Below, piece by piece: positions 1 through 64,000 of a stretch of DNA of 64,000 bases. Below the pieces are notes generated by a model. It did not search any database. It saw nothing but the letters and a program-made list of their open reading frames with translations, and was not told the DNA's origin. How positions within the stretch are numbered: position 1 is the stretch's first letter; each line of letters begins with the position of its first letter. This stretch comes from Chloroflexota bacterium (lineage in GTDB: Bacteria; Chloroflexota; Anaerolineae; Aggregatilineales; Phototrophicaceae), in NCBI GenBank assembly GCA_016223085.1, contig JACRPS010000006.1, positions 1 to 64,000 of the forward strand, written 5' to 3'. The position numbers and the translations under genes are program-made.

Positions 1-122
1 CCCTGCGTCATATCGCGCTCAGTCTGCTCAAACAAGACCGTTCGGTCAAGGTTGGAATGGCTGCCAAGCGCAAAATGGCGGGGTGGGATAACGATTATCT
101 CCTCAAGGTACTGTGTTCCTGA
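1..122 (+). CDS. C-terminal end of ISAs1-family transposase (5' truncated by window edge)
   Basis: Frame 3 reads LRHIALSLLKQ, then AAKRKMAGWDNDYLLKVL, and stops at TGA 120-122. This matches the conserved end of ISAs1-type (H-repeat-associated) DDE transposases, where an RHIALNLLK block and an AGWD..YLL block close the protein. Only about 39 residues are inside the window, so the catalytic core and the left end of the element cannot be judged. No clear terminal inverted repeat was identified between the stop and the next gene. It may be an intact insertion sequence or a relic. Confidence 0.75.
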   Translation, partial: LRHIALSLLKQDRSVKVGMAAKRKMAGWDNDYLLKVLCS

Positions 123-158
123 AGAATATGCGTTTGCCCTAACGTTTTTCAAACTCAG

Positions 159-187
159 GTGACAGATTGTCATTATTGTTCTATAAT
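159..187 (+). promoter_or_regulatory. Predicted sigma70-type promoter of the FG-GAP gene
   Basis: GTGACA at 159-164 and TATAAT at 182-187 are separated by 17 nt. A perfect -10 and a five-of-six -35 give a strong candidate. A start near 194 would leave a leader of about 43 nt ending in the ribosome site AGGGGG before the GTG at 237. Confidence 0.6.
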
Positions 188-236
188 CAGGCTAAATTTA
201 TTATTTGAATTAACACCTCGCAAATAGGGGGACTTT

Positions 237-2144
237 GTGCCATCACGAATACCACCTCTCCTGCTGTGCCTGCTGGGAATGCTTCTGGCGCCGGGTATGG
301 CACTTCGCGCCCAACCCCCGACTCTGCTGCCCACCGCCGCCGAAGAACCAATCATGCCACCGCTGGCCGTATTTGAGAATGCCTTTGAGCCGGAGCCGAC
401 TATTTCAGACGATTTTGGCTTTGGCCAGCGCTTCGCCCTTGACGGCGACACGATGATTATAGCAGCGACCGGCGATAATGCCGGCAAGGGTGCGGCCTAT
501 ATTTTTGTCCGGGAAGGCAGTGGCTGGGTCCAGCAGGCCCGGCTGACCGCTTCCGATGGCGTTTTCGGCGACCAGTTCGGAGCCAGCGTGGCCATCAGCG
601 GTGATACGGCTGTGGTTGGCGCGCCCATGAAGCAGATCGGCGCGAAGCTGGAAGTGGGTCAGACCTATGTATTTACCCGTCAGGGAGGAACCTGGACACA
701 ACAGGCTATACTGTCGCTAACCGGCCCACAGTATTACAACCGTTTTGGCAGGGCGGTTGCCATTGATGGCGATACCATCGCCATCGCTGAAACGTACATG
801 ACCCAGGGGGTTAATATCTTCACCCGCAGCGGCACTTCCTGGACATTCCAGCGGCGGATTACTCCGCCAGTCACGTTTTCCACGTTCGCCAGTGGCCTGG
901 TGCTGCGGGGCACGCTGCTGCTGTGGAGCGCGCTCAACGAATTTGGAACCGGTTGGATTTATGTTTACGAGGGCAGCGGCGCTTCCTGGACCGAACAGGT
1001 TGTCATCCCCATACCGACGGGTTCTGTGGGCGGCTGCCAGACATTCGACAACTTTGGCCTGTCGCTGGCGCTGGATGGAACGACGCTGGCAGTCGGCGCG
1101 ACCGGCGCGGACTGTACGGTTGGCGGCCAGCTCGTCACCGATCATGGCGCGGTGCTATTGTATACGCTGCCGAATGCCGCGCCGCATACTGCTTTAACTT
1201 CCCCGGATGGCAGCATCAAAGGTATTGGCAGGTCCCTGGCGTTAGCAGGCGACCTGCTGGTGACCGGCGGCACAACCAGCACCGACTATCCAGGCATTTT
1301 ATTCCAGCGGCAGGGCAGGGTGTGGACACGAGCGCGGGAGTTTGAGCCAGCGGGGGCGGACACTACGTTCAATTTCGCCGAGGCAGTCGGTATCCATAAC
1401 GGTAAGATTCTGGCAAACGCTTACGTTCGCCTGCCCGGCAACGTGCAAAAGCGGCAGATACAAACGTTTTATCTGGTAGACAAGATTGATCTGGCCGTCC
1501 AGCAGAGTTTTAGCCCTGTTCAGGTTTACCAGTTGCAGTTCCTGAGCGTGAATATGCAGGTCATCAACCACAGCCCCGTCCCCGTTCCGGGCGTCATGTT
1601 CGCCGCTGCGTTTGCGCCCCAACTGGCTTTTGTGGGGGACGCTCATTCCCCTGGCATCACCTGCGCTCCCCCCGACTCCAACCCGGATCACCTGCTGTTG
1701 TGTAATTTAGGCACGATTCAGCCAAACACGACGCTCACTGTCACCGCCGACCTGCGGGCGCAAAACCCCGGCCCGATTTACAGCGTCCTCAGCGCCGCCG
1801 CCGACGCCGCCGAAACGGACACCGGCAACAACACCAGCACGATCACCGGTCAGGTTTACCTGCTGCTACCGGGTGATGCGCCGTACCGGAATTATGTTCC
1901 CGGCACCAACGCCAATCTCCACTGGAGCGCGGTGACATGGGCTACCGGCTACGAAATCCAGATTGATCGAACGGCGACGTTTCCGCAACCATTGCTGTAT
2001 CAGACCTACAGCGGCAGCGAGACTGGGATAACCATCCCCTTTACGGATGCTGGCCTGTACTTCTGGCGGGTGCGGGCGCTGAAACCGGGCGGCGCGGGGC
2101 TCTGGAGCAGCGCCGAGAGTCTGGTGATTGGGGAAGGGCAGTAA
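237..2144 (+). CDS. Secreted FG-GAP repeat (integrin-like beta-propeller) protein
   Basis: A 635-residue exported protein. Residues 1-26 form a signal peptide with an LLLCLLGMLL core. Residues about 45-420 hold repeated units of the FG-GAP type, visible as recurring FGFGQRFALDGD, FGASVAISGDTAVVGAP and FGRAVAIDGDTIAIA blocks, which predict an integrin-alpha-like beta-propeller. The region after about residue 430 looks like one or two Ig-like domains (a DUF11-like stretch with NPDHLLLCNLGTIQPN) and a final fibronectin-III-like module ending in FWRVRALKPGG. The start is GTG at 237, preceded by AGGGGG at good spacing. It is probably a cell-surface protein; ligand and role are unknown. Calcium binding by the loops is inferred from the family. 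Confidence 0.8.
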   Translation: MPSRIPPLLLCLLGMLLAPGMALRAQPPTLLPTAAEEPIMPPLAVFENAFEPEPTISDDFGFGQRFALDGDTMIIAATGDNAGKGAAYIFVREGSGWVQQARLTASDGVFGDQFGASVAISGDTAVVGAPMKQIGAKLEVGQTYVFTRQGGTWTQQAILSLTGPQYYNRFGRAVAIDGDTIAIAETYMTQGVNIFTRSGTSWTFQRRITPPVTFSTFASGLVLRGTLLLWSALNEFGTGWIYVYEGSGASWTEQVVIPIPTGSVGGCQTFDNFGLSLALDGTTLAVGATGADCTVGGQLVTDHGAVLLYTLPNAAPHTALTSPDGSIKGIGRSLALAGDLLVTGGTTSTDYPGILFQRQGRVWTRAREFEPAGADTTFNFAEAVGIHNGKILANAYVRLPGNVQKRQIQTFYLVDKIDLAVQQSFSPVQVYQLQFLSVNMQVINHSPVPVPGVMFAAAFAPQLAFVGDAHSPGITCAPPDSNPDHLLLCNLGTIQPNTTLTVTADLRAQNPGPIYSVLSAAADAAETDTGNNTSTITGQVYLLLPGDAPYRNYVPGTNANLHWSAVTWATGYEIQIDRTATFPQPLLYQTYSGSETGITIPFTDAGLYFWRVRALKPGGAGLWSSAESLVIGEGQ

Positions 2145-2146
2145 TA

Positions 2147-2180
2147 GAGTGGTGGGGCACAACGGCAATGCCCACCACTC
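2147..2180. terminator. Hairpin between convergent genes
   Basis: GAGTGGTGGG at 2147-2156 pairs perfectly with CCCACCACTC at 2171-2180. It lies between the stop of the FG-GAP gene (2144) and the stop of the antiporter gene on the other strand (2184), so it could terminate both. There is no U-tract. Confidence 0.5.
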
Positions 2181-2183
2181 ATG

Positions 2184-3266
2184 TTACGGATGAATCTGCG
2201 CCGTCGCTGGCAGGAAGAAAAAGGCGATGGCAAGGATGATGTAAACGGCCAGCAGCATCGCGCCTTCCAGCCAGGTGGACTCGCCGTCCAGCGCGATCAG
2301 CGCCGCAATTAACGAGGCTGCCACCAGCGCGATCAGCTCAAAGTTGTTAAACACCAGCAGCATCGTTTCGCCACCCATCAGCAGGCTGATAAACACCAGC
2401 ACCGGCGCGACAAACAGCGCGATTTGCAAACTGGAACCCAGCGATACCGCCATGCTCAGTTCCATCTTGTTTTTGATGGCGACCTGTACCGCTACCAGAT
2501 GCTCCGCCACGTTACCGACCAGCGGGACGATGATGATGCCGATAAATAATTCGGTTAGACCGAGCGTTTCGGTCACATGCTCCACCGCGCCGACCAGTAC
2601 TTCGCTCATGATGACGATGGCAATTGTGGACGCCGCCAGCACGGCCAGCGCCGTGCGAACGCTCCACTTGGCATGATGGATTTCCTCGGCTGCCGGTTCG
2701 CGGGTAACGGGTTCGCCCTGACGGAAGGCATACAGCACACTCAGACCGTAGATGATAATCATGATAACCGCCGTGCCTTCGCTCAGTCCCAGTTCGGCAG
2801 CACGGTTTTCCACCAGCGCCACGTCAAACAGGGATGGCACGAGCAGCGCCGCCACCGCCAGCATGAGCATCACGCCATTTAAACCGGCGGTGCGGCGGTC
2901 AAACGACTGGATACCGTTTTTCAGGCCGCCCAACAGGAGGCTGAGGCCCATCACCAGCAGCAGGTTGCCCAGAATCGAGCCAGTGATCGAGGCACGCACC
3001 AGTTCCACCAGCCCTTCCCGCAGAGCAAAGATGGTGATAATGAGTTCGGCGGCGTTGCCGAGCGTGGCGTTCAGCAGCCCACCGATCTTTGGGCCGGTAT
3101 GCACCGCCAGTTCTTCGGTGGCTTCACCGATCAGGTCGGCCAGCGGGATGACGGCCAGCGCCGAGAAGATAAACACCAGCACCGGGCTAACGCCCGCGAC
3201 CCGCTCGGCAATAAAAGCAATCGGCACAAAGATCAGCAGCAATTTCACAATTCGATCAAACGACAT
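2184..3266 (-). CDS. cax: Calcium/proton exchanger (CaCA superfamily)
   Basis: A 360-residue membrane protein with about 11 hydrophobic segments. It has two inverted homologous halves, each with a conserved CaCA alpha motif: GNAAELIITIFALREG near residue 70 and GNVAEHLVAVQVAIKNKMEL near residue 260. The GNAAE and GNVAEH pair is the cation-binding signature of the CAX family, which exchanges cytosolic Ca2+ for H+. Full length matches bacterial CAX proteins. An ATG start at 3266 fits the N-terminal membrane segment. It is transcribed alone, converging on the FG-GAP gene. Ion specificity is inferred from the family and could include other divalent cations. Confidence 0.88.
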   Translation of the reverse strand: MSFDRIVKLLLIFVPIAFIAERVAGVSPVLVFIFSALAVIPLADLIGEATEELAVHTGPKIGGLLNATLGNAAELIITIFALREGLVELVRASITGSILGNLLLVMGLSLLLGGLKNGIQSFDRRTAGLNGVMLMLAVAALLVPSLFDVALVENRAAELGLSEGTAVIMIIIYGLSVLYAFRQGEPVTREPAAEEIHHAKWSVRTALAVLAASTIAIVIMSEVLVGAVEHVTETLGLTELFIGIIIVPLVGNVAEHLVAVQVAIKNKMELSMAVSLGSSLQIALFVAPVLVFISLLMGGETMLLVFNNFELIALVAASLIAALIALDGESTWLEGAMLLAVYIILAIAFFFLPATAQIHP

Positions 3267-3299
3267 AGACGCTTTCCCCTGGTGGCAAACGATAATCGC

Positions 3300-3334
3300 G
3301 AGGGTCAGAGACCCCCCTACTACACGCTATTATA
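3300..3334 (-). promoter_or_regulatory. Weak promoter and degenerate palindrome upstream of the antiporter
   Basis: On the minus strand TATAAT occupies 3334-3329, about 63 nt before the antiporter start, but no good -35 is seen. Beside it, 3300-3322 holds a GGGTCAGAGACCC palindrome followed by CCCCTAC, which looks like half of the GTAGGG...CCCTAC repeat family found elsewhere in the window. Confidence 0.35.
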
Positions 3335-3398
3335 TGACCTGCGACTAAAGCGCGCCACGCGACTCCCGATGGCGCTTGTCGGGCAGCCAGCGGCAAGT

Positions 3399-4211
3399 CT
3401 AGTGGTCGCGCCAGAACGCCAGCACGTCCTGCACGAACTGCGCCGACTGTGTTGGCAACATCATAAAGACGTGTCCGCCAGAATAACGTTTGATCTGCGC
3501 GCCGGGGATGAGCGTGGCGATTTCGTCCTGAAAGTGGGGCGGCACCAGCAGATCGTCGGGGCTGCTCATCACCAGCGTTGGCACGCTGATCTGCGGCAGG
3601 CGCGCGCGGATGTCATAGCGTTCCAGCGCGTATTTTTGCAGGTCGTACCCGGCCTGATTCATTTCCAGCGGGTCAGGCGGGGCGTTCACCCAGACATCCA
3701 GAAACGCTTCGTACCGGAAGACCGCCTCGCTTAACAGCAGAATGGCATTGTAGCGGTTGAGGATGTCACGCGGGACACCCCGATTCCGCATCATACGGCT
3801 GGTCTCCAGCATGAAGCCGGCTCGACCGGGGTATTCGGCGTGCGCCAGCGACACAGCGCTGACGAGGCTACGTACCTTATCAGGGTGGCGCAGCGCCAGC
3901 GTTTTGGCGATGCAGCCGCCCATCGAAATACCCAGGACATGCGCGGGAGTCATACCGTGATAATCGAGTATCGCGGCCACATCGTCGGCCATATCGTCTA
4001 TGGTGGCGACCGTGCCCGCCGGAACACAGCTTTGGCCGGCGCCGCGATTGTCAACCGTCAGCAGCCGGTAGCGCTCGCTCAACACCGGGCGTAAGGCCAG
4101 CGCCAGCACATCGTTACTGTGCGCACCCAGGCCAGGGATATAAACGGCGGGTTCGCCCGCGCCGTCCAGTTCGTAATGAATTTCGACTCCGTTTCGTAAA
4201 AATCCGGGCAT
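3399..4211 (-). CDS. Alpha/beta-fold hydrolase
   Basis: A 270-residue cytosolic hydrolase of the proline iminopeptidase/3-oxoadipate enol-lactonase type. Visible features are an oxyanion-side GAGEPAVYIPGLGAH strand-loop, the nucleophile elbow GISMGG, an acidic residue in SSPDDLLVPP, and the catalytic His in YSGGHVFMM. The start is placed at ATG 4211 because GGGAAAGG stands about 7 nt upstream; the frame is open to a TTG at 4259, which would add 16 non-conserved residues. Substrate cannot be predicted. It is followed on the same strand by nothing until the antiporter. Confidence 0.82.
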   Translation of the reverse strand: MPGFLRNGVEIHYELDGAGEPAVYIPGLGAHSNDVLALALRPVLSERYRLLTVDNRGAGQSCVPAGTVATIDDMADDVAAILDYHGMTPAHVLGISMGGCIAKTLALRHPDKVRSLVSAVSLAHAEYPGRAGFMLETSRMMRNRGVPRDILNRYNAILLLSEAVFRYEAFLDVWVNAPPDPLEMNQAGYDLQKYALERYDIRARLPQISVPTLVMSSPDDLLVPPHFQDEIATLIPGAQIKRYSGGHVFMMLPTQSAQFVQDVLAFWRDH

Positions 4212-4300
4212 GAAAAAACCTTTCCCGTTCGCTTCCGGTTTCCAGTTGAATAAACTCAATTGTAGTTCGGAACGGGTGACTGGAACTCATTCCTCCCTCA

Positions 4301-5185
4301 CTACCGCCGTCGTCGCACCGCCAGCGCAACCACCGCCATGACCGCCGTTCCCAGCAGCGGCAGGATGCGCAAGGTGTCCAGAAACAGGTCATCCAGGCCG
4401 AACATCCAGCGGACGCGCTGCTGCGCCACCCATTCCGGCACCACACCTTTCCACTGCACCATAAACGTTTCCGCACCGACCGGATGGCGCAGGCGCTTCG
4501 AACGTCCATCGGCAATCGCCAGGACAGTCTGCGCCACCGGCATGGGGTCGGGGCTGCCAGTGTACAGCCGTTCCCAGGCAGCATATACCCGGCGGCGGGC
4601 AGCGTCGTAATCGGCGATGGGGTGGGCGGGCTGGCGCATCCGGTTCCCGATTTCGCTGCGGAAGAAACCGGGTTCCACCAGTGCTACCCGAATGCCCAGC
4701 GGCTGCACTTCGTACAGCAGCGATTCGGTGTAGCCTTCCAGCGCGTTTTTGCTGGCGGCGTAAATCCCCTGGAATGGCCCGCCGCCCATGCCGGCCAGCG
4801 AACTGATGTTGATTATCACACCGCTCCCCTGGCGACGCATCTGTGGCAGCACCGCCTGCGTCACTCGCATGACACCGAAGAAGTTGGTTTCAAACAGCCA
4901 TTTGGCTTCGTCCACGCTGGTTTCTTCGGCGCTGCCGAACATGTGCACGCCGGCGTTGTTCACCAGCACGTCCAGCCGCCCGGCGCGTTCGATCACCGCC
5001 GCCACACACGCCATTACGGACGAGTCGTCGGTCACGTCCAGCGGCAGCAGGTCATAGCCGTCTAATGTGTCACTGATTGGGTTGCGGCTGGTGCCAAACA
5101 CGCGGTAGCCGTGCCGCACCAGCAGCGCCGCCGTCTGCCGACCGATGCCGGTTGAAGCGCCCGTGACGAGCGCGACTTTTACCAT
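4301..5185 (-). CDS. SDR family oxidoreductase
   Basis: A 294-residue classical short-chain dehydrogenase. The NAD(P)-binding GASTGIGRQ motif is at residues 9-17, NNAGVH near 85, the catalytic Ser lies in NISSLAG, and YAASKN supplies the Tyr and Lys of the YxxxK motif. After the Rossmann fold there is a C-terminal extension with a hydrophobic segment (LRILPLLGTAVMAVVALAV) that may associate with the membrane. The basic residue after GAST and the RNP stretch favour NADP. It lies 89 nt upstream of the hydrolase on the same strand, so the two may be co-transcribed. Substrate is unknown. Confidence 0.85.
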   Translation of the reverse strand: MVKVALVTGASTGIGRQTAALLVRHGYRVFGTSRNPISDTLDGYDLLPLDVTDDSSVMACVAAVIERAGRLDVLVNNAGVHMFGSAEETSVDEAKWLFETNFFGVMRVTQAVLPQMRRQGSGVIINISSLAGMGGGPFQGIYAASKNALEGYTESLLYEVQPLGIRVALVEPGFFRSEIGNRMRQPAHPIADYDAARRRVYAAWERLYTGSPDPMPVAQTVLAIADGRSKRLRHPVGAETFMVQWKGVVPEWVAQQRVRWMFGLDDLFLDTLRILPLLGTAVMAVVALAVRRRR

Positions 5186-5200
5186 GCATTCCCCTTACGC

Positions 5201-5553
5201 TCAGGTGTAAAATCGTTTAAGAACACGGCAGATTGCCAGGCTGACCCACAGACCGACTTCCTTATCACCTGCTCGAACGACGGTTAGCTTCCAGCATCCG
5301 TCTGCCTGCTGCTGGGTTACGAACCATTCCAGGGCCCTGGCGATCAGCGGAGTATCCCGTGTAAACCCGATCAAAGACAGGGAGTCCAGCGCCGACACGA
5401 ATTCGGTGAACCAGAACGGATATGAAAATGTTGTCCAGAAGCGCACGGCCTGCCGGTCCACACAGGTGTCGCGGGTAAAAAGCGGGAGGCCAGCCGTTCA
5501 CCCGCAGCCCTGACCTCATTATAGGGGATAACCAGCCTCCCATCACTGAATCC
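5201..5553 (-). pseudogene. Remnant of a prenyltransferase-like / toroid repeat protein, C-terminal part with a 1-nt frameshift
   Basis: Reading on the minus strand right after the TAG stop of the acyl-CoA dehydrogenase gene, the frame gives DGRLVIPYNEV and then AAGERLASRF. It then needs one extra T in the A5 run at 5477-5481 (plus strand) to continue as FTRDTCVDRQAVRFW and FWFTEFVSALDSLSLIGF, ending at 5201. The second part resembles the C-terminal end of hypothetical terpenoid-cyclase-toroid proteins (PFWW..LSALDSL..GF and LW pattern). There is no start codon and the N-terminal two thirds are missing. Family placement is from memory of pattern only. Confidence 0.55.
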
Positions 5554-7008
5554 CTACGTGACTTTCTGCCCGATCAGCGCCCGCGCCGTGAAATCTGCCA
5601 GGGCTTCGATCAGTTCCTGCGAGTAGGCTTCCTTAGCGTCCTGCGGCAGCGCCAGCACCGAGTCAACCCGCGCCGCCATGTCCGCGCTGTCGTCGGCGGA
5701 GGCCAGCGGCGCCAGATAATCGAACAGCAGGCGGTGCGCGCCCTTGCGCTCCATCACTTCCAGCCCGTCGAGGATTTGCCGGTGCGGCGGTCCTTCCCAG
5801 ATGTCCACGATCATCGCTTCGCGCAGCCAGCGTTCCACGCCGTACTCCTGCAGCGTGCCCAGTCCGCCGTTGACCTCCATCGCCCACTTGGCAGTCTGCA
5901 CCGCGACTTCGGCAGTGGTATATTTGGCGAGGTGAATCATCAACCGGCACAGGTGGAAGGTGTCGCTGTAGGGCGGCACGTGGTAGCGCACGGCGTCGGC
6001 CAGTTTGACCGATTCCCACGCCAGCGCGAAGGCGCGCCGCACCGCGTCCAGCCGTTTATCAAACTGGCGACGCAGCAGCGGGTGTTCGATGATCGGCTTG
6101 CCGAAGGCCACCCGCTGTTCCGCGAATGTCAGCGCCTCCGCCAGCGCGCGCTGCGCCAGCGCCACGCTGCCAATGCTGTTTGCCACGCGCGACAGATTCA
6201 GCACTTCGAGAATCAGATAGATGCCCCACTCCGGCCTGCCGAGCAAATAGGCTTCGCTGTCGCGCAGTTCGATCTCGCCGGTGGGCACGGAGCGGGTGGC
6301 GATTTTGTCCTTCAGCCGCCGGATGTGGTAATTCAGGCTGCCATCCTCACGCAGGCGCGGCAGCAGGAACAGCGCCAGCCCGCGCACGCCCGGTTTGCCG
6401 CCGTCCACCCGCGCGGCCACTACCGCCACGTCCGCGCCGGCGTTGCTGGTAAAATACTTGTCGCCGGTCAGCCGCCAGCGGTCGCCGTTGGGACAGGCCA
6501 GCGTCTCCACGTTTGCGCCCAGGTCGCTGCCGCCGCGAATCTCGGTCATCCAGGTCGCGCCCTGCCACACCGAGTCATCCCGGCGCAGCAGCGGAGTCAG
6601 AAAACGCGCTTTCAGGTCGGGCGAACCATATTTGTCCAGTGGCACAGCGGTTGACAGGGACACCGTGTAAGGGCAGTACAGGCCCGTGTCATAAAAGCCG
6701 GTGACATAGCCAACCAGAAACGACGGCGCGAGCGACTCGCCCTCGAAGGCGCGCCAGGTCGCCCCGGCTTTATACCCCTGCCGGAGCATCCGCCAGTAAT
6801 CCGGCGGGAAGCCGATTTCGTCCACGCGGCGGCCAAAGCGGTCGTGCTGTGTCAGCCAGGGTGTGCCGGCGCGGTCAACGGCGGCGGAGATGGCGCGGCC
6901 TTCTGACTCCCACCACGCCTCATATGCCCGCAGGTCGTGCCCGAAAGGAAGGTCTCCCAACAGATTATCCAAAAGTTTCGTCGGCGATTTCAGTATTTCG
7001 AGTTGCAT
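5554..7008 (-). CDS. Acyl-CoA dehydrogenase (AidB-like)
   Basis: A 484-residue flavoenzyme. The middle region has GATWMTEIRGGSDLG and the LTGDKYFTSNAGAD block that contact FAD and substrate. The C-terminal helical domain has EQRVAFGKPIIEHPLLR and MEVNGGLGTLQEYGVERWLREA. The length and the WMTE..GGSD motif fit the AidB/isovaleryl-CoA-dehydrogenase-like branch rather than short classical enzymes of about 380 residues. The start ATG 7008 begins the conserved part; the frame stays open upstream to 7131 without similarity. No electron-transfer flavoprotein gene is nearby, and the physiological substrate is unknown. Confidence 0.85.
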   Translation of the reverse strand: MQLEILKSPTKLLDNLLGDLPFGHDLRAYEAWWESEGRAISAAVDRAGTPWLTQHDRFGRRVDEIGFPPDYWRMLRQGYKAGATWRAFEGESLAPSFLVGYVTGFYDTGLYCPYTVSLSTAVPLDKYGSPDLKARFLTPLLRRDDSVWQGATWMTEIRGGSDLGANVETLACPNGDRWRLTGDKYFTSNAGADVAVVAARVDGGKPGVRGLALFLLPRLREDGSLNYHIRRLKDKIATRSVPTGEIELRDSEAYLLGRPEWGIYLILEVLNLSRVANSIGSVALAQRALAEALTFAEQRVAFGKPIIEHPLLRRQFDKRLDAVRRAFALAWESVKLADAVRYHVPPYSDTFHLCRLMIHLAKYTTAEVAVQTAKWAMEVNGGLGTLQEYGVERWLREAMIVDIWEGPPHRQILDGLEVMERKGAHRLLFDYLAPLASADDSADMAARVDSVLALPQDAKEAYSQELIEALADFTARALIGQKVT

Positions 7009-7131
7009 ATATTTGTGTTCCCCCACAACTATTGAACCGGGATTGTAACCCTGTCGTGCAGCAACCTGCAACCGATGGCCGGGAATCAAAAGGGCGGCCC
7101 GGTCAGGCCGCCCCTGTGCCAGCATATCCAT

Positions 7132-7815
7132 TTACCCGTTTTTGGGCTTTTCGTCGGTGTCGTCGGCCAGCGCCTCGTCAATCCTGCGCTGGAGTTCAGG
7201 GTCGGAATACCGCTGCGTGCTGTTACCGGTGTTCACCAGCCGTGCGCCGGTGAATACTGGCGCGTCGTCGTTCTTGGACTTGCGGCTGCTCAGGCGTGGC
7301 GCATTGCCCCGGAACAGCATCAGCGCGCCCAGGCCGATCAGCACCAGCGGCAGCGCCAGCCCACCGAGAAAACCGCCACCGCCGAAGATCATCAGTTCAA
7401 AGATGGCCGCCGCAATCAGGAACGCGGTGCCGCCAAAACGCACGAAGCCGCTGCCGGTGTTATACGTGCCCTCGTCACCCGTGCGCCGCCCCATAAACTG
7501 AAGCGCCAGCCCCAGAAACACCGGATACAGCAGCCAGGCATAGGCCCAGCTTTCCCAGTGGCCGGTCAGGTTCTGGTACAGCAAAATCGCGCCCGTGCCG
7601 CCGATAAGCGAACCCGGCACGGCCAGCCCGGCCTGATTCCTGCCGCCCGTAACCGCGAAGTACAGGAAGGCCGCACCGGGCAACAGGATAAACAGCGGCC
7701 ACAGCGCGCCAAACAGGCTGAAGTTAAACGTTTGTCCGAACAGGAACAGCAGGCCGAGGCCGATTAACACAACGGCGGCTATCGTTCTGCCGGTGTCTGG
7801 TTGTGAGCGATTCAT
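7132..7815 (-). CDS. Multi-pass membrane protein with LiaI/LiaF-like (DUF5668) transmembrane segments
   Basis: A 227-residue protein with about seven hydrophobic segments starting at residue 10. The pattern IGLGLLFLFGQTF, then LWPLFILLPG and later LPLVLIGLGALMLF repeats the 'ΙGxGxLxLx...WPLxLI' layout of DUF5668/LiaI-LiaF-like membrane regions, here written twice in one chain. The C-terminal tail of about 60 residues is hydrophilic and cytosolic by the positive-inside rule. It is divergent from the AraC-type regulator gene. Function is unknown; relatives take part in cell-envelope stress sensing, which is not shown for this one. Confidence 0.6.
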   Translation of the reverse strand: MNRSQPDTGRTIAAVVLIGLGLLFLFGQTFNFSLFGALWPLFILLPGAAFLYFAVTGGRNQAGLAVPGSLIGGTGAILLYQNLTGHWESWAYAWLLYPVFLGLALQFMGRRTGDEGTYNTGSGFVRFGGTAFLIAAAIFELMIFGGGGFLGGLALPLVLIGLGALMLFRGNAPRLSSRKSKNDDAPVFTGARLVNTGNSTQRYSDPELQRRIDEALADDTDEKPKNG

Positions 7816-7930
7816 ATGGGTGTTCTCCCTCTCTGGTGTTATCTATGTTCCTGTACGCACCATCCGAATGGAAAGTTGCGCGATGGGACAGGCGCGGTAG
7901 CATTAATTGACCAACGTGCAGGATAGGCCG

Positions 7931-8857
7931 ATGGAAGCCAAAAATATTTACGAACAGCGCATCAACCGCGTCTTTGATTACATCCGTGAACATCTGACGG
8001 AAGACCTGTCGCTGGAGGCGCTGGCGCAGGTCGCGCATTTTTCGCCCTATCACTTCCACCGCCTGTTTAAAGCCATCACCGGCGAAACGGTGAAGCAGTG
8101 TACCAACCGGCTGCGGCTGGAGCGCGCTGCCGCCCTGCTCAAGACATCACCCACCCTGAGCGTGACGGATGCGGCCTTCGCCTGCGGCTTCCAGTCCGCG
8201 TCCAGCTTTTCACGGGCGTTCCACCAGCATTTTGGTATCACGGCGCGCGCCTGGGACCGGCTGAGTCCACTCAAAGAGAGCAAGAATCGTGAAGTACTGG
8301 ACGGATTTCATCAGTATACTGTAGCTGAACTGCACGAGGTTGGCGAAACTGCCGGGTTCGGCGTGCGGGTGCGCGATCTGCCGGCGCGGTGGATGGCCTG
8401 CATCCGCGTGGTGAACTCGTACCAGCCGCACCGGGTCGCTGCGGCCTACGCCCAGTTGCTGGAGTGGTATCGCAGCCGGGGCGGCGACCCGCTGCGGGCG
8501 CAGCTTATCGGCATGTCGCAGGACGATCCGGACGTAACGCCACTGCGGCTGTGCCGCTACGACGTGTGCCTGACCATGCCGGGCGACTGGACGGCCAGCG
8601 GCGAGGTCAGCGCCCGCGAGTTCCCGGCCTGCCGCGCCGCGATCATCCACTGTGCCGGCGATATTTATCTGGTAGACCGCGCCTGGCAGTACCTGTACCG
8701 CTACTGGCTGCCGCGCAGCGGTTACGTGCCGGATAACCTGCCGGCGCTGGAAATCTTCCGGCGGCAGCCGGCGGATATCGGCTGGGAGTATTACGACCTC
8801 GAATGTGCGGTGCCGGTGGTCATGGTCGGGATGGAAACCAGTTTAGAGGAGGCCTGA
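7931..8857 (+). CDS. AraC family transcriptional regulator with GyrI-like effector domain
   Basis: A 308-residue regulator. Residues about 5-105 hold the two helix-turn-helix AraC motifs ([20 protein letters not shown] and [20 protein letters not shown]). Residues about 140-300 form a GyrI-like/effector-binding domain ending in AVPV. This is the Rob/SoxS-Rob-like layout seen in drug-responsive regulators. ATG 7931 is chosen; a TTG at 7907 would add eight residues. The stop overlaps the start of the next gene as TGATG, so the glyoxalase is translationally coupled. Ligand unknown. Confidence 0.88.
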
Positions 8858-9192
8858 TGAATCTCGGAACGTTTTCGGTCAGTCTGGCAGTCAAAGATAT
8901 TAAAGCATCGCGCGAGTTTTATGAAAAGCTGGGCTTTGAGGTGTTCGACGGCAAGGAAGAAGACAACTGGCTGATGCTGCGCAACGGCACGACCAAAATC
9001 GGGCTGTTTCAGGGCATGTTTGAGGATAACATCCTGACGTTTAACCCGACGGACGTGCGCGGCATCCAGAAGGCGCTGAAGGCGCAGGGCATCACCTTTA
9101 CGCTGGAGGCCGACGAAAGCACCACCGGCCCCGCCCACGCCACGCTGCTCGATCCCGATGGCAACGCCATTCTGATTGACCAGTTTGTGTAA
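8857..9192 (+). CDS. VOC/glyoxalase superfamily protein
   Basis: A 111-residue single-domain vicinal-oxygen-chelate protein. It has [20 protein letters not shown] at the N-terminus and [13 protein letters not shown] at the C-terminus, the usual two babab modules. The start ATG 8857 shares a base with the TGA of the AraC gene. Ribosome site GAGGAGG lies inside the upstream gene end. Enzyme activity cannot be assigned: VOC proteins include lyases, dioxygenases and antibiotic-binding proteins. Coupling to a GyrI-domain regulator would fit a drug or toxic-aldehyde response; that is inference. Confidence 0.85.
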
Positions 9193-9208
9193 TCAAACGG
9201 CGGTAACC

Positions 9209-9237
9209 GTAGGGACGTGGCGCCGCCATGTCCCTAC
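9209..9237. repeat. Palindromic repeat family A, copy 1
   Basis: GTAGGGACGTGGCG is followed by its near-complement ending in GTCCCTAC, with one mismatch in 14, then ACAGACC. It sits between the converging glyoxalase and potA genes and might double as a terminator. Other members share the GTAGGG...CCCTAC ends. Confidence 0.8.
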
Positions 9238-9257
9238 AGACCCGTTTCAACGTTGAG

Positions 9258-10430
9258 CTATTGCAGCAGTATCCGCGTGTTTTCGCCGTTCCAGTACAGG
9301 TTAACTTCCTGACCATCGTCAAAAAACGTGTCCGAGCGCAGGCCGAAGTTCTGCACGCGGGCGACCACATCCTGATCGCCGGGGATACGGATGATGTACC
9401 GGGTGTCCGTGCCGATGTAAATCGCCTGCCGCACGCGCCCGCGAATCAGGTTCATGTTGGGCACTTTCAGCAGCGACCGCATGTATTCTTCGGTAGTTTC
9501 GGTTGAGCCTTCCTCGTACTCAACCACGCCCTTGACGGGGAACAGATTGATCTTCTCCGGTCGCAGCGCCAGCGTGACCTTTTGCCCCACGCTCACGCTC
9601 TGGTCGCCGGTCACGGCTTTCACGATGCAGTTCTCATCCAGCCGCACGTCAACCCATTCCCCGCTAACGCCGGCCACTTCCGCCTGAACGAAGTTGGTTT
9701 CGCCGATGAAGTCCGCCACAAACTTGGAGTTGGGGGATTCGTAAATCTCGTCCGGCGTGCCCACCTGCAGCACCTTGCCCTGGTCCATTACGGCGATGCG
9801 GTCGGCCATCGTCATGGCTTCTTCCTGGTCGTGCGTGACGAAGATGAAGGTGATGCCCAGGCTTTTCTGCATGGCTTTCAGTTCGTACTGCAACGCCTGT
9901 CGCAGCTTGAGGTCAAGCGCACCCAGCGGTTCGTCCAGCAGCAGCACCACCGGACGTTTGACCAGCGCGCGCGCCAGCGCCACCCGCTGCTGCTGCCCGC
10001 CCGAAAGCTGGCGCGGTTTGCGGTCTTCAACGTTCGGCAGGCGCACCAGTTGCAGGGCTTCCCGCGCGCGCTGCTCGGCTTCCCGGCGCGGCACGCCTTC
10101 CATTTCCAGGCCGAACATTACATTTTTCAGCACCGTCATATGCGGGAACAGGGCATAATCCTGAAAAACCGTGTTCACCGGGCGATGAAACGGCGGCACA
10201 TGCTGCACGGCCTTGCCCCGAATCAGAATTTCGCCGGCGGTGCTGTCCTCAAACCCGGCGATCATCCGCAGCGTGGTGGTTTTGCCGCAGCCGCTAGGCC
10301 CCAGCAGCGCGAAAAACTCGCCCTGGTGGATTTGCAGCGACACGTTGTCTACCGCCCGCGTAATGCCTTCCCGGTTGCGGGCGGTGAATTCCTTCACCAC
10401 GTTTTTCAGTTCAACATCAATCGCGGCCAT
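9258..10430 (-). CDS. potA: Spermidine/putrescine ABC transporter ATP-binding protein PotA
   Basis: A 390-residue ATPase. Walker A is GPSGCGKTT near residue 36, the signature LSGGQQQRVALARAL near 135, Walker B VLLLDEPLGALD near 155, and the switch His in FVTHDQEEAM. After about residue 240 comes a TOBE_2 domain of the kind found in PotA/CysA importers. ATG 10430 follows AAGAGGAGCA, an excellent ribosome site. It is the last gene of the potBCDA operon and energises uptake through PotB and PotC. Confidence 0.93.
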   Translation of the reverse strand: MAAIDVELKNVVKEFTARNREGITRAVDNVSLQIHQGEFFALLGPSGCGKTTTLRMIAGFEDSTAGEILIRGKAVQHVPPFHRPVNTVFQDYALFPHMTVLKNVMFGLEMEGVPRREAEQRAREALQLVRLPNVEDRKPRQLSGGQQQRVALARALVKRPVVLLLDEPLGALDLKLRQALQYELKAMQKSLGITFIFVTHDQEEAMTMADRIAVMDQGKVLQVGTPDEIYESPNSKFVADFIGETNFVQAEVAGVSGEWVDVRLDENCIVKAVTGDQSVSVGQKVTLALRPEKINLFPVKGVVEYEEGSTETTEEYMRSLLKVPNMNLIRGRVRQAIYIGTDTRYIIRIPGDQDVVARVQNFGLRSDTFFDDGQEVNLYWNGENTRILLQ

Positions 10431-10455
10431 TGCTCCTCTTATACAAAATGCACGT

Positions 10456-10484
10456 GTAGGGGCGGGTTTCAGACCCACCCCTAC
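10456..10484. repeat. Palindromic repeat family A, copy 2
   Basis: GTAGGGGCGGGTTT pairs with ACCCACCCCTAC in a near-perfect hairpin between potD and potA. It can form a stem in the mRNA and could set different levels of the two genes. Confidence 0.8.
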
Positions 10485-10493
10485 GGAAAAATC

Positions 10494-11663
10494 CTAGCGC
10501 CCGACCTGGATTTTCAGCATATCCCAAGCGTCGTTGTAATACTGCTGCACATCCGGGTCATCCGGGAAGGCATCAATCGTGAACAGCTTTTCCAGCGTTT
10601 CCTGCGAGGGATAGATAATCGGGCTGTTCAGCAGGGATTCGTCAATCAGGCCGGCATCAATCGCGGCCTGGTTCGGCGAGGCAAACGCGGTGTAGTTGCT
10701 GATGTCCGCGCCGACCTGCGGGTGCAGGATGTAGTCAATGAAGGCTTCTGCCAGTCGCTGGTTCTGCGCACCTACCGGAATCGCCAGGTTATCTACCCAC
10801 AGATTCGAGCCTTCCTCCGGCAGCGCGTAGGCGTATTCCGTCGTGCAGTTCGGGTCTTCCTCGCAGGCCAGCGCCACCTGGAAAATGTCACCCATGTATT
10901 CCACCACCATATCGGCCTCGCCGCGCGCCAGCAGTTCCTGGCCGTCATCAGCAGCGATGCGCACGACGTTATTCCGTCCCTTCTCAATCAGGTAATCGGT
11001 GGCCTGCTGAATCTCATCAGGATTGGTGGAGTTGGGGTCAAAGCCATTCATGATGAGCGCCACGCCCAGCATCGAGCGCGGGTCATCCAGCCACGCCACA
11101 CGCGGCTGTGGATAATCAAAGATTTGGTTCCAACTGGTGATTTCCACATCTTCGCCCAGCACCTGCTTGACAGCCTCCACGTTGTAACCAATACCAATCG
11201 TACCCCACTGGTACGGCACAGTGTAAACGTTGCCGGGGTCGTACTCACGGTCCATCAGCGCCGGGTTCAGGTTAACGATATTCGGGATGTTTTCCTTCGT
11301 CAGCGGCTCCAGCAGACCTTCCGCGATCATCTGCCCAACGGCGAAGTCGCTGGGCACAACAATATCAAAACCGGGGTTGCCGGCGCGCAGGCGCGACAAC
11401 AGTTCTTCATTGCTGCCGAAGAAGTCGGTGGTCACCGTCACGCCGCAGGCGGCTTCAAAGTTCGGGATGGTATCTTCCGCAACATAGGTCGCCCAGTTGA
11501 GGACATTCAGCGCTTTGTTTTCCAGATTTAACACGTCTTCCGGGCAAACCCAGGGTTCGATGTCGGCGGCAGCAGTCGCTTCCGGCGTCGCCTCCTGCGC
11601 CAGCGCGGTGGTTCCCAGCAACAGCACGACACCCAGAATCAGCAGCAGGTAAAGCCGTTTCAC
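10494..11663 (-). CDS. potD: Spermidine/putrescine substrate-binding protein PotD
   Basis: A 389-residue periplasmic-type binding protein. Residues 1-20 form a signal peptide (LYLLLILGVVLLLG) with no lipobox, followed by an EATPEATA linker. The mature part has LNVLNWATYVAEDTIPNFE, VPSDFAVGQMI and YNDAWDMLKI, all typical of PotD/PotF folds. GTG at 11663 is chosen as start because AAGGAGG stands about 7 nt upstream; the frame is open to a TTG at 11687. It captures polyamine and delivers it to PotBC. Specificity between putrescine and spermidine is not determined. Confidence 0.92.
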   Translation of the reverse strand: MKRLYLLLILGVVLLLGTTALAQEATPEATAAADIEPWVCPEDVLNLENKALNVLNWATYVAEDTIPNFEAACGVTVTTDFFGSNEELLSRLRAGNPGFDIVVPSDFAVGQMIAEGLLEPLTKENIPNIVNLNPALMDREYDPGNVYTVPYQWGTIGIGYNVEAVKQVLGEDVEITSWNQIFDYPQPRVAWLDDPRSMLGVALIMNGFDPNSTNPDEIQQATDYLIEKGRNNVVRIAADDGQELLARGEADMVVEYMGDIFQVALACEEDPNCTTEYAYALPEEGSNLWVDNLAIPVGAQNQRLAEAFIDYILHPQVGADISNYTAFASPNQAAIDAGLIDESLLNSPIIYPSQETLEKLFTIDAFPDDPDVQQYYNDAWDMLKIQVGR

Positions 11664-11710
11664 CTTACAATCCTCCTTCATGAACAAAATACCGATACCA
11701 CTTGCCGTTC

Positions 11711-11802
11711 TTACCCCTCCCCCGACTTCGATGAGCGGAGTTCAATGGGCGCTCTACTCCCCTCTCCCGGAATTCCGCGGAGAGGGGTTGGGGGTGAAGG
11801 GG
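11711..11802. repeat. Repeat family B (CCCCTCCC...GAATTC-type palindromes), copy 1
   Basis: Two linked GC-rich blocks: TACCCCTCCCCCGACTTCG and, from 11757, CTCCCCTCTCCCGGAATTC followed by its complement GCGGAGAGGGG. It fills most of the potC-potD gap. Related copies lie at about 61000-61090 and, inside a gene, at 55391-55438. Confidence 0.75.
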
Positions 11803-11833
11803 TTAAACCCGATAACAACAACTGTCAATGCCA

Positions 11834-12775
11834 TCACCGCCGCGCCGCGTTGCGCCCCTGCAACCCCAGGGAGATGGCAACCAGAACGGTCGAGGCGACC
11901 AGCATCAGCGTCGAGATGGCGTTGATCTCCGGTGGAACGCGCGTCTTGAGCATCCCGTAGACAAATAGCGGCAGTGTGGACGTGCCGATGCCCGACGTAA
12001 AGAAAGTGATGACAAAATCATCCAGCGACAGGGTGAAGGCCAGCAGCGCCCCGGCAATCACGCCCGGCAGAATCAGCGGGAAGGTGATGCGCCAGAAGGT
12101 GCGCCACTCGTTGGCGCCCAGATCGCGGGCGGCTTCTTCCAGGCGCGGATTCATATCGGCCAGCCGCGCCCGCACCACAATCGCCACGTAGGAAATCGAG
12201 AAGGCGACGTGGCCGATGATGATCGTGCCAAAGCCGGTGGTGGGGTTCAGGCCGGTCTGCAACTTCACAAAATCAAACACCACCTTAAAGAAGATCGCCA
12301 GCGAAATCGCCTGCGTGATCTCCGGGATGACCACCGGCAGGTACAGCAGGGAGTCAATGATTTTTTTGCCGGGGAAGCGCCCCCGCACCAGACTGAGCGC
12401 GACCATCGTGCCGATGATGGTGGACAGCAGCGTTGAACCCACGCCGACGATGACGCTGTTCCGCACCGCGCCCAGCATGTTTTCGGTCGTAAAGCGCGCC
12501 GCTTCCGTACCGCCGGCAATGGTGTTACTGAAGATGTTCTGATACCACTGGGTGCTGAAGCCTTCCCAGGTGGAAACCGACCGCCCGGCATTAAACGAAA
12601 ACACAATCAGGACGATAATCGGCGCCCACAGGAAAAAGTAGGCAAACACGGGGTTCAGCAGCAATCCGATTTTGCCAATACGCCGTACCCACAGGTCCAG
12701 TTGAACCTGCCGCTGGTTGATTTCAAACGGCTGGCGCGCTGCCTGCCGCGAAACAAAGGCAGCCTGGTCGGCCAT
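11834..12775 (-). CDS. potC: Spermidine/putrescine ABC transporter permease PotC
   Basis: A 313-residue integral membrane protein with about six hydrophobic helices. The cytoplasmic EAA loop is present as EEAARDLGANEWRTFWRITFPLILPGV near residue 205, which docks with PotA. The N-terminal 40 residues are an extension beyond usual PotC. ATG 12775 is favoured, as GGGAGAG lies about 7 nt upstream; the TTG at 12781 overlaps the potB stop. Second permease of the operon. Confidence 0.92.
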   Translation of the reverse strand: MADQAAFVSRQAARQPFEINQRQVQLDLWVRRIGKIGLLLNPVFAYFFLWAPIIVLIVFSFNAGRSVSTWEGFSTQWYQNIFSNTIAGGTEAARFTTENMLGAVRNSVIVGVGSTLLSTIIGTMVALSLVRGRFPGKKIIDSLLYLPVVIPEITQAISLAIFFKVVFDFVKLQTGLNPTTGFGTIIIGHVAFSISYVAIVVRARLADMNPRLEEAARDLGANEWRTFWRITFPLILPGVIAGALLAFTLSLDDFVITFFTSGIGTSTLPLFVYGMLKTRVPPEINAISTLMLVASTVLVAISLGLQGRNAARR

Positions 12776-12777
12776 CG

Positions 12778-13638
12778 TCAACTCTCCCGGTCACCAAAAC
12801 GAACGTAAATCAGCAGGGCGATCATCACCATCGCCATCAGCACCACCGACAGCGCCGAACCCAGCGGCTGGTTACCTGACCCCCGGAACTGCTGCTGAAT
12901 CAGGTTGCCGATCATAATACCCCGCGTGCCACCCAGCAAGTCCGGCGTCACAAATGCGCCGATGGTGGGGATAAACACCAGAATAAACCCGGCGATCACG
13001 CCCGGCAGCGTCAGCGGCAGCACCACGCGCAGGAAAGCGCGCAGGTCGTTGGCGCCCAGATCGTGCGCGGCTTCCACATAGCGGAAGTCAAACCGCTCCA
13101 CCGACGCGTAAATCGGCAGCACCATAAACGGCAGGTAGCCGTAGACCAGCCCCAGGATAACGGCTTCCGGCGTATTGAGCAGGGACAGCGGCTCGCCGAT
13201 CAATCCCAGCCCGGACAGCACGCCGTTGATAATACCTTCGCGTCCCAGGATGGTTTGCAGGGCGTAGGTCCGCACCAGAAAGTTTGTCCAGAAGGGCAGG
13301 ATAATCATAAACAGCGCCAGCGAGCGCATTCGTGGGTCGTGCCGGGTACTGATAAAAAACGCCAGCGGGTAGCCAACCAGCAGGCAGATCACCGTCGTCA
13401 CAAACGCGATCCAGATGGAATCGGTGATGATGGGGCCAAAAACAGTGATAACGCGCTCGTAGTTCGCCAGCGTAAACGGCAGGTCGCCGACGCCACCGCG
13501 CCCGCGCGAGAGGAAGCTGACGACGAAGACGATCAAAACCGGCAGCAGGAAAAACAGGGTCAGCCAGAGGACAGCCGGCAGCGCCAGCAAAAACCCTCTC
13601 TGTTTTCTGCCGGTTGGCAGCCGGGCAATCGAAGCCAT
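12778..13638 (-). CDS. potB: Spermidine/putrescine ABC transporter permease PotB
   Basis: A 286-residue integral membrane permease with six predicted helices. Its EAA motif VEAAHDLGANDLRAFLRVVLPL is at about residue 190. It is the first gene of the potBCDA operon; the stop TGA (12780-12778) is 2 nt before the potC start, so the two are likely co-translated. ATG start at 13638. Pairs with PotC to form the channel for polyamine uptake. Confidence 0.92.
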   Translation of the reverse strand: MASIARLPTGRKQRGFLLALPAVLWLTLFFLLPVLIVFVVSFLSRGRGGVGDLPFTLANYERVITVFGPIITDSIWIAFVTTVICLLVGYPLAFFISTRHDPRMRSLALFMIILPFWTNFLVRTYALQTILGREGIINGVLSGLGLIGEPLSLLNTPEAVILGLVYGYLPFMVLPIYASVERFDFRYVEAAHDLGANDLRAFLRVVLPLTLPGVIAGFILVFIPTIGAFVTPDLLGGTRGIMIGNLIQQQFRGSGNQPLGSALSVVLMAMVMIALLIYVRFGDRES

Positions 13639-13813
13639 AACCCAACCCCCAAACGTTTTACCTTGCGAAATCCAACCTTCACCAAGCGGAGGCTCCGCCT
13701 GACTGGATTAGACCAGAACGGTATAAGATTGACGTACAAGTCAGGTGTTGTCCACGCCAACAGAGGCCAACCGGGTCGGGTGGATACGCCGCGATCTGGC
13801 ATGATAGGGGCTG

Positions 13814-13842
13814 ATTATACAAAGTGTGAACGAGTATTTCAA
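13814..13842 (-). promoter_or_regulatory. Near-consensus promoter of the potBCDA operon
   Basis: On the minus strand TTGAAA (13842-13837) and TATAAT (13819-13814) are separated by exactly 17 nt. A start near 13807 leaves a leader of about 170 nt before potB. The rest of 13639-13932 shows no gene. Confidence 0.65.
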
Positions 13843-13932
13843 CCTGTGGAGATAAAAAAAGCGTTAAATGCAGGCAGAACGAGAGAGGCGACCGCACCGG
13901 GCCGCCCCCACAAATACCCATCCTGACTGATG

Positions 13933-14397
13933 TTAGTTTGGGTACGAGCCGCCGATCTTCTTGATGAAGCCGTGTACCTTGTGGAAGAAGGCGGTTTCCG
14001 GCAGGAACATAAACGGGCAGAAGCCGGGCACCACGCCGATGCCGTTCTGCTGGCAGACGGCCAGCGCCGCGTCGCTCACCGCCCCAATGCCTTCGCCGCG
14101 ATGCAGCCACACATGTTTCACACCGGCCTGCGCGCAGTCGCGCACGACCTGTTCGCTCATAGTCGGAGCAGTCATCACCAGCGCGCCGCTGACAGGCGGG
14201 GTGATGTCCTGTACGTGAGCGTAGCAGCGCTGCCCGGCGATTTCATCAGCGTTGGGATTCACGGGCACCACGTCGTAGCCGCGCTTCACAAATTCGTTGT
14301 ATACGGCGCGGGTGAAGTCCTTCTCGTCGCGCGAAACGCCGACAACGGCGATGCGCTTCTGCGCCAGAAACGTGTCAATTTCGTGTCGGATGGTCAT
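13933..14397 (-). CDS. CoA-binding domain protein (YccU-like)
   Basis: A 154-residue single Rossmann-fold protein of the CoA_binding_2 type. IAVVGVSRDEKDFTRAV near residue 15 is the nucleotide-binding loop, followed by GYDVVPVNPNADEI and a late HVWLHRGEGIGAVSD block. YccU-like proteins bind CoA in vitro; their role is not established. Ribosome site CAGGGGGCAA precedes ATG 14397. It is the last of three minus-strand genes (15459 to 13933). Confidence 0.85.
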   Translation of the reverse strand: MTIRHEIDTFLAQKRIAVVGVSRDEKDFTRAVYNEFVKRGYDVVPVNPNADEIAGQRCYAHVQDITPPVSGALVMTAPTMSEQVVRDCAQAGVKHVWLHRGEGIGAVSDAALAVCQQNGIGVVPGFCPFMFLPETAFFHKVHGFIKKIGGSYPN

Positions 14398-14470
14398 GGT
14401 ATTGCCCCCTGGAGGTTGTGCGTTACTTCACTATACGTGCGCGGTTACACAAAAGTTGCGCGATGGGTGT

Positions 14471-14962
14471 TTACCTGCCAGCAGGTTGTACTGAGGCCAG
14501 CATTCGCTCGAAGATGGGCTGGAAGCGTGGCCAGTCCTGCACCGGCACGCGGGCGATGGCGTATACCTGCCCCCCTGCCAGCGACAGCGTGCGTGTTTCC
14601 ACGCGGAAGGCCGGGTCCCGTTCCGGTTCCTCCAACGGTTCGACCTGGAGTGTGACGGTCGAAACCTCGTCCGCCGCGACAAATGTCACCGACGGCGGCG
14701 CGTCTGCCGCGCCGGTCACCACGCGCCAGCCGGCAGGATAACGCACGGTGAAGGCACTGTTGGTGAAGGTTTCGTCGGTGACAACGGCGGGCGCGCCGGG
14801 GGTGAAGGCCAACTGCGGCGGCGTCCGCGCCGGTATGCAGCCAGAAAGGAGCAAAACATAACACAGAGACACAGAGATACAGAGACACTGAGGTAAGAGT
14901 CTCAATATTTCCTCTGTGCCTCTGTGCCTCTGAAGCTCTGTGTTACGCTTTTTTGTGTTCAT
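14471..14962 (-). CDS. Lipoprotein whose signal peptide is written in an intergenic-type repeat
   Basis: A 163-residue predicted lipoprotein. The N-terminus MNTKKRNTELQRHRGTEE is basic, followed by LCISVSLCYVLLLSGC, a hydrophobic core ending in a perfect lipobox (LSGC). This whole segment is encoded by repeat family C (14859-14957). The mature domain (FTVRYPAGWRVVTGA, then SVTFVAADE) resembles small PsbP-like or surface-binding lipoproteins of unknown role. The start is supported by ATGA overlap with the stop of the upstream gene (14962-14959), implying coupled translation. Function unknown. Confidence 0.65.
   Translation of the reverse strand: MNTKKRNTELQRHRGTEEILRLLPQCLCISVSLCYVLLLSGCIPARTPPQLAFTPGAPAVVTDETFTNSAFTVRYPAGWRVVTGAADAPPSVTFVAADEVSTVTLQVEPLEEPERDPAFRVETRTLSLAGGQVYAIARVPVQDWPRFQPIFERMLASVQPAGR
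14859..14957. repeat. Repeat family C, copy 1 (CACAGAG inverted repeat)
   Basis: AACACAGAGACACAGAGAT and related words on the left are complementary to CTCTGTGCCTCTGTGCCTC and CTCTGTGTT on the right, giving a long imperfect hairpin with a loop around 14905. It lies inside the lipoprotein coding region. Other copies are near 15648, 32886, 42526 and 53340. Confidence 0.75.
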
Positions 14963-15459
14963 GGAGCGTGATTCGGGGCATCGGGGTTGGCGGCCATGCT
15001 GCGCGAGGCCGGGTCGCCGCAGGACACATAGCCGGCCCAGCGCGCCACGCGCCACGCGCCGGCAGTGTCAGCCTCCATACGCTGGTAGATACACACGCCG
15101 CTGAACCCCTTGTCTTTTTCGTAAGTGGCGATCAGGTCAACGTTCCAGTTCGGGCCGTCCGGCGCGGCGCGGCGGAACACTACGCCGAGGAACTTGCCCC
15201 ACTCCGGCGGGATATAACCCTGAATACAGGCGGAAATGCGCCCATTGGGACAGTTGGCCGTGACGTACTGCTGCAAATCCGGCGTCAGTAGCGCAAACGC
15301 CGCCGCGTCGTCGCCCTGTCCGGCGGCTTCGGCAAATTCCAGCGCCGCCGCAAACGCCGGGTTCGTCTCCTGTGGCACCAGCGCCAGCGTCACCGCCACC
15401 ACCACACCAACGGCGATCACGATCACCGCCAGCCCTAACCAGAACCGTTGTCGGAACAT
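14959..15459 (-). CDS. Small membrane-anchored or exported protein, unknown function
   Basis: A 166-residue protein with one N-terminal hydrophobic helix (residues 5-28, WLGLAVIVIAVGVVVAVTLAL) that can act as anchor or uncleaved signal. The remainder, starting with FAAALEFAEAAGQGDDAAAFALL, looks like an NTF2-like/SnoaL or DUF4878-type fold (FA.A...GD...A..LL..D...YV). It is the first gene of a short operon and its TGA overlaps the start of the lipoprotein gene as ATGA. Function unknown. Confidence 0.6.
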   Translation of the reverse strand: MFRQRFWLGLAVIVIAVGVVVAVTLALVPQETNPAFAAALEFAEAAGQGDDAAAFALLTPDLQQYVTANCPNGRISACIQGYIPPEWGKFLGVVFRRAAPDGPNWNVDLIATYEKDKGFSGVCIYQRMEADTAGAWRVARWAGYVSCGDPASRSMAANPDAPNHAP

Positions 15460-15491
15460 GCTACCATTCCTGATCTTGCGGGTCCCTCTCG

Positions 15492-15543
15492 CCTTCGGTT
15501 TTGAACCGAAGGTTGACGGGATTTGGAAACCCCGGAAGGGGTT
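15492..15543. repeat. Tandem pair of perfect hairpins upstream of the small membrane protein gene
   Basis: CCTTCGGTT-TTG-AACCGAAGG (15492-15512) is followed by AACCCC-GGAA-GGGGTT (15528-15543). Both are perfect. They lie in the 5' region of the gene starting at 15459 on the minus strand and would form stems in its leader. No protein-coding signal covers them. Confidence 0.6.
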
Positions 15544-15647
15544 CAGTAACTTTCTTTATAGGATGAAGGCCATTCTTCTATCTGACCGCCTGATACGTCT
15601 GGCAGCGCAAATACTCTAAGGCGGGACGAATCCCACATAGAATTTTA

Positions 15648-15710
15648 CTCTGCGCCTTTGCCTCTTTGCGTTAAATCTTTTCTCTGTGCCTCCGCGCCTC
15701 TGTGTTAGGC
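15648..15710. repeat. Repeat family C, copy 2
   Basis: Contains CTGCGCCTTTGCCTCTTTGCG, a word shared with 32930-32970, and CTCTGTGCCTCCGCGCCTCTGTGTTA. Its right end supplies the last codons and TAA of the isomerase-like gene (stop 15705-15707). Confidence 0.65.
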
Positions 15711-16523
15711 TTTTATTGCATCCCGCGCGGTGCGCAGTTCGTCACGCAGGCGGGCGCTTTCGCGCGCGGTATTGACGGCCATCATACCGTGCCAGCCGGG
15801 CGTATTCATGTACTCAACGCACACCAGCCCATCGTATTCCGCCGCCTGCAAGTCCGCCACGAAGCGGTTTACGTCAACCTGCCCCTGCTCAAACGGTGTT
15901 TGCAGGCGCATGGGCGCGGCCTGCCGAAGCTGCACGTGCCGCGCGCGGGGCAGCAGCTTAACGATATCCTCGTGAGCGATTCCCTGATAGACGAAATGCG
16001 CCCAATCGAGAGTCAGCGCCAGTCCCGGCACGTCGTCCAGCAGCTTGAGCGCGGCCTCCGGCGTGTGCACCAGCGAGTCGAGATGCGGTTCGACGCTGAC
16101 GGGCTGGCCGGCTTCCTTGCCCAGCTCGACCATCTGGTGCAGGGCATCGGCGGCGCGGTCATAGGCTTCGGTATCATCCGGCATTCCGGCCAGCCCCGGC
16201 GACAGCGTAATCCCCGGCGCGCCCAGTTCCACGGCAAACGGCACCAGCGCCCGGAACAGGTCGAGTTCGCGCTGGCGTTTGTCATCCGCCAGCGAAATGC
16301 GCGGCAGCATCAGGTATAAATCGCCAGGTTGCAGGTTGAACAGTTCCAGGTCGGCGCGGATTTCCTGCGCGGCTTTGTGCGGGTTCGCGGCAGCGCGGGC
16401 GGCATTGAGGTTCGTGCCGCTGCCGATGTCGGCATACCGGAAGCCGAGGCGGGCAATCGTGCCCAATGCTTCCGGCAGCGTCAGATCGGTAAACGCCCAG
16501 GTATGGCAGGAGAAGTCCAGCAT
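15705..16523 (-). CDS. Sugar phosphate isomerase/epimerase-like TIM-barrel protein
   Basis: A 272-residue protein of the xylose-isomerase-like/AP-endonuclease-2 TIM-barrel family. Visible signatures are LTLPEALGTIARLGFRYADIG at the N-terminus, SVEPHLDSLVHTPE and LTLDWAHFVYQG, and a late GLVCVEYMNTPGW. The Glu, His and Asp residues in these strands match the usual metal site. Its start lies 3 nt after the stop of the PIN toxin gene, so it appears to share that transcript. Members act on sugars, inositols or hydroxypyruvate; the substrate here is unknown. Confidence 0.8.
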   Translation of the reverse strand: MLDFSCHTWAFTDLTLPEALGTIARLGFRYADIGSGTNLNAARAAANPHKAAQEIRADLELFNLQPGDLYLMLPRISLADDKRQRELDLFRALVPFAVELGAPGITLSPGLAGMPDDTEAYDRAADALHQMVELGKEAGQPVSVEPHLDSLVHTPEAALKLLDDVPGLALTLDWAHFVYQGIAHEDIVKLLPRARHVQLRQAAPMRLQTPFEQGQVDVNRFVADLQAAEYDGLVCVEYMNTPGWHGMMAVNTARESARLRDELRTARDAIKA

Positions 16524-16526
16524 TCT

Positions 16527-16991
16527 TCACTCTGCCTGCTCAGGATGCTGATTAGGGTTGTCAGTAATGAAGCCTTCCGATGCTGCGGCTCTGAGCAGAT
16601 TTTCATCGGCGCTAACGAAATGAATTGATTCCTGTAAAGTCTGAACGCCACGAATCGCGCTGGCTAACTGAATGGCATTCAATGCCCTAATTCTGTGACG
16701 ATGAACAAGATCGCGCGCTTGAACACAAAGATCACTATCCAGTTCCACGACCAGATAGTCGTTTTCGACGTGAACGAGAAAATCAGTCTGTAGCCGGGCA
16801 ACCGACTCCGCAGTAAGCGTTCGTTCGTTTTGGCGGCGAATCAGCAGAGAAAACATCTCGACAGGTGTAATATCGCAAATGACAATAATGTGACCTGCTG
16901 CCGGTTCAGTCCAACTTTGCACCCAAGTGGAGCCTGCTTCGACCACATAACGTTTAGCCAGCGCGCTTGTATCAACAAAGAAGACCGTCAA
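16527..16991 (-). CDS. PIN-domain toxin (VapC-like)
   Basis: A 154-residue PIN domain. The N-terminal FVDTSALAKRYVVEAG carries the first acidic residue, the middle LNAIQLASAI provides the conserved acidic-helix region in a weak form, and FVSADENLLRAA carries the late Asp of the RNase site. Such proteins cleave RNA when not held by an antitoxin. The start is TTG 16991, overlapping the antitoxin stop as TTGA. The partner gene is immediately upstream. Confidence 0.82.
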   Translation of the reverse strand: MTVFFVDTSALAKRYVVEAGSTWVQSWTEPAAGHIIVICDITPVEMFSLLIRRQNERTLTAESVARLQTDFLVHVENDYLVVELDSDLCVQARDLVHRHRIRALNAIQLASAIRGVQTLQESIHFVSADENLLRAAASEGFITDNPNQHPEQAE

Positions 16992-17317
16992 TATTCACCT
17001 CGATCTTCGTTGACCAAATCCTCGGAAGGTCGAGCGCCCGGTGGTAACGTACCGATTCGCATCCTCTCTTCAACTGTCAGTGGCACAGCCCCCTCCGGCG
17101 CGTGATGGGCAGTGCTCAACACACCCGCCGCCAGCAGCTTGGCGCGGGCAGCCTCGCGTGCCGGATTATAGTAAGGCTGTTGCTCCACCGCTTTGGTCGA
17201 ACGCACGATCAGTTCAACCGGGCCGGTCGGCGCGTCCGGCGGAAGTTCGATCACCAACTTGCGGTCTTCACCCACCACTGCCGATAAAACCACTACATCT
17301 TTTTCTTGCGCAGCCAT
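16988..17317 (-). CDS. Putative antitoxin of the PIN toxin
   Basis: A 109-residue protein with a short beta-rich head (VVGEDRKLVIELP, then PTGPVELIVRST) and a flexible charged tail. Its position directly before a PIN gene, with a 4-nt overlap, is the typical antitoxin position. The head resembles that of the small protein at 53381-53710 (DGKLNVELP, then GEVEVKIP), suggesting one family. ATG 17317 gives the conserved MAAQEKD start; the frame is open further upstream. No DNA-binding fold is obvious by eye. Confidence 0.6.
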   Translation of the reverse strand: MAAQEKDVVVLSAVVGEDRKLVIELPPDAPTGPVELIVRSTKAVEQQPYYNPAREAARAKLLAAGVLSTAHHAPEGAVPLTVEERMRIGTLPPGARPSEDLVNEDRGEY

Positions 17318-17330
17318 TGTTTCAGCCTTT

Positions 17331-18101
17331 CTACGGATACAGATACGGGTGTTCCGGCTGTGCGACGGTTTCGACGCTGGTTGCGCGCAGCACCGGCACG
17401 GTATCGCCCCGGAATTCGCCCACCTCAAACGCGCCCTGCACCCGCACCCAGGTGTCCTGCGGGAAGTCATCCGCCGCGTTCCATATGACCGGCAGCCCGA
17501 TGGCGGATGCATCCGCCACGCAGCAGCTAACGGTGAAGCGCGCCACCATGAAGCTGTCATCCGGGAAGGTCGCCTCCCGGTAGACGAAGCCGATCACATC
17601 CGCTTGTTTGCCGTTGAATGTGGTCACATCTTCGGCGCTGTTAAAGGCGCGCAGCCAGTCCAGCACGTTCCACTTGAGCGGGTCACTGTTGAAGGCGGTG
17701 AAGTTGGCGTTGATGGCCGCGTTGGTGCTGATGTTGCCATCTACTGCCGCCGAACCCAGCGGGCGCGACGGAATCAGCGTGCCAAGCACCAGCGGAATCG
17801 CCACCACCGCCAGCGCGCGCCAGGTGATATGCTCGTGGTCGCAGCTACACGCGGCCTTGCCCCGGTTTCTCAGCAGTTCCCACACGCTGGCGAGGCCCAG
17901 CACCAGGAACAGCACGACGGCGACGTAGGACAGCCAGGCGAAGCGCTGGTTGATGTAGTTCGTCAGGTTGCCACTGACGATGTTGTAGGCGAAGTACGCG
18001 CCCAGCGCGAACAGAATCAGCGTTTTCAACCATGCCTGCGCGTTTTCACCGGCATGATTGTGAGTATGGTCGTGGTTGTGCGTGTGATGAATGGCTTCCA
18101 T
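17331..18101 (-). CDS. TIGR03943/DUF1980 family membrane protein
   Basis: A 256-residue protein. The His-rich N-terminus (HTHNHDHTHNHAG) may bind metal. Two to three transmembrane segments follow (residues about 25-105), with CSCDHEH between them. The C-terminal domain has VIGFVYREATFPDDSF and RFTVSCCVADASAIGLPV, ending in a small OB-like stretch. This is the YcgQ-type layout (DUF1980), usually encoded beside a YcgR-type permease (DUF318). No such partner is present here. It lies 13 nt upstream of the antitoxin gene. Metal handling is inferred from the His cluster only. Confidence 0.78.
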   Translation of the reverse strand: MEAIHHTHNHDHTHNHAGENAQAWLKTLILFALGAYFAYNIVSGNLTNYINQRFAWLSYVAVVLFLVLGLASVWELLRNRGKAACSCDHEHITWRALAVVAIPLVLGTLIPSRPLGSAAVDGNISTNAAINANFTAFNSDPLKWNVLDWLRAFNSAEDVTTFNGKQADVIGFVYREATFPDDSFMVARFTVSCCVADASAIGLPVIWNAADDFPQDTWVRVQGAFEVGEFRGDTVPVLRATSVETVAQPEHPYLYP

Positions 18102-18167
18102 CGTTCCTGTTACCTCTACAACCGGCCCCTCTACTTTATACTTTTCCCGTTCGACTTTCCACTGTCG

Positions 18168-19871
18168 CTAATCTCCCGGCGTGATGACGTGTTCGCCTGT
18201 TGCCCGTTTGACTGCCGCGCTCTCGATGTCCTGCCGCAAACCGAACCAGGCTGGAAGCAGCGCCAGCCCGCAGATAACCGCGCCCAGCAAGCCCATCTCC
18301 GCCAGAACCTGCACCGTAATACGGGCGTAAACGTCCACGAACTGCTGCGGGTCAACTACCGTCGGCCCCAGTTCGAGTGCCGCCAACTGCGCCACGCGCT
18401 GCAAGGCCAGCGTCGTCAATGATGACACAGCAATGGTCATGCCGATCAGACGCAGGATAATCACCAGCGCCGAGGCCACGCCGCGGTGGTCTTCGTCCGC
18501 CGAATTGATGACGGCGGCGCTGATGGGCGAAAACGTCAGCCCCAGCCCGACACCGACGAGCAGCATTTCCAGCGCGATCACGGCATCCGGCAAATCGAGC
18601 CGCCACGTCTGCCAGATGAGCAGGAAACCAACTGCCGCCATGCCCAGGCCGATCACCGCCGCTTTCTGGTAGCCAATTCGGTCGCTCAGCCAACCGCCCG
18701 GCACCGCCGCCAGCGCCATCGGCACGGTCAGCGCGGACAGCAGCAAGCCGGCTTGCAGCGCGCCCTGCGAAAGCTGTGTCGCGTCCTGCAAACGAATGTT
18801 GACCAGAATCGGCACGCTCACCAGCCCAATCATCAGGCAGAAGCCGACAAATAAGTTGACCAGCGCGCCCGACGATAGATTGCGGCGGCGGAACATGTTC
18901 AGTTCGATCAGCGGGAACTTTACCCGCGCTTCGACCAATACGAAGCCGACGAACAGCAGCAGTGCCAGCAGCAGCGCCGGCCCGGCATACGCCGGAAGGC
19001 GCTGGAGTTCCTCAAACGAGGCGGTAGCGGTGGATACGTCCACGTTCGCCCCCAGGCCGACGATCAACGCGACCAGCGAACCGACAATCAGCAGCGCGCC
19101 CAGCAGGTCGAAGCGTCCGGGGGCGCGGTGCATCGGCACGCGGCGCAGTGCCCACAGCGTCAGCGCCAGGCCGACCAGCGTCACCGGCACGTTAAGCCAG
19201 AACAGCGTGCGCCAGTCTGGGGCGGGCCAATTCAGGCCGAGACTGGCGATCAACTGCGTGAAGCCTTCTTTATGCGTGGCGAAGAAGTTGACCAGCACCC
19301 CGCCGTACAGGTGGCCGAGCACCCAGCCGAGCGTATCCACCGCGCCGATCACGCCTAGCGGCTGGGCGCGGCGTTCTGGCGGGAACAGATCGCCCACCAG
19401 CGCCAGACTGACCGGCACGAGCGCCCCCGCGCCAAACGCCTGCACCACGCGCCCGATAATCACGGCCAGCAGCGTCACGCTTTCGCGGTCGGGGCGTTCG
19501 CCGGCGCGGCGCAGCAGTATGTACAGCGCGTCGGTCGGCCACTGGTGAGCGGTTGCCACCAGAATCGAGCCGATGATGAAGATGGCGAGGCAGGCAACAT
19601 AGACTGCCCGCCGCCCCAGCAGGTCGCTGATGCGCCCCATAAACGTCATGCTGACGGCGTAGGCCAGCAGGTAGCCGCTGATGACCCAGGCGGCATCGTC
19701 CAGCGCCGTTTGCAGCGGCAGCCCCAGGCCAATGATGATCTCCGGCAGGAAGGCCGATACAATCGTTAAATCGAGCGACCCGATAAACACGGGCAGGCAG
19801 ATGAGCGCCAGCACCAGCCAGGGATTGACCGGCAGCACGGTTGTGGCAGTGGGGGTTTTGGGTAGTGTCAT
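18168..19871 (-). CDS. MFS transporter, DHA2 drug-efflux family (14 helices)
   Basis: A 567-residue protein with about 14 hydrophobic segments. Motif A appears as GRISDLLGRRAVY near residue 75, motif C-like GAVDTLGWVLGHLYGG follows, and a second-half SDRIGYQKA repeat is near 405. These are typical of EmrB/QacA drug:H+ antiporters. The start overlaps the stop of the upstream lipoprotein gene as ATGA, so both are coupled, a pairing known in actinobacteria as LprG/Rv1410-type lipoprotein plus efflux pump. Confidence 0.88.
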   Translation of the reverse strand: MTLPKTPTATTVLPVNPWLVLALICLPVFIGSLDLTIVSAFLPEIIIGLGLPLQTALDDAAWVISGYLLAYAVSMTFMGRISDLLGRRAVYVACLAIFIIGSILVATAHQWPTDALYILLRRAGERPDRESVTLLAVIIGRVVQAFGAGALVPVSLALVGDLFPPERRAQPLGVIGAVDTLGWVLGHLYGGVLVNFFATHKEGFTQLIASLGLNWPAPDWRTLFWLNVPVTLVGLALTLWALRRVPMHRAPGRFDLLGALLIVGSLVALIVGLGANVDVSTATASFEELQRLPAYAGPALLLALLLFVGFVLVEARVKFPLIELNMFRRRNLSSGALVNLFVGFCLMIGLVSVPILVNIRLQDATQLSQGALQAGLLLSALTVPMALAAVPGGWLSDRIGYQKAAVIGLGMAAVGFLLIWQTWRLDLPDAVIALEMLLVGVGLGLTFSPISAAVINSADEDHRGVASALVIILRLIGMTIAVSSLTTLALQRVAQLAALELGPTVVDPQQFVDVYARITVQVLAEMGLLGAVICGLALLPAWFGLRQDIESAAVKRATGEHVITPGD

Positions 19872-20635
19872 GAGGCGGGCGTCACCTCTGGTGTGGTTTC
19901 GCTGGTGGCTTCGGGTAGGGGCACGGGTGGCGGCTCGTCTAGCTGCACCGGCTGGTCGAAATCGTAGACCTCAATCGTCCACGTCGTCGGGTCGGGTTCA
20001 GTTTCGCTGACCGACTCCGGCTGGACGATGACAAAGCGCACCGGCAGGCCGGTTTCGCGGTGAATGTACACATCGGCCAGCACCCGCCCGGTCACTTCGA
20101 TCAACCCGGCCATAAACGCCTGCACCGCCTCGCCCGGCGCTTCCGCCTTCACATGGTACACGGGCGTACCATCCACCAACTGCTCGCGGCCAACCATCTG
20201 CAACGCGGTCAACGAATTGATCGCCGCCTGGAAGCCGGTATCTTCTGCCATCAGCGCGGCGGGGGTGAAGCCGGGCGCAAAATCAATCGGCACCCAGGTA
20301 TTGTTCGTCCAGATGCCGCGCAGCCATTGATTCGTCGCGCGAAAGAAAAAGTCCAGGTCAACCGGCAAGCCTGCCGCGATCACGCGGACGCGCGCCTGGA
20401 TCGTCTCCGGCGCGTGGTATTGCACGTCAGCGCGGCGGAACTCCGCGCCGCCGAAGTCGGTGTTGATGAAATATTCCGTGCCGGTGCGTTCGACCGTCAT
20501 ACGAAACGTCTGCGTCGCGCGGATGTTGGCGGCGGCATCGGTCAGCAGTTGTGCCGGGTCGGGTAGGGGTTCCTCGGTAGGAGTGGCGCTGCAAGCGGCC
20601 AGCAGCAGGCTCAACAGGATGAACACAACACGTTG
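19868..20635 (-). CDS. LppX/LprG-family lipoprotein coupled to the MFS pump
   Basis: A 255-residue lipoprotein. The short signal peptide ends in LLLAACSA, a clean lipobox. The mature part (LLTDAAANIRATQTFRMTVERTGTEYFI, then VYHVKAEAPGEAV and VYIHRETGLPVRFVIV) follows the LppX_LprAFG fold, a half-barrel that holds lipids. GTG 20635 is chosen because AAGGAAGG stands upstream; an upstream GTG at 20671 would spoil the signal peptide. Overlap with the MFS gene and the known LprG-efflux pairing suggest a joint lipid or glycolipid export role (inference). Confidence 0.82.
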   Translation of the reverse strand, partial: QRVVFILLSLLLAACSATPTEEPLPDPAQLLTDAAANIRATQTFRMTVERTGTEYFINTDFGGAEFRRADVQYHAPETIQARVRVIAAGLPVDLDFFFRATNQWLRGIWTNNTWVPIDFAPGFTPAALMAEDTGFQAAINSLTALQMVGREQLVDGTPVYHVKAEAPGEAVQAFMAGLIEVTGRVLADVYIHRETGLPVRFVIVQPESVSETEPDPTTWTIEVYDFDQPVQLDEPPPVPLPEATSETTPEVTPAS

Positions 20636-20839
20636 CACAGCGGCTTCCTTCCTTACAGATGAACGCAGCACGCGCCTAGTATACAGCTATTTGTTGTACG
20701 TGAAACAGGGTGGCCGGTTGCGAGGATGGCGGGGGCAGAGGTGTGTGCCAAATTTCCCAGAATCAACCGTAGGGAGAGGAACAGGGCGAGCAGCAGTCGT
20801 GATACAATAATTTAAGGCAACAAGCATAGGAAAGCCTTG

Positions 20840-21154
20840 ATGGTTACGAATATCACGATACTCGAAAATCAAATCAAAGCCTTTTGCCAGCGATGGGGCA
20901 TCAGCGAACTGGCGCTGTTCGGCTCGGTGCTGCGGGATGATTTTTCGCCAGACAGTGATGTGGATGTGCTGGTAACGTTTAAGCCAGGACGGGAACCGCG
21001 CTTTGCTGACCTGTTAAAGATGGAAGCGGAACTTGAAATGATCTTCGGGCGCAAGGTGGATTTAGGCGAGCGTGAAGTTATCGAAAAAGACCCTAATTAC
21101 GTTCGCAGAAAAGCGATTCTGAAATCGGCGCAGGTGATCTATGCGGAGCGATGA
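20840..21154 (+). CDS. mntA: MNT-domain nucleotidyltransferase antitoxin (MntA-like)
   Basis: A 104-residue minimal nucleotidyltransferase. It carries GS-VLRDDFSPDS-DVD, which fits the GSX10DXD active site that AMPylates HEPN toxins. Helical tail ends in FGRKVDLGEREVIEKDPNYVRRKAI. ATG 20840 is used rather than the TTG at 20837. The end overlaps the hepT-like gene by 14 nt. By family knowledge MntA neutralises HepT by modifying a Tyr near its RNase site. The symbol denotes the toxin-antitoxin family, not manganese transport. Confidence 0.88.
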   Translation: MVTNITILENQIKAFCQRWGISELALFGSVLRDDFSPDSDVDVLVTFKPGREPRFADLLKMEAELEMIFGRKVDLGEREVIEKDPNYVRRKAILKSAQVIYAER

Positions 21155-21484
21155 ATCGTTCTTACTGGATATGATTATCGCTGCTCAGAATATTCGAGAG
21201 TTCACAGTCGGTCTAACCCAGGAGCAATTTGAGGCCAGCAAACTTCATAAAAGCGCCGTCATTCGTGAGATGCAGGTGATGGGTGAAGCGGCGCGTTCAA
21301 TTTCGCAGGAAATGAAATGGCTCACCCTGAAATTGCATGGGCACAAATTGCTGGAATGCGAAACCGGGTAGTTCACGAATATTTTCGCATTAATGAAAAA
21401 CAGGTTTGGGAAATTGTACAGGATGACATCAGTACTTTGATTGAACACCTTAAACCGCTTATTCCTCCAGACACCGATGAATAG
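21141..21484 (+). pseudogene. hepT: HEPN toxin HepT, interrupted by a 1-nt frameshift
   Basis: The first frame encodes MRSDESFLLDMIIAAQNI and EMQVMGEAARSISQEMK, a HEPN-domain start, then goes out of frame and stops at 21371. One missing nucleotide around 21312-21322, most simply one A in the AAA run, restores AHPEIAWAQIAGMRNRVVHEYFRI and runs on to TAG 21482-21484. The restored part holds RNRVVHEY, the RX4HXY catalytic motif. As written the toxin lacks its active site while the MNT antitoxin is intact. Loss of the toxin, or a homopolymer sequence error, are both possible. Confidence 0.8.
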
Positions 21485-21492
21485 CTGAAAGT

Positions 21493-21519
21493 GTAGGGGC
21501 AGCATACACCCGCCCCTAC
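21493..21519. repeat. Palindromic repeat family A, copy 3
   Basis: GTAGGGGCAGCATACACCC then GCCCCTAC, imperfect in the middle. It lies between the converging hepT and MFS genes. Confidence 0.7.
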
Positions 21520-21533
21520 CTTGCTCTTTGTGC

Positions 21534-22802
21534 CTAATCCACTGCGACCGCCTCCACAGCGTCAACTACCGGCGCCTGGCCGCGCCGCAGCACGCGCGCG
21601 TACAGCGGCAGCACCGGCGTCAGAATCAGGCCGCTGGCGACCAGCGCCGCGCGAACACCAAAGGTATTGCCGACCAGCCCCACCGGCGGCCCGCCCGCGA
21701 TCTGCCCCAGCGCGTCCACCTGGCTGCTCATCGAGATCACCGTCGCCCGCACGCTGGAGTCAATGTGCTGGTTGATCCAGGTGGACTGAATCGGCCCAAT
21801 CAGCGACCGCATGACGCTGACCAGCCAGCTCATGACAACGGCCAGCGCGAAACTGCCCGCCAGCGCGAAGCCCAGCACCGCACCGACCAGCACGCCGCTG
21901 AAGGCAAACGCCGTCCGCGCCAGCGCCGCGCCGCTGTTCAGGTTCAGCCGCTTCATCAAAAGCTGCGTCGCGCCCGCCGACAGCAGGCCGCCGATCATGC
22001 CCAGAATCCCCATCCACGCCACCGGCTGCAACCCGGCGAAGTCCGGCAGGGTGAAACTTTCCAGCAGATGCGCCGTGCCCAGCCGGTCGAGTCCCTCGCT
22101 GTACAGGCCGAAGAAAAAACCGATACCCAGGATTGCCAGCAGTGTCGGGCGCAGCCGCACCAGTTTGAGGCCGGCGCGGAAGGTGTAACCCATGTGCTGG
22201 AAGGTGGTACGGTCTTCGCGCGGAGTGGGTTTGAAGCCCGTCTCAGGCATAAAGACCACCAGGAACAGCGCCAGCGCGATGTGCAGCGCGCCGCCCAGCA
22301 CAATCGGCAGGTTGAGCTGCAGGCTGCCAAGCGTGATGGCGATCAGCGTGCCGACGATGCCCATCAGGCTGCCAATCTGCGAGGCGCGCATAAACGCGCG
22401 ACCGACCTTTTCTTCACCGATTTCGTCGGTAATCCAGGCCTGGTGCGCCCCGCTGGTGAACGTGTAGCCAATGCCCCACAGCACCTGCGCCAGCAGTATC
22501 GCGCCAAAGGCCGGAATCGCGCCTTCGACGATGAAGCCCAACCCCATCAGTGTGTAGCCGATGATGACCGACAGGCGGCGGCTGTACACGTCAGCAACGA
22601 TGCCGGTGGGCACTTCAAACAGGAACGCCGTGATCTCCAGTGTTGTGCCGACCAGCACCAGTTGCAGCGGTGACAGGCCAACCGTCTCCACCTGGTAGAC
22701 CATGTTGACGGCAAAGACAAACGTGATAAACAGGGAGGACGCGCCGCTCATCAGCAGGTACAGGTGGTACGGATCCAGCTTGCGGGATGTCCGAGACAGC
22801 AT
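21534..22802 (-). CDS. MFS transporter (macrolide-efflux-like, 12 helices)
   Basis: A 422-residue major facilitator. It shows the motif-A-like loop GIVADVYSRRLSVIIG at about residue 65 and GAHQAWITDEIGEE in the second loop, typical of MFS pumps of the tetracycline/macrolide efflux group. Twelve hydrophobic stretches are visible. ATG 22802. Upstream lie an inverted-repeat region and a small open frame that could be a regulatory leader. Substrate is not known. Confidence 0.82.
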   Translation of the reverse strand: MLSRTSRKLDPYHLYLLMSGASSLFITFVFAVNMVYQVETVGLSPLQLVLVGTTLEITAFLFEVPTGIVADVYSRRLSVIIGYTLMGLGFIVEGAIPAFGAILLAQVLWGIGYTFTSGAHQAWITDEIGEEKVGRAFMRASQIGSLMGIVGTLIAITLGSLQLNLPIVLGGALHIALALFLVVFMPETGFKPTPREDRTTFQHMGYTFRAGLKLVRLRPTLLAILGIGFFFGLYSEGLDRLGTAHLLESFTLPDFAGLQPVAWMGILGMIGGLLSAGATQLLMKRLNLNSGAALARTAFAFSGVLVGAVLGFALAGSFALAVVMSWLVSVMRSLIGPIQSTWINQHIDSSVRATVISMSSQVDALGQIAGGPPVGLVGNTFGVRAALVASGLILTPVLPLYARVLRRGQAPVVDAVEAVAVD

Positions 22803-22828
22803 GTGTGGTTTCTCTCACTCGTGTTTGA

Positions 22829-22925
22829 GCGATTAGCAATTAGCAGTTGGCAATTAGCCCTTCCAGATGAGGACTAACTCCTGAAAACTGCTAACGGCTA
22901 ATAGCTGATTGTCAACAGCTAATAC
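22829..22925. repeat. Repeat family D, copy 1 (ATTAGCAGTT-type inverted repeat)
   Basis: GATTAGCAATTAGCAGTT and later AACTGCTAACGGCTAATAG are complementary, forming a long imperfect hairpin 27-120 nt upstream of the MFS start. Similar words made of TCAGT/ACTGA units occur at 33400, 42685 and 52161. Confidence 0.65.
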
Positions 22926-23013
22926 GGCGGCGGTGTTGCAGGGGAACATGCCACGAGTGAGCGCGCCAGACGGCGCCGGCGGAGGTCAAACGGGAAGCAG
23001 AACCAGCGGCAGT

Positions 23014-23076
23014 TTAACGCGCTCCAGCAACACCCTCATCAGCAGGCTGCGCAACGAAGCTGGAGAAGACTGACAT
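23014..23076 (-). CDS. Possible 20-residue leader peptide upstream of the MFS gene
   Basis: ATG 23076 is preceded by GGGAGG at 9 nt. The frame encodes MSVFSSFVAQPADEGVAGAR and stops at TAA 23014-23016. It lies between a promoter-like pair (23145-23116) and the inverted repeat before the MFS gene, the layout of attenuation leaders of efflux genes. An overlapping frame without ribosome site encodes MRVLLERVKLPLVLLPV. No homologue is known to me; the peptide could be spurious. Confidence 0.35.
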   Translation of the reverse strand: MSVFSSFVAQPADEGVAGAR

Positions 23077-23115
23077 AGACGTATACCTCCCATCAGGGGT
23101 TATCACACGAGTGTA

Positions 23116-23145
23116 AGCCTATCATCCTTGTTCAACGCCTGTCAA
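23116..23145 (-). promoter_or_regulatory. Candidate promoter for leader peptide and MFS gene
   Basis: Minus-strand TTGACA (23145-23140) is a perfect -35; TAGGCT (23121-23116) after 18 nt is a weak -10. A start near 23109 would precede the leader frame by about 33 nt. The 22803-23308 gap holds this, the leader frame, repeat D and repeat A copy 4; nothing else was seen. Confidence 0.4.
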
Positions 23146-23236
23146 TCCGTCGAAAGGCTGATTTTGCGGCGCATTTTAACTTAGGGTATGGTTTGAGGTA
23201 GCCGGGAACAAACCGGACGCGGCAGGCGTCTTAAGC

Positions 23237-23273
23237 GTAGGGACGACCTGATGTGGTCGCCCACAGTGCCTAC
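23237..23273. repeat. Palindromic repeat family A, copy 4 (degenerate)
   Basis: GTAGGGACGACC, then GGTCGCCC and a terminal GCCTAC. The right arm is broken by a few extra bases. It precedes the secreted protein gene by 35 nt. Confidence 0.6.
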
Positions 23274-23308
23274 GGCGATGCACCCTACTGCCTCGTTGGG
23301 AGGGAGAT

Positions 23309-24214
23309 ATGACCCTGAAACTGCACCGACTCGTTGTTAGCGGCGCGCTGCTGGCGGTACTGCTGGCGACAGTACCGGCGCTGGCGCAGCTTTCCGCTGT
23401 CACCGTGACGGTTGAGCGCGTGATGGCGAACGCCGACGGCAGCATCACCGTTTCCGGCAGGCTGCCCAATCCGTGTTACCGTCTGCTGCCTCCTGACCAA
23501 ATCGTAACAGGCCGCACGATCACGATCACACTGCAGGCGCGGGCGGTGCAGGGTGTGATGTGCGCGCAGGTCATCAAGCCCTTCGAGACGACAATACCCA
23601 TTGATACTACCGGATTAACCGCCGGGACGTACACCGCCGTTGTGAACGGCGTCAGCGCCACGCTGACCCTCACACCCGGCGCGGCAGCGCCTGACCAACC
23701 GAGGCCAACCGCAACCGCGCCGGACCAGCCAGCGGCGAGCGCGGCGGACTGCCTCACCCGTGTGACCCGCAACCGCAGCTATCAGGATAACCGCGCCGGC
23801 TTCTGCCTGCTGTATCCACTGACCTACTGGGTGATCGAACACGAGGACACCAAAAACGCCATCAGTATTGTCCCGGAGACAGACGCGGCGAGCAGAGCCA
23901 CACTCAATATTAGCCACGAAGCGGTGGATGGCCGGACGCTGGACGACGTGGCCGAGGCCGTTCAGGCGGAGTATCCAAACCTGTCTATCCAGTTCAATCA
24001 GACTACCATTGGCGGGCAGCCCGCCGTCGTCACCGAGGATTTGCCCGGCAGACGCCCCACCCGACAGGCATTTGTGATCGCCAACGACCGGCTGTTCCGG
24101 CTGGTGCTTGAACCCGTCCGGGCCGGCGCGGATGTTCTGTGGGAAACGGTGACGGAGTCGCTCATCTTCTTTCCAGCAATAGACTCACCCCTGAAGGGCC
24201 GGTGCGAAGGATGA
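23309..24214 (+). CDS. Secreted protein of unknown function
   Basis: A 301-residue exported protein. The signal peptide (LVVSGALLAVLLATVPALAQ) is at residues 8-27. Residues about 28-120 are Val/Thr-rich beta strands. A Pro/Thr/Ala linker (about 125-145) joins a C-terminal domain starting with CLTRVTRNRSYQDNRAGFCL and continuing with FCLLYPLTYWVIE, reminiscent of PsbP-like or DUF1795-type folds. Ribosome site GGGAGGG lies 7 nt before ATG 23309. Four Cys residues could form disulfides. No specific function can be assigned. Confidence 0.6.
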   Translation: MTLKLHRLVVSGALLAVLLATVPALAQLSAVTVTVERVMANADGSITVSGRLPNPCYRLLPPDQIVTGRTITITLQARAVQGVMCAQVIKPFETTIPIDTTGLTAGTYTAVVNGVSATLTLTPGAAAPDQPRPTATAPDQPAASAADCLTRVTRNRSYQDNRAGFCLLYPLTYWVIEHEDTKNAISIVPETDAASRATLNISHEAVDGRTLDDVAEAVQAEYPNLSIQFNQTTIGGQPAVVTEDLPGRRPTRQAFVIANDRLFRLVLEPVRAGADVLWETVTESLIFFPAIDSPLKGRCEG

Positions 24215-24313
24215 TCGCTTGATGAGCAAACCGGCTGCCGCTACTGGACTCGCGCCCCAATTTTTGCTATAGTGAGGTCAGTACAAAGCAGGTCGCAGCG
24301 TACAAGGTGCTGT

Positions 24314-25567
24314 ATGTCTACCCTCATCATTGGCGCAGGCATGGCGGGTTTAGCGGCGGCGCGGGAACTCCACGACGCCGGGGAAACCGTAATCATCCTG
24401 GAAGCGCGTGAGCGCATCGGCGGGCGCATCCATACGGATCGCACCTTTGCCGGCATCCCCGTTGAGTTGGGCGCGGAGTTCATTCACGGCGATAGCGCGC
24501 CCACGTGACTGCTGGTCCGAAAACTCGGACTCCGCACACTCCACTGGCAGAAGCTAACCGAATCGTTGGTCCGGCTGGCGGATGGGTCACTACGCCCAAT
24601 GGCCGAGGCGCGCCGCCTCTACCCGGACTTTGACGTGACCCGTTCCTGGGCGCTGCCGGACATGCCGGTACTGCCCGGTGACGAAGCGCTGGACAGCTAT
24701 CTGTGCCGCGTCGGTTTCACCACCACGCCGCTTGAGTACACGCGCCGCGCCTATGCCAATGCCGCCGGTGATGACATGCGTTATATCAGCGCGCAGGTTG
24801 CCCGTGAGGAATGGGCGGATACATCGGCAGGTATTGGCGATTTCCGCATCCTGGACGGCTACGATGCGCTGCTGCAAGACCTGGCGCGCGGCCTGCCCAT
24901 TCGTCTCAACACGCCAGTCGAACGGCTGGAATGGGGCGTGGGCGGCGCGCGCGCTTATACAGCGAATGAGGTCTTTGAAGCCGACCGCGCCGTTATCACC
25001 CTGCCGCTGGGCGTGCTGCAGGCGGGCAGCGTCCGCTTTGTGCCGGAACTGCCACCGGACAAACTGACGGCCATCAACGGCCTGCGGATGGGGCCGGCCA
25101 TCAAGCTGGTGTACCAGTTTGACCAGCCGGTACTGCCGCCGGGCATCCTGGCGCTGTACAGCGCCGGCGCGCCGCCGATGTGGTGGTCGCCGTCGTTCGG
25201 GCAGGACACCAGCAAAACGGTCGTGACCGCATTTGCCACCGGCAGCTACGCCCGCGATCTGCTAGCGCTGGGTGAGGCCGGGGCGCTCGACGCGGCGCTG
25301 GATACGCTACGTGGTGAACTCAAACGGCGTGATTTGCAGCCCATCCAGGCACACCTGGCAAACTGGGTAGACGACCCGTACTCGCGCGGCGGTTACAGCG
25401 TTGTTCCGCCGGGGCAGATCGGCGCACGCGCTATGCTGGCGCAGCCGGTGGATAACCGCCTGTTCTGGGCGGGCGAAGCGACGGCGAAAAATGCCTGGGG
25501 CGCGACCGTTCACGGCGCGTACGCCAGTGGCCAGCGCGCGGCGCGGGAGATCATCAGCACCTTTTGA
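24314..25567 (+). pseudogene. FAD-dependent amine oxidase interrupted by an in-frame TGA
   Basis: The frame opens with the dinucleotide-binding motif [20 protein letters not shown] and [12 protein letters not shown], continues to [14 protein letters not shown], meets TGA at 24506-24508 and carries on in the same frame as LLVRKLGLRTLHW to the C-terminal GEATAKNAWGATVHGAYASG FAD motif. Total 417 codons, the usual flavin monoamine oxidase length, with no other lesion. The stop is at a position where a Trp codon (TGG) would differ by one base. Without read-through or correction, only a 64-residue fragment is made. The next gene has the same kind of lesion. Confidence 0.82.
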
Positions 25568-25580
25568 TTTCGGGTATTCC

Positions 25581-25607
25581 GTAGGGGCGCACGCCGTGCG
25601 CCCCTAC
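25581..25607. repeat. Palindromic repeat family A, copy 5
   Basis: GTAGGGGCGCAC-GCC-GTGCGCCCCTAC is a perfect palindrome, followed by AGACC, as after copies 1 and the first in-gene copy (ACAGACC). It lies between the amine oxidase and GNAT genes. Confidence 0.85.
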
Positions 25608-25652
25608 AGACCAAACAGGTTATCGTCCACTATCACTGGAAAGGATAAAACG

Positions 25653-26426
25653 ATGGACGCGAACAGCATTCGATACCGGCATAGACAGAGCGGGGATGCG
25701 ACGATTGTCGTCATCCCGGCGCACTCACACTATGTCCACCAGATGGAACGGTGTCACCAGATGGCTTACGGCTACGCGCCGGGCAACGGTGACAGCGAAG
25801 ATATGACCGCAGACAAGTACGCTCACCACTTACGTGTTTTCCCCGAAGGCCAGTTTATCGCGCTGGACACCCGCACCGACACGGTGGTTGGTGTGGCGAC
25901 CAGTATGCGCCTTCATCTGCCTCATCATCCGTCCTACCTCGGCACCTGGGCTGAAATTACCGGCGATGGCTGACTGACCACACATGACCCGGACGGCGAC
26001 TGGCTGTACGGCGTGGACTGCGTTGTGCGGCCTGATTATCAGGGCCGGGGCGTGGGTGGCAAATTGATCGAAGCCCGGTTTGAGCTGGTACGGGCGCTGA
26101 ATCTGCGCGGCATGGTGGCGGGCAGTTTGATTACCGACTACCACAGGGTCGCGCGGGAGGTCAGCCCGGAGCAGTATGTCCAGGATGTCGTCGCGGGCAA
26201 ACGCTTTGACAGCAACCTGAGCAAGCAGCTTCGCAAGGGTTTCCAGGTTCGCGGATTAATTCCCAACTACACCATCGCCGACTCGTCCTGTCATTACGGC
26301 GTGGAAATTGTGTGGGACAACCCGGACTACCGCCCGGCGCACAGGCTGCCGCTGCACGTGGTTCCGCGCCGCCCGGCGGCGCTGCGTTACCAGCGTGCCG
26401 TACCGCCTGCCTACCGGAGCGCCTGA
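25653..26426 (+). pseudogene. GNAT-family acetyltransferase-like gene interrupted by an in-frame TGA
   Basis: The frame runs from ATG 25653 to TGA 26424-26426, 257 codons, with a single internal TGA at 25971-25973. Before it is WAEITGDG and after it LTTHDPDGDWLYGVD. The paralogue at 26567 reads AIGNGWLTTHDPRGEWMYGV there, so the TGA replaces Trp. The part after the stop carries the acetyl-CoA loop YQGRGVGGKLIEARF. Upstream part includes FPEGQFIALDTRTDTVVGVA. The acceptor substrate is unknown. Ribosome site GGAAAGG is 8 nt upstream of ATG. Confidence 0.85.
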
Positions 26427-26441
26427 GATGGTTTCGTGTCT

Positions 26442-26478
26442 GGCTCCAGGCCAAGAGCTACCAGCTACAAGCTGAATG
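26442..26478. repeat. Short AGCT-rich repeat (family D-like)
   Basis: CTCCAGGCCAAGAGCTACC followed by AGCTACAAGCTGAATGACC, a run of near-repeated AGCTAC words between the two GNAT genes. It resembles the degenerate short-word repeats at 22829 and 52161. Confidence 0.35.
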
Positions 26479-26566
26479 ACCGTCAGCCAATGCCGGGAGG
26501 TTCGCCCCTCCCGGCGCTAACCACCGAAGATGAGTGCCGAGGAACAGGCGCAGTCGCGCCGCCGTT

Positions 26567-27274
26567 ATGAACAACGACTCTGAGCGTTCGATCAGCATTG
26601 TCCCCAGTTCTGCTGTCCAGCCGGAAGCCTTAGCCGCGCTGATGGGGGAAATCTTTGAGTGCGAACCAACCGCCGAGAATGAAATTTTCACCCCGGCGAT
26701 GTTCCGCTATCACCAGCATGTGTTCCCGGAAGGCCAGTTTGCCGCCGTCGAACGAGCCACCGGGCGGGTGGTCGGATTCACCGTCAGTATGCGCACCAGC
26801 CACGACCCGCGCCAGCCACATCTGGAACGCTGGTGGCAGGCCATCGGCAACGGCTGGCTGACTACCCACGACCCGCGCGGCGAGTGGATGTACGGGGTGG
26901 AAACCGACGTGCTGGCCGAGTACCGCAGCCTGGGCATCGGCAGCCGCCTGATGGAAGCCCGCTTTAACGTGCTGCGCCGGCTGAACCTGCGTGGCATGAT
27001 CGCCGGCAGCCTGATTATGGATTACGGCGCGGTGGCCGATGAACTGTCCGTCGAGGACTACGTGCAGGATGTGGTCGCCGGGCGGCGGTTTGACACCAAC
27101 CTGAGCAAGCAGCTTCGCAAGGGGTTTCAGGTGCGTGGCTTCATCCCCAACTATGTGCTGGATGAAAGCTCGCGCCGCTGGGGTGTGCTGATCGTGTGGG
27201 AAAACCCGGATTACCGGCCCGACACGCGCGTGCCGCGTTATATACCGGAGCGCCGGCAGCCGGTGTACCGGTAA
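26567..27274 (+). CDS. GNAT-family acetyltransferase-like protein (intact paralogue)
   Basis: A 235-residue protein closely related to the preceding interrupted gene. It has FPEGQFAAVERATGRVVGFT, the acetyl-CoA loop YRSLGIGSRLMEARFNVL (R/QxxGxG/A type), and a shared C-terminal block DTNLSKQLRKGFQVRGFIPN. The two probably arose by tandem duplication. ATG 26567 is used; a GTG at 26534 would add 11 residues. A 17-codon open frame starting at 26530 overlaps the start and is likely incidental. Acceptor substrate unknown. Confidence 0.8.
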   Translation: MNNDSERSISIVPSSAVQPEALAALMGEIFECEPTAENEIFTPAMFRYHQHVFPEGQFAAVERATGRVVGFTVSMRTSHDPRQPHLERWWQAIGNGWLTTHDPRGEWMYGVETDVLAEYRSLGIGSRLMEARFNVLRRLNLRGMIAGSLIMDYGAVADELSVEDYVQDVVAGRRFDTNLSKQLRKGFQVRGFIPNYVLDESSRRWGVLIVWENPDYRPDTRVPRYIPERRQPVYR

Positions 27275-27326
27275 TTCAATAATTTCGTCGGGGCCAACCG
27301 CCGGTTCGCCCCAACCATACCCCCTC

Positions 27327-27773
27327 CTACCCCGTCCAGCCCAGGCTGGGGTCAGGCGCGGCTTCCGGCACTTCCTGGCTGTTTTCCTGGCGCACACGGT
27401 TGGGGATGACCAGCACCGGGCAGGTGGTGTGTTCCAGCACTTCGCCGGTGACGCTGCCGTAAAGCAGCTTGCGCAGGCCGGAGCGCCCATGTGTGCACAT
27501 AGCGATCAGGTCTACCCCCAGCTTCACGGCGCGGCTGACGATTACTTCCGCCGCGTCGCCTTCCTGAATCTCAATTTTGACCTGATACCGCTCCAGCCGC
27601 AGCCGCCCTGCCATCTGTTCGAGGTAATCCATCGCCGTTTTCACGTCGCTTTCGCCCTGCACGACGGTCAGCAGCGTGATCTGCCCTTCAGGCCGCAAAA
27701 TGTGTTTGATCGGATAAATCGCCTGCTCGGCCAGTTTGGATCCGTCCAGGGGAATCAAAACATGGTTCAGCAT
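27327..27773 (-). CDS. Universal stress protein (UspA family)
   Basis: A 148-residue single USP domain. MLNHVLIPLDGSKLAEQAI opens the fold and MCTHGRSGLRKLLYGSVTGEVLEH gives the G-2X-G-9X-G(S/T) ATP-binding loop, so nucleotide binding is likely. The C-terminal tail after residue 130 (RQENSQEVPEAAPD) is acidic and probably disordered. ATG 27773 lies 34 nt from a family A palindrome. Monocistronic and convergent with the GNAT gene. Confidence 0.9.
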   Translation of the reverse strand: MLNHVLIPLDGSKLAEQAIYPIKHILRPEGQITLLTVVQGESDVKTAMDYLEQMAGRLRLERYQVKIEIQEGDAAEVIVSRAVKLGVDLIAMCTHGRSGLRKLLYGSVTGEVLEHTTCPVLVIPNRVRQENSQEVPEAAPDPSLGWTG

Positions 27774-27806
27774 AACAACGTCGCCCTTTGCAAAGGTCGG
27801 TTTTTT

Positions 27807-27835
27807 GTAGGGGCGGGTCTCAGACCCGCTCCTAC
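27807..27835. repeat. Palindromic repeat family A, copy 6
   Basis: GTAGGGGCGGGTCT-CAGACCCGCTCCTAC, almost the same sequence as copy 2 (10456). It sits in the divergent region between usp and the Gfo/Idh gene. Confidence 0.85.
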
Positions 27836-27855
27836 GTGATGCCTTTAGTATTCAA

Positions 27856-27896
27856 CGCTTACGAGTGTAAGCGAAACCCCTTGCCTACGCTATAAT
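27856..27896 (+). promoter_or_regulatory. Perfect -10 with inverted repeat at the -35 position, before the Gfo/Idh gene
   Basis: TATAAT is at 27891-27896. At 27856-27873, CGCTTAC-GAGT-GTAAGCG is a perfect 7-bp inverted repeat covering the expected -35, where no consensus hexamer exists. That arrangement suggests an operator for an activator or repressor (inference). Confidence 0.4.
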
Positions 27897-27931
27897 CGCC
27901 GTGCTCTTTTGCCAACCGAGGAGGAACAACC

Positions 27932-28906
27932 ATGACACGCAAAATCCGCTGGGGCATCCTCAGCACCGCCCGTATTGGCCGTAACAGTGTGATTCCGGCT
28001 ATCCGGCAGTCCGGCAACGGCGAAGTTGTGGCCGTCGCCAGCCGCAGCCTCGACCGGGCGCAGGCGTTTGCGAACGAGGTGAATATCCCGAAAGCCTATG
28101 GTAGTTACGAGGCCATGATTGCCGACCCGGATATAGATGCCATCTACAACCCGCTGCCCAACAGCGAACACGCGGCCTGGAGCATTCGCTGCGCCGAGGC
28201 GGGCAAACCGGTACTGTGCGAAAAACCATTCGCCAGTGACGCGCCGGAAGCCCAGCAGATGACCGACGCTTTTACAGCGCGCGGGGTGCTGCTGGCGGAG
28301 GCGTTTATGTACCGCTTCCACCCGCAGACCGTCAGGCTGATTGAACTGGTACGTTCCGGCACGATTGGCATGCTGACCACCATCACCTCGGCTTTCACGT
28401 TCACCATTCGGAATGAACAGGACATCCGGCTGGACAGGGCGCTGGCGGGCGGCGCGCTGATGGACGTGGGCTGCTACTGCGTCAACATCAGCCGCCTGCT
28501 GGCGGGCGAAGAGCCAGCGCGGGCGCAGGCTATCGCGCGTTGGGGGGAAGCGTCGGATGTGGACGAAACGCTGGCGGGGGTACTGGAATTCCCTTCCGGC
28601 GCAGTTGCCCATTTTGACTGCGGTTTCCGCACTTTCCGCACCAATTTTTGTGACATTCGCGGCACGACCGGACGCATTTTTGTCGAGCCGGTGTTTAACA
28701 TGGAGCCGACGTTTGAGCCGGTGATTCGTCTGTGGCGTGGCGAGGAGTATGAGGAGATTCGCGTACCCGCTGCCAACCATTACACCCTGATGGTCGAGGA
28801 TTTCGCCAGCGCGCTGCTAAACAGCCGTCCGCCGCGCTACCCCGCACAGGATGGCGTAAACACCATGCGCGCCATTGACATGCTGTACGCGGCGGCGCGG
28901 GGATAG
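27932..28906 (+). CDS. Gfo/Idh/MocA family NAD(P)-dependent oxidoreductase
   Basis: A 324-residue dehydrogenase. The N-terminal Rossmann domain has RWGILSTARIGRNSVIPAI; the catalytic EKPFASDAPEAQQM segment holds the family Lys at about residue 95. The C-terminal beta-sheet domain begins at about residue 125 with AEAFMYRFHPQT and includes GGALMDVGCYCVNISR. Enzymes of this family oxidise sugars, inositols or dihydrodiols such as D-xylose. GAGGAGGAACAACC precedes ATG 27932. No adjacent sugar gene indicates the substrate. Confidence 0.9.
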   Translation: MTRKIRWGILSTARIGRNSVIPAIRQSGNGEVVAVASRSLDRAQAFANEVNIPKAYGSYEAMIADPDIDAIYNPLPNSEHAAWSIRCAEAGKPVLCEKPFASDAPEAQQMTDAFTARGVLLAEAFMYRFHPQTVRLIELVRSGTIGMLTTITSAFTFTIRNEQDIRLDRALAGGALMDVGCYCVNISRLLAGEEPARAQAIARWGEASDVDETLAGVLEFPSGAVAHFDCGFRTFRTNFCDIRGTTGRIFVEPVFNMEPTFEPVIRLWRGEEYEEIRVPAANHYTLMVEDFASALLNSRPPRYPAQDGVNTMRAIDMLYAAARG

Positions 28907-29059
28907 ACCGGCAAGAACCTAATGGAATGATGGTGGGCTTTTTCCCTGCCAGACCATTGATGATTTTGAACATCCAGGGTCAGTAAAGGCAAGAAGTGAC
29001 AGCCTTTGCTGACCTCACTTATTCTGTGAAAAATGGTACGAACCTTCAGCCGATGGCTC

Positions 29060-29088
29060 TTGACAGGCTGACTATACGGCGCTACAAT
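29060..29088 (+). promoter_or_regulatory. Consensus promoter of mntH
   Basis: TTGACA (29060-29065), 17 nt, TACAAT (29083-29088). Predicted start near 29095, which falls inside the DtxR/MntR-like operator. The rest of 28907-29197 shows no gene. Confidence 0.75.
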
Positions 29089-29092
29089 CGGT

Positions 29093-29108
29093 TTTAGATT
29101 AACCTAAA
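29093..29108 (+). promoter_or_regulatory. DtxR/MntR-like operator over the mntH transcription start
   Basis: TTTAGATTAACCTAAA differs at one base from the perfect palindrome TTTAGGTTAACCTAAA, the type of site bound by DtxR/IdeR/MntR metalloregulators. Lying at about +1, it would block transcription when manganese (or iron) is plentiful. Confidence 0.7.
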
Positions 29109-29197
29109 TAGCGACTTCAGCCTACGCAACACGCCTGAGGCGGCAACAACCTCCCCTTGCAGACTGAGGCCCGTATCACACCACTCAAGGGAACACG

Positions 29198-30553
29198 ATG
29201 GCGCACGGACAACTCACCACGCGGTTAAACAGCCGCGAAGCGGGCTGGCACTCCGAGCGCAGCGCACCATCGCTGCCGGAAGTGCATGGCTCAATCACGG
29301 TTCCGCACAAGGCCGGGTTCTGGCGCACGCTGCTGGCGTTTGTTGGGCCGGGCATGATGGTTGCCGTTGGCTACATGGACCCCGGCAACTGGGCAACCGA
29401 CCTCGCCGGTGGAGCGCAGTTCGGCTACCTGCTGCTGTCGGTCACCCTGATCTCCGATCTGATGGCAATCCTGCTGCAACACCTGTCGCTCAAGCTCGGC
29501 ATTGTCACCGGGCGCGACCTGGCGCAGGCCTGCCGCGATCACTACTCGCGCCCGGTGGCGCTGGCACTGTGGCTGCTGGCCGAAATTGCGATTGCGGCCA
29601 CCGACCTGGCCGAAGTGATCGGCTCAGCGGTGGCGCTGCATCTGCTGTTTGGCATCCCGCTGTGGGCGGGCGTGCTGATTACCGCGCTGGACGTATTTGT
29701 GGTGCTGTTTTTGCAGCACAAGGGCTTTCGCTACGTCGAAGTACTGGTCGGCGCGCTGATTTTTGTCATCAGCGCGTGTTTTGCCTACGAACTGCTGCTG
29801 GCGCAGCCAGCGTTCAGCGCGATCCTCGGAGGGCTGCTCCCGACGCCGGAAATTGTGTACAACCCCTCGGCGCTGTACATCGCTATCGGCATCCTGGGCG
29901 CGACGGTTATGCCGCACAACCTGTACCTGCACTCCAGCATCGTGCAGACGCGAGCGATTGAACGCACCGATGCCGGCAAACGTACGGCGATCAAATTCGC
30001 CACTATTGACTCCACCGGCTCACTGATGATCGCTTTTGTCGTCAACGCGGCCATTCTCATTCTGTCGGCGGCAGCGTTTCACGGCACGGCGCATCAGGAC
30101 GTTGCTGACATCAACGACGCTTACCAACTGCTGACGCCGATTCTGGGCGCGTCGTTTGCCAGTATCGCGTTTGGGATTGCGCTGCTGGCATCCGGGCAGA
30201 ACTCGACACTGACCGGCACGCTGGCCGGGCAGATCGTGATGGAAGGCTTTCTCAATATTCGGCTGCGTCCCTGGGTGCGGCGGCTGGTCACACGACTGAT
30301 CGCGGTCGTGCCGGCGGTGTTTGTGGCCGTTGTTTATGGTGAACGTGGCGAAGGTCAACTGCTGGTTCTCAGCCAGGTGATTCTATCGCTACAACTTAGT
30401 TTCGCCGTCGTGCCCCTGGTGCAGTTTACCAGTGACCCGGCCAAGATGGGGCCGTTTGTAAACCCGCGCTGGCTCAGACTGCTGGCGTGGACGGTAACGG
30501 CGCTCATCATCGGCATGAACAGCTACCTGCTGCTGCGGACGTTCACGGGGTAG
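29198..30553 (+). CDS. mntH: NRAMP divalent metal transporter MntH
   Basis: A 451-residue membrane protein with about 11 helices. The metal-binding helix 1 has [12 protein letters not shown] (DPGN), and helix 6 has [18 protein letters not shown] (MPHN), both diagnostic of NRAMP proton-driven Mn2+/Fe2+ importers. The N-terminal 45 residues are soluble. A manganese-type operator in the promoter supports a Mn2+ role. Monocistronic, followed by a hairpin. Length and motifs are complete. Confidence 0.93.
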
Positions 30554-30597
30554 AGGGTTCGTTATGCGTTATCCAGTTGACGCATTTTCCGCTTTCC

Positions 30598-30619
30598 GCT
30601 CCCCGCTTTAGTGGGGAGC
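30598..30619 (+). terminator. Hairpin downstream of mntH
   Basis: GCTCCCC (30598-30604) pairs with GGGGAGC (30613-30619). It lies 45 nt after the mntH stop. No T-run follows, so termination is uncertain. Confidence 0.4.
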
Positions 30620-30731
30620 ATCCAGCAAGGTTTTCTGTGAAGGGGGAACGCGATGTCTAAAATAACTTATCTCCCAAACAATTGGCGCAGCGTATTACCC
30701 TCAGCCAATGTATCCGCATTATAGCACTCAA

Positions 30732-30763
30732 CAAAAAAGCGGGGACGATGTGCAGTCCCCGCT
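30732..30763 (-). terminator. Intrinsic terminator of the EB_dh-like gene
   Basis: AGCGGGGAC and GTCCCCGCT form a perfect 9-bp stem with an 8-nt loop. On the minus strand the stem is followed by TTTTTT, 26 nt after the stop of the gene at 30789. This is a standard rho-independent terminator. Confidence 0.85.
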
Positions 30764-30788
30764 AAACAATCATTCTGAGAGCGATAGC

Positions 30789-31865
30789 TTATTTGCTGAA
30801 CGTGAACTCTGTCACACCTTCCTGGTAGCCATGCCGTACCTGGGCATTATCAAACGTGGCGACACCGAAGTAGTAACTTGCGTCCAGATCATCAAACTGC
30901 ACGTCGAACTCCGAGTCTGTCACCAGGGCGCGGCCAAACTCAAGCGTCCAAACGCCATCTTCCCACTTCCAGCCGGCTGCAATGTCGCCGCGGTCGCCTT
31001 CAAATTCACTGATGACAATGCTTGGCAGAAGATCACCGGGTTCAAACAGCGAAGCATCAAACGGCACAGCCTCACTTGCCAGGATAAAACCGGGGCTGCC
31101 ATCACGGGGGAAGTCATCACCGGAGAGCATAAAGGCAGGCGCCGTCTTGTCCTCGTTGATATTGTCTTTGTAGCCGCCGCCATCCGCCGGATCACTGTGG
31201 CGGCCAGCGTTTGGTGTGTCAGGCGAGTAACGAACATGATCCAGATATTGATCGTCAACCTGGTTGAGGTTGCGGACCGACTTCCAATGCCATATGTCGC
31301 CCAACTGCCCTTCTTCTTCGGTATATTTGTTGCCGTAGGGCTTCACCTCTTCGTCTTCGCCAGCATGGCAAACAGTACCGCAGCCGTCGGCTTCAAAGTC
31401 GGGAATACTGTCATTAATCGGCCAGATGAAGGACAACTTGTCTTCATACCACAGGTTGTTGTCGCCGCCCTTATCATTCGGGTCTTGTAACTGAATCCAG
31501 GTACCATCCTCCTGCATTTCCCAGGGTGAACGCAGGAAGCTCTGAGTTGGGTCTTCCCATTGAACCAGGAAATACACCATGTCTTCGGTATAAACCGACT
31601 GAATGCTGACGGTTGTTCTGCCTTCGTTCGCGCCCCTCCGGGTCCTGATTTCCACCGCTGGCGCATCCTGCCAGAAGGCTTCGTCCGCCATGCCGTCCAA
31701 CGTGGGCGCATCTGTCACCGGCACCGAACTGAGATCAACTTCGTCCTGGAGGTAAGTCGCAATCGCAGGTTCAGGATTAGGGAACCAGGCTACGACTGCC
31801 AGCATCAGCACAACAGCCGCCAAGATCATCAAAAATCCTTTTTGCTTCATGAGCTTTATTGCCAT
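30789..31865 (-). CDS. Exported heme-binding protein related to ethylbenzene dehydrogenase gamma subunit
   Basis: A 358-residue exported protein. The signal peptide has FLMILAAVVLMLAVVAW at residues about 12-28. The mature region (DAPTLDGMADEAFWQDAPAVEI, then YFLVQWEDPTQSF) is the start of the EB_dh heme-binding beta-sandwich that caps many DMSO-reductase-type complexes. Near residue 165 it has C-GTV-CH, a Cys-X3-Cys-His site rather than the usual CXXCH, which could bind heme c. The start may be ATG 31865 or ATG 31850. No oxidoreductase subunit is nearby. The promoter region carries a CRP/FNR-like site, which suggests redox or nitrate control. Confidence 0.72.
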   Translation of the reverse strand: MAIKLMKQKGFLMILAAVVLMLAVVAWFPNPEPAIATYLQDEVDLSSVPVTDAPTLDGMADEAFWQDAPAVEIRTRRGANEGRTTVSIQSVYTEDMVYFLVQWEDPTQSFLRSPWEMQEDGTWIQLQDPNDKGGDNNLWYEDKLSFIWPINDSIPDFEADGCGTVCHAGEDEEVKPYGNKYTEEEGQLGDIWHWKSVRNLNQVDDQYLDHVRYSPDTPNAGRHSDPADGGGYKDNINEDKTAPAFMLSGDDFPRDGSPGFILASEAVPFDASLFEPGDLLPSIVISEFEGDRGDIAAGWKWEDGVWTLEFGRALVTDSEFDVQFDDLDASYYFGVATFDNAQVRHGYQEGVTEFTFSK

Positions 31866-31908
31866 CCTTTCAAAAAATAGAGGAAACGTAGGCGATATTA
31901 CATCTCGA

Positions 31909-31951
31909 AGTATAAGGACGGCTGCGCTTGGGGCTAAGTGATATACATCAC
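31909..31951 (-). promoter_or_regulatory. CRP/FNR-type site with -10 for the EB_dh-like gene
   Basis: GTGA-TATACA-TCAC (31938-31951) is a perfect inverted repeat with CRP-like half-sites and 6-nt spacing. On the minus strand TATACT (31914-31909) is a good -10. With a start near 31902 the site centre is at about -42, the class II activator position. No -35 is needed there. Confidence 0.6.
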
Positions 31952-32010
31952 CTATTTGTATGCTGAAAGGCTTCCTTAAGAAGAAACGCTGATAAGCTGT
32001 AGCGTCTTCG

Positions 32011-32856
32011 TTATGCTTGTGGTGCTACGCGCTTATCCAGCCAGGCCGCGATTTCCGCGAAGATGGTAGCCTGCTCCGGTTCGTTATGGATTTCATGCAG
32101 CAGGTCGGGGTAAATCCGGAGCGTTTTGTCGCTGGAAGCCACACCCCGGTACAGTGTTTCGCTGCCGGCTGCCGGGCAAATCGGGTCGCTGCCGCCGTGC
32201 AGGATGAGCAGCGGCAGCGTGATTTCGTGCAGTCGCCGGCGCACGGCGCGGCTGACAGTGACGATGTAGTTGCCCATGCGGGCGCGCACGTTGCCCCGGT
32301 GCACCAGCGGGTCGTTGTCATACGCGGCCACCACCGCCGGGTTGTGCGATAATCCCTTTGAGTCCAGTGGCACCGTCGGCAGCGTAGGTACTACCCGGCT
32401 GAGCGCTGCGCCGACCGCCACCAGCGGCGCGGGCTGCGCGTCTTCCACGCCCAAAGTCACGCCGGAGATGATCGCTCCGGCAACTTCGTTCTGGTGGGTG
32501 AGCAGGAACGCCAGTCCGAGAAGCGCGCCCAGGCTGTGGCCGTACAGGAAGACGTTTTTGCCGGGATGCGCGGCTTTCACCCGGTCAAGATACTGTTTGA
32601 GGTCGGCGATGGGCTGGTTGAAGGATTCAAAATAAGCCCGCAGTCCGGGGCTTTTCCCATGCCCGCGATGGTCCAGCCCGTACACGCCGTAGCCGCGTTC
32701 GACCAGAAAAGCGGCGACATGCGCATAACGCCCGATGTGCTCCGCCAGCCCATGCACGATCAGCACGATGGCTTTGGGGTCGCCCTCCGGCAGCCAGCTT
32801 TCGGTGTGGAGGCTTATTCCATCAGGAGTCTGCAACGCGCCAGTCGTATGGTTCAT
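32011..32856 (-). CDS. Alpha/beta hydrolase, monoacylglycerol lipase-like
   Basis: A 281-residue serine hydrolase of the Hydrolase_4 type. VLIVHGLAEHIGRY carries the HG oxyanion motif, LYGHSLGALL the nucleophile Ser, HGGSDPICP the Asp and YPDLLHEIHNE the His. The DHRGHGKSPG segment is characteristic of monoacylglycerol lipase/lysophospholipase. ATG 32856 begins the conserved region; the frame is open to 32892. It may act on glycerides or lysolipids. It lies downstream of the FHA gene across a repeat. Confidence 0.85.
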   Translation of the reverse strand: MNHTTGALQTPDGISLHTESWLPEGDPKAIVLIVHGLAEHIGRYAHVAAFLVERGYGVYGLDHRGHGKSPGLRAYFESFNQPIADLKQYLDRVKAAHPGKNVFLYGHSLGALLGLAFLLTHQNEVAGAIISGVTLGVEDAQPAPLVAVGAALSRVVPTLPTVPLDSKGLSHNPAVVAAYDNDPLVHRGNVRARMGNYIVTVSRAVRRRLHEITLPLLILHGGSDPICPAAGSETLYRGVASSDKTLRIYPDLLHEIHNEPEQATIFAEIAAWLDKRVAPQA

Positions 32857-32885
32857 GATCTTCGCTTTCAGGAATAAAAATATCC

Positions 32886-32978
32886 AACGCAAAGGAGCAA
32901 AGGTGCAAAGACGCAGAGGATAATTGTTGATTGTGCCTTTGCGCCTTCGCCTCCTGGCGTCTTTGCGTTACGTCTTTT
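32886..32978. repeat. Repeat family C, copy 3 (CGCAAAG type)
   Basis: AACGCAAAGGAGCAAAGG and GTGCAAAGACGCAGAGG are inverted as TGTGCCTTTGCGCCTTCGC and GGCGTCTTTGCGTTACG. Together they form a long imperfect hairpin with its loop near 32925. Confidence 0.75.
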
Positions 32979-32979
32979 C

Positions 32980-33381
32980 TTAAAACTCCGGCTCGTCGCC
33001 GAACGACAGCGGCACGTCCAGCCGCAGCCAGGTGCGCCCGACGCGGAACAGCGACCCTGGGCGCAGGTTCACCCGCCCAACAATCGGCACTTTTTCCCGT
33101 TCGAGGAACGTGCCGTTCCGGCTGCCGCCGTCTTCCAGCCAGAAGGCCAGCATAAACGGATTGTCCACCGATTCGGTCGCTGTGATCGGGACGGACACAA
33201 TGCCCAGTTTGGCGTGCAGGCGCGACGCCTGATTGTCAAAATGGAGATGAATGTCGCAGCCCTCGCGCCGTCCGATAAGCAAAACGCGCTCCTCGCCCGT
33301 CTCCGGCTGCTCAAAATTAAGCGTTTTGCCGTCGTAAGGCCCACTCATGAACGTGATCGAAATGTCCCGGTTGGTCGCCAT
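32980..33381 (-). CDS. FHA domain protein
   Basis: A 133-residue single forkhead-associated domain. It has LIGRREGCDIHLHFDNQASRLHA, with the phosphothreonine-binding Arg and Ser, and DGGSRNGTFLE, the conserved NGT loop. FHA domains bind phospho-Thr peptides, so it can read the phosphorylation made by the kinase encoded just upstream (37478-33465). The two are 83 nt apart with a repeat between them. AAAAGGAC precedes ATG 33381. No other domain is present. Confidence 0.9.
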   Translation of the reverse strand: MATNRDISITFMSGPYDGKTLNFEQPETGEERVLLIGRREGCDIHLHFDNQASRLHAKLGIVSVPITATESVDNPFMLAFWLEDGGSRNGTFLEREKVPIVGRVNLRPGSLFRVGRTWLRLDVPLSFGDEPEF

Positions 33382-33399
33382 CCATCAGTCCTTTTTAGG

Positions 33400-33464
33400 A
33401 CTGAGCCTTGAGGACTGAGGACTGAGATAGCTGCACCCAGCACTCAGCACTCAGCACTCAGCAC
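33400..33464. repeat. Repeat family D, copy 2 (ACTCAGC tandem)
   Basis: GGACTGAGCCTTGAGGACTG and then GCACTCAGCACTCAGCACT, a short tandem of 7-bp units CACTCAG plus inverted ACTGAG words, between FHA and kinase genes. Confidence 0.6.
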
Positions 33465-36400
33465 TTAATCGTCGCCATCGTCGCCCATCGCTGCCGCTTT
33501 GTCCCGCGCGGCGCGAAGTTTCTGCTGTGTCAGTTCGTGTTCCGGGTCGAGCGCCGCCGCCCGTTCCAGCGCCTTCACCGCCTTGCTGTATTCGCCAACG
33601 GCGGCCAACGCCTCGCCGTAATTGTGCCAGAACCACAGGTCGTTTTCGTTGTAATGCACTGCCAGTTCGTAGGATGACAGCGCGGCCTCCCAGCGTTCCA
33701 GCGCGGCGAAGGCCAACCCCAGCCCGTTCCAGGCCCAGGCATAGGTTTTATCCAGTTCCAGCGCCTTCTGGTAGCTTTCGATAGCAGCTTCGTATTCGCC
33801 CAGCCGGCGCTGCACCTGCCCGCGCCGTGCCCAGGCGACCGGATTGTTTGGCAGGTGCGTCAGCGCCCGGTCAATCAGCGCCAGCGCTTCCTCTTTCTGG
33901 CCCATATCGAGCAGCAGATCAATCTGGTTGGTGTAATACCAGACAATGCGCGGGTCTTCGGTCGTGGCACGTTCATAGCTGGCGAGGGCTTCTTCCCGCC
34001 GCCCCAACGCCTCCAGCGCCAGCCCGCGCCCGTTCCAGGCCCAGGCATAATGCGGGTTGAGCGCCAGCGCCTGGTCGTAGGCGATCAACGCTTCAGCGTG
34101 CTGGTTCAGCCGTCGCAGCGCCTGGCCGCGTTTCGCCCAGCTTTCCATGTGGCGCGGGTTCAGCTTGAGCGCCTGATCGAGTGCCGCCAGCGCCTCGGAG
34201 AAGCGGTTGAGGATCACCAGTTCGTCACCCTGGTTGTACCAGTACCACACGTCCTGTTCGGACGATTCGGTTGCCTTGCGGAAACTGGTTAACGCTTCCT
34301 CGTGCCGGCCCAGCGCGCTTAGTGTCAGGCCGCGCCCATTCCACGCCCAGCCATAACCGGGATCGAGTTCAACGGCGCGGGTGTAGCTGCGCAACGCGTC
34401 GTCCATACGGTTCAGCCGGCGCAGCACCTGTCCGTGTTTGGCCCAGGTGCGGGCGCTGCCGCTGTCCAGCTTCAGCGACTGTTCCAGCAGATCAAGCGCC
34501 TCGCGGTACTGGTTCATCTGAATCAGCACATCGGCCTGCTGATACAGGTAGAAGGCGTCCCGCGGCTCAACACCACTGGCGCGTTTGTAGGCCTTATAGG
34601 CTTCATCCAACCGTCCCAGCGCTTCCAGCACGATGCCCTGCTCGTTCCACGCCCAGGCGTAGTTGGGGTCAATCCGCGTCGCCTGCCGGTAAGCGTTCAA
34701 CGCCTCGTCGTACCGCTTCAGGTGGCGCAGCGCGTTGCCCATCCGTGCCCAGCTTTGCGCATGGTTCGGTACGGTGCGTGTTACCCGTTCCAGCATGGCA
34801 ATCGCTTCCTTGTGCCGGCCCATCAGCACCAACACATTACCCTGGTTGTACCAGCAGTGCCAGACGTAGCTGTCCGCGAACTGGCTGGCCTGCTGGTAAC
34901 AGGCCAACGCTTCCTCGTAGCGTCCGATGTGTTCCAGCACGATGCCCTTGCCGTTGATCGCCCAACTGTAATCCGGCTGTAAAGCTATCGCGCGGTCGTA
35001 AGCCTCCAGCGCTTCTTCGTTGCGGTTGACGTAGCGCAGCACCTGTCCCAGCTTTGCCCAGCTAAAAGCATGGTTTGGGTCCGTACGGGTGGCCTGCTGC
35101 GCGGGGATAACCGCATCCTGGTACTGGCGCATTTCCACCAGCATCTCCGTCAGGTTGTACCAGTGCCAGACTTCCTCCGGCTGAAGCTGCGTTGCCTTCT
35201 TAAAACAGGCCAGCGCCTCCTGCGGGCGGCCCAGCGCCTTCAGTGCCAGCCCTTTGCCGTTGTAGGCCCAGGCGTAATCCGGGTCGAGTTCGATAGCCTG
35301 AGTGTAGGCTTCCACCGCCTGCTCGTAATTCTCCATCATCCGGTGCACCTGGCCGAGCTTCGCCCAGCTATTCGGATGCAGCGGGTCCACTTCCAGCGCC
35401 TTTTGCAGCAGCGGCAGCGCGTCGTCGTAGCGGTTCAGATTTTGCAGCACGTCGGCCTGGTTGTACCAGTTCCACACGTCGCGGGGGTTAATCTGTGCCG
35501 CCGTCTGGTAACAGGCCAGCGCCTGCTCCTGCCGTCCCAATCGTTCCAGCACGATGCCCTTGCCTTTCCAGGCGAAGGCGTAGCGCGGCTGGATGGCGAG
35601 CGCCTGATCGTAGCAGGTCAACGCTTCCTCATAACGTCCCAGCAGGCGCAGCGCCCGCCCTTTGCGCGCCCACGCCAGCGGGTTCTCAGACTTGAGCGCA
35701 ATTGCCCGGTCATAGGCGTCCAGCGCCTCGTCCATGCGCCCCAGTTCGGTCAGCGAATAACCTTTGTCAATCAGTTCGTGCACAGCCAGCGCCGGGCCGG
35801 TGATTTCCAGCACCGCTTTTTCGCCGGTCAGGTCTTCGTAGACGGCGGCCAGTTCGTCCACCACGACGCTCCATTTTTCCGGGCGCTTGCGCGGTGATTT
35901 TTGCAGACAGAACAGCGTCAGTTCCTGGAGGCGAAGCGGGATACGACCGGCGTACTCCGGCCCGAACTTCGGCTTGTCATGGATATGCGCGTGCCGCCAC
36001 GCCTCGAACTTCTTCACGGGAAACACATGATGGCCGGTGAGCATTTCGTACAGGATGCAGCCGAAGGCGTAGATGTCGGAGCGAACATCCACGTCTTTCG
36101 ACTGGCACTGCTCCGGCGACATATAGGGCGCGGTGCCGACGACCGCGCCCAAGCGGGTCAGGCGGGGGTTGGTGTCGCCGTGATGGATGTCGTAGTCGTT
36201 GCCGGGCAGGGGAACGTCGGTAAACTCAACTGACCGTACCAGACCAAAATCCGTGATCTTGGCAACGCCTTCATGTGTAACCAGAATATTGGCCGGTTTC
36301 AGGTCGCGGTGCACCATGCCCGGCACTTTTTGCGTGGCGTGCTGCATCCCCAGCGCGATGTGCAGGCCAAACTCGATGGACTGCTTTAAGTCCAGCCGCT

Positions 36401-37478
36401 TGTGGTCAATCCAGCTCCGCAGATCGGGGCCAAGTCCTTCCGGCCCGCTAATGTGTTCGAGGATGATGTGGGGCCGCCCGGCAATCGTTTCCACCAGCCG
36501 CGCCTGGACGATGTGGCGGTGTTTCTCCAGTCGAATCCAGGTGATCGCTTCCTGAATGAAGCGGCCAACGGCACGCTCGTTTTCCAGAAAGCGGCTCTGG
36601 AAGGTTTTGATCGCCACCGGCTCACGCTGCTGGAGATCGTAACACAGGTAAACCACGCCCATGCCGCCCCGGCGCACATCCGCGACCTCGTAACGCTCCT
36701 GAATCCGGTCGCCCACCTGGAACTCGTCACCGTCATCGCTGCCTGCCGATTGAGTCTTTTTTGACAAACGGGGCGCGTCGCCTTCAAAGCTGCGCGGCAG
36801 CTTATCCTCGATACGGGTTTCGCTGAGGATGGTGTAATCCACTTCCGGCGATACCGGCCCGTCAGAAGCCCCCAGATCGGCAACCGTTTCCAGCGAGTCG
36901 GCAATCAACGGCGCGTCCGAAAGCTGGGTGAAGTCCTCGTATTCGCTCAACAGGGATTCGGCGTCGGCGATAGCCGTCATTTCTTCCTGGGGCGGTGGTT
37001 GGAGGTAAGCGGCCATCAGGCTGCTCATCAGGTCTTCGCCGGCGGTATCCTGCCAGGTGATATCTTCTTCCGCTAGCGCCCACAGAGCGACAGCCACGTT
37101 GCGGCGGGTGGGGTTGTCCAATGCCGCGCGTGCCACCCACAGGCAGAATTCCCGAATCGCGGTTTGTGCGGTCTGGCGGTCGGCGGCAGTGCGGGCGGCC
37201 TGTTCCGCCTTCTGGTAGGCGATCAGCGCCTTGCCGACATAAAACACCAGCAGACGGCCATCGTCGGTCAGCGCCCGGCTAGCGCACAGATCGCCCAGCG
37301 CGAACAGGTCGTTGATGTCGTTCCGGCGCAGCGCCAGCCGCCCCAGCGTGCGGATTTCAACACTGGGGTCGGTGGCAAAATAATCCACCGCGTCCTGCGG
37401 ATGCGGCTGTTGCAGCAGGCTTATCGTTTCCTGCGGGGAGAGCGCCGTGGGTTCGCGGCCAGTCTGGGGAACGTTCAT
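33465..37478 (-). CDS. Ser/Thr protein kinase with about 20 TPR repeats
   Basis: A 1337-residue protein. Residues 1-260: an alpha-helical, acidic N-terminal region with no named domain. Residues about 268-545: a Hanks-type kinase with a glycine loop RRGGMGVVYL, VAIK lysine, HRDLKPANIL catalytic loop, TDFGLV and GTAPYMSPEQC activation segment. From about 580 to the end are some 20-22 tandem TPRs (typical unit: ALDAYDRAIALKSENPLAW). No transmembrane segment, so it is cytosolic. TPRs probably recruit clients. It starts 8 nt after the stop of a small gene (37487) and is followed by the FHA gene, which suggests a phospho-signalling operon. Confidence 0.9.
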   Translation of the reverse strand: MNVPQTGREPTALSPQETISLLQQPHPQDAVDYFATDPSVEIRTLGRLALRRNDINDLFALGDLCASRALTDDGRLLVFYVGKALIAYQKAEQAARTAADRQTAQTAIREFCLWVARAALDNPTRRNVAVALWALAEEDITWQDTAGEDLMSSLMAAYLQPPPQEEMTAIADAESLLSEYEDFTQLSDAPLIADSLETVADLGASDGPVSPEVDYTILSETRIEDKLPRSFEGDAPRLSKKTQSAGSDDGDEFQVGDRIQERYEVADVRRGGMGVVYLCYDLQQREPVAIKTFQSRFLENERAVGRFIQEAITWIRLEKHRHIVQARLVETIAGRPHIILEHISGPEGLGPDLRSWIDHKRLDLKQSIEFGLHIALGMQHATQKVPGMVHRDLKPANILVTHEGVAKITDFGLVRSVEFTDVPLPGNDYDIHHGDTNPRLTRLGAVVGTAPYMSPEQCQSKDVDVRSDIYAFGCILYEMLTGHHVFPVKKFEAWRHAHIHDKPKFGPEYAGRIPLRLQELTLFCLQKSPRKRPEKWSVVVDELAAVYEDLTGEKAVLEITGPALAVHELIDKGYSLTELGRMDEALDAYDRAIALKSENPLAWARKGRALRLLGRYEEALTCYDQALAIQPRYAFAWKGKGIVLERLGRQEQALACYQTAAQINPRDVWNWYNQADVLQNLNRYDDALPLLQKALEVDPLHPNSWAKLGQVHRMMENYEQAVEAYTQAIELDPDYAWAYNGKGLALKALGRPQEALACFKKATQLQPEEVWHWYNLTEMLVEMRQYQDAVIPAQQATRTDPNHAFSWAKLGQVLRYVNRNEEALEAYDRAIALQPDYSWAINGKGIVLEHIGRYEEALACYQQASQFADSYVWHCWYNQGNVLVLMGRHKEAIAMLERVTRTVPNHAQSWARMGNALRHLKRYDEALNAYRQATRIDPNYAWAWNEQGIVLEALGRLDEAYKAYKRASGVEPRDAFYLYQQADVLIQMNQYREALDLLEQSLKLDSGSARTWAKHGQVLRRLNRMDDALRSYTRAVELDPGYGWAWNGRGLTLSALGRHEEALTSFRKATESSEQDVWYWYNQGDELVILNRFSEALAALDQALKLNPRHMESWAKRGQALRRLNQHAEALIAYDQALALNPHYAWAWNGRGLALEALGRREEALASYERATTEDPRIVWYYTNQIDLLLDMGQKEEALALIDRALTHLPNNPVAWARRGQVQRRLGEYEAAIESYQKALELDKTYAWAWNGLGLAFAALERWEAALSSYELAVHYNENDLWFWHNYGEALAAVGEYSKAVKALERAAALDPEHELTQQKLRAARDKAAAMGDDGDD

Positions 37479-37486
37479 GCGCGCGT

Positions 37487-37828
37487 TTACCAGTCCTTGT
37501 GCAGAAGCAGTTCATCATGTTTGATAATGAGTTCAAACAGATCGGTATGAATTACGCTTTCTCGTTGTTCTTCGTAAATGTCGAAGCCAATGACATCCGC
37601 CATTGTATCGCGCGGATCGTAATCATTCCCCATTGTATCCCACGTTAAATGTTGACAATTCTTGAAGATGAGTTGAAATCTGGTATTTTCCTCTTCATCA
37701 GGATTGTATACTCCGTGAACAACAATTTCTGTTCCCCACTTCAACACTTCGACCCGCCGTACTAACCAGGCACCACGATCAAGTTTCAGTGAATACACAG
37801 TTTCCGGTGTTCTGATTTGTGTTGCCAT
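37487..37828 (-). CDS. Small acidic protein, possible immunity partner
   Basis: A 113-residue soluble protein with acidic C-terminal half (VIGFDIYEEQRE, DLFELIIKHDELLL). No family recognised. It starts at ATG 37828 sharing a base with the TAA of the preceding small gene (TAATG) and ends 8 nt before the kinase gene. Its base composition is clearly more AT-rich than neighbours. Position after a toxin-tail-like gene is the usual place of an immunity gene; that function is inference. Confidence 0.55.
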   Translation of the reverse strand: MATQIRTPETVYSLKLDRGAWLVRRVEVLKWGTEIVVHGVYNPDEEENTRFQLIFKNCQHLTWDTMGNDYDPRDTMADVIGFDIYEEQRESVIHTDLFELIIKHDELLLHKDW

Positions 37829-38205
37829 TATCTCACCACCCATTCCTGCTCAGAGCGCGGCAGTTCATGCCACTTTTGGGTTCTTATTATTTGCCCCGTA
37901 TAAATATTGATGCGGTATCCCTTAATGCGTCGTCCGTCTAACTGGTATGTGCGAAGCGGTAGGCGTATTATCTCCCCGTTTGGTCTGATGTGAATTTCCG
38001 ATTTATCCTTAAAAACGTACCAATAATACGCCCCACTGGTGATTTTTCGTTGTAGCAAATCGGGATGATTAGTCAGATAGGTATCAGCTTCCGCCAGCGT
38101 CCATCCATCCAGACTCCCAAATTCGGATGCCGTGCCATAGCCGCCCGGCCCAGGGCCGGGGCCGCGCCATTCGGTCAGATTACGCCTGCTTGCCTGCTGC
38201 TTCAA
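37828..38205 (-). CDS. Small protein resembling the C-terminal tail of a polymorphic toxin
   Basis: About 125 residues if the TTG at 38205 is the start; there is no ATG and the first 26 nt overlap the end of the Clp gene. After a GPGPGPGG linker come LAEADTYLTNHPDLL, KSEIHIRPNGEIIRLP and TGQIIRTQKWHELPRSEQEW, a pattern that recalls toxin-tip domains at the ends of RHS or other large exported proteins. No delivery domain is present. AT-richer than neighbours, suggesting transfer. It might be a stand-alone or truncated toxin. Moderate to low certainty. Confidence 0.4.
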   Translation of the reverse strand: MKQQASRRNLTEWRGPGPGPGGYGTASEFGSLDGWTLAEADTYLTNHPDLLQRKITSGAYYWYVFKDKSEIHIRPNGEIIRLPLRTYQLDGRRIKGYRINIYTGQIIRTQKWHELPRSEQEWVVR

Positions 38206-40564
38206 ACCGCAGGCGGTCGTTGTCCGCGTGCGCGATGATCGTATCCCCCGGCTGGAAGGCGTCCTCGACAATGCGGGCGCTTAACGGGCGCGTCAGCAGG
38301 CGTTCGATGGCGCGGCGCAGCGGGCGCGCACCGTTCACCGGGTCGTAGCCCTTTGTCAGAATCAGGTCACGGGCGCTGTCGGAGAGTTCCAGTTTCAGCT
38401 TTTGCCCAGCCAGCCGGTCATGAACTTCCTGCAACTGCAAATCCAGAATTTTGCTCATGGCGTCCCGGTTCAGGGCGCGGAAGGTAATCACCTCGTCCAC
38501 ACGGTTCAAAAATTCCGGGCGGAAGAAGCGGTTGAGATGCGCCGAATAATCCGGCAGCGCCTGTTCGTCACGCGGGGTGAAACCGAGCGCCTTGCCGGTT
38601 TCTTCCGTGCCAATGTTGCTGGTCATGATGAACACGGAATGGCGCGCGTCCACATGGCGGCCATGCGCGTCGCTCAGGCGGCCTTCGTCAAATACCTGTA
38701 AAAAGATGTCAAACACTTCCGGCGCGGCCTTCTCTACCTCGTCCAGCAGCACCACACTGTACGGACGGCGGCGCAGGCTGTCGGTGAGCTGGCCGCCGCG
38801 CTGCGTGTCCTTGTAGCCGGGCGGCGAACCGATCAACCGGGCGACGGTGTGCGAGTCGTGAAATTCCGACATATCCAGCCGGATCATCGCCTCGTCGCTG
38901 CCAAACAGGAAGTTCGCCAGCGCCCGCGCCAGTTCGGTTTTGCCCACACCCGACGGCCCCAGGAACAGGAACACGCCCACCGGGCGGTCGGGGTCGCCCA
39001 GCCCGGCGCGCGCCGTTTTAACCGCTTCGGCCACCGTCCGCACCGCTTCGTCCTGGCCGACCACGCGCTTTGCCAGCGCCTCCTCGATGCCCGCCAGCCG
39101 GCGTTTTTCGTCCTTCGTTAACTCCGTAACGGGAATACCCGTCCAGTCCGACAGCACGCTGGCGATGTTTTCCACCCGCACCTCGGACACCGGCGCCAGG
39201 TCTTCGTCCGGCGAAATGGTGCGAATCGTGACGCGGGTGCAGGCTTCGTCCAGCAGGTCAAGCGCCTTGTCCGGAAGGCGGCGGTCCGGCAGGTAGCGCA
39301 CCGACAGACGCACGGCGGCTTCCAGCGCGTCGGGCCGGATATTCACGCCATGATGGTCCTCCAGCTTTTTGCGCTGCCCGGCCAGAATCGCCAGCGTATC
39401 TTCCTCGCTTGGCTCTTCGATGTCAATCGTGCGGAAACGGCGGTCAAGCGCCGGGTCCTGCGCGATGGCGCGGCGGTATTCCTCGTGTGTGGTCGCGCCG
39501 ATGCACATCAGTTCGCCCCGCGCCAGTGCCGGCTTGAGGATGTTGGCGGCGTCCAGATTGCTGTCAATCGTGTCGCCCGCGCCGACGATGGTGTGGATTT
39601 CGTCAATAAACAGGATGACGTTGCCGGCGTTTTTGAGTTCATCCACAATGCCAATCAGCCGTTCCTCGAACTGCCCGCGCAGACTCGTCCCGGCCACCAG
39701 CGTGCCGATTTCGATCTGCACGATGCGGCGGTTGAGCAGTGACCGGGGCGCCGTGCCTTCGTGGATAGCGTAGGCCAACCCTTCGACGACGGCGGTTTTG
39801 CCGACGCCAGCGTCGCCCAGCAGCAGCGGGTTATTTTTCTTGCGGCGGGCCAGCGTCCGCGCCAGCGCCCGGATTTCGCGTTCGCGGGCGATGGCCGGGC
39901 CAATCTTGCCGGCGGCGGCCTGCGCCGTCAGGTCACGCCCGTATTTGTCCAGCAGCGGCGTTGGTATCCGCACGCCGCTTTCCGACGACAGTTCGGACGA
40001 GAACGCATCCGACTCCATGAAGTGATCGAAGTTAAAATCGTCGTCAGGCTTGGGGAAGTTAAACGGATTCTCCGCCAGCGGGTCGGGCGGCTGTTCCTGA
40101 ATTTGCGCTTCCAGCAGCAGCCGTTGCAGCCACAGGTTGAGGTCAAAGCCCATGTCCATCAGCTTGCGAATCGGGATGCTTTCACCTTCCTGCAAAATCG
40201 CCATCAGCAGGTGCGCTTCGTCAATCTCGTCACCGGCATCCTCGTCGCGTTCCGCCAGAAAGACCGCCAGCGCCAGAATCATTTCCGTGCGCGGCGTCAG
40301 TGGCAGCACCTGGTCAAATTTGCTGTCGCCGGTGCCGACCTCGCGGCGAATCTCCGTCCGCACCTGGCGCGGGCTGAAACCGGCGCGTTTCAGCAGCCGC
40401 GAGGTGGGGCCATCCTCGTTGCGGGTGCAGGCCATAAACAGATGCTCAACACCGATGTAGTTGTGTCCCTGCCGCCGCGATTCTTCCGCCGCCCGCGCCA
40501 GCAGACCGGCACAGCGTTCGCGCAGTTCGTTTTCAGGAATGTCCGGTGAGGGAGTCACGCTCAC
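38180..40564 (-). CDS. Clp-family AAA+ ATPase (ClpA/ClpC-like)
   Basis: A 794-residue double-ring unfoldase. Residues about 10-150 hold two Clp N repeats ([21 protein letters not shown]). NBD1 has [13 protein letters not shown] and [17 protein letters not shown]2 has [14 protein letters not shown] and LLDEVEKA. The coiled-coil M domain of ClpB is absent and the linker is short, so it is nearer ClpA/ClpC. An IGF-type ClpP loop was not seen clearly. GTG 40564 follows AAAGGA. It is the first gene of the block Clp, two small genes, kinase-TPR, FHA. Confidence 0.88.
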
Positions 40565-40675
40565 TGTCGTCCTTTGATACTGAACAGGTGTTTGGTACAG
40601 ACAAGTATACCGCAAATGGACTGAACAACACGTAGCTGACCCGTTCCGAGTTTTCATGAAATTATTGAGAATTAA

Positions 40676-40705
40676 TTGGGTAAAAATTCATTTTGGGTAT
40701 ATCAT
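40676..40705 (+). promoter_or_regulatory. Weak promoter-like pair before the membrane kinase gene
   Basis: TTGGGT (40676-40681) and TATCAT (40700-40705) with 18 nt between them, in an AT-rich stretch 42 nt before ATG 40747. The divergent Clp gene starts at 40564; the gap of 182 nt must hold both promoters. Confidence 0.35.
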
Positions 40706-40746
40706 AAAGGTATCAACGATTGTTCCTGAGACCGGGGAACCGGGTT

Positions 40747-42522
40747 ATGGCGACCACTAACGATCCGATCATTAGCAAGAAGCTGGGCAACTACAACATC
40801 GTCGAACTGCTGGGTAAGGGCGGGATGGCGCGGGTGTACCGGGGCTTTGATGCCAAGCTCAACCGTTACGCCGCCGTCAAGGTGTTTGAAGCGCACCTGA
40901 TCCCCGAACAGGAGCAGGAGGAATACCGCCGCCGCTTTGAAAATGAAGCGCGCGCGATTGCCCGGCTGCGGCATCCCAACGTCGTTGGGGTATACCAGTT
41001 TGACCAGGTAGGCACGGTCTATTACATGGCGATGGAATACATCGAAGGCCGCGACCTGCGCCAAATCCTGCGCAACCATGCTAAAAACAACACCCGTATG
41101 GCCTATTCGGAAATCCTGCGGGTGATTCAGGATACCGGGACGGCGCTGGATTATGCCCATCAGGAAGCGGTGATTCACCGCGACGTAAAACCGTCCAACA
41201 TCATGGTTACGTCCAGCGGCAAGGCCATCCTGACCGACTTCGGGCTGGCGCTCAGTTTGCCGGAAGGCACGCAGGGCATGACGTTTGGCAGCGCCCATTA
41301 CATTGCGCCGGAACAGGCCGTGTCGTCGGCACAGGCCGTGCCGCAAAGCGATCTGTATTCGCTCGGTATCGTGCTGTTTGAAATGCTCACCAACCGCGTA
41401 CCGTTTAATGACCCCTCGGCCATGTCGGTTGCCATGAAACACCTGTCCGAGCCACCGCCGCCGCCCAGCCAGTTTAACCCCAACCTGTCACAGGCGATTG
41501 ACCATGTGGTACTGAAGGCGCTGGCGAAGGAGCCGGCCAACCGCTTTGCCTCTGGCGCGGAGATGGCGCAGGCGCTGGCGGTTGCCTTCACCGGCGTGAG
41601 CGAGCCGGACGCCGATGATACCAACGAAGCAGATCTGCTGGAATCGTGGGGCGCGCCGCTGGCGGCGCTGGCTGGTTCACGGCCATCCCAACCGGCAAGC
41701 ACCGACAGCCGCAGCACCGTGCGTCCGCCGCAAACGCCGTCGCTGGTGCGGGCGGCAGACATCAGGCTGCCGATCAGCGAACCACTGTCGCAGGCGTCCC
41801 TCCCCCGGATTCTACCGCCGCCGCTGCCAGTACGTCCGGCGAAAAAGCGCCAGATGGCGCTGGTGATCGGCCTGGCCGTGCTGGGGCTGGTGTTTATCCT
41901 GGCGGCAGTGGCGCTGGTTGCGGCCAGTTCCGGCGGCAGTAACAGCCTGACGCCGACCCTATCCTCCACGCGACAGCCAGCCATCGCAGCGGCGGCGACC
42001 GCGTCACCAGCGCCGGAAGAAACGCCAGTTCCGACGGAGGCTACGGCAGAAGCCACCGCCGCTGTGATCGAACCGACTGCCGAAGCATCGCCAGCCGCTA
42101 CGCCGGAAGCAGTGACGGTCACGACCGACGGCGTGGAGTCCCCCGTACTGCTGCGGTATGACGCCAAATCACTGGTACTGCTCAACCGCTCGAACCGCCG
42201 GGTGAATGTCAGCGGGCTGGAGTTTGTGCAGGTTCGGGCGGACGGTTCGAAGCTGGTGTTTGACTCGCAGCGGTGGGAAGGGGGGACGCGCTCAACCCGC
42301 GCGCTGCCTGCCAGGAACTGCTTCCAGGTCCAGCGCAACGATATCGCCCAGCTTGCCGAGCCGGATTACTGCGAGCTGCAATCGTGGGCGCGGGTATCCT
42401 TCCCGCGCTGGTTCTGGACCAGCGACGACCCGGACGCCGTGTTTGAAGTCCAGCGCGAGGGTGTGGTGCTGGCAACCTGCCCGGTCAGCGCCGGCGAATG
42501 CGCCCTGAAGCTGGAAGATTAA
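40747..42522 (+). CDS. Membrane-anchored Ser/Thr protein kinase (PknB-like)
   Basis: A 591-residue protein. Residues about 16-280 are a Hanks-type kinase: GKGGMARVYRG glycine loop, AVKVF lysine, HRDVKPSNIM catalytic loop, TDFGLAL and GSAHYIAPEQA. Residues about 280-370 are a Ser/Pro-rich linker. A transmembrane helix (MALVIGLAVLGLVFILAAVAL) is at about 376-398. Outside, a PEETPVPTEATAEATA linker leads to a C-terminal beta domain of about 130 residues starting with DGVESPVLLRYDAKS with several Cys. No PASTA repeats. It is divergent from the Clp operon and could feed the FHA protein (inference). Confidence 0.9.
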   Translation: MATTNDPIISKKLGNYNIVELLGKGGMARVYRGFDAKLNRYAAVKVFEAHLIPEQEQEEYRRRFENEARAIARLRHPNVVGVYQFDQVGTVYYMAMEYIEGRDLRQILRNHAKNNTRMAYSEILRVIQDTGTALDYAHQEAVIHRDVKPSNIMVTSSGKAILTDFGLALSLPEGTQGMTFGSAHYIAPEQAVSSAQAVPQSDLYSLGIVLFEMLTNRVPFNDPSAMSVAMKHLSEPPPPPSQFNPNLSQAIDHVVLKALAKEPANRFASGAEMAQALAVAFTGVSEPDADDTNEADLLESWGAPLAALAGSRPSQPASTDSRSTVRPPQTPSLVRAADIRLPISEPLSQASLPRILPPPLPVRPAKKRQMALVIGLAVLGLVFILAAVALVAASSGGSNSLTPTLSSTRQPAIAAAATASPAPEETPVPTEATAEATAAVIEPTAEASPAATPEAVTVTTDGVESPVLLRYDAKSLVLLNRSNRRVNVSGLEFVQVRADGSKLVFDSQRWEGGTRSTRALPARNCFQVQRNDIAQLAEPDYCELQSWARVSFPRWFWTSDDPDAVFEVQREGVVLATCPVSAGECALKLED

Positions 42523-42525
42523 AAG

Positions 42526-42562
42526 CGCAACACAGAGACGCGGAGACTCAAAGATACGGAGA
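42526..42562. repeat. Repeat family C, copy 4
   Basis: CAACACAGAGACGCGGAGAC then CAAAGATACGGAG, one arm of the CACAGAG repeat, just after the kinase stop. The 42523-42742 gap is filled by three repeat types and no gene. Confidence 0.6.
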
Positions 42563-42596
42563 TTTGGGGGAGTGGGAAATTGTGAGGACATTTTAT

Positions 42597-42624
42597 GTAG
42601 GGACACGATATATCGTGTCCCTAC
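42597..42624. repeat. Palindromic repeat family A, copy 7
   Basis: GTAGGGACACGATA-TATCGTGTCCCTAC, a perfect 28-bp palindrome followed by GTGACC. It is nearly identical to the in-gene copy at 51758-51785. Confidence 0.88.
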
Positions 42625-42684
42625 GTGACCTCGTTTTCCCCACTTCCAGATTTGTGCGCGTGGCGCGGCGCCCTTTTGCATTGT

Positions 42685-42741
42685 CTTACTGACCACTGAA
42701 AACTGGTTACTGACAACTTCTCTCCGGCAACTGGCAACTCT
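42685..42741. repeat. Repeat family D, copy 3
   Basis: TTACTGACCACTGAAAACTG followed by GTTACTGACAACTTC and GGCAACTGGCAACTC, a string of ACTGA/CAACT words immediately before the end of the ATPase gene on the minus strand. Confidence 0.55.
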
Positions 42742-42742
42742 C

Positions 42743-44068
42743 CTACGGCTGCGCCGGCGTTGTAACCAGCGTCACCGTTGGCTGCGGCGTGAACTGCGCC
42801 GCGCCCTGTGGCATCTGCACGATACTGAGGATGACCAGCACCACGATGGCCAGCACCACCAGCGCCGCTCCGATCAGCCACCAGGGGCGATGCGCGGTTG
42901 CGGCTGCGGTGGGCGCGCGGCGCGCCGGCTGCGACTGGCGCACGTTGTCCAGCAGCCAGGTCTGCATCAACCCGGACGTAACGTGAAGCGGCGTTCCGCC
43001 AATCAGTTCCCGGTATTCCAGGCTGCGCAGTGCAGCATGGATGGCGGTGCTATCCAGCGGGAATTCGGTTTCGACCAGCCACGCCTCGATATCTGCCGGA
43101 GAGATCGGCGTGAGTGGGTCGGCATACAGCAGGCCGATGATCGCCCGCAGCGCCAGCCGTTCATTTGGCGGCAGTGTTTCCCAACGCCGGGCGAGGTCGG
43201 CCTCGCTCTCGCGGTATATCGCCGGCGTAATCGCTTTCACGTCTTCGCTGGTGAGGGTTGTGCGCTGCGGCTCAGCTTCGTAGTGACGGAACAGGTGCTG
43301 GCCGAAGCGCTGCAGCAGGCGTGGGTCGCCGCCGGTCGCGCGGAAAATGACCGCCGCTGCCTCGTCCGACACAGTGTATAACTGAGCGACCGGCTGGCGC
43401 AGCAGATCGGCGCTTTCCTCCGCCGTCAGGTTGGTCAGCCGGAAGCTGTCGGTCACGGCTGCCAGCGGCGCTAACCGCGCGACCTCGGCTTCACGCTCTG
43501 CATCCATCGTCAGTGCCAGGCTCAACTGGCGGTGCTGTTCCTGCAGCCGGTGCCAGAAGTCAAACGTATCCGGTGGCAGCCGCCCGTCAGCCACCGCAGC
43601 CAGCAGATGTTCAACATCGTCAAACAGGTACACCAGCCGCCGGTAGCGCCGGATGGCAGCCAGGGCTTCCGGCAGGTACTCGGTTTCATACCAGTCGCGG
43701 CTGCTGCCCTGGTCCGGCTGGATTTCCGGCAGCCGTGACAGGGTAAAATTGCGTCCCACCAACGCTGCCGTTGTCCGCTGCGCCAGCGCCTTCAACCAGT
43801 CCGCTTCATGATTCAGCGGCGTGTACCCCAGCGGCACATACACGCCGACGTAAGTTTCTTCAAAAAAGGGGTGAAAGTGCAGGAAAAACGCCGTTTTCCC
43901 CACGTGCTGCCGACCCAGAAAGATCGTTGTGCGGGCCTGCACCGGATCGGTGATCTGCTGGTACAGCCGTTCGAAGGCTTTCTGCCGTCCAGCAAACGGC
44001 AGCAGCGGCAAAAGATCATCATCTGGTACGGGATGATACGGATTGACCGGCGGCGTGGCAACATCCAT
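42743..44068 (-). CDS. ATPase with C-terminal membrane anchor (STAND/AAA-like)
   Basis: A 441-residue protein. The P-loop is FLGRQHVGKTAFF near residue 52, and LVYLFDDVEHLL near 140 is the Walker B-like strand. A winged-helix-like region follows residue 230 (TAEESADLLRQPVAQLY, GGDPRLLQRFGQHL). A single transmembrane helix (WWLIGAALVVLAIVVLVILSI) is at about 400-420, with a short Pro/Thr tail outside. This resembles the AAA/Orc1-like ATPases common in Chloroflexota genomes. Its role is unknown; being next to the membrane kinase suggests signalling. ATG 44068. Confidence 0.75.
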   Translation of the reverse strand: MDVATPPVNPYHPVPDDDLLPLLPFAGRQKAFERLYQQITDPVQARTTIFLGRQHVGKTAFFLHFHPFFEETYVGVYVPLGYTPLNHEADWLKALAQRTTAALVGRNFTLSRLPEIQPDQGSSRDWYETEYLPEALAAIRRYRRLVYLFDDVEHLLAAVADGRLPPDTFDFWHRLQEQHRQLSLALTMDAEREAEVARLAPLAAVTDSFRLTNLTAEESADLLRQPVAQLYTVSDEAAAVIFRATGGDPRLLQRFGQHLFRHYEAEPQRTTLTSEDVKAITPAIYRESEADLARRWETLPPNERLALRAIIGLLYADPLTPISPADIEAWLVETEFPLDSTAIHAALRSLEYRELIGGTPLHVTSGLMQTWLLDNVRQSQPARRAPTAAATAHRPWWLIGAALVVLAIVVLVILSIVQMPQGAAQFTPQPTVTLVTTPAQP

Positions 44069-44106
44069 CGTGTGAAGCCCCTGCTGGTGCGGTTTGACTG
44101 CTTTCG

Positions 44107-44112
44107 ATTATA
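44107..44112 (-). promoter_or_regulatory. -10 element of the membrane ATPase gene
   Basis: TATAAT on the minus strand (44112-44107), about 39 nt before ATG 44068. No -35 was found at standard spacing. Confidence 0.4.
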
Positions 44113-44180
44113 ACATCTGGCGCGGCAATAGGGTTGGGGATAGACTCCCGCAGTGTACCACACAGGTCCAGAGGGCACTT

Positions 44181-45920
44181 ATGCCGCAGCGCACTTTTCG
44201 TCCCCCGCTGCCCGGCGGGCTGCTATTCAGCCGGAACGACGCAATCATCCTGCTCCTGGTGGGCACGCTGATCTATTTCGGCGTGCGGCTGGCGTTCAAC
44301 GCGCCGGCAGTCATCCAGGGGCCGGACATCATCCTTGAACCGGCGGTACTGCCGTATTACGCGCTGCTGTCGCTGGGCCGGATGCTGGCGGCGTATGCGC
44401 TCTCCATCACATTTTCGATTCTGTATGGTTACACTGCCGCGCGGCGACCGGGCGCCAGCCGCTGGCTGATGCCGATTCTGGATGTGCTGCAATCAGTGCC
44501 GATTCTCTCGTTCCTGCCGGTCGTACTGCTCAGTCTGACCGCGATTCTGCCGCAGCGGCTGGCGGTGGAACTGGCGGCAATCATCCTGATTTTCACCAGC
44601 CAGGCCTGGAATCTCACCTTCAGCTTTTACCAGTCCATGATTACCCTGCCACGCGAACTGCGCGAAGCCGCCGCCATTTTCCGGCTCAGCGCGTGGCTGC
44701 GTTTCCGCGCGCTGGAACTGCCGTTTGCGGCGCTGGGCCTGATCTGGAACAGCGTCATGTCCTGGGCCGGCGGCTGGTTTTTCCTGATGGCCGCCGAGAT
44801 TTTTACGCTGGGCAGCAGGGACTTCCGCCTGCCGGGGTTGGGCGCGTATCTGCAAACGGCAGCCAGCCAGGGCAATACGCCGGCGCTGCTGTACGGCATT
44901 GGCACGCTGGTGCTGATTATCGTGCTGCTCGACCAGTTGGTATGGCGTCCGCTACTGGCCTGGGCGGAACGGTTTAACGTATCGCAGGTCGAAAATGACC
45001 AGCCGGCAACCTCGTGGTTTCTGAATGTCCTGCGCCGGTCGCATCTGATGGATGGTTTCAGCCAGTGGCTGGTCGCGCCGGTCAGCCGGGCAATCAACAC
45101 CGCCTTCAACCGCCCAGCGCAGATAATCCCCAGCCTTGAACCCGCCGAGAACATCATGCCGCGCCCGTTAGCCCGGCGTTTCCTGCGTGGGCTGGGGTTC
45201 GGGCTGCTGCTGCTTGGGCTGGGGCTGGGCGCGTATGAAGCCGCCCAACTGCTGCTGACGCTGCCGCTTCAATCGTGGCTGACCATCGCGGCTGGGGCGC
45301 TGGCGACCTTCCTGCGGGTGGCGCTGGCAGTAGTGATTGCCCTGCTGTGGACGATTCCGGTCGGCGTGCTGATCGGCACCAACGCCCGCGCCGCGCGGGT
45401 GTTACAGCCAGTCGTGCAAATCTTCGCGGCTATCCCGGCGACGGCGCTGTTCCCGGTGCTGCTGCTCGGTCTGCTCAGTCTGCCGGGCGGGGGGAATATT
45501 GCCGCCGTGCTGTTGATGCTGCTCGGCACGCAGTGGTATCTGCTGTTTAATGTGATCGCCGGGGCATCGGCCATCCCGCAGGATTTGAAGTACACCAGCG
45601 CCCTGCTCGGCCTGAAACGCTGGCGACGCTGGCGCATCCTGATTCTGCCGGCACTGTTTCCATATATCATCACCGGCCTGATTACCGCCAGCGGCGGCGC
45701 GTGGAACGCCAGTATCGTGGCTGAGTATACGCACTTTGCTGGCAAAACGCAGCAGGTCACGGGGCTGGGCGCGCTGATTACCGATTCCACCGCCAGCGGT
45801 AACTATGCCCTGCTGCTGGCATCCACCCTGACGATGATTCTGATAGTCGTGCTGGTCAACCGGCTGTTCTGGCGGCGGTTGTACCGTCTGGCGGAGTACC
45901 GCTACCGGATGGATCAGTGA
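44181..45920 (+). CDS. ABC transporter permease, two NitT/TauT-type modules fused
   Basis: A 580-residue membrane protein formed from two BPD_transp_1 units. The first unit (residues about 60-270) has its EAA loop as LREAAAIFRLSAWLRFRALELP; the second (about 375-575) has LKYTSALLGLKRWRRWRILILPA. Each has about six helices, so the dimer usual for this class is made as one chain. ATG 44181 follows GAGGGC. The ATPase gene follows 141 nt downstream across a repeat. No substrate-binding protein gene is near. The substrate is unknown; family members import nitrate, sulfonates or cyanate. Confidence 0.87.
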   Translation: MPQRTFRPPLPGGLLFSRNDAIILLLVGTLIYFGVRLAFNAPAVIQGPDIILEPAVLPYYALLSLGRMLAAYALSITFSILYGYTAARRPGASRWLMPILDVLQSVPILSFLPVVLLSLTAILPQRLAVELAAIILIFTSQAWNLTFSFYQSMITLPRELREAAAIFRLSAWLRFRALELPFAALGLIWNSVMSWAGGWFFLMAAEIFTLGSRDFRLPGLGAYLQTAASQGNTPALLYGIGTLVLIIVLLDQLVWRPLLAWAERFNVSQVENDQPATSWFLNVLRRSHLMDGFSQWLVAPVSRAINTAFNRPAQIIPSLEPAENIMPRPLARRFLRGLGFGLLLLGLGLGAYEAAQLLLTLPLQSWLTIAAGALATFLRVALAVVIALLWTIPVGVLIGTNARAARVLQPVVQIFAAIPATALFPVLLLGLLSLPGGGNIAAVLLMLLGTQWYLLFNVIAGASAIPQDLKYTSALLGLKRWRRWRILILPALFPYIITGLITASGGAWNASIVAEYTHFAGKTQQVTGLGALITDSTASGNYALLLASTLTMILIVVLVNRLFWRRLYRLAEYRYRMDQ

Positions 45921-45975
45921 CAGCCATAATGGTACGCCGTGCCCCTAACAAAACCTGACGATCAGGTTGGGTATT

Positions 45976-46002
45976 GTAGGGGCGCGCGGCGGTGCACCTT
46001 AC
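45976..46002. repeat. Palindromic repeat family A, copy 8 (degenerate)
   Basis: GTAGGGGCGCGCGGCGGTGCACCTTAC, an imperfect palindrome between the permease and ATPase genes of one transporter. Confidence 0.65.
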
Positions 46003-46061
46003 GAAAAACCATTACCAGCGTTGCGCGTCAAAGATCATCAGATACAGTCGAGGAGTTGCCC

Positions 46062-47384
46062 ATGAGCGCCAACAACCGCGAAATCCTGGTCCGGCTCGAT
46101 CACGTAACCCGTGCCTACGGGCAGGGCGAACGCCGCTTCATCGCGGTGAAGGACATCAACCTGGAAATTTACACGGGCGAGTTTGTGGCGCTGCTGGGGC
46201 CGTCCGGCTGTGGCAAAAGCACGCTGCTGCGGATGATTACCGGCTTAATCGCGCCGACCGAAGGCACGGTCTATTACCGGGGCAGGCCGGTGACGGGCGT
46301 GAACCCCTATGCCACGATGGTTTTCCAGAGTTTCGCGCTCTACCCCTGGTTGACCGTTCGTGACAACGTGGCGCTGGCGCTGGAAGCGCGCGGTGAACCG
46401 CCTGTCGTCCGGCGCGAACGAGCCGAAAAGCTGATTGACCTGGTGGGCATGGATGGCTTCGAGTCCGCCTACCCCCGTGAGCTGTCCGGCGGGATGCGGC
46501 AGAAAGTGGGGTTTGCGCGGGCGCTGGCGGTTGAGCCGGAACTGCTGTGCCTGGACGAGCCGTTTTCCGCGCTGGACGTGCTCAGTGCCGAAGCCCTGCG
46601 CGGCGAACTGCTGGAATTGTGGACAGGCGGCCAACTGCCGATCAGGGCGGTGCTGATGGTCAGCCACAATATCGAAGAGGCGATCAGCATGGCTGACCGG
46701 ATTGTGGTGATGGGCACGCAGCCGGGCCACATCGTCGCGGAGTTTTCGATTGATCTGCCCCACCCACGCCAACGCAAGGACTTGGCGTTTGAGGCGCTGG
46801 TAGACCGGATTTACGGCGCGATTGCCGGCCACACCGAACCCGAAGCCAAAGAAGTGGGTACTGCGCCTGGCGCGCCGGGCCCAACCCGGATTCTGCCTGC
46901 CTCATCCGTCCCGGCGCTGGCGGGTATGCTCGAACACATCAACCAGGGCAAGGGCCGTCATGATCTGTACAAGCTGGACGACGAACTTGGCATTGAAATG
47001 GATGCGCTGCTGCAAACCGTCGAAATGGCGGAAATGCTGGGGTTCGCCCAGGTGGAGTCCGGCGATATTCAGATCACGCCGCTGGGTCAGACCTTCGCGG
47101 AAGCCTCCATCCTGACGCGCAAGGAAATCTTTGCCAGCCGGGTGAGGCGGCTGCCGATGATTCAGTGGTTGATGAACATGCTCAAGGCCGTGCCGGAACA
47201 CACCCTGCCCTGGAAAGTGTTCCATGCCGCGCTGTCGCTCGAATTCCCGCCGGACCTGGCCGAACGGCAGTTGGATATCGCCATTGGCTGGGGACGCTAC
47301 GCCGAACTGATTGACTACGATGACCGGGGCGAAACCCTCAGCCTCGACCCTTCGCAGGGGCGGGTGGCCGAACCAGTGCGCTAA
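46062..47384 (+). CDS. ABC transporter ATPase with C-terminal AAA-associated domain
   Basis: A 440-residue protein. Residues about 10-245 are a NitT/TauT ATPase: Walker A GPSGCGKSTLLRM, signature ELSGGMRQKVGFARAL, Walker B LLCLDEPFSALD and switch SHNIEEA. Residues about 285-430 form the AAA-associated C-terminal domain (AAA_assoc_C) found in a subset of these importers, beginning at LAGMLEHINQGKGRHDLYKL. Typically such ATPases pair with a fused double permease, as here. GAGGAGTTGCCC precedes ATG 46062. Its role is regulatory or structural; unknown. Confidence 0.88.
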   Translation: MSANNREILVRLDHVTRAYGQGERRFIAVKDINLEIYTGEFVALLGPSGCGKSTLLRMITGLIAPTEGTVYYRGRPVTGVNPYATMVFQSFALYPWLTVRDNVALALEARGEPPVVRRERAEKLIDLVGMDGFESAYPRELSGGMRQKVGFARALAVEPELLCLDEPFSALDVLSAEALRGELLELWTGGQLPIRAVLMVSHNIEEAISMADRIVVMGTQPGHIVAEFSIDLPHPRQRKDLAFEALVDRIYGAIAGHTEPEAKEVGTAPGAPGPTRILPASSVPALAGMLEHINQGKGRHDLYKLDDELGIEMDALLQTVEMAEMLGFAQVESGDIQITPLGQTFAEASILTRKEIFASRVRRLPMIQWLMNMLKAVPEHTLPWKVFHAALSLEFPPDLAERQLDIAIGWGRYAELIDYDDRGETLSLDPSQGRVAEPVR

Positions 47385-47393
47385 GCGTCCCGC

Positions 47394-48251
47394 TTAAGCG
47401 CGCGCCCGGCGGCGCAGGGCGCGGAACATCAACCCCAGCGGCAGGCCGATAATCAGCGCCAGTGGCACGCCGACGATGACGACGGTGATAAGCACATCGG
47501 CCAGGACGCGCAGCGTATTGATGAGCGCCGCCAGCGCCTGTTCTGCCGTCCGACCGGGACTCCAGCCGGCGATCTGAATCGGCGCTTCAATCGCCGTTGG
47601 GATAACCTCCACCGTGATGGCGGAAAACGCGGCAGCCTGGTCGTAATACTGGATGCGCCCGCGTGTGGTTTCAATCTCGCCGCGCACGCGCACCAGTTCG
47701 TTGTAAACGGTTAACACGTCCTGGGTGGTTTGCGCGTTGTCCATGATTGTGCGAAGCTGTTTTTCGGCAGCTTCGAGATTGGTGAGCCGGCTGGTCAGGT
47801 CGGTGTAGTCCTGGGTCACGTCCTGCCCGGCCACGTTTTCCGAGTTCACGCTGACGACGCCCGATTTGATGCTGGCAAGGGCTTCGTCCAACCGTTCCGC
47901 CGGGACGCGCACGGTGATCGTGCCGCGCTGGACTTCGCCGCCGCTGGCAAGCGCCACGCGGCTGGTTTGGGAACTGACCACCCAGCCGCCCATTTCCTCA
48001 GCTAAAACCGTGATACGGGATAGCGTCGCCGTTGGGTCATCCACCACGATGCTGAGATTGGCTGTTTTAAGAATGATTCGTTTATCCTCTGGCGCGGACT
48101 GTCCGGCAGCGGGCGCAGGTATTTCAGCGGCGACACTTCTAGGCGCAAACTGGTTGATCGGCGCCGGTTGCCCGGCAGACGACGCGCAGGCCGCCAGCAG
48201 CAGTAACAGGATGATCCCGATAACCGTTCTGGATTGGATGTACTCGCGCAT
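47394..48251 (-). CDS. DUF4349 lipoprotein
   Basis: A 285-residue lipoprotein with lipobox LLLAACAS (Cys at about residue 22). The mature domain has KTANLSIVVDDPTATLSRI, GGWVVSSQTSR and a coiled-coil stretch of about residues 145-205 (LTSRLTNLEAAEKQLRTIM). It ends with a transmembrane helix (VLITVVIVGVPLALIIGLPLGL, about 250-275) and a basic tail. This is the full DUF4349 layout. It converges on the ABC ATPase with only 9 nt between stops. Function unknown. Confidence 0.85.
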   Translation of the reverse strand: MREYIQSRTVIGIILLLLLAACASSAGQPAPINQFAPRSVAAEIPAPAAGQSAPEDKRIILKTANLSIVVDDPTATLSRITVLAEEMGGWVVSSQTSRVALASGGEVQRGTITVRVPAERLDEALASIKSGVVSVNSENVAGQDVTQDYTDLTSRLTNLEAAEKQLRTIMDNAQTTQDVLTVYNELVRVRGEIETTRGRIQYYDQAAAFSAITVEVIPTAIEAPIQIAGWSPGRTAEQALAALINTLRVLADVLITVVIVGVPLALIIGLPLGLMFRALRRRARA

Positions 48252-48290
48252 GGGGTTTTCCTTCCGGCGAGAGCGGTTCGTCTCCTATCC

Positions 48291-48367
48291 ATTATAGACG
48301 TAAACGGAGCGACCATCGTTCCGCGCCGAAGTCGGTCATTTTTTATCGTGGCCCGCTCCGGTATAAT
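48291..48367. promoter_or_regulatory. Two opposing -10 elements between divergent genes
   Basis: TATAAT occurs on the minus strand at 48296-48291 (45 nt before the DUF4349 start) and on the plus strand at 48362-48367 (39 nt before the P-loop kinase start). Neither has a clear -35. Confidence 0.4.
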
Positions 48368-48405
48368 GCGGCTATTCCGAACACAACCGTTAGGGGCTTC
48401 AAACA

Positions 48406-48975
48406 ATGACCACCCAATCCCCTCGCGCGCTGGCCCTGGTCGGGATGCCGGGCGCGGGTAAAACCCTGTGTGCCCGGCATCTGGCCGCGCGCGGCTTTTA
48501 TCAATTTCGTTTTGGCAGCATCGTGGTGGATGAGGTCGTGCGGCGCGGCTGGCCGATCACGCCGGAAAACGAGCGCCAGGTACGCGAACAGTTCCGCCGC
48601 GAGGACGGGATGGCCGCCATCGCCAAACGTGCGCTGCCCTACCTGCGCGCCGCGCTGGAACAGCATCAGAGTATTGTGATTGATGGTTTGTACAGCTTTA
48701 GCGAGTACAAGCTGCTGCGGGAGGAACTGGGCGCGGAGATGGTGGTGGTTGCCATTGTCAGTGCGCGCAACCTGCGCTACCAGCGCCTGACCGGACGCGC
48801 CGAACGCCCACTAACGGTGCAGGAAGCCGAGCAGCGCGACTATCAGGAAATCGAAACGCTGGAAAAGGGTGGGCCGATTGCGATTGCCGACTACACGCTG
48901 CTGAACAACGGCGACCCGGAAACCCTGCTGACGCAGCTTGACGCGCTGGTGGCCACGCTGGGTTTACAACCATAG
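48406..48975 (+). CDS. P-loop nucleotide kinase, UPF0200/dephospho-CoA kinase-like
   Basis: A 189-residue nucleotide kinase fold. LVGMPGAGKTLCARHLA is the P-loop; the EVVRRGWPITPENERQVREQ and SIVIDGLYSFSEYKLL segments match the UPF0200 family, which is mainly archaeal and related to dephospho-CoA kinases. VSARNLRYQRLTGR is the lid and Arg region. AGGGG stands 10 nt before ATG 48406. Substrate is unproven. Its presence in a bacterium suggests transfer or an under-annotated bacterial branch (inference). Confidence 0.75.
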   Translation: MTTQSPRALALVGMPGAGKTLCARHLAARGFYQFRFGSIVVDEVVRRGWPITPENERQVREQFRREDGMAAIAKRALPYLRAALEQHQSIVIDGLYSFSEYKLLREELGAEMVVVAIVSARNLRYQRLTGRAERPLTVQEAEQRDYQEIETLEKGGPIAIADYTLLNNGDPETLLTQLDALVATLGLQP

Positions 48976-48998
48976 CACGGACATTCAGAACTGAAAGG

Positions 48999-49018
48999 GG
49001 CAGGGTGAACGGCCTGCC
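48999..49018. terminator. Short hairpin between convergent genes
   Basis: GGCAGG (48999-49004) pairs with CCTGCC (49013-49018), just after the kinase stop and before the methyltransferase stop. Weak stem, no T-run. Confidence 0.3.
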
Positions 49019-49891
49019 TCACATGTTGCCGCTGTTAAACTGAACCAGTTTCGCCAGTTCCACATACTCCGGCAGCAGTTCAATGCCCAGGTAGTGCCGT
49101 CCCAGCATCCTGGCCGCGATGGCAGTTGTACCCGAACCAACAAACGGGTCCAGTACCAGATCACCTTCCTGGGTGAACAGCTTAATAAACCACTTGGGGA
49201 GTTCCAGTGGAAAGGCAGCACTGTGTTTGCGGTTGCTGCTTTCGGTCGCCAGATGCAGTACGTTGGTTGGGTAGACCAGTTCGCGTCCGACCCAGTTCGA
49301 AACATTTTTGCCAAAGCCGCTGCTGACCCGCGATTCATCCCGGCGCAAATCGGTCTGGCTCAACTTGCGCAGCCGTGTTTTGGCCCAATCGCCGGTTGGC
49401 ACCATAACCGCATCCTGATACATGGCAAACTGCTTCTGTTTGTTCAATTGCAGGCAGCGTTCCCAGGCGTCCCGAAACCGGTTCGGCCATTTGCCCGGAT
49501 AACAGTTTTTCTTGTGCCAGATAAACTCTTCGGTCCACAGCCAGCCCTGTTGGCGCATCGCCAGAATCAGTTCCAGGACATAGGTGTGGCGCTCCCCGTT
49601 TACTACCTTTTCCTTGATATTCAGGATGAAGGTGCCGGATGGCTTCAAAACACGCAGCAGTTGGGCGCTGATGGGCAGGAACCAGTCCACATAATCGTCC
49701 GGGTGTATCCCGCCATAGGTCTTTTTTCGGCTGTCGGCATAGGGAGGAGAGGTAACAATTAAATCAACCGACTCGTCCGGGATATTGGGCAGGAGAGCCA
49801 AACAATCGCCCTGGAGAATCCGGTCTGACCACTCACTCCGTTTGGCATCCCCATTCAGGTAAAGCGGTAGCTGCAAAGCTGACATTGCCAA
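49019..49891 (-). CDS. Site-specific DNA methyltransferase, N4/N6 class (beta arrangement)
   Basis: A 290-residue methylase. The catalytic motif TSPPYADSRKKTYGG (motif IV, TSPPY) comes first near residue 45 and the SAM-binding DPFVGSGTTAIAARMLGRHYLG (motif I) last near residue 255, the beta order. TSPPY is commonest in N4-cytosine enzymes. The middle holds the target-recognition part beginning at EEFIWHKKNCYPGKWP. ATG 49891. No restriction endonuclease is adjacent, so it is an orphan or regulatory methylase as far as the window shows. The target is unknown. Confidence 0.87.
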   Translation of the reverse strand: MAMSALQLPLYLNGDAKRSEWSDRILQGDCLALLPNIPDESVDLIVTSPPYADSRKKTYGGIHPDDYVDWFLPISAQLLRVLKPSGTFILNIKEKVVNGERHTYVLELILAMRQQGWLWTEEFIWHKKNCYPGKWPNRFRDAWERCLQLNKQKQFAMYQDAVMVPTGDWAKTRLRKLSQTDLRRDESRVSSGFGKNVSNWVGRELVYPTNVLHLATESSNRKHSAAFPLELPKWFIKLFTQEGDLVLDPFVGSGTTAIAARMLGRHYLGIELLPEYVELAKLVQFNSGNM

Positions 49892-50043
49892 TCTTCCACA
49901 CCAACGTTTTGATCCACCAACATTGTACCATCAGGCGCACCGAACCAAAAACGGGACACCGTGCTCCCGGCGTTGTCCTCTATAGGTGTAGTTCCCCTGG
50001 CGACTCATGTTATTCTCACCATAGTACGGTCAAATCAGCAGTG

Positions 50044-50069
50044 CCACGATAGGCTCATACATATCGTGG
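50044..50069 (+). promoter_or_regulatory. Inverted repeat upstream of hydantoinase A gene
   Basis: CCACGATA at 50044-50051 and TATCGTGG at 50062-50069 are perfect complements with 10 nt between, 41 nt before ATG 50110. Either an operator or a leader hairpin. The rest of 49892-50109 shows nothing. Confidence 0.45.
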
Positions 50070-50109
50070 TAGCACGGTGGGTTATCGCTTCAGCAGGAAC
50101 GAGCAAACC

Positions 50110-52146
50110 ATGCAGGAATCGCACGCGGTCGGCGTGGACATCGGCGGCACGTTCACCGATCTGGTCCTCAGCGAGGATGGTCGCCTGACCATTCATAAAC
50201 TGCTCAGCACGCCAGATAATCCCGCGCTGGCGATGTTAGCGGGACTGGAAGCAATTACGCCCGGCGGGCTGGCCGCGCTGCGGCGGGTGTCGCACGGCTC
50301 GACGGTAGCGACCAACGCGATTCTCGAACGCAAGGGCGCCAAAACGGCGCTCATCACCACGCAGGGCTTCCGCGATGTGCTGTTCATCGGGCGGCAGAAC
50401 CGCCCGGCGCTGTACGCCCTGCAGCCGCAGCTCCCCCCGCCGCTGATTCCGCGCCGCTGGTGTTACGAAGTGCCCGAACGGTTGGACTACACCGGCGCGG
50501 TGCTGACGCCGCTGGACCTGACCGCGCTGGACGTCGTGCTGGACGACATCGCGGCGCAGGGCATTGAAGCCGTTGCCGTCTGTTTTCTGTACAGCTATGT
50601 CAACCCGGCGCACGAGCAGGCGGTGCAGGCGCGCATTCTGGAACGTGGGCTGCTGGCGGCGGAACAGATTGCGCTGTCCAGCGAGGTGCTGCCGGAATTC
50701 CGCGAGTACGAACGTGCCAGCACGGTGGCGCTGGACGCTTACGTGCGCCCGGTGATGAGCCACTATCTGCACACGCTGGAAGAATCGCTGCCGCGTGGCT
50801 GTTCGCTGCGGATGATGAAATCCGACGGCGGCGTGATGAGCGCGGCACGGGCGCGGCAGCAGGCGGTGCAAACCGCACTAAGCGGCCCGGCGGCGGGTGT
50901 GATCGGCGCGTTTCATCTGGCGAAGCTGGCCGGCTTCGACCATATCATCACACTCGATATCGGCGGCACGTCCACTGACGTGGCACTGTGTCCCGGCGTG
51001 CCCGCGCTGCGCCCGGAATCGGAGATTGACGGGCTGCCACTGCGTATCCGCCTGCTGGACATCGAAACGATTGGCGCGGGCGGCGGTTCGATTGCGCGGC
51101 TGGACGCGGGCGGCGCGCTGCGCGTCGGGCCGGAAAGCGCCGGCGCGGACCCCGGTCCAATCATCTACGGGCGCGGCGGGCAGCAGGTGACGGTCAGCGA
51201 CGCCAACGCCGTATTAGGGCGGCTGGACGCACAGCATTTCCTCGGTGGTCATATGATGCTGGACGTTGACGCGGCGCGGGGAGCAATCGGTGAACTGGCA
51301 CAGCGCATGGGCGTGAACGTCGAAGTGGCAGCGGCGGGCGTTCTTCAGGTCGCCAACGTCAACATTGACCGCGCCCTACGGCGGGTATCGGTGGCGCGCG
51401 GCCACGACCCGCGCGATTTTACACTGGTCGCCTTTGGCGGGGCGGGGCCGCTGCACGCCTGCGCGGTGGCCGAACGGCTGGAAATCCCGCGCGTGCTGGT
51501 GCCACGTTACCCTGGTGTGCTGTGCGCGTTTGGTCTGCTGGCGGCGGACGTGGTGCTGGATTACAGCCGGTCGCTACTCGGAGTAATGACCGACGAAACC
51601 CCCACGAGGCTGGCGTCCCTGCTGGATGGGATGATAAGGCAGGCGCGCGCCGATCTGTTGAACGAAGGTATCGCCGAGGCCGACATGGTTTTTACGCCGC
51701 TGCTGGACATGCGCTACCAGGGGCAGGCGTATGAGTTGACCATTCCTCTGGCTGCTCGCAGGGACACGATCTATCGTGTCCCTACAGACCTCACATCTCG
51801 CTTCCACGAAATCCATCGCCGTACCTACGGCCATGCCATGCCGCAGCGCGCCGTTGAGGTAGTGAATCTGCGGTTGCAAGCGGTCGGCGTAGTGGAGAAA
51901 CCTATTTTGGAGCAGGAAGACGTAGGGGCGTACGGCGGTACGCCCCTGCATGACGCATTTCTCGGCCACAAGCGGACCGTTGACGGCCAGACGCTGGCGC
52001 TCTACGACCGCGAATCGCTGCCGCCCGGCGCGACCTTCGATGGGCCGGCACTGGTGTTCCAGTACGACAGCACCGTGTATCTCGCGCCAGGATGGTCAGC
52101 GCAGGTAGACGGGTATCGGAATCTAGTGATGAGGGATGAGGGATGA
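50110..52146 (+). CDS. hyuA: Hydantoinase/oxoprolinase subunit A (HyuA-like) with two repeat-derived inserts
   Basis: A 678-residue protein. AVGVDIGGTFTDLVL is the ATP-binding start, RVSHGSTVATNAIL follows, and the second half opens with ITLDIGGTSTDVALC and the FGGAGPLHACAVAERL block. These define the hydantoinase A/oxoprolinase family, ATP-dependent hydrolases of cyclic amides (hydantoins, 5-oxoproline) that work with subunit B (54618). At residues about 550-559 and 605-613 the sequence is made of family A palindromic repeats translated in frame, in linker regions. Whether hydantoin or oxoproline is the substrate is unknown. ATG 50110 chosen over 50077. Confidence 0.88.
   Translation: MQESHAVGVDIGGTFTDLVLSEDGRLTIHKLLSTPDNPALAMLAGLEAITPGGLAALRRVSHGSTVATNAILERKGAKTALITTQGFRDVLFIGRQNRPALYALQPQLPPPLIPRRWCYEVPERLDYTGAVLTPLDLTALDVVLDDIAAQGIEAVAVCFLYSYVNPAHEQAVQARILERGLLAAEQIALSSEVLPEFREYERASTVALDAYVRPVMSHYLHTLEESLPRGCSLRMMKSDGGVMSAARARQQAVQTALSGPAAGVIGAFHLAKLAGFDHIITLDIGGTSTDVALCPGVPALRPESEIDGLPLRIRLLDIETIGAGGGSIARLDAGGALRVGPESAGADPGPIIYGRGGQQVTVSDANAVLGRLDAQHFLGGHMMLDVDAARGAIGELAQRMGVNVEVAAAGVLQVANVNIDRALRRVSVARGHDPRDFTLVAFGGAGPLHACAVAERLEIPRVLVPRYPGVLCAFGLLAADVVLDYSRSLLGVMTDETPTRLASLLDGMIRQARADLLNEGIAEADMVFTPLLDMRYQGQAYELTIPLAARRDTIYRVPTDLTSRFHEIHRRTYGHAMPQRAVEVVNLRLQAVGVVEKPILEQEDVGAYGGTPLHDAFLGHKRTVDGQTLALYDRESLPPGATFDGPALVFQYDSTVYLAPGWSAQVDGYRNLVMRDEG
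51758..51785 (+). repeat. Family A palindrome inside the HyuA coding frame, copy 9
   Basis: GGGACACGAT-CT-ATCGTGTCCC (51761-51782) with flanking GCA and TAC, then AGACC. Nearly identical to intergenic copy 7. It is read as ARRDTIYRVPTD, with no stop and no frameshift. Confidence 0.85.
51922..51949 (+). repeat. Family A palindrome inside the HyuA coding frame, copy 10
   Basis: AGGGGCGTAC-GGCG-GTACGCCCCT, perfect 10-bp arms, preceded by GT and followed by GC. It is read as DVGAYGGTPLHD. Its type matches the GTAGGGGCG copies at 25581 and 45976. Confidence 0.85.
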
Positions 52147-52160
52147 GTTCCGAGTTGGCG

Positions 52161-52258
52161 AGTTTTCGGTCATCGGTTGTCAGTTCTCAGTTCCACTATA
52201 TTTTACTGACGACTGATAACTGAAGACTGAAAACCATGAACGGATGACTGGAGACTGT
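52161..52258. repeat. Repeat family D, copy 4
   Basis: TTTTCGGTCATCGGTTGTC, GTTCTCAGTTCCAC and, later, ACTGACGACTGATAACTGAAGACTGAAAACC: inverted TCAGT/ACTGA words between HyuA and the TolB-like gene. Its right end supplies GGAGA, which is the ribosome site of ATG 52260. Confidence 0.55.
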
Positions 52259-52259
52259 C

Positions 52260-53327
52260 ATGTGGCGGCTAACCTGCGTGGGATTGGCAGTCAGCGGCCT
52301 GCTGTTTGCGCTGGTGATCGCAGTATTGACCGTCGCCGATCATCTGCCCGCTATTGGGCAGGTCGCCTATATCACCACACCAACGCGGGCGCGCGGCGGA
52401 CAGGTCTACCTGCTGGACATCGAGCGCCAGTTCCGTCACCGGCTGTTCACGCTGCCTACCGGCGTCAACACCACTGTCTTTGCGCCGGATGGCCGCCGCC
52501 TGGCGTTTGTGGCTTCCCGCTTTGATGAACTCTCTCGTATTTACGTCACAGACATCAGCGGCCACAACCCGGTGAATGTCAGCGGTGATTGGGGTTTCAA
52601 CGATTACCCGGCCTGGTCGCCGGATGGCCGCCGCCTGGCGTTCCTGTCCACGCGCGGCCAGGATGTCCCCCGACTGATGATTGCCAACGCTGACGGCACC
52701 GGCCTGCGCCAGCTATCTGACGAAACGATCAGTTTTCAGCCGCCGGCCTGGTCGCCGGATGGCAAGCGAATCGCCTTCGTCGCCGGCGCAATTCTGGTGG
52801 CCGATGCTCAAACGGGCGCGGTTCTACTGCGGCTGAATCCGTTCCAGGGCAGCTACAGCAATCTGGCCTGGTCGCCGGATGGTCGGGCGCTGGCTTTTAC
52901 CGCCTTTGTTGGCAAAGAGCCGATGGCGGCGTATACGGTGAACGCCGATGGCAGCGACCTGCGCCGTCTCACGCCGCCTACGCTGGATGTGCGCCGTCTG
53001 AGCTGGTCGCCCGATGGAAGGCATCTGGCGGTGATGGCGTTCGAGAACGACAATGCCGACATTTACCGCGTAGACGCCTCGTGCCGCCTGTCGCCAGCGG
53101 GTGTGGCGCAGCAGCCCGGTTGTATGTCTCCGCTGCGGCTGACCAGCAACGCCGGCTTTGACTGGCTGCCGGTGTGGTCGCCGGATGGCCGCTGGCTGTC
53201 GTATGTCGCCTACCAGAACCGCCTGTCGCAGTTGAACCTGATGGCAGCAGACGGTACACAGCATCTCGGCCTGGTGGGCGGCTCGGTCGGCGACTTCCAG
53301 CCGGCGTGGCTGTCCTGGGGCGGGTGA
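52260..53327 (+). CDS. TolB-like WD40/PD40 beta-propeller protein, membrane anchored
   Basis: A 355-residue protein with a hydrophobic N-terminus (CVGLAVSGLLFALVIAVLTV) that is a signal anchor. It has at least five PD40 repeats recognisable by AWSPDGRRLAFLS, AWSPDGKRIAFVAG, AWSPDGRALAFTA, SWSPDGRHLAVMA and VWSPDGRWLSYVA. They predict a beta-propeller outside the membrane. It is not TolB itself, as it lacks the N-terminal alpha/beta domain and no Tol-Pal genes are present. It lies between the two hydantoinase subunit genes; partner unknown. Confidence 0.78.
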   Translation: MWRLTCVGLAVSGLLFALVIAVLTVADHLPAIGQVAYITTPTRARGGQVYLLDIERQFRHRLFTLPTGVNTTVFAPDGRRLAFVASRFDELSRIYVTDISGHNPVNVSGDWGFNDYPAWSPDGRRLAFLSTRGQDVPRLMIANADGTGLRQLSDETISFQPPAWSPDGKRIAFVAGAILVADAQTGAVLLRLNPFQGSYSNLAWSPDGRALAFTAFVGKEPMAAYTVNADGSDLRRLTPPTLDVRRLSWSPDGRHLAVMAFENDNADIYRVDASCRLSPAGVAQQPGCMSPLRLTSNAGFDWLPVWSPDGRWLSYVAYQNRLSQLNLMAADGTQHLGLVGGSVGDFQPAWLSWGG

Positions 53328-53339
53328 GGAGGCGTATAA

Positions 53340-53378
53340 TTAACGCAAAGGCGCAGAGAAAGCAAAGGCACAAAGGAA
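53340..53378 (+). repeat. Repeat family C, copy 5, supplying a ribosome site
   Basis: TTAACGCAAAGGCGCAGAG and AAAGCAAAGGCACAAAGG, one arm of the CGCAAAG repeat. Its last word AAAGGA stands 5 nt before ATG 53381 and is the only ribosome site there. Confidence 0.6.
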
Positions 53379-53380
53379 AG

Positions 53381-53710
53381 ATGACAACACAATACGTGAC
53401 GATTAAAGGTTATATTCGCGATGGCAAACTCAACGTTGAGTTGCCGGATAATGTCGTGGATGGTGAGGTAGAGGTAAAAATTCCCATACCTGCGGAAGAG
53501 GATAAACCTTTAACAGAAGCGGAAATTCGGGAATTAATGACACCCAATCCAAAAACGATAGGCGAAATTCTGGAAGAGTTAAAAGAGAACAATGTAAAAG
53601 CATTTGATTATGAATTAGATGGCGCGATTATTACTCGGATGATGCGTGTCAGCATATGGGATGTGTTTATGGATATTATGCGCGATGTAAAGGGTGATAA
53701 GGATTGGTGA
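53381..53710 (+). CDS. Putative antitoxin-like small protein
   Basis: A 109-residue protein. The head (VTIKGYIRDGKLNVELP, then GEVEVKIP) resembles that of the PIN-linked antitoxin at 17317-16988. A helical acidic middle (KTIGEILEELKENN) follows. The reading frame is markedly AT-richer than the hydantoinase genes beside it. It is followed by a DUF4258/YgiT pair, so it belongs to a small toxin-antitoxin-like island. No toxin partner of the PIN type is adjacent. Role is inferred. Confidence 0.55.
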   Translation: MTTQYVTIKGYIRDGKLNVELPDNVVDGEVEVKIPIPAEEDKPLTEAEIRELMTPNPKTIGEILEELKENNVKAFDYELDGAIITRMMRVSIWDVFMDIMRDVKGDKDW

Positions 53711-53786
53711 TGCTAATTGCTTGTTCAAACACTTCACGCAAATGCTCAGGCGTGCTGGCGCAAGCGCCGTACGAATAGAGATATTT

Positions 53787-54070
53787 ATGGACAAAACGAG
53801 TATTGAAAGGCGTATTCGGCAGGCTGTGTACGAGGGACGATATGTTTTTACCGATCACGCGGTTGAAGAAGCTCAAGCTGATGGGTTGTGGCTGTCCGAT
53901 GTGATTGATGTGCTGCTGCACGGGGAACTTGACTCGGTTTATACTGAAGATGAACGCGGCGCTCGTTACGTGGTTCGTGGGATGTGAACGAATTTGAGGT
54001 AGATGTAGTGTGCCGCTTTCGGTCTGATGGCGTATTGTTGATTATCATCACCGTTTACGTAGTGGATTAA
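53787..54070 (+). pseudogene. DUF4258 protein, 1-nt frameshift near its C-terminus
   Basis: From ATG 53787 the frame reads MDKTSIERRIRQAVYEG, FTDHAVEEAQADGLWLSD and GARYVVRG, then stops at 53985-53987. One missing G in the run at 53979-53981 restores DVNEFEVDVVCRFRSDG and IITVYVVD to TAA 54068. H-x-x-E, the RY-V-RG block and a final IITVY are the DUF4258 pattern, a RelE-like small toxin type. The next gene, a YgiT-type zinc finger, is its usual antitoxin neighbour. Without the correction the last strand is lost. Confidence 0.7.
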
Positions 54071-54079
54071 GGTATATAC

Positions 54080-54328
54080 ATGAATAACCGCATCTATCCC
54101 TGCGAATTTTGTGATACGGAGCAGGAACAGGTCGAACAACGTGTGACGCTGACGATGCAGCGCAACGGGCGCTGGTATATCTTCGAGAACGTGCCTGCGA
54201 AGGTATGCCCCAACTGCGGCCACCGTTATTATGATGGCCCGACACTGCTGCGGTTGGAACAGATGATACGAGATAACTCTGATGACCTCCGCCCAGTGGA
54301 AGCATGGGCGTTTTCGCTGCCGACATAA
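54080..54328 (+). CDS. YgiT-type zinc finger protein (MqsA N-terminal-like)
   Basis: An 82-residue protein with two CXXC pairs: YPCEFCDTE and VCPNCGHRYY, which bind one zinc, as in the N-terminal half of MqsA/YgiT. The C-terminal helix-turn-helix of MqsA is absent. It starts 9 nt after the DUF4258 frame and is likely its antitoxin by context. AT-richer than the hydantoinase genes. ATG 54080. Confidence 0.8.
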   Translation: MNNRIYPCEFCDTEQEQVEQRVTLTMQRNGRWYIFENVPAKVCPNCGHRYYDGPTLLRLEQMIRDNSDDLRPVEAWAFSLPT

Positions 54329-54416
54329 ATGGATACCTGCACCGATCCGCTGTCAGCATAGTAATCATATTGAGATTTGCGAGAATCGAAAATTGCTAAA
54401 TGAAAGGAGTGTGGGC

Positions 54417-54614
54417 ATGTGGAAATTGGCTACCGTAAGCCCCAACCTTGTCTCCATAAATAAACAAACCGGCTTAGTGACGATATACGAACCAACAGGC
54501 ACACAGCGTCAAGAATATAAAACGTTTGAAGAGGCCGTATGTGCTATGCTGGCAGAGGGTTGGGAACCCTTTGAACGGAGTAATTCTCTAAAGTTTCGCA
54601 AGCGAATAAGCTAA
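54417..54614 (+). CDS. Small protein of unknown function
   Basis: A 65-residue protein: SPNLVSINKQTGLVTIYEP at the start, then EYKTFEEAVCAMLAEGWEPF. The fold looks like DUF4177-type small alpha/beta proteins (...LL..GWE.F). AAAGGAG precedes ATG 54417 at good spacing. It ends 3 nt before HyuB. No family was recognised with confidence. Confidence 0.55.
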   Translation: MWKLATVSPNLVSINKQTGLVTIYEPTGTQRQEYKTFEEAVCAMLAEGWEPFERSNSLKFRKRIS

Positions 54615-54617
54615 AAG

Positions 54618-56234
54618 ATGCCCGTAGACGCCATCTCGCTCGAAGTGTTCAAAAATCTGTTCGCGTCGGTGGCCGAAGAAATGGGCGTCACACTTCAGCG
54701 CGCCAGCTTCAGCCCCAATATCCGCGAACGGCTGGACTTTTCCTGCGCGGTGTTCGACGCGCGGGCACGCATGGTGGCGCAGGCGGCGCACATCCCGGTA
54801 CACCTGGGCAGTATGCCCGCCTCGGTGGAATACGCCCTGCGCGAATTTAAGTCGTTCCAGCCGGGCGACGTGATTATCCTCAACGACCCCTATCACGGCG
54901 GCACGCATCTGCCGGACATCACAATGGTGTCGCCCGTGTTCGTGGGCGACGACGTGGCGTTTTTTGTCGCCAGCCGCGCCCACCACGCCGATGTAGGCGG
55001 CATGGCGCCGGGGTCGCTGCCTCTCAGCACCGAACTGTATCAGGAAGGCATCATTATCCCGCCAGTCAGATTGATCGAAGCGGGGCGGCGCAACGACAGT
55101 GTGCTGGCGCTCATCACCGCCAACAGCCGCGCGCCGGAGGAACGCCGGGGCGATCTTGAAGCGCAGTTGGCGGCGCAGCGCGTCGGGGAAAACCGGCTGC
55201 TGGCGCTGGTAAACCAACACGGTGCGCCGCGCGTGGCCGACCATGCCGCCGCGTTGCTGGACTACTCCCGCCGCATGACCGAGGCGGTGGTCGCCGCCAT
55301 ACCCAACGGCACGTACACCTTTGAAGACGCGCTGGAAGGGGATGGGCAGGCGGAATTTCGGATTCCGATCAAGGCCACCATCACGGTCAGAACTCCTCCC
55401 CCTGACCCTCTTCCCGGCAACGGAGAGGGAAAAAATCCAGATCGCCCCCGGATGATTGTGGACTTCACCGGCAGCGCGCCGCAGGTGGCGGGCAACGTCA
55501 ACGCGGTTGAGGCGATTGTACGCTCCGCCGTGTGGTACTGCGTGCGGCTGCTGGCGCAGGACGATGTGCCGGTGAATCACGGCTGCTTCCAGCCGGTGAC
55601 GGTGGTTACGCCGCCGCACAGCCTGCTGAACCCCAACTTTCCGGCGGCGGTCGCGGCTGGCAATACGGAAACCGGGCAGCGTATCGTGGATGTGGTGCTG
55701 GGCGCGCTGGCACAGGCGCTGCTGGGGCGTATCCCCGCCGCTAGCCAGGGCACGATGAACAATTTTACCTTTGGCGGCACACTCAACGGCAAAGCGTTTG
55801 TTTACTATGAAACCATCGGCGGTGGGCACGGCGCGGGCACGGCAGGGGATGGCCTGGGCGGGCGGCACAGCCACATGACCAACACCCGCAACACCCCGGT
55901 CGAGGCGCTGGAATACGCGCTGCCGGTGCGTGTGGTCGAATACGAGCTGCGCGAAGGGTCGGGTGGAGCGGGGCAGTGCCGGGGTGGAGATGGCATCCGG
56001 CGGGTGTATGAGTTCCTCGCGCCGGCGACGATCACCATCAACAGCGAACGGCGGGTGTATGCGCCGTTCGGGCTGGAAGGTGGCGAGCCGGGACAGGTGG
56101 GGTGGAACGGCGTGCAGTACGGGGCGGAAACGAAAGCCGTCGGCGGCAAATATACCGGGCGAGTCAACGCGGGCGACCGCGTGGTGATCGAAACGCCGGG
56201 CGGCGGAGGGTGGGGCAATGTCCTTACACGGTAA
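54618..56234 (+). CDS. hyuB: Hydantoinase/oxoprolinase subunit B (HyuB-like) with one repeat-derived insert
   Basis: A 538-residue protein. [20 protein letters not shown] opens the family; [38 protein letters not shown] (metal-binding His and Asp) and [11 protein letters not shown] follow. It pairs with subunit A at 50110. At residues about 258-274 the segment [16 protein letters not shown] is encoded by family B repeat, placed between IKATITVR and [11 protein letters not shown], i.e. in a loop. Subunits A and B are normally adjacent; here 2.5 kb intervene. Start ATG 54618 has no clear ribosome site. Confidence 0.87.
55391..55438 (+). repeat. Family B repeat inside the HyuB coding frame
   Basis: CTCCTCCCCCTGACCCTCTT and GGCAACGGAGAGGGAAAAA form CCCTCT/AGAGGG arms as in the intergenic copies at 11757 and 61020. 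It is translated without a stop. Confidence 0.75.
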
Positions 56235-56343
56235 CGCAGGGCTGTTCTGCGCCTGATCTCCGGCCACCAGCGGGTGGCGGCCTTGCCCCGACAGCCATCA
56301 AGCGCGCTACTCCACTCTGCATGTACCCCCTATTTAGTGGCTA

Positions 56344-56372
56344 GTGCCAACCTTACGAAAAAAAAGTATACT
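56344..56372 (+). promoter_or_regulatory. Candidate promoter of the 1057-residue protein gene
   Basis: GTGCCA (56344-56349), 17 nt, TATACT (56367-56372), start near 56379. Upstream, GCCACC/GGTGGC at 56263-56278 is a short stem that may end the HyuB transcript. Confidence 0.45.
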
Positions 56373-56437
56373 GGGAGGACACAGAGACCACTTCGACACC
56401 TGTGGACGATCAGCGTTTGAACTGAAAGTGAACCAAC

Positions 56438-59400
56438 GTGGCGGCTGTAAATTACGAACTGGAGCATTTTTATTACGGCCAATTGGTGCGCGAGGGGAAG
56501 CCGGACGGTGAACTGCGGCTGCTGGCATCGTCTTCCGGCGTGAAATCGGAACACGTGGCCGAGGCGGTCAAGCAGGCGCTGCTGCCGCCGCAGCTTGGCG
56601 CGCCGCGCGGCGCGTGGGCGCTGGTGCGCGGCAAGCAGCACGTACCGTTTGTGCTGGTGCAGTCGGCGCTGGGGGAAGCCGGGCAGAGTATCCTGCATTA
56701 TGTGATCGCGCCGCCGGAAATGCTGCGGGCGATGGGCGGCAATCTGATGGCGCTGATGCGGGTGGTGGACGACCGCCTGCCGGTGTATACCGAGCCGGGC
56801 AAAAAGCTGCTGCCGCTGGTGTTGCCGCCTGCCGACGCGCCCTCGGCAGAGACGCAGATTGACGACATCCTGAACCTGATGAGCTGCACGCGCAACCGGA
56901 TTGATACCATCCAGTCGCTGCTGTCCGCGATTGTCCAGGGCGTGCCGCTGGTGGTACAGGGCGCGCCGCCGGAGCTGGAAACGCGCGTCCGGTTTGTGCA
57001 GGGACTGCTGGCGCTGCTGCCGCCATCGGCGCGGTTTGGTGTCACATTTGCCACTCACAGCCTGCCGACCACCAAACTGGACGCCCAGATTCGCTTTCTG
57101 CCTGACGAGATGGCGCTGGCGGACGCGCTTATCTACAACTGGGCGGATGGCACAATTTCCGGCAGCAACGTGGACGACGGTTACAGCCGTTTCATTTCCA
57201 GCCAGCTCCGGCTGGATGCCGACCTCGTCATTCAGCAGACGCGGCGGCTGACGGCGGTGGCGGCCTGGCGTATCAAACGCGGCGACCGGCTGGCCGACGC
57301 GCTGGGTTACGCCGCTTACCGCTTTAAGATTGACGAGGCGCTGCTCAATAACCAGCCGGTCGAAAGCGCGGAAGTTTCCAAGATTTTGGCGGAAGACCCA
57401 ACGCTGCCCGACGATCTGCGTGTGGCCTATGCCCGGCACGTGCTGGCGTTTGCGCTGGCGCTGGGTGATATGCAGCCCGCCGAACCGGTGGCGATCATGC
57501 TGCGCCAGCATCCTGATCTGGACCGGGTACTGCGTACCCAGTTTAACGACGCCGTCAGTGAAGGCAAGGCCGGGTTGGTTTACGATACCCTGTCGCGCTG
57601 GCTGGCGAATCCGCTGGGACCGGTTGGCACGGGCTGGGTAGATGTGACGCACCGCGCCGCCATCGCCCACATGGAAACGCTGGTGCAGTCGCGCGACGTA
57701 CGCGCCATCAACCGGTTTCTGGAAGAAATTCATCACGCCAGTCCTGGCGTTCAGGTCGGCGGGATGGTGCCCCGGCTGATTGAACTGGCGCTGCCCCTCA
57801 GCCTGACCGACGAAGACCTGAACCTGACCGTCTTCCTGCTGGCGATCAACTACTTGGACAGCGACCGCCTGCGGAATCTGCTGGCGTCGGAGCGATTCAC
57901 GGCGCGCCTGCCGCTGAGTCTGTCGCGGCTGACGCCGTATCTCACCGGCAGCGACCCCGGCATGGCGCCGGCGGGCCTGTTGATGGACACGGCCAGCGCC
58001 TTTGGCGACGACTGGCGCGATCTGGTATTGATCCGGCTGGCGGAAGCGGCGGTTATGGCGCGCCGCCCCGATCTGGTGGACACGCCGGCGCTGGCCGGGT
58101 TGGTGCGCCTGCTGCCGCTGCCGCTCGGTTTGCAGTACAGTCAGGTTCTGGCGTGGATTGCCAAGAATCTGTCAACTGACGAGGCGCTGCCCCGGCTGGA
58201 AGACCCCGGCCCGACCTATCTGCTGCAAATCCTGCTGTCCACCGGCGCCTATGCTGAACTGGCGAGTGAGATGCTGCACCAGGCGCGCCTGCTGTACCCC
58301 GGCGATAAACAGGCGGATTATGTGGCGGTCGTGAGGCGTCTGTTTGCGGAAACGCCGATGAACACTGACCAGGTGCCGGTGGCGCTGGAAACGATCACCA
58401 ACAGCGGTATCAAGGCGCTGCCGCTGACGATGGCTTATATCGGCGCACTGGAAGGCCACGAGTGGTCGTCGGCGCTTGACCCGGTGGCGGAAGCCGCAAC
58501 CCGACTTTTGTTTGAGAATCAGGAAATCATCAGCGTGATTCAACCGACGGCGATGATCGCGCTGCTGAAATTTCACATTAAGCGCAAGGACGTGTCCAAT
58601 ACCATCCGGGTGGGCGGTCTGCTGGCGCAGGTGGCGTCCCGCGCTGGCAGCCAGGGGATTGGCATCGTCGGGCGCATGTACAAGCTGATGGATTGGGATG
58701 ACAAGGTGAAGCTGGCAGGACTGGAACTGCTGCGCCGCTACGTGCGGCAGGCGAAGGAGGAAGACGCCCGCCGCGCGGTGAACACCTTTGGCCGCGAATT
58801 TGGCACGGTCATCCAGCAGCCACTGGAAGCGACCTTTGCCGTTCGCCGTATGATGGGCGGGGTTGACCTCCCCACTTATGCGGAATTTCTGCATATCACC
58901 GGCGATTTCCTCTACGACACGGCAGCGGCCTACAGCGACCCGAAACGCCTGCCCACGCTGGGATCGCTGATGAACGACCTCGACAGTATGCCCGGTGGCC
59001 TGACCGACGATGACCGCCGCGCCATTATGCGCGAACTGTTGGGGCTGGGGCGGGCGATTGTCGTGCTGGGTGATTTCCAGCTTGCCAACCGCCCACGCGA
59101 CGGCAAACAGATTGAAAACCTGCTGGCAGGCAAGGCTGACCCGGTGAGCGCACTGGATGTGTTCTGGGTGATGGGCGGCTACCTGACAAAAGGCAAACGC
59201 TACCCACTGCGGCTCAAGCCGCCGTCAAGTGTCAGCACGCACACGCTCGGAGAACGGTCCGCGCCGACGTTAAAGGAACAGGTCGAAATTATCAATGGCC
59301 TGCTGCGCAGCCTGATTCGCGCTTTCCCGCCGGACCGCCGGGTGAGCGTGCGGGCAGCAGCCATCCGCAACGAACTGGAGAGCCTGTGGGGCGACCTGCC

Positions 59401-59611
59401 GCTGGCGAAACGGCGCGAAATCGTGCGCAATCTGGCGATCAACTTCCAGCGTGTGGCCGAACTGGTCGTTATCATCACCGAGCAGGGCAACGCGAAGGCG
59501 CTGGACGACAACACGCTGGGGCGCAAGCTGGACGAGAGCCGCCAGCAGCCGCGCAACACGCTGGAATTCTACCGCTTCGTTCACGGCTACTTCAAGCAGC
59601 GCACGCGGTAA
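56438..59611 (+). CDS. Large protein of unknown function, possibly GAP1-N-like at its start
   Basis: A 1057-residue soluble protein, GTG start at 56438. The first about 250 residues (FYYGQLVREGKPDGELRLL, GAWALVRGKQHVPFVLVQS, LPPSARFGVTFATH) resemble GAP1-N, the N-terminal domain of GTPase-associated protein 1 in bacterial conflict modules; this is a pattern match only. The rest is alpha-helical and Leu/Ala-rich with no motif I recognise (PLTMAYIGALEGHEW, then VRQAKEEDARRAVNTFG), perhaps an alpha-solenoid. No transmembrane segment. No GTPase or other system component lies next to it. Ends with a helical tail FVHGYFKQRTR. Confidence 0.6.
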   Translation: MAAVNYELEHFYYGQLVREGKPDGELRLLASSSGVKSEHVAEAVKQALLPPQLGAPRGAWALVRGKQHVPFVLVQSALGEAGQSILHYVIAPPEMLRAMGGNLMALMRVVDDRLPVYTEPGKKLLPLVLPPADAPSAETQIDDILNLMSCTRNRIDTIQSLLSAIVQGVPLVVQGAPPELETRVRFVQGLLALLPPSARFGVTFATHSLPTTKLDAQIRFLPDEMALADALIYNWADGTISGSNVDDGYSRFISSQLRLDADLVIQQTRRLTAVAAWRIKRGDRLADALGYAAYRFKIDEALLNNQPVESAEVSKILAEDPTLPDDLRVAYARHVLAFALALGDMQPAEPVAIMLRQHPDLDRVLRTQFNDAVSEGKAGLVYDTLSRWLANPLGPVGTGWVDVTHRAAIAHMETLVQSRDVRAINRFLEEIHHASPGVQVGGMVPRLIELALPLSLTDEDLNLTVFLLAINYLDSDRLRNLLASERFTARLPLSLSRLTPYLTGSDPGMAPAGLLMDTASAFGDDWRDLVLIRLAEAAVMARRPDLVDTPALAGLVRLLPLPLGLQYSQVLAWIAKNLSTDEALPRLEDPGPTYLLQILLSTGAYAELASEMLHQARLLYPGDKQADYVAVVRRLFAETPMNTDQVPVALETITNSGIKALPLTMAYIGALEGHEWSSALDPVAEAATRLLFENQEIISVIQPTAMIALLKFHIKRKDVSNTIRVGGLLAQVASRAGSQGIGIVGRMYKLMDWDDKVKLAGLELLRRYVRQAKEEDARRAVNTFGREFGTVIQQPLEATFAVRRMMGGVDLPTYAEFLHITGDFLYDTAAAYSDPKRLPTLGSLMNDLDSMPGGLTDDDRRAIMRELLGLGRAIVVLGDFQLANRPRDGKQIENLLAGKADPVSALDVFWVMGGYLTKGKRYPLRLKPPSSVSTHTLGERSAPTLKEQVEIINGLLRSLIRAFPPDRRVSVRAAAIRNELESLWGDLPLAKRREIVRNLAINFQRVAELVVIITEQGNAKALDDNTLGRKLDESRQQPRNTLEFYRFVHGYFKQRTR

Positions 59612-59633
59612 GGCAGAAAAACACGATGATGGT

Positions 59634-59655
59634 GGACATGGCGTTGCCATGTTCC
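59634..59655. repeat. Degenerate palindrome (family A-like)
   Basis: GGACATGGC-GTT-GCCATGTTCC, 22 nt after the large gene's stop. Similar in core to copy 1. It could end the transcript. The rest of 59656-59870 shows nothing. Confidence 0.45.
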
Positions 59656-59870
59656 GGCGCATTTGTGGGATACGCTTTAAAATTGTCTGGCTTCCGGAAA
59701 TTCACCGCCACGCTGGCAAGTACAACCCGCCCACCAGCAAGCGGGTGTGTAAATCATCCACAACCTGGTTGTCCCGGTACGCTAAAATTCGGCGTTGTAT
59801 AGATAATGCAGTACAGCGGCCTTTGCCGCCAACCGGTTGACACCACTGCGTTTCTGTGATAAGTTATGGT

Positions 59871-59911
59871 TAACATGTTACCGTTAACACACGGCTCGTT
59901 GGTCATATAGT
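59871..59911 (+). promoter_or_regulatory. Promoter with palindromic operator for the LacI gene
   Basis: TTAACA (59884-59889), 16 nt, TATAGT (59906-59911), each five of six to consensus. Just upstream, TAACATGTTA (59871-59880) is a perfect 10-bp palindrome flanked by GGT and CC. It is a natural operator for autoregulation. An upstream TTGACA at 59837 has no good -10. Confidence 0.5.
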
Positions 59912-60001
59912 ATGGGTTGCTGTCCGGGGTAGATAGCACCCGGTTGCACAGACATTTATTTGCGGGTGGGCTGTCCCTGTCCACTGAATTGAGGCTGCGG
60001 C

Positions 60002-61012
60002 ATGAGCACCATTGGCGATGTGGCAAAACGCGCGGGTGTGTCGGCGATGACCGTGTCGCGGGTGATTAACAATTCCGGTTACATCAGCCAGGAAACGCGC
60101 GAACGGGTGGAACAGGCTATCGCCGAACTGGGTTACGTGCCGAATGCGCTCGCCCGCAGTTTACGCTTCAAACAGACCAAAACCCTGGCACTGGTGCTGA
60201 CGGACATCACCAACCCTTTCTTCACCACCATCGCGCGCGGCGTGGAAGACACGGCCAGCGAACAGGGCTTCAGCGTTATTTTCTGCAACACCGACGAATC
60301 GAAGGACGACGAGTCCGAATACCTCAACGTGCTGGTGCAGAAGCAGGTGGACGGTGTGCTGCTGGTCCCGGCGGCATCATCACCGGCCTCGGTAGCCTTC
60401 CTGCACGAGCGCGGCGTGCCGTTTGTGGTGCTGGACCGGCGCATCCCGGGCGTGAGCGTGGACACCGTGCGCTGCGACACGGACCAGGGCGCCTATCAAC
60501 TGGTCTGCCATTTGCTCGACCTGGGACACCGCCGGATTGCGATTTTAAGCGGGCCGGCTGCCGTGACCACCGCCGCCGACCGCGTATCCGGCTACCGGCG
60601 GGCGCTGGCAGAAGCGGGCATCCGCGAGGAAGCGGTTTACTACGGTGGCTTCACCGTCGAAGGCGGCTACCAGATGGCCCGCCAGGCGTTGGCGGTCACG
60701 CCCCGCCCCACCGCCCTGTTTGCCGCCAACAACTTCATCGCTATCGGCGCGCTGCGGGCGCTGCACGAGGCCGGGCTGCGCGTGCCGGAAGATATGTCGG
60801 TAGTCGCGTTTGACGATCTGCCGCCGGCGTTTGTGATTGCCCCGTTTCTCACGGTCGTCGGCCAGCCGGCGTATGATATGGGCTGCCAGGCCACGCTGCT
60901 GCTGCTCGACCGGCTGGCGGGTAAAGGCGACGGTGAGCCGCAGGAGATCATTCTACCGACCGAGTTGATCGTGCGCCGGTCGAGCGCGCCGCCCTGTGAC
61001 CCCACCCCCTAA
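60002..61012 (+). CDS. LacI family transcriptional regulator
   Basis: A 336-residue regulator. TIGDVAKRAGVSAMTVSRVIN is the helix-turn-helix with the YVPNALARSLR hinge helix; residues about 60-330 are the periplasmic-binding-like sugar domain (LALVLTDITNPFFTTIARG). The C-terminal DPTP and its stop codon are written in the family B repeat that follows. It lies directly before an aldo/keto reductase and an FGGY kinase, which it probably controls in response to a sugar or polyol. Confidence 0.93.
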   Translation: MSTIGDVAKRAGVSAMTVSRVINNSGYISQETRERVEQAIAELGYVPNALARSLRFKQTKTLALVLTDITNPFFTTIARGVEDTASEQGFSVIFCNTDESKDDESEYLNVLVQKQVDGVLLVPAASSPASVAFLHERGVPFVVLDRRIPGVSVDTVRCDTDQGAYQLVCHLLDLGHRRIAILSGPAAVTTAADRVSGYRRALAEAGIREEAVYYGGFTVEGGYQMARQALAVTPRPTALFAANNFIAIGALRALHEAGLRVPEDMSVVAFDDLPPAFVIAPFLTVVGQPAYDMGCQATLLLLDRLAGKGDGEPQEIILPTELIVRRSSAPPCDPTP

Positions 61013-61090
61013 CCTCCTCCCCGAATTCAGGGATGGGGAAAACTTCTGTCCTGCCCCTCCCCCGAATTCGGGGGAGGCTGGGAGGGGGTC
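61000..61090. repeat. Repeat family B, copy 3
   Basis: ACCCCACCCCCTAACCTCC, CCCCGAATTCAGGGATGGGG and CCTCCCCCGAATTCGGGGGAGG. The last is a perfect palindrome centred on GAATTC. It overlaps the end of LacI and fills the gap to the aldo/keto reductase gene. Confidence 0.8.
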
Positions 61091-61126
61091 ATATTAACAT
61101 TTCTGCGTTAAGAAGGAGCATACTGA

Positions 61127-62167
61127 ATGGACTCGCATTCTCCTCGCCCGCTGGTAGCTGATGCTGTTAACCCCGCCCAGGTTCCCACTCGCACCCTATA
61201 TACCGGCGCAAAAGTCCCTGCCGTTGGCCTGGGCACATTTGGCTCGGACCGTTTCTCCGGCGAAGCGATTGCCGAAGCGGTGAAAGGCGCGATTGAAGCC
61301 GGCTATCGCCACGTTGACTGCGCCGCCGTCTACAGCAACGAACACCTGATTGGCTATGCCCTGAAGGAAGCGATGGCAGGCGGCGTCCGGCGGGAAGACC
61401 TGTGGATTACGTCCAAGCTGTGGAACGACAAACACGACGAAAAGGACGTGATTCCGGCCTGCGAAAAGTCGCTGAAAGATTTGCAGTTGGATTATCTTGA
61501 CCTGTACCTGATTCACTGGCCGTTCCCGAATTACCACGCGCCCGGTGTGGACGTCAGTTCGCGTGACCCGCGCGCGAAGCCGTACATCCACGAGAACTAC
61601 ATGAAAACCTGGCGGCAGTTGGAAAAACTGGTCAAGATGGGGCTGGTTCGGCACATCGGCACGTCAAACATGACCATCCCCAAGCTGAAGCTGGTGCTGC
61701 GTGACGCTGAGATCAAGCCCGCCGCCAACGAGATGGAACTGCATCCACACTTCCAGCAGCCGGAATTGTTCCGGTTTGTGGTGGATAACGGCATCGTGCC
61801 CATCGGCTTTTCGCCCATCGGTTCGCCGCAGCGGCCAGACCGTGACAAAACCCCGGACGATACGGTAGACATCGAAGACCCGGTGATCGTCCGCATTGCG
61901 CAACGGCTGAACGTGCATCCGGCGGTGGTATGCATCAAGTGGGCGGTGCAGCGCGGCCAGGTGCCGATTCCGTTTGCGGTCAAGCGTGAGCAGTACGTCA
62001 GCAACCTGCGCGCCGCCGTGACCGAGCCGCTGACCGATGACGACATGCAGGCCATCGCCAGCATTGATAAAAACTGCCGTCTCATCAAAGGGCAGGTCTT
62101 CCTGTGGAAGGACAATCAAAGCTGGGAAGACCTGTGGGACGTGAACGGCGAGATTACCCCGGCGTAA
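61127..62167 (+). CDS. Aldo/keto reductase
   Basis: A 346-residue NADPH-dependent reductase. VPAVGLGTFGSDRFSG starts the barrel; AGYRHVDCAAVYSNE holds the catalytic Asp and Tyr, WITSKLWNDKH the Lys, and YLIHWPFPNY the His. The IPFAVKREQYVSNLRA end loop is the cofactor motif. It is somewhat longer than usual, with an N-terminal extension of about 25 residues. AAGAAGGAGC precedes ATG 61127. In one operon with a sugar kinase it may reduce an aldose to its polyol or reverse (inference). Confidence 0.9.
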   Translation: MDSHSPRPLVADAVNPAQVPTRTLYTGAKVPAVGLGTFGSDRFSGEAIAEAVKGAIEAGYRHVDCAAVYSNEHLIGYALKEAMAGGVRREDLWITSKLWNDKHDEKDVIPACEKSLKDLQLDYLDLYLIHWPFPNYHAPGVDVSSRDPRAKPYIHENYMKTWRQLEKLVKMGLVRHIGTSNMTIPKLKLVLRDAEIKPAANEMELHPHFQQPELFRFVVDNGIVPIGFSPIGSPQRPDRDKTPDDTVDIEDPVIVRIAQRLNVHPAVVCIKWAVQRGQVPIPFAVKREQYVSNLRAAVTEPLTDDDMQAIASIDKNCRLIKGQVFLWKDNQSWEDLWDVNGEITPA

Positions 62168-62171
62168 ACCA

Positions 62172-63728
62172 ATGGCGCACCGAACCATCATCACCGTAGA
62201 CGTGGGCACGTCCAGCACCAAAACGGCGCTGTGGGACGACGCCGGCGCGCTGCTGGCGGAAGCGTCGGCGGCCTACACACTGCACCGGCCTGACCCGCTG
62301 CGGGCGGAAATTGACGGCGATGTGTGGTGGCAGGCGGTTTGCACAACGATCCGGCAGGTGATGGCACAAAGCGGCACGAACCCGCGCGACGTGGCCGGCA
62401 TCGGCGTGGACGGCGTCGGCTGGACGCTGCTGCCGGTTGACCGCAGCGGCGACCCACTGCACCGGGCGCTGATCTGGCTCGACCGCCGCGCCGAAGATGA
62501 AACACGCTGGCTGCGGTCGCTGCCGGACGCCGAAAAGCTGGTCAATCTCGCCGCCAATCCGCTGGATGCGGCCTACATCACACCCAAGCTGCTGTGGCTG
62601 AAGAATCATCACCCGGAGGTATTCGAACCCACACACCAGTTTTTGACCGCCTCCGGCTTCATCGTGGGGCGGTTCACCGGCGAATTCACCTGTGATTACA
62701 CCCAGGCGTATGGCTATCACTGCTTCGACATTCGCAATGAGTGCTGGGACGCGGACACGGCGGCGCGGCTGGGTATTCCACTGGACAAACTGCCGCGCCT
62801 GTACCCCTGTACCGAGATCGTGGGCACGGTGACGGAACACGCAGCAGCAGACTGCGGCCTGGTTACGGGAATCCCGGTGATTGCGGGCTGTCTGGACGCG
62901 GCGTCCGGCGCGCTCGGCGCGGGGGTGACACGCGTGCAGCAGACCAACGAGCAGGGCGGGCAGGCCGGCGGCATGGCCGTTAGCCTCGATCACGTCGTTG
63001 TTGAGCCGCAGTTGATCTTCTCGCATCACGTGCTGCCGGGGCAGTATTTGCTGCAAGGGGGGACGGTCGGGGGCGGGACGCTCGGCTGGTTCCGCGACGT
63101 GCTGGGACAGGTTGAAAGCAATGAGGCGGCGCTCACCGGGCAGAGCGTGTTTGAGTTGTTTAGCCGTCAGGCCACTTTATCCCCGCCCGGCGCGCATGGG
63201 CTGATCTTCATCGCGTATATGGCCGGCGAACGCACGCCGCTGTGGAACAGCGCGGCGCGCGGCGTGTTCTTCGGGCTATCGTATGCCACCACCCGCGCCG
63301 ATTTACTGCGGGCGATCATGGAAGGCTGCGCCTTCGCCGTGTACGACAACGTGCAGATCGCCCGCGCGCACGGCGTGGTCATCACCGAATATCTGGGTTC
63401 TGGCGGGGCGACGCAAAGCGCCGTGTGGTGTCAGATCAAGGCGGATGTGTACGGCGCGCCGTTCATCGTCGCTCGCCGCGCCGACGGCGGCGAAGGCGGT
63501 CACAGTCTCGGCCTGTACGCGTTGGCGGCGTCGGCTGTTGGGTTATGCGACGACGCGGGCGCATGTGTCGAACGCCTGCTGCCGCAGCGCCAGGTGTTTG
63601 AACCGTCGCCGCAACGCCACGCGCTGTATCAGGATATTTTTCAGGTGTACCGGAACGTATCGCGCAAGCTGCTGGGTGATTTTGATGAGCTGGCCGCCGT
63701 GATGCAGCGGTATTCCCCGAACGGTTGA
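62172..63728 (+). CDS. FGGY-family carbohydrate kinase (xylulokinase-like)
   Basis: A 518-residue sugar kinase. TIITVDVGTSSTKTALWD is the phosphate-1 motif; the sugar-binding WLDRRAEDETRW and, in the second half, LIFIAYMAGERTPLWNSAARG and YLGSGGATQSAVWCQIKADV match the FGGY signature. GGEGGHSLGLYALA closes the ATP site. It starts 4 nt after the aldo/keto reductase stop. Xylulose is the most likely substrate by overall look; other ketoses or polyols are possible. The gene ends before a strong hairpin. Confidence 0.88.
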   Translation: MAHRTIITVDVGTSSTKTALWDDAGALLAEASAAYTLHRPDPLRAEIDGDVWWQAVCTTIRQVMAQSGTNPRDVAGIGVDGVGWTLLPVDRSGDPLHRALIWLDRRAEDETRWLRSLPDAEKLVNLAANPLDAAYITPKLLWLKNHHPEVFEPTHQFLTASGFIVGRFTGEFTCDYTQAYGYHCFDIRNECWDADTAARLGIPLDKLPRLYPCTEIVGTVTEHAAADCGLVTGIPVIAGCLDAASGALGAGVTRVQQTNEQGGQAGGMAVSLDHVVVEPQLIFSHHVLPGQYLLQGGTVGGGTLGWFRDVLGQVESNEAALTGQSVFELFSRQATLSPPGAHGLIFIAYMAGERTPLWNSAARGVFFGLSYATTRADLLRAIMEGCAFAVYDNVQIARAHGVVITEYLGSGGATQSAVWCQIKADVYGAPFIVARRADGGEGGHSLGLYALAASAVGLCDDAGACVERLLPQRQVFEPSPQRHALYQDIFQVYRNVSRKLLGDFDELAAVMQRYSPNG

Positions 63729-63786
63729 GGCTTCGGCTACCAGCATCTCCAAACCGCGCCGCAGAAGGGTTTGCAGGGGTGAGACG

Positions 63787-63814
63787 GTCGGGGTAAGACC
63801 AGCCTTACCCCGAC
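63787..63814. terminator. Perfect hairpin between convergent genes
   Basis: GTCGGGGTAAG-ACCAGC-CTTACCCCGAC, 11-bp perfect arms, between the kinase stop (63728) and the GAPDH stop (63826, minus strand). Probably a two-way terminator without U-tract. Confidence 0.7.
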
Positions 63815-63825
63815 GAGAATAGACC

Positions 63826-64000
63826 TTACTGCGCCAGGAAGGCGGCCATCTCCGCCAGCCGCGTGGCGTAGCCCATTTCGTTGTCGTACCAGGCAGCGAC
63901 CGACACCAGCGTGCCGTCCTGCACCTGCACCAATGGCAGGTCAATGATCGAGGAGTGCGGGTCGCCCATAATACGGGACGATGCCCATTCGTCTTCCAGC
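63826..64000 (-). CDS. gap: Glyceraldehyde-3-phosphate dehydrogenase, C-terminal end (partial)
   Basis: The minus strand reads LEDEWASSRIMGDPHSSIID, VQVQDGTLVSVAAWYDNEMGYATRLAE and stops at TAA 63828-63826. GDPHSSI and AWYDNE-GY are the conserved end of the GAPDH catalytic domain (WYDNEWGYS in most; here Met replaces Trp). The first two thirds lie outside the window. Glycolytic enzyme. Confidence 0.9.
   Translation of the reverse strand, partial: LEDEWASSRIMGDPHSSIIDLPLVQVQDGTLVSVAAWYDNEMGYATRLAEMAAFLAQ

Follow-up and report, generated by a model that had tools for sequence, protein, structure and literature searches.

What is the function of a large bacterial protein that stands alone in its genome and resembles no described family along most of its length? 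This question is raised by a coding sequence on the forward strand at positions 56438–59611 (GTG start, 1057 aa) of the window, by which we mean the whole 64,000-nucleotide stretch of DNA, from an uncultured Chloroflexota bacterium, analysed here. A first-pass annotation had described the product as an orphan, perhaps related to the N-domain of GTPase-associated protein 1 (GAP1), and had remarked that proteins of this sort often belong to poorly described conflict or signalling systems.

The gene, its locus and its descent

The open reading frame is confirmed as a real gene, because it has orthologs within the same genus (56–78% identity, nearly all full length, two being contig-edge fragments) and low dN/dS ratios (NG86, 0.14–0.28 in four ortholog pairs) that indicate purifying selection; its coordinates and length had been read exactly. 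It also stands alone as first described: a hydantoinase-like gene ends about 200 bp before it and a LacI-like gene begins about 390 bp after it (both names read from sequence). The promoter of its own that had been claimed is only plausible, since the weak promoter-like site upstream (56344–56372, forward strand) matches 9 of 12 consensus bases and a consensus match is no evidence of function; the 3.9 kb scanned held four such sites vs. 1.0 ± 1.0 in shuffles.

Orthologs, called at a best E below 1e-100, are present in 103 of the 154 genomes of the order, and the ortholog is single-copy and vertically inherited. In a tree of the orphan and its paralogs built by a quick method, each family with two or more rows forms one clade, thus the gene tree tracks taxonomy. 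A phylum-wide search with the ortholog profile matched 2 of 301 genomes, its own and one of the same family, although scoring only two candidates per genome leaves room for a wider distribution. A paralog family of approximately 900 aa from the same bacterial family (alignment A3) aligns with the orphan over 884 columns (100%, 7.9e-75), but it forms a separate clade, and at several loci genes that read from sequence as cdd- and recO-like precede it. The paralog copies seen in the window's own genus, of approximately 616–638 aa, lack the N and M lobes described below and are left out of A3.

Homology to GAP1 proteins

Searches of Pfam, NCBIfam, PADLOC and PDB sequences with the orphan gave nothing above threshold, and the last three gave no match at E up to 1. 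The sole Pfam match is a sub-threshold one to GAP1-M at residues 159–224 (E 0.038, 14.6 bits vs. a cut-off of 24); among the 37 orthologs, 15 match this family at E up to 1, with a best E of 0.0032. Pfam GAP1-N2 found no match in the orphan, and GAP1-C none in the orphan or its orthologs.

The sensitive profile search that had been recommended does tie the orphan to GAP1. Alignment A1 holds 37 orthologs, namely the window and 36 of the 40 ortholog loci (near-duplicates L033, L041 and L060 and the short L068 were omitted), and A5 holds eight canonical GAP1-N2+M sequences. Compared by hhalign, the two match with a probability of 94.1, E 1.3e-7 and a score of 68.2 over 232 collinear columns starting at the N-terminus, whereas the reversed profile scored 17.0 and none of 50 column shuffles exceeded 21.6. 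A merged N-M profile reached 97.3% and 1.9e-11 (score 87.5 vs. at most 20.0 in 50 shuffles), while A4, built on three canonical GAP1 sequences, gave only 48% probability and E 1.8e-4 with the orphan profile. A5 omits L098 (masked), L148, L149, L152, L153 and L155, and its row L123 was chosen by its position between two DO-GTPase genes, without a Pfam test.

Some relatives in the same order are encoded beside DO-GTPases. A GAP1-like gene lies directly downstream of a DO-GTPase gene in four loci (L076, L089, L124 and L090), and a profile of the first three proteins with zero orphan rows (A2) retrieves the orphan at E 1.9e-18. Alignment of A1 with A2 by hhalign (99.4%, 8.7e-22) extends over both lobes, N and M, and into the helical region. 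The protein of L090, which is not in A2, is weakly GAP1-like (E 1.8e-6 in the ortholog search, 7.2e-8 with the A2 profile). The three DO-GTPase2-linked proteins are rare, being found with the A2 profile at full-length strength in 3 of 154 genomes, and unlike the orphan they measure 673–1023 aa and sit beside a DO-GTPase gene; two of them also adjoin the gene of a protein kinase whose C-terminal region is read as vWA, although Pfam confirms the kinase only.

The GAP1 likeness called from sequence alone is therefore supported by the alignments to canonical and DO-linked GAP1, far above controls. Its restriction to the first quarter of the protein is not, since similarity to the DO-linked set spans N and M and enters the helical part. 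Judged by profile comparison, the orphan is a divergent GAP1 relative and not a member by the Pfam definition; its GAP1-N domain (N1 or N2 type) is recognizable through homology only. A common trait is a signature, L-P-x3-R-x4-F-x-T, at residues 194–206 (57017–57055, forward strand), whose spacing is identical in the orphan, DO-linked and canonical GAP1 rows, with R absent from some canonical rows. L194, P195 and R199 are invariant in A1, F204 is nearly so and T206 is the majority residue; P, R, F and T are invariant in A2 and A4, and P, F and T in A5. Minus-strand rows of A1 and A3 lack their first residue.

Predicted fold and conserved residues

The structural model of the orphan (pLDDT 90.7, pTM 0.60) consists of a longin-topology lobe, an alpha/beta lobe and a long helical solenoid. 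The N lobe (residues 6–109; 56453–56764, forward strand), which lies within the profile match to canonical GAP1-N2+M, is modelled as strand-strand-helix-three strands-two helices. It is the counterpart of GAP1-N (N2-like), and we take its order to be that of longin domains. The M lobe (residues 137–245; 56846–57172, forward strand) is a second modelled alpha/beta lobe that contains the sub-threshold GAP1-M match; it is the counterpart of GAP1-M and, we propose, of the central DENN lobe. The predicted alpha-helical solenoid follows (residues 248–1056; 57179–59605, forward strand), with HEAT/ARM-type solenoids among the structural matches over residues 275–811. The remainder was thus rightly described at first pass as helical, no strand being modelled beyond residue 242; as for recognized motifs, Pfam offers that one sub-threshold match and it lies in the M lobe.

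DENN domains of eukaryotic cells turn small GTPases on or off. The fold predicted for the first 292 residues of the orphan resembles that of DENN domains in Rab exchange factors: VIA matched these residues to DENND1A (Z 10.2, 237 aligned, 5.5 Å), DENND1B (Z 10.0, 255 aligned, 5.9 Å) and DENND10 (Z 10.0, 260 of 357 aligned, 5.5 Å), where an rmsd of 5–6 Å makes the superpositions approximate and middling Z values are, by the tool's own warning, common. Foldseek placed DENND1A/1B at ranks 2, 6 and 8 with a probability of 1.00, behind importin 13, a solenoid; these superpositions are poor (rmsd about 13 Å, E 7e-4 to 1.4e-3, TM 0.37–0.40 by target and 0.16–0.17 by the long query). Canonical GAP1 was modelled as well, with the orphan rows kept out; this second model has low confidence (pLDDT 57.1) and a similar order of secondary-structure elements. 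In Foldseek its first five ranks all fall to chains from the C9orf72-SMCR8, DENND10 and FLCN-FNIP2 entries (top row TM 0.24–0.28, rmsd 16.6 Å; best E 4.3e-6, with E below 0.001 in two rows), and with the same low-pLDDT model VIA gave DENND1A/1B a Z of 11.5. The full DENN arrangement of longin lobe, central DENN lobe and helical d-DENN is seen in the predicted models only: in PDB sequences, searched at E up to 10, profiles A6 and A1 retrieved no DENN chain, and Pfam DENN had no match in the orphan or its orthologs.

Moderate to low TM-scores, high rmsd and zero sequence signal to DENN are what one would expect if the likeness were convergence or an aligner artefact, the orphan being GAP1-like and the GAP1 fold its own. 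We hold this to be improbable, because the three DENN proteins are the sole VIA matches starting before residue 200 among the 50 listed and cover nearly the whole module, because the first 16 VIA rows of the second model, made from other sequences, are also entries that contain DENN or longin subunits, and because the neighbours of the relatives are GTPases. In GATOR1, SEA and similar entries among those rows the matched chain is presumably the DENN or longin subunit.

We favor, with a probability of roughly 0.55, the reading that the orphan is a bacterial GTPase-regulator scaffold in which a DENN-like module is joined to an alpha-solenoid and which likely acts on a small GTPase. The longin-type N lobe (GAP1-N) and the second alpha/beta lobe (GAP1-M) would together form the module and grip the GTPase as DENN modules grip Rab, Arf and Rag GTPases. 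The gripped GTPase would then change its nucleotide state, so that the orphan would be an exchange factor or a GTPase activator, and the long solenoid may bind other proteins. No catalytic residue of the orphan can be named, which counts against the proposal.

Sixteen residues are invariant in A1, and 15 of them fall within residues 194–388, five in the M lobe and ten in the first solenoid helices; row L070, frame-shifted near its end, lowers the count in the C-terminal part. The N lobe holds none of the 16, which also counts against a DENN-like module, since the longin lobe of such a module would be expected to contribute to GTPase binding. It would suit a structural alpha-solenoid scaffold whose lobes keep the GAP1/DENN fold but no longer bind a GTPase, such as a hub for a Ser/Thr kinase. 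The solenoid does make up three quarters of the protein, and at 8 of the 40 ortholog loci a Ser/Thr kinase gene (identity established on the L045 copy) lies in the flanks; in three of the genomes (L047, L049 and L050) it is on the same strand and 1–47 bp downstream. We nevertheless regard a purely structural role as unlikely, for lost binding should relax the M lobe, whereas the invariant residues gather in that lobe and the helices next to it.

Genomic context and a candidate partner

The neighbourhood of homologs had been singled out for MoxR, vWA or GTPase genes. The ortholog loci share no conserved cluster of neighbours, as far as the annotated cluster representatives tell; the commonest occurs in 11 loci or fewer and follows subclade, and a small GTPase gene with a DUF4388 gene is near in 4 of 40 loci. 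A DO-GTPase HMM found no DO-GTPase among 3512 ORFs in the flanks of 41 orphan loci, including the window. Its only match there (E 0.022) is a 64-codon fragment of the small GTPase discussed below, while in comparison loci the same HMM matched 11 DO-GTPase ORFs at E 1e-18 or better, of which seven had served to train it. The DO-GTPase alignment A7 comprises seven proteins and omits L090, L099 and the second one of L097. In the orphan's own genome (97.85% complete) no DO-GTPase2 was found at E 0.001 with 39 of 100 candidates scored, and a second DO-GTPase profile found none at E 0.01 with 35 of 38 scored. Strong DO-GTPase matches (E below 1e-13) occur in 9 of 61 genomes; of these 61 genomes, 55 match the orphan or a paralog. 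As its tree follows taxonomy and the 41 flanks lack a DO-GTPase, the orphan looks like a core gene and not a patchy defence cassette, and the same two observations lend no support to a conflict system, if that term means a mobile cassette that bears effectors. That the orphan nonetheless belongs to a GTPase-centred anti-invader system of the type of Kaur et al., encoded apart and defending together with a distant DO-GTPase, is very doubtful: its homology to GAP1 and the TIR-FHA and kinase genes beside the DO-GTPase in L124, or the kinase gene in L076, would suit it, but the two empty profile searches of its own genome, the 9 vs. 55 of 61 genomes, the vertical tree and the unconserved, partly annotated neighbours do not.

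Since no DO-GTPase was found, a regulator of the kind we favor probably works on another GTPase, and we infer that the best candidate is a Ras/Arf-like protein of approximately 178 aa, present in 99 of the 103 genomes with the orphan and in 12 of the 51 without it. The four orphan genomes lacking it are 68–86% complete, and 23 genomes without it were deduced by subtraction. The co-occurrence has p 2e-21 over 154 genomes, a value that ignores relatedness; counted by genus, the GTPase occurs in all 49 genera that have the orphan and in 8 of the 12 that lack it (p 0.0009). A control gene of the same block, which we take to be DUF3048-like, is present in 149 of 154 genomes counting paralogs and shows no association with the orphan (p 0.17, likewise ignoring relatedness). 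In 11 of those 99 genomes the GTPase gene is on the same contig as the orphan and no more than 12 kb away, and in some genomes orphan, GTPase and Ser/Thr kinase share one gene block. Against a partnership, the window's own genome carries the two on different contigs (GTPase at G000:C28:68558-69088). Co-absence comes mostly from one clade (33 of 39 genomes belong to one genus) and thus represents few independent events, and part of it may be one deletion, because in the genus where losses are most numerous the control's block ortholog seems to be gone as well. The GTPase also occurs without the orphan, in eight of nine f2 genomes and four others, and so has other roles.

Comparison with GAP1 systems and DENN modules

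If the reading holds, the orphan would be a core-gene branch of GAP1 that swapped its partner for a non-DO GTPase, and the DENN machinery would gain a branch in bacteria. More tentatively, and with rather less than even confidence, GAP1 proteins overall might be prokaryotic DENN modules that regulate DO-GTPases, one of which this Chloroflexota order made into a stand-alone core gene acting on a Ras/Arf-like GTPase. GAP1 has had a name since 2020 but apparently no assigned mechanism (Kaur et al., PMC7159879); a DENN-like fold, if true, would give it the role of regulating the GTPase encoded beside it, and with the orphan the question narrows to a pair of proteins, the orphan and a single small GTPase. 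In that case the DENN module would be no eukaryotic invention, or would have arisen twice, which would challenge the view, given by Zhang et al. (2012; PMC3521125), that it was put together in the eukaryotic stem lineage, its longin domain deriving from prokaryotic MglB-like domains. The main text of Kaur et al. contains neither "DENN" nor "longin" in a text search, and among the matches listed from open-licence PMC literature nothing links GAP1 or another bacterial protein to a full DENN module; the predicted DENN likeness of the orphan and GAP1 thus appears to be a new point.

With the GAP1-N2 proteins, as described by Kaur et al. (2020; PMC7159879), the orphan shares collinear N and M domains and the spacing of the signature; it differs from the GAP1 proteins of DO-GTPase systems in falling below the Pfam GAP1-M cut-off, in having no DO-GTPase found with it, in its vertical descent and in its near-universal presence within the order. 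With the DENN modules of DENND1A/1B, DENND10, C9orf72-SMCR8 and FLCN-FNIP it shares, in the predicted model, a longin-type lobe and an alpha/beta lobe followed by helices, and it differs from them in being bacterial, of no detectable sequence similarity, fused to a long solenoid and of putative activity.

Conservation and descent of the gene

The ORF at 56438-59611 (+) encodes a protein of 1057 aa, here called the orphan, in an assembly of 37 contigs and 6.0 Mb with 97.85% completeness. Its named relatives come from MAGs of Anaerolineae, Anaerolineaceae and Chloroflexi. The orphan is a real gene under constraint, as orthologs of the same genus share 56-78% identity with it and those of other families of the order about 25-35%, and dN/dS (NG86) is 0.21, 0.22 and 0.28 between the orphan and its orthologs L031, L032 and L035, and 0.14 between L032 and L034. 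A profile of 37 orthologs finds an ortholog (E below 1e-100) in 103 of the 154 genomes of the order and in seven of its eight families: f1 57/98, f2 0/9, f3 18/18, f4 5/5, f5 1/1, f6 2/2, f7 10/11 and f8 10/10. The maximum-likelihood tree, built by a quick method and with the proteins linked to DO-GTPase genes on long branches, gives one clade for every family with two or more rows; the DO-GTPase-linked proteins and the paralogs of ~900 aa fall outside these clades. This is the pattern of a core gene passed on vertically. Elsewhere in the window (53694-54328), small ORFs of 97 and 82 aa, the latter with CxxC pairs, lie between two hydantoinase-like genes and look from their sequences like a toxin-antitoxin-type pair.

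Relationship to GAP1 proteins and DO-GTPase loci

The sole Pfam match of the window protein is GAP1-M, below cut-off, and 15 of the 37 orthologs match this domain at E up to 1 (best E 0.0032). A GAP1-like gene stands directly behind a DO-GTPase gene in four loci of the order, L076 (751 aa), L089 (673 aa), L124 (1023 aa) and L090 (1003 aa), the last being the weakest GAP1-like protein of the four. A profile from the other three matches 140 of the 154 genomes at E 0.001, with the ~900-aa paralogs counted in; its match to the window protein has an E of 1.9e-18. In profile-profile comparison the orphan family matches the DO-linked proteins at 99.4% (8.7e-22, 500 columns) and canonical GAP1-N2+M, represented by eight sequences without orphan rows, at 94.1% (1.3e-7, 232 collinear columns); the score of the latter, 68.2, compares with at most 21.6 in 50 column shuffles and 17.0 for the reversed profile. 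With just three canonical sequences the match is 48% (1.8e-4), at a score of 47.2 against a maximum of 24.8 in 30 shuffles. All three groups have in common the spacing L-P-x3-R-x4-F-x-T (P195, R199, F204 and T206 in the orphan), of which the R is absent from some canonical rows. The first-pass annotation had related only the first quarter of the protein to GAP1-N; these profile matches bear out and extend that reading, and place the orphan in the GAP1 superfamily as a divergent relative.

The four genes at L124 (4495-10888, -), encoding a TIR-FHA protein (280 aa), a Ser/Thr kinase (577 aa) whose C-terminal region is read as vWA, DO-GTPase2 (260 aa) and the GAP1-like protein, are likely an operon; L076 has a similar order of kinase, DO-GTPase2 and GAP1-like genes. 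At L090 (3202-10180, +), genes named from sequence as AAA+ ATPase and radical-SAM-activase-like precede a DO-GTPase-like ORF (6006-7172; HMM E 1.5e-20) that overlaps the GAP1-like gene by 4 nt. At L071 a gene for a 665-aa protein (10411-12408, -) with a weak DO-GTPase HMM match (E 3.2e-5, 20.1 bits) is convergent with a ~900-aa paralog gene, 1 nt apart. At L125 (1889-8825, +) two large proteins read as tubulin-like are followed by a DO-GTPase (359 aa) with no obvious GAP1 adjoining. The paralog is ~900 aa long in other genera and retains both lobes; in the window's own genome it has 638 aa and lacks the N and M lobes (G000:C27:78093-79922; L122 8034-9950, +), behind genes named from sequence as cdd- and recO-like, and this genus has apparently lost the DENN-like part of the paralog.

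A candidate partner GTPase

No DO-GTPase was found in the own genome by profile searches or in the fetched flanks of 41 orphan loci, and the orphan, as tested, stands outside any DO-GTPase system. Of the 103 genomes that carry the orphan, 99 also have a ~178-aa small GTPase (Pfam ATP_bind_1, Ras and Arf), and the four that lack it are assemblies 68-86% complete; of the 51 genomes that have no orphan, 12 have this GTPase. Its gene block also codes for a Ser/Thr kinase and for three proteins with DUF4388, trypsin-like and TY-Chap1 assignments. In 11 of the 99 genomes (G002, G004, G008, G009, G010, G012, G015, G016, G020, G404 and, as a fragment, G033) the GTPase gene shares a contig with the orphan, no more than 12 kb away, and in three genomes the orphan is directly followed by the kinase gene, on the same strand after 1-47 bp. 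The window genome has the two on different contigs, the block on C28 and the orphan on C29. Against a partnership, the GTPase is retained in family f2, where the orphan is absent, and a single genus supplies 33 of the 39 co-absences of the two. We regard this GTPase as a candidate rather than a finding. A second small GTPase of the own genome, 49% identical to it, lies ~5 kb from a 123-aa protein read from sequence as roadblock-like (L162 4015-4386 and 9297-9827).

Predicted fold and likely function

The whole-protein model is locally confident (pLDDT 90.7, pTM 0.60). It has an N lobe (residues 6-109) of two strands, a helix, three strands and two helices, which we take to be the longin order, then a second alpha/beta M lobe (137-245) and a helical solenoid (248-1056). 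VIA-align matches DENND1A (Z 10.2), DENND1B (10.0) and DENND10 (10.0) within residues 1-292 (237-260 aligned, 5.5-5.9 A), and among the 50 matches listed these three alone start before residue 200. In the Foldseek ranking, DENND1A/1B chains come 2nd, 6th and 8th (probability 1.00), but they superpose poorly (TM 0.37-0.40 by target, rmsd near 13 A); importin-type solenoids are also among its matches, one at rank 1. Residues 275-811 match generic HEAT/ARM proteins, which say little.

As an independent test, residues 1-290 of canonical GAP1 were modelled from eight sequences without orphans, at low confidence (pLDDT 57.1, pTM 0.63). The five top-ranked Foldseek matches belong to entries for C9orf72-SMCR8, DENND10 and FLCN-FNIP2 (lowest E 4.3e-6, with two matches below 0.001; TM by query 0.22-0.37). 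VIA gives DENND1A and DENND1B (both Z 11.5) and DENND10 (9.7), and the matches in rows 4-16, with Z from 7.8 down to 6.4, are to entries containing further DENN or longin proteins. No DENN was found by sequence profile searches of PDB sequences. The resemblance of the models is read as deep homology or a shared fold, and does not prove descent.

Zhang et al. (2012, PMC3521125) describe small GTPases as bound by all three domains of DENN modules, which serve as exchange factors. FLCN, for its part, has been described as activating a GTPase. GTPase genes adjoin GAP1 genes according to Kaur et al. (2020, PMC7159879). Because DENN modules and FLCN act on GTPases and GAP1 genes lie beside GTPase genes, we infer that GTPase regulation would be the likeliest function of GAP1 and, by descent, of the orphan; the N lobe, with 0 invariant residues across 37 orthologs, counts against it. 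That GAP1 may be a bacterial DENN module is a bold claim, for which the basis is genomic logic together with two predicted models, and it is open to direct test. The canonical model also aligns with TagF of type VI secretion (PDB 9t0n, 233 residues, Z 6.3; 6iz8, Z 4.6), and the DENN-like arrangement may be common to TagF too. A kinase and an FHA protein take part in the TagF pathway, and both kinds of protein are also encoded at L124.
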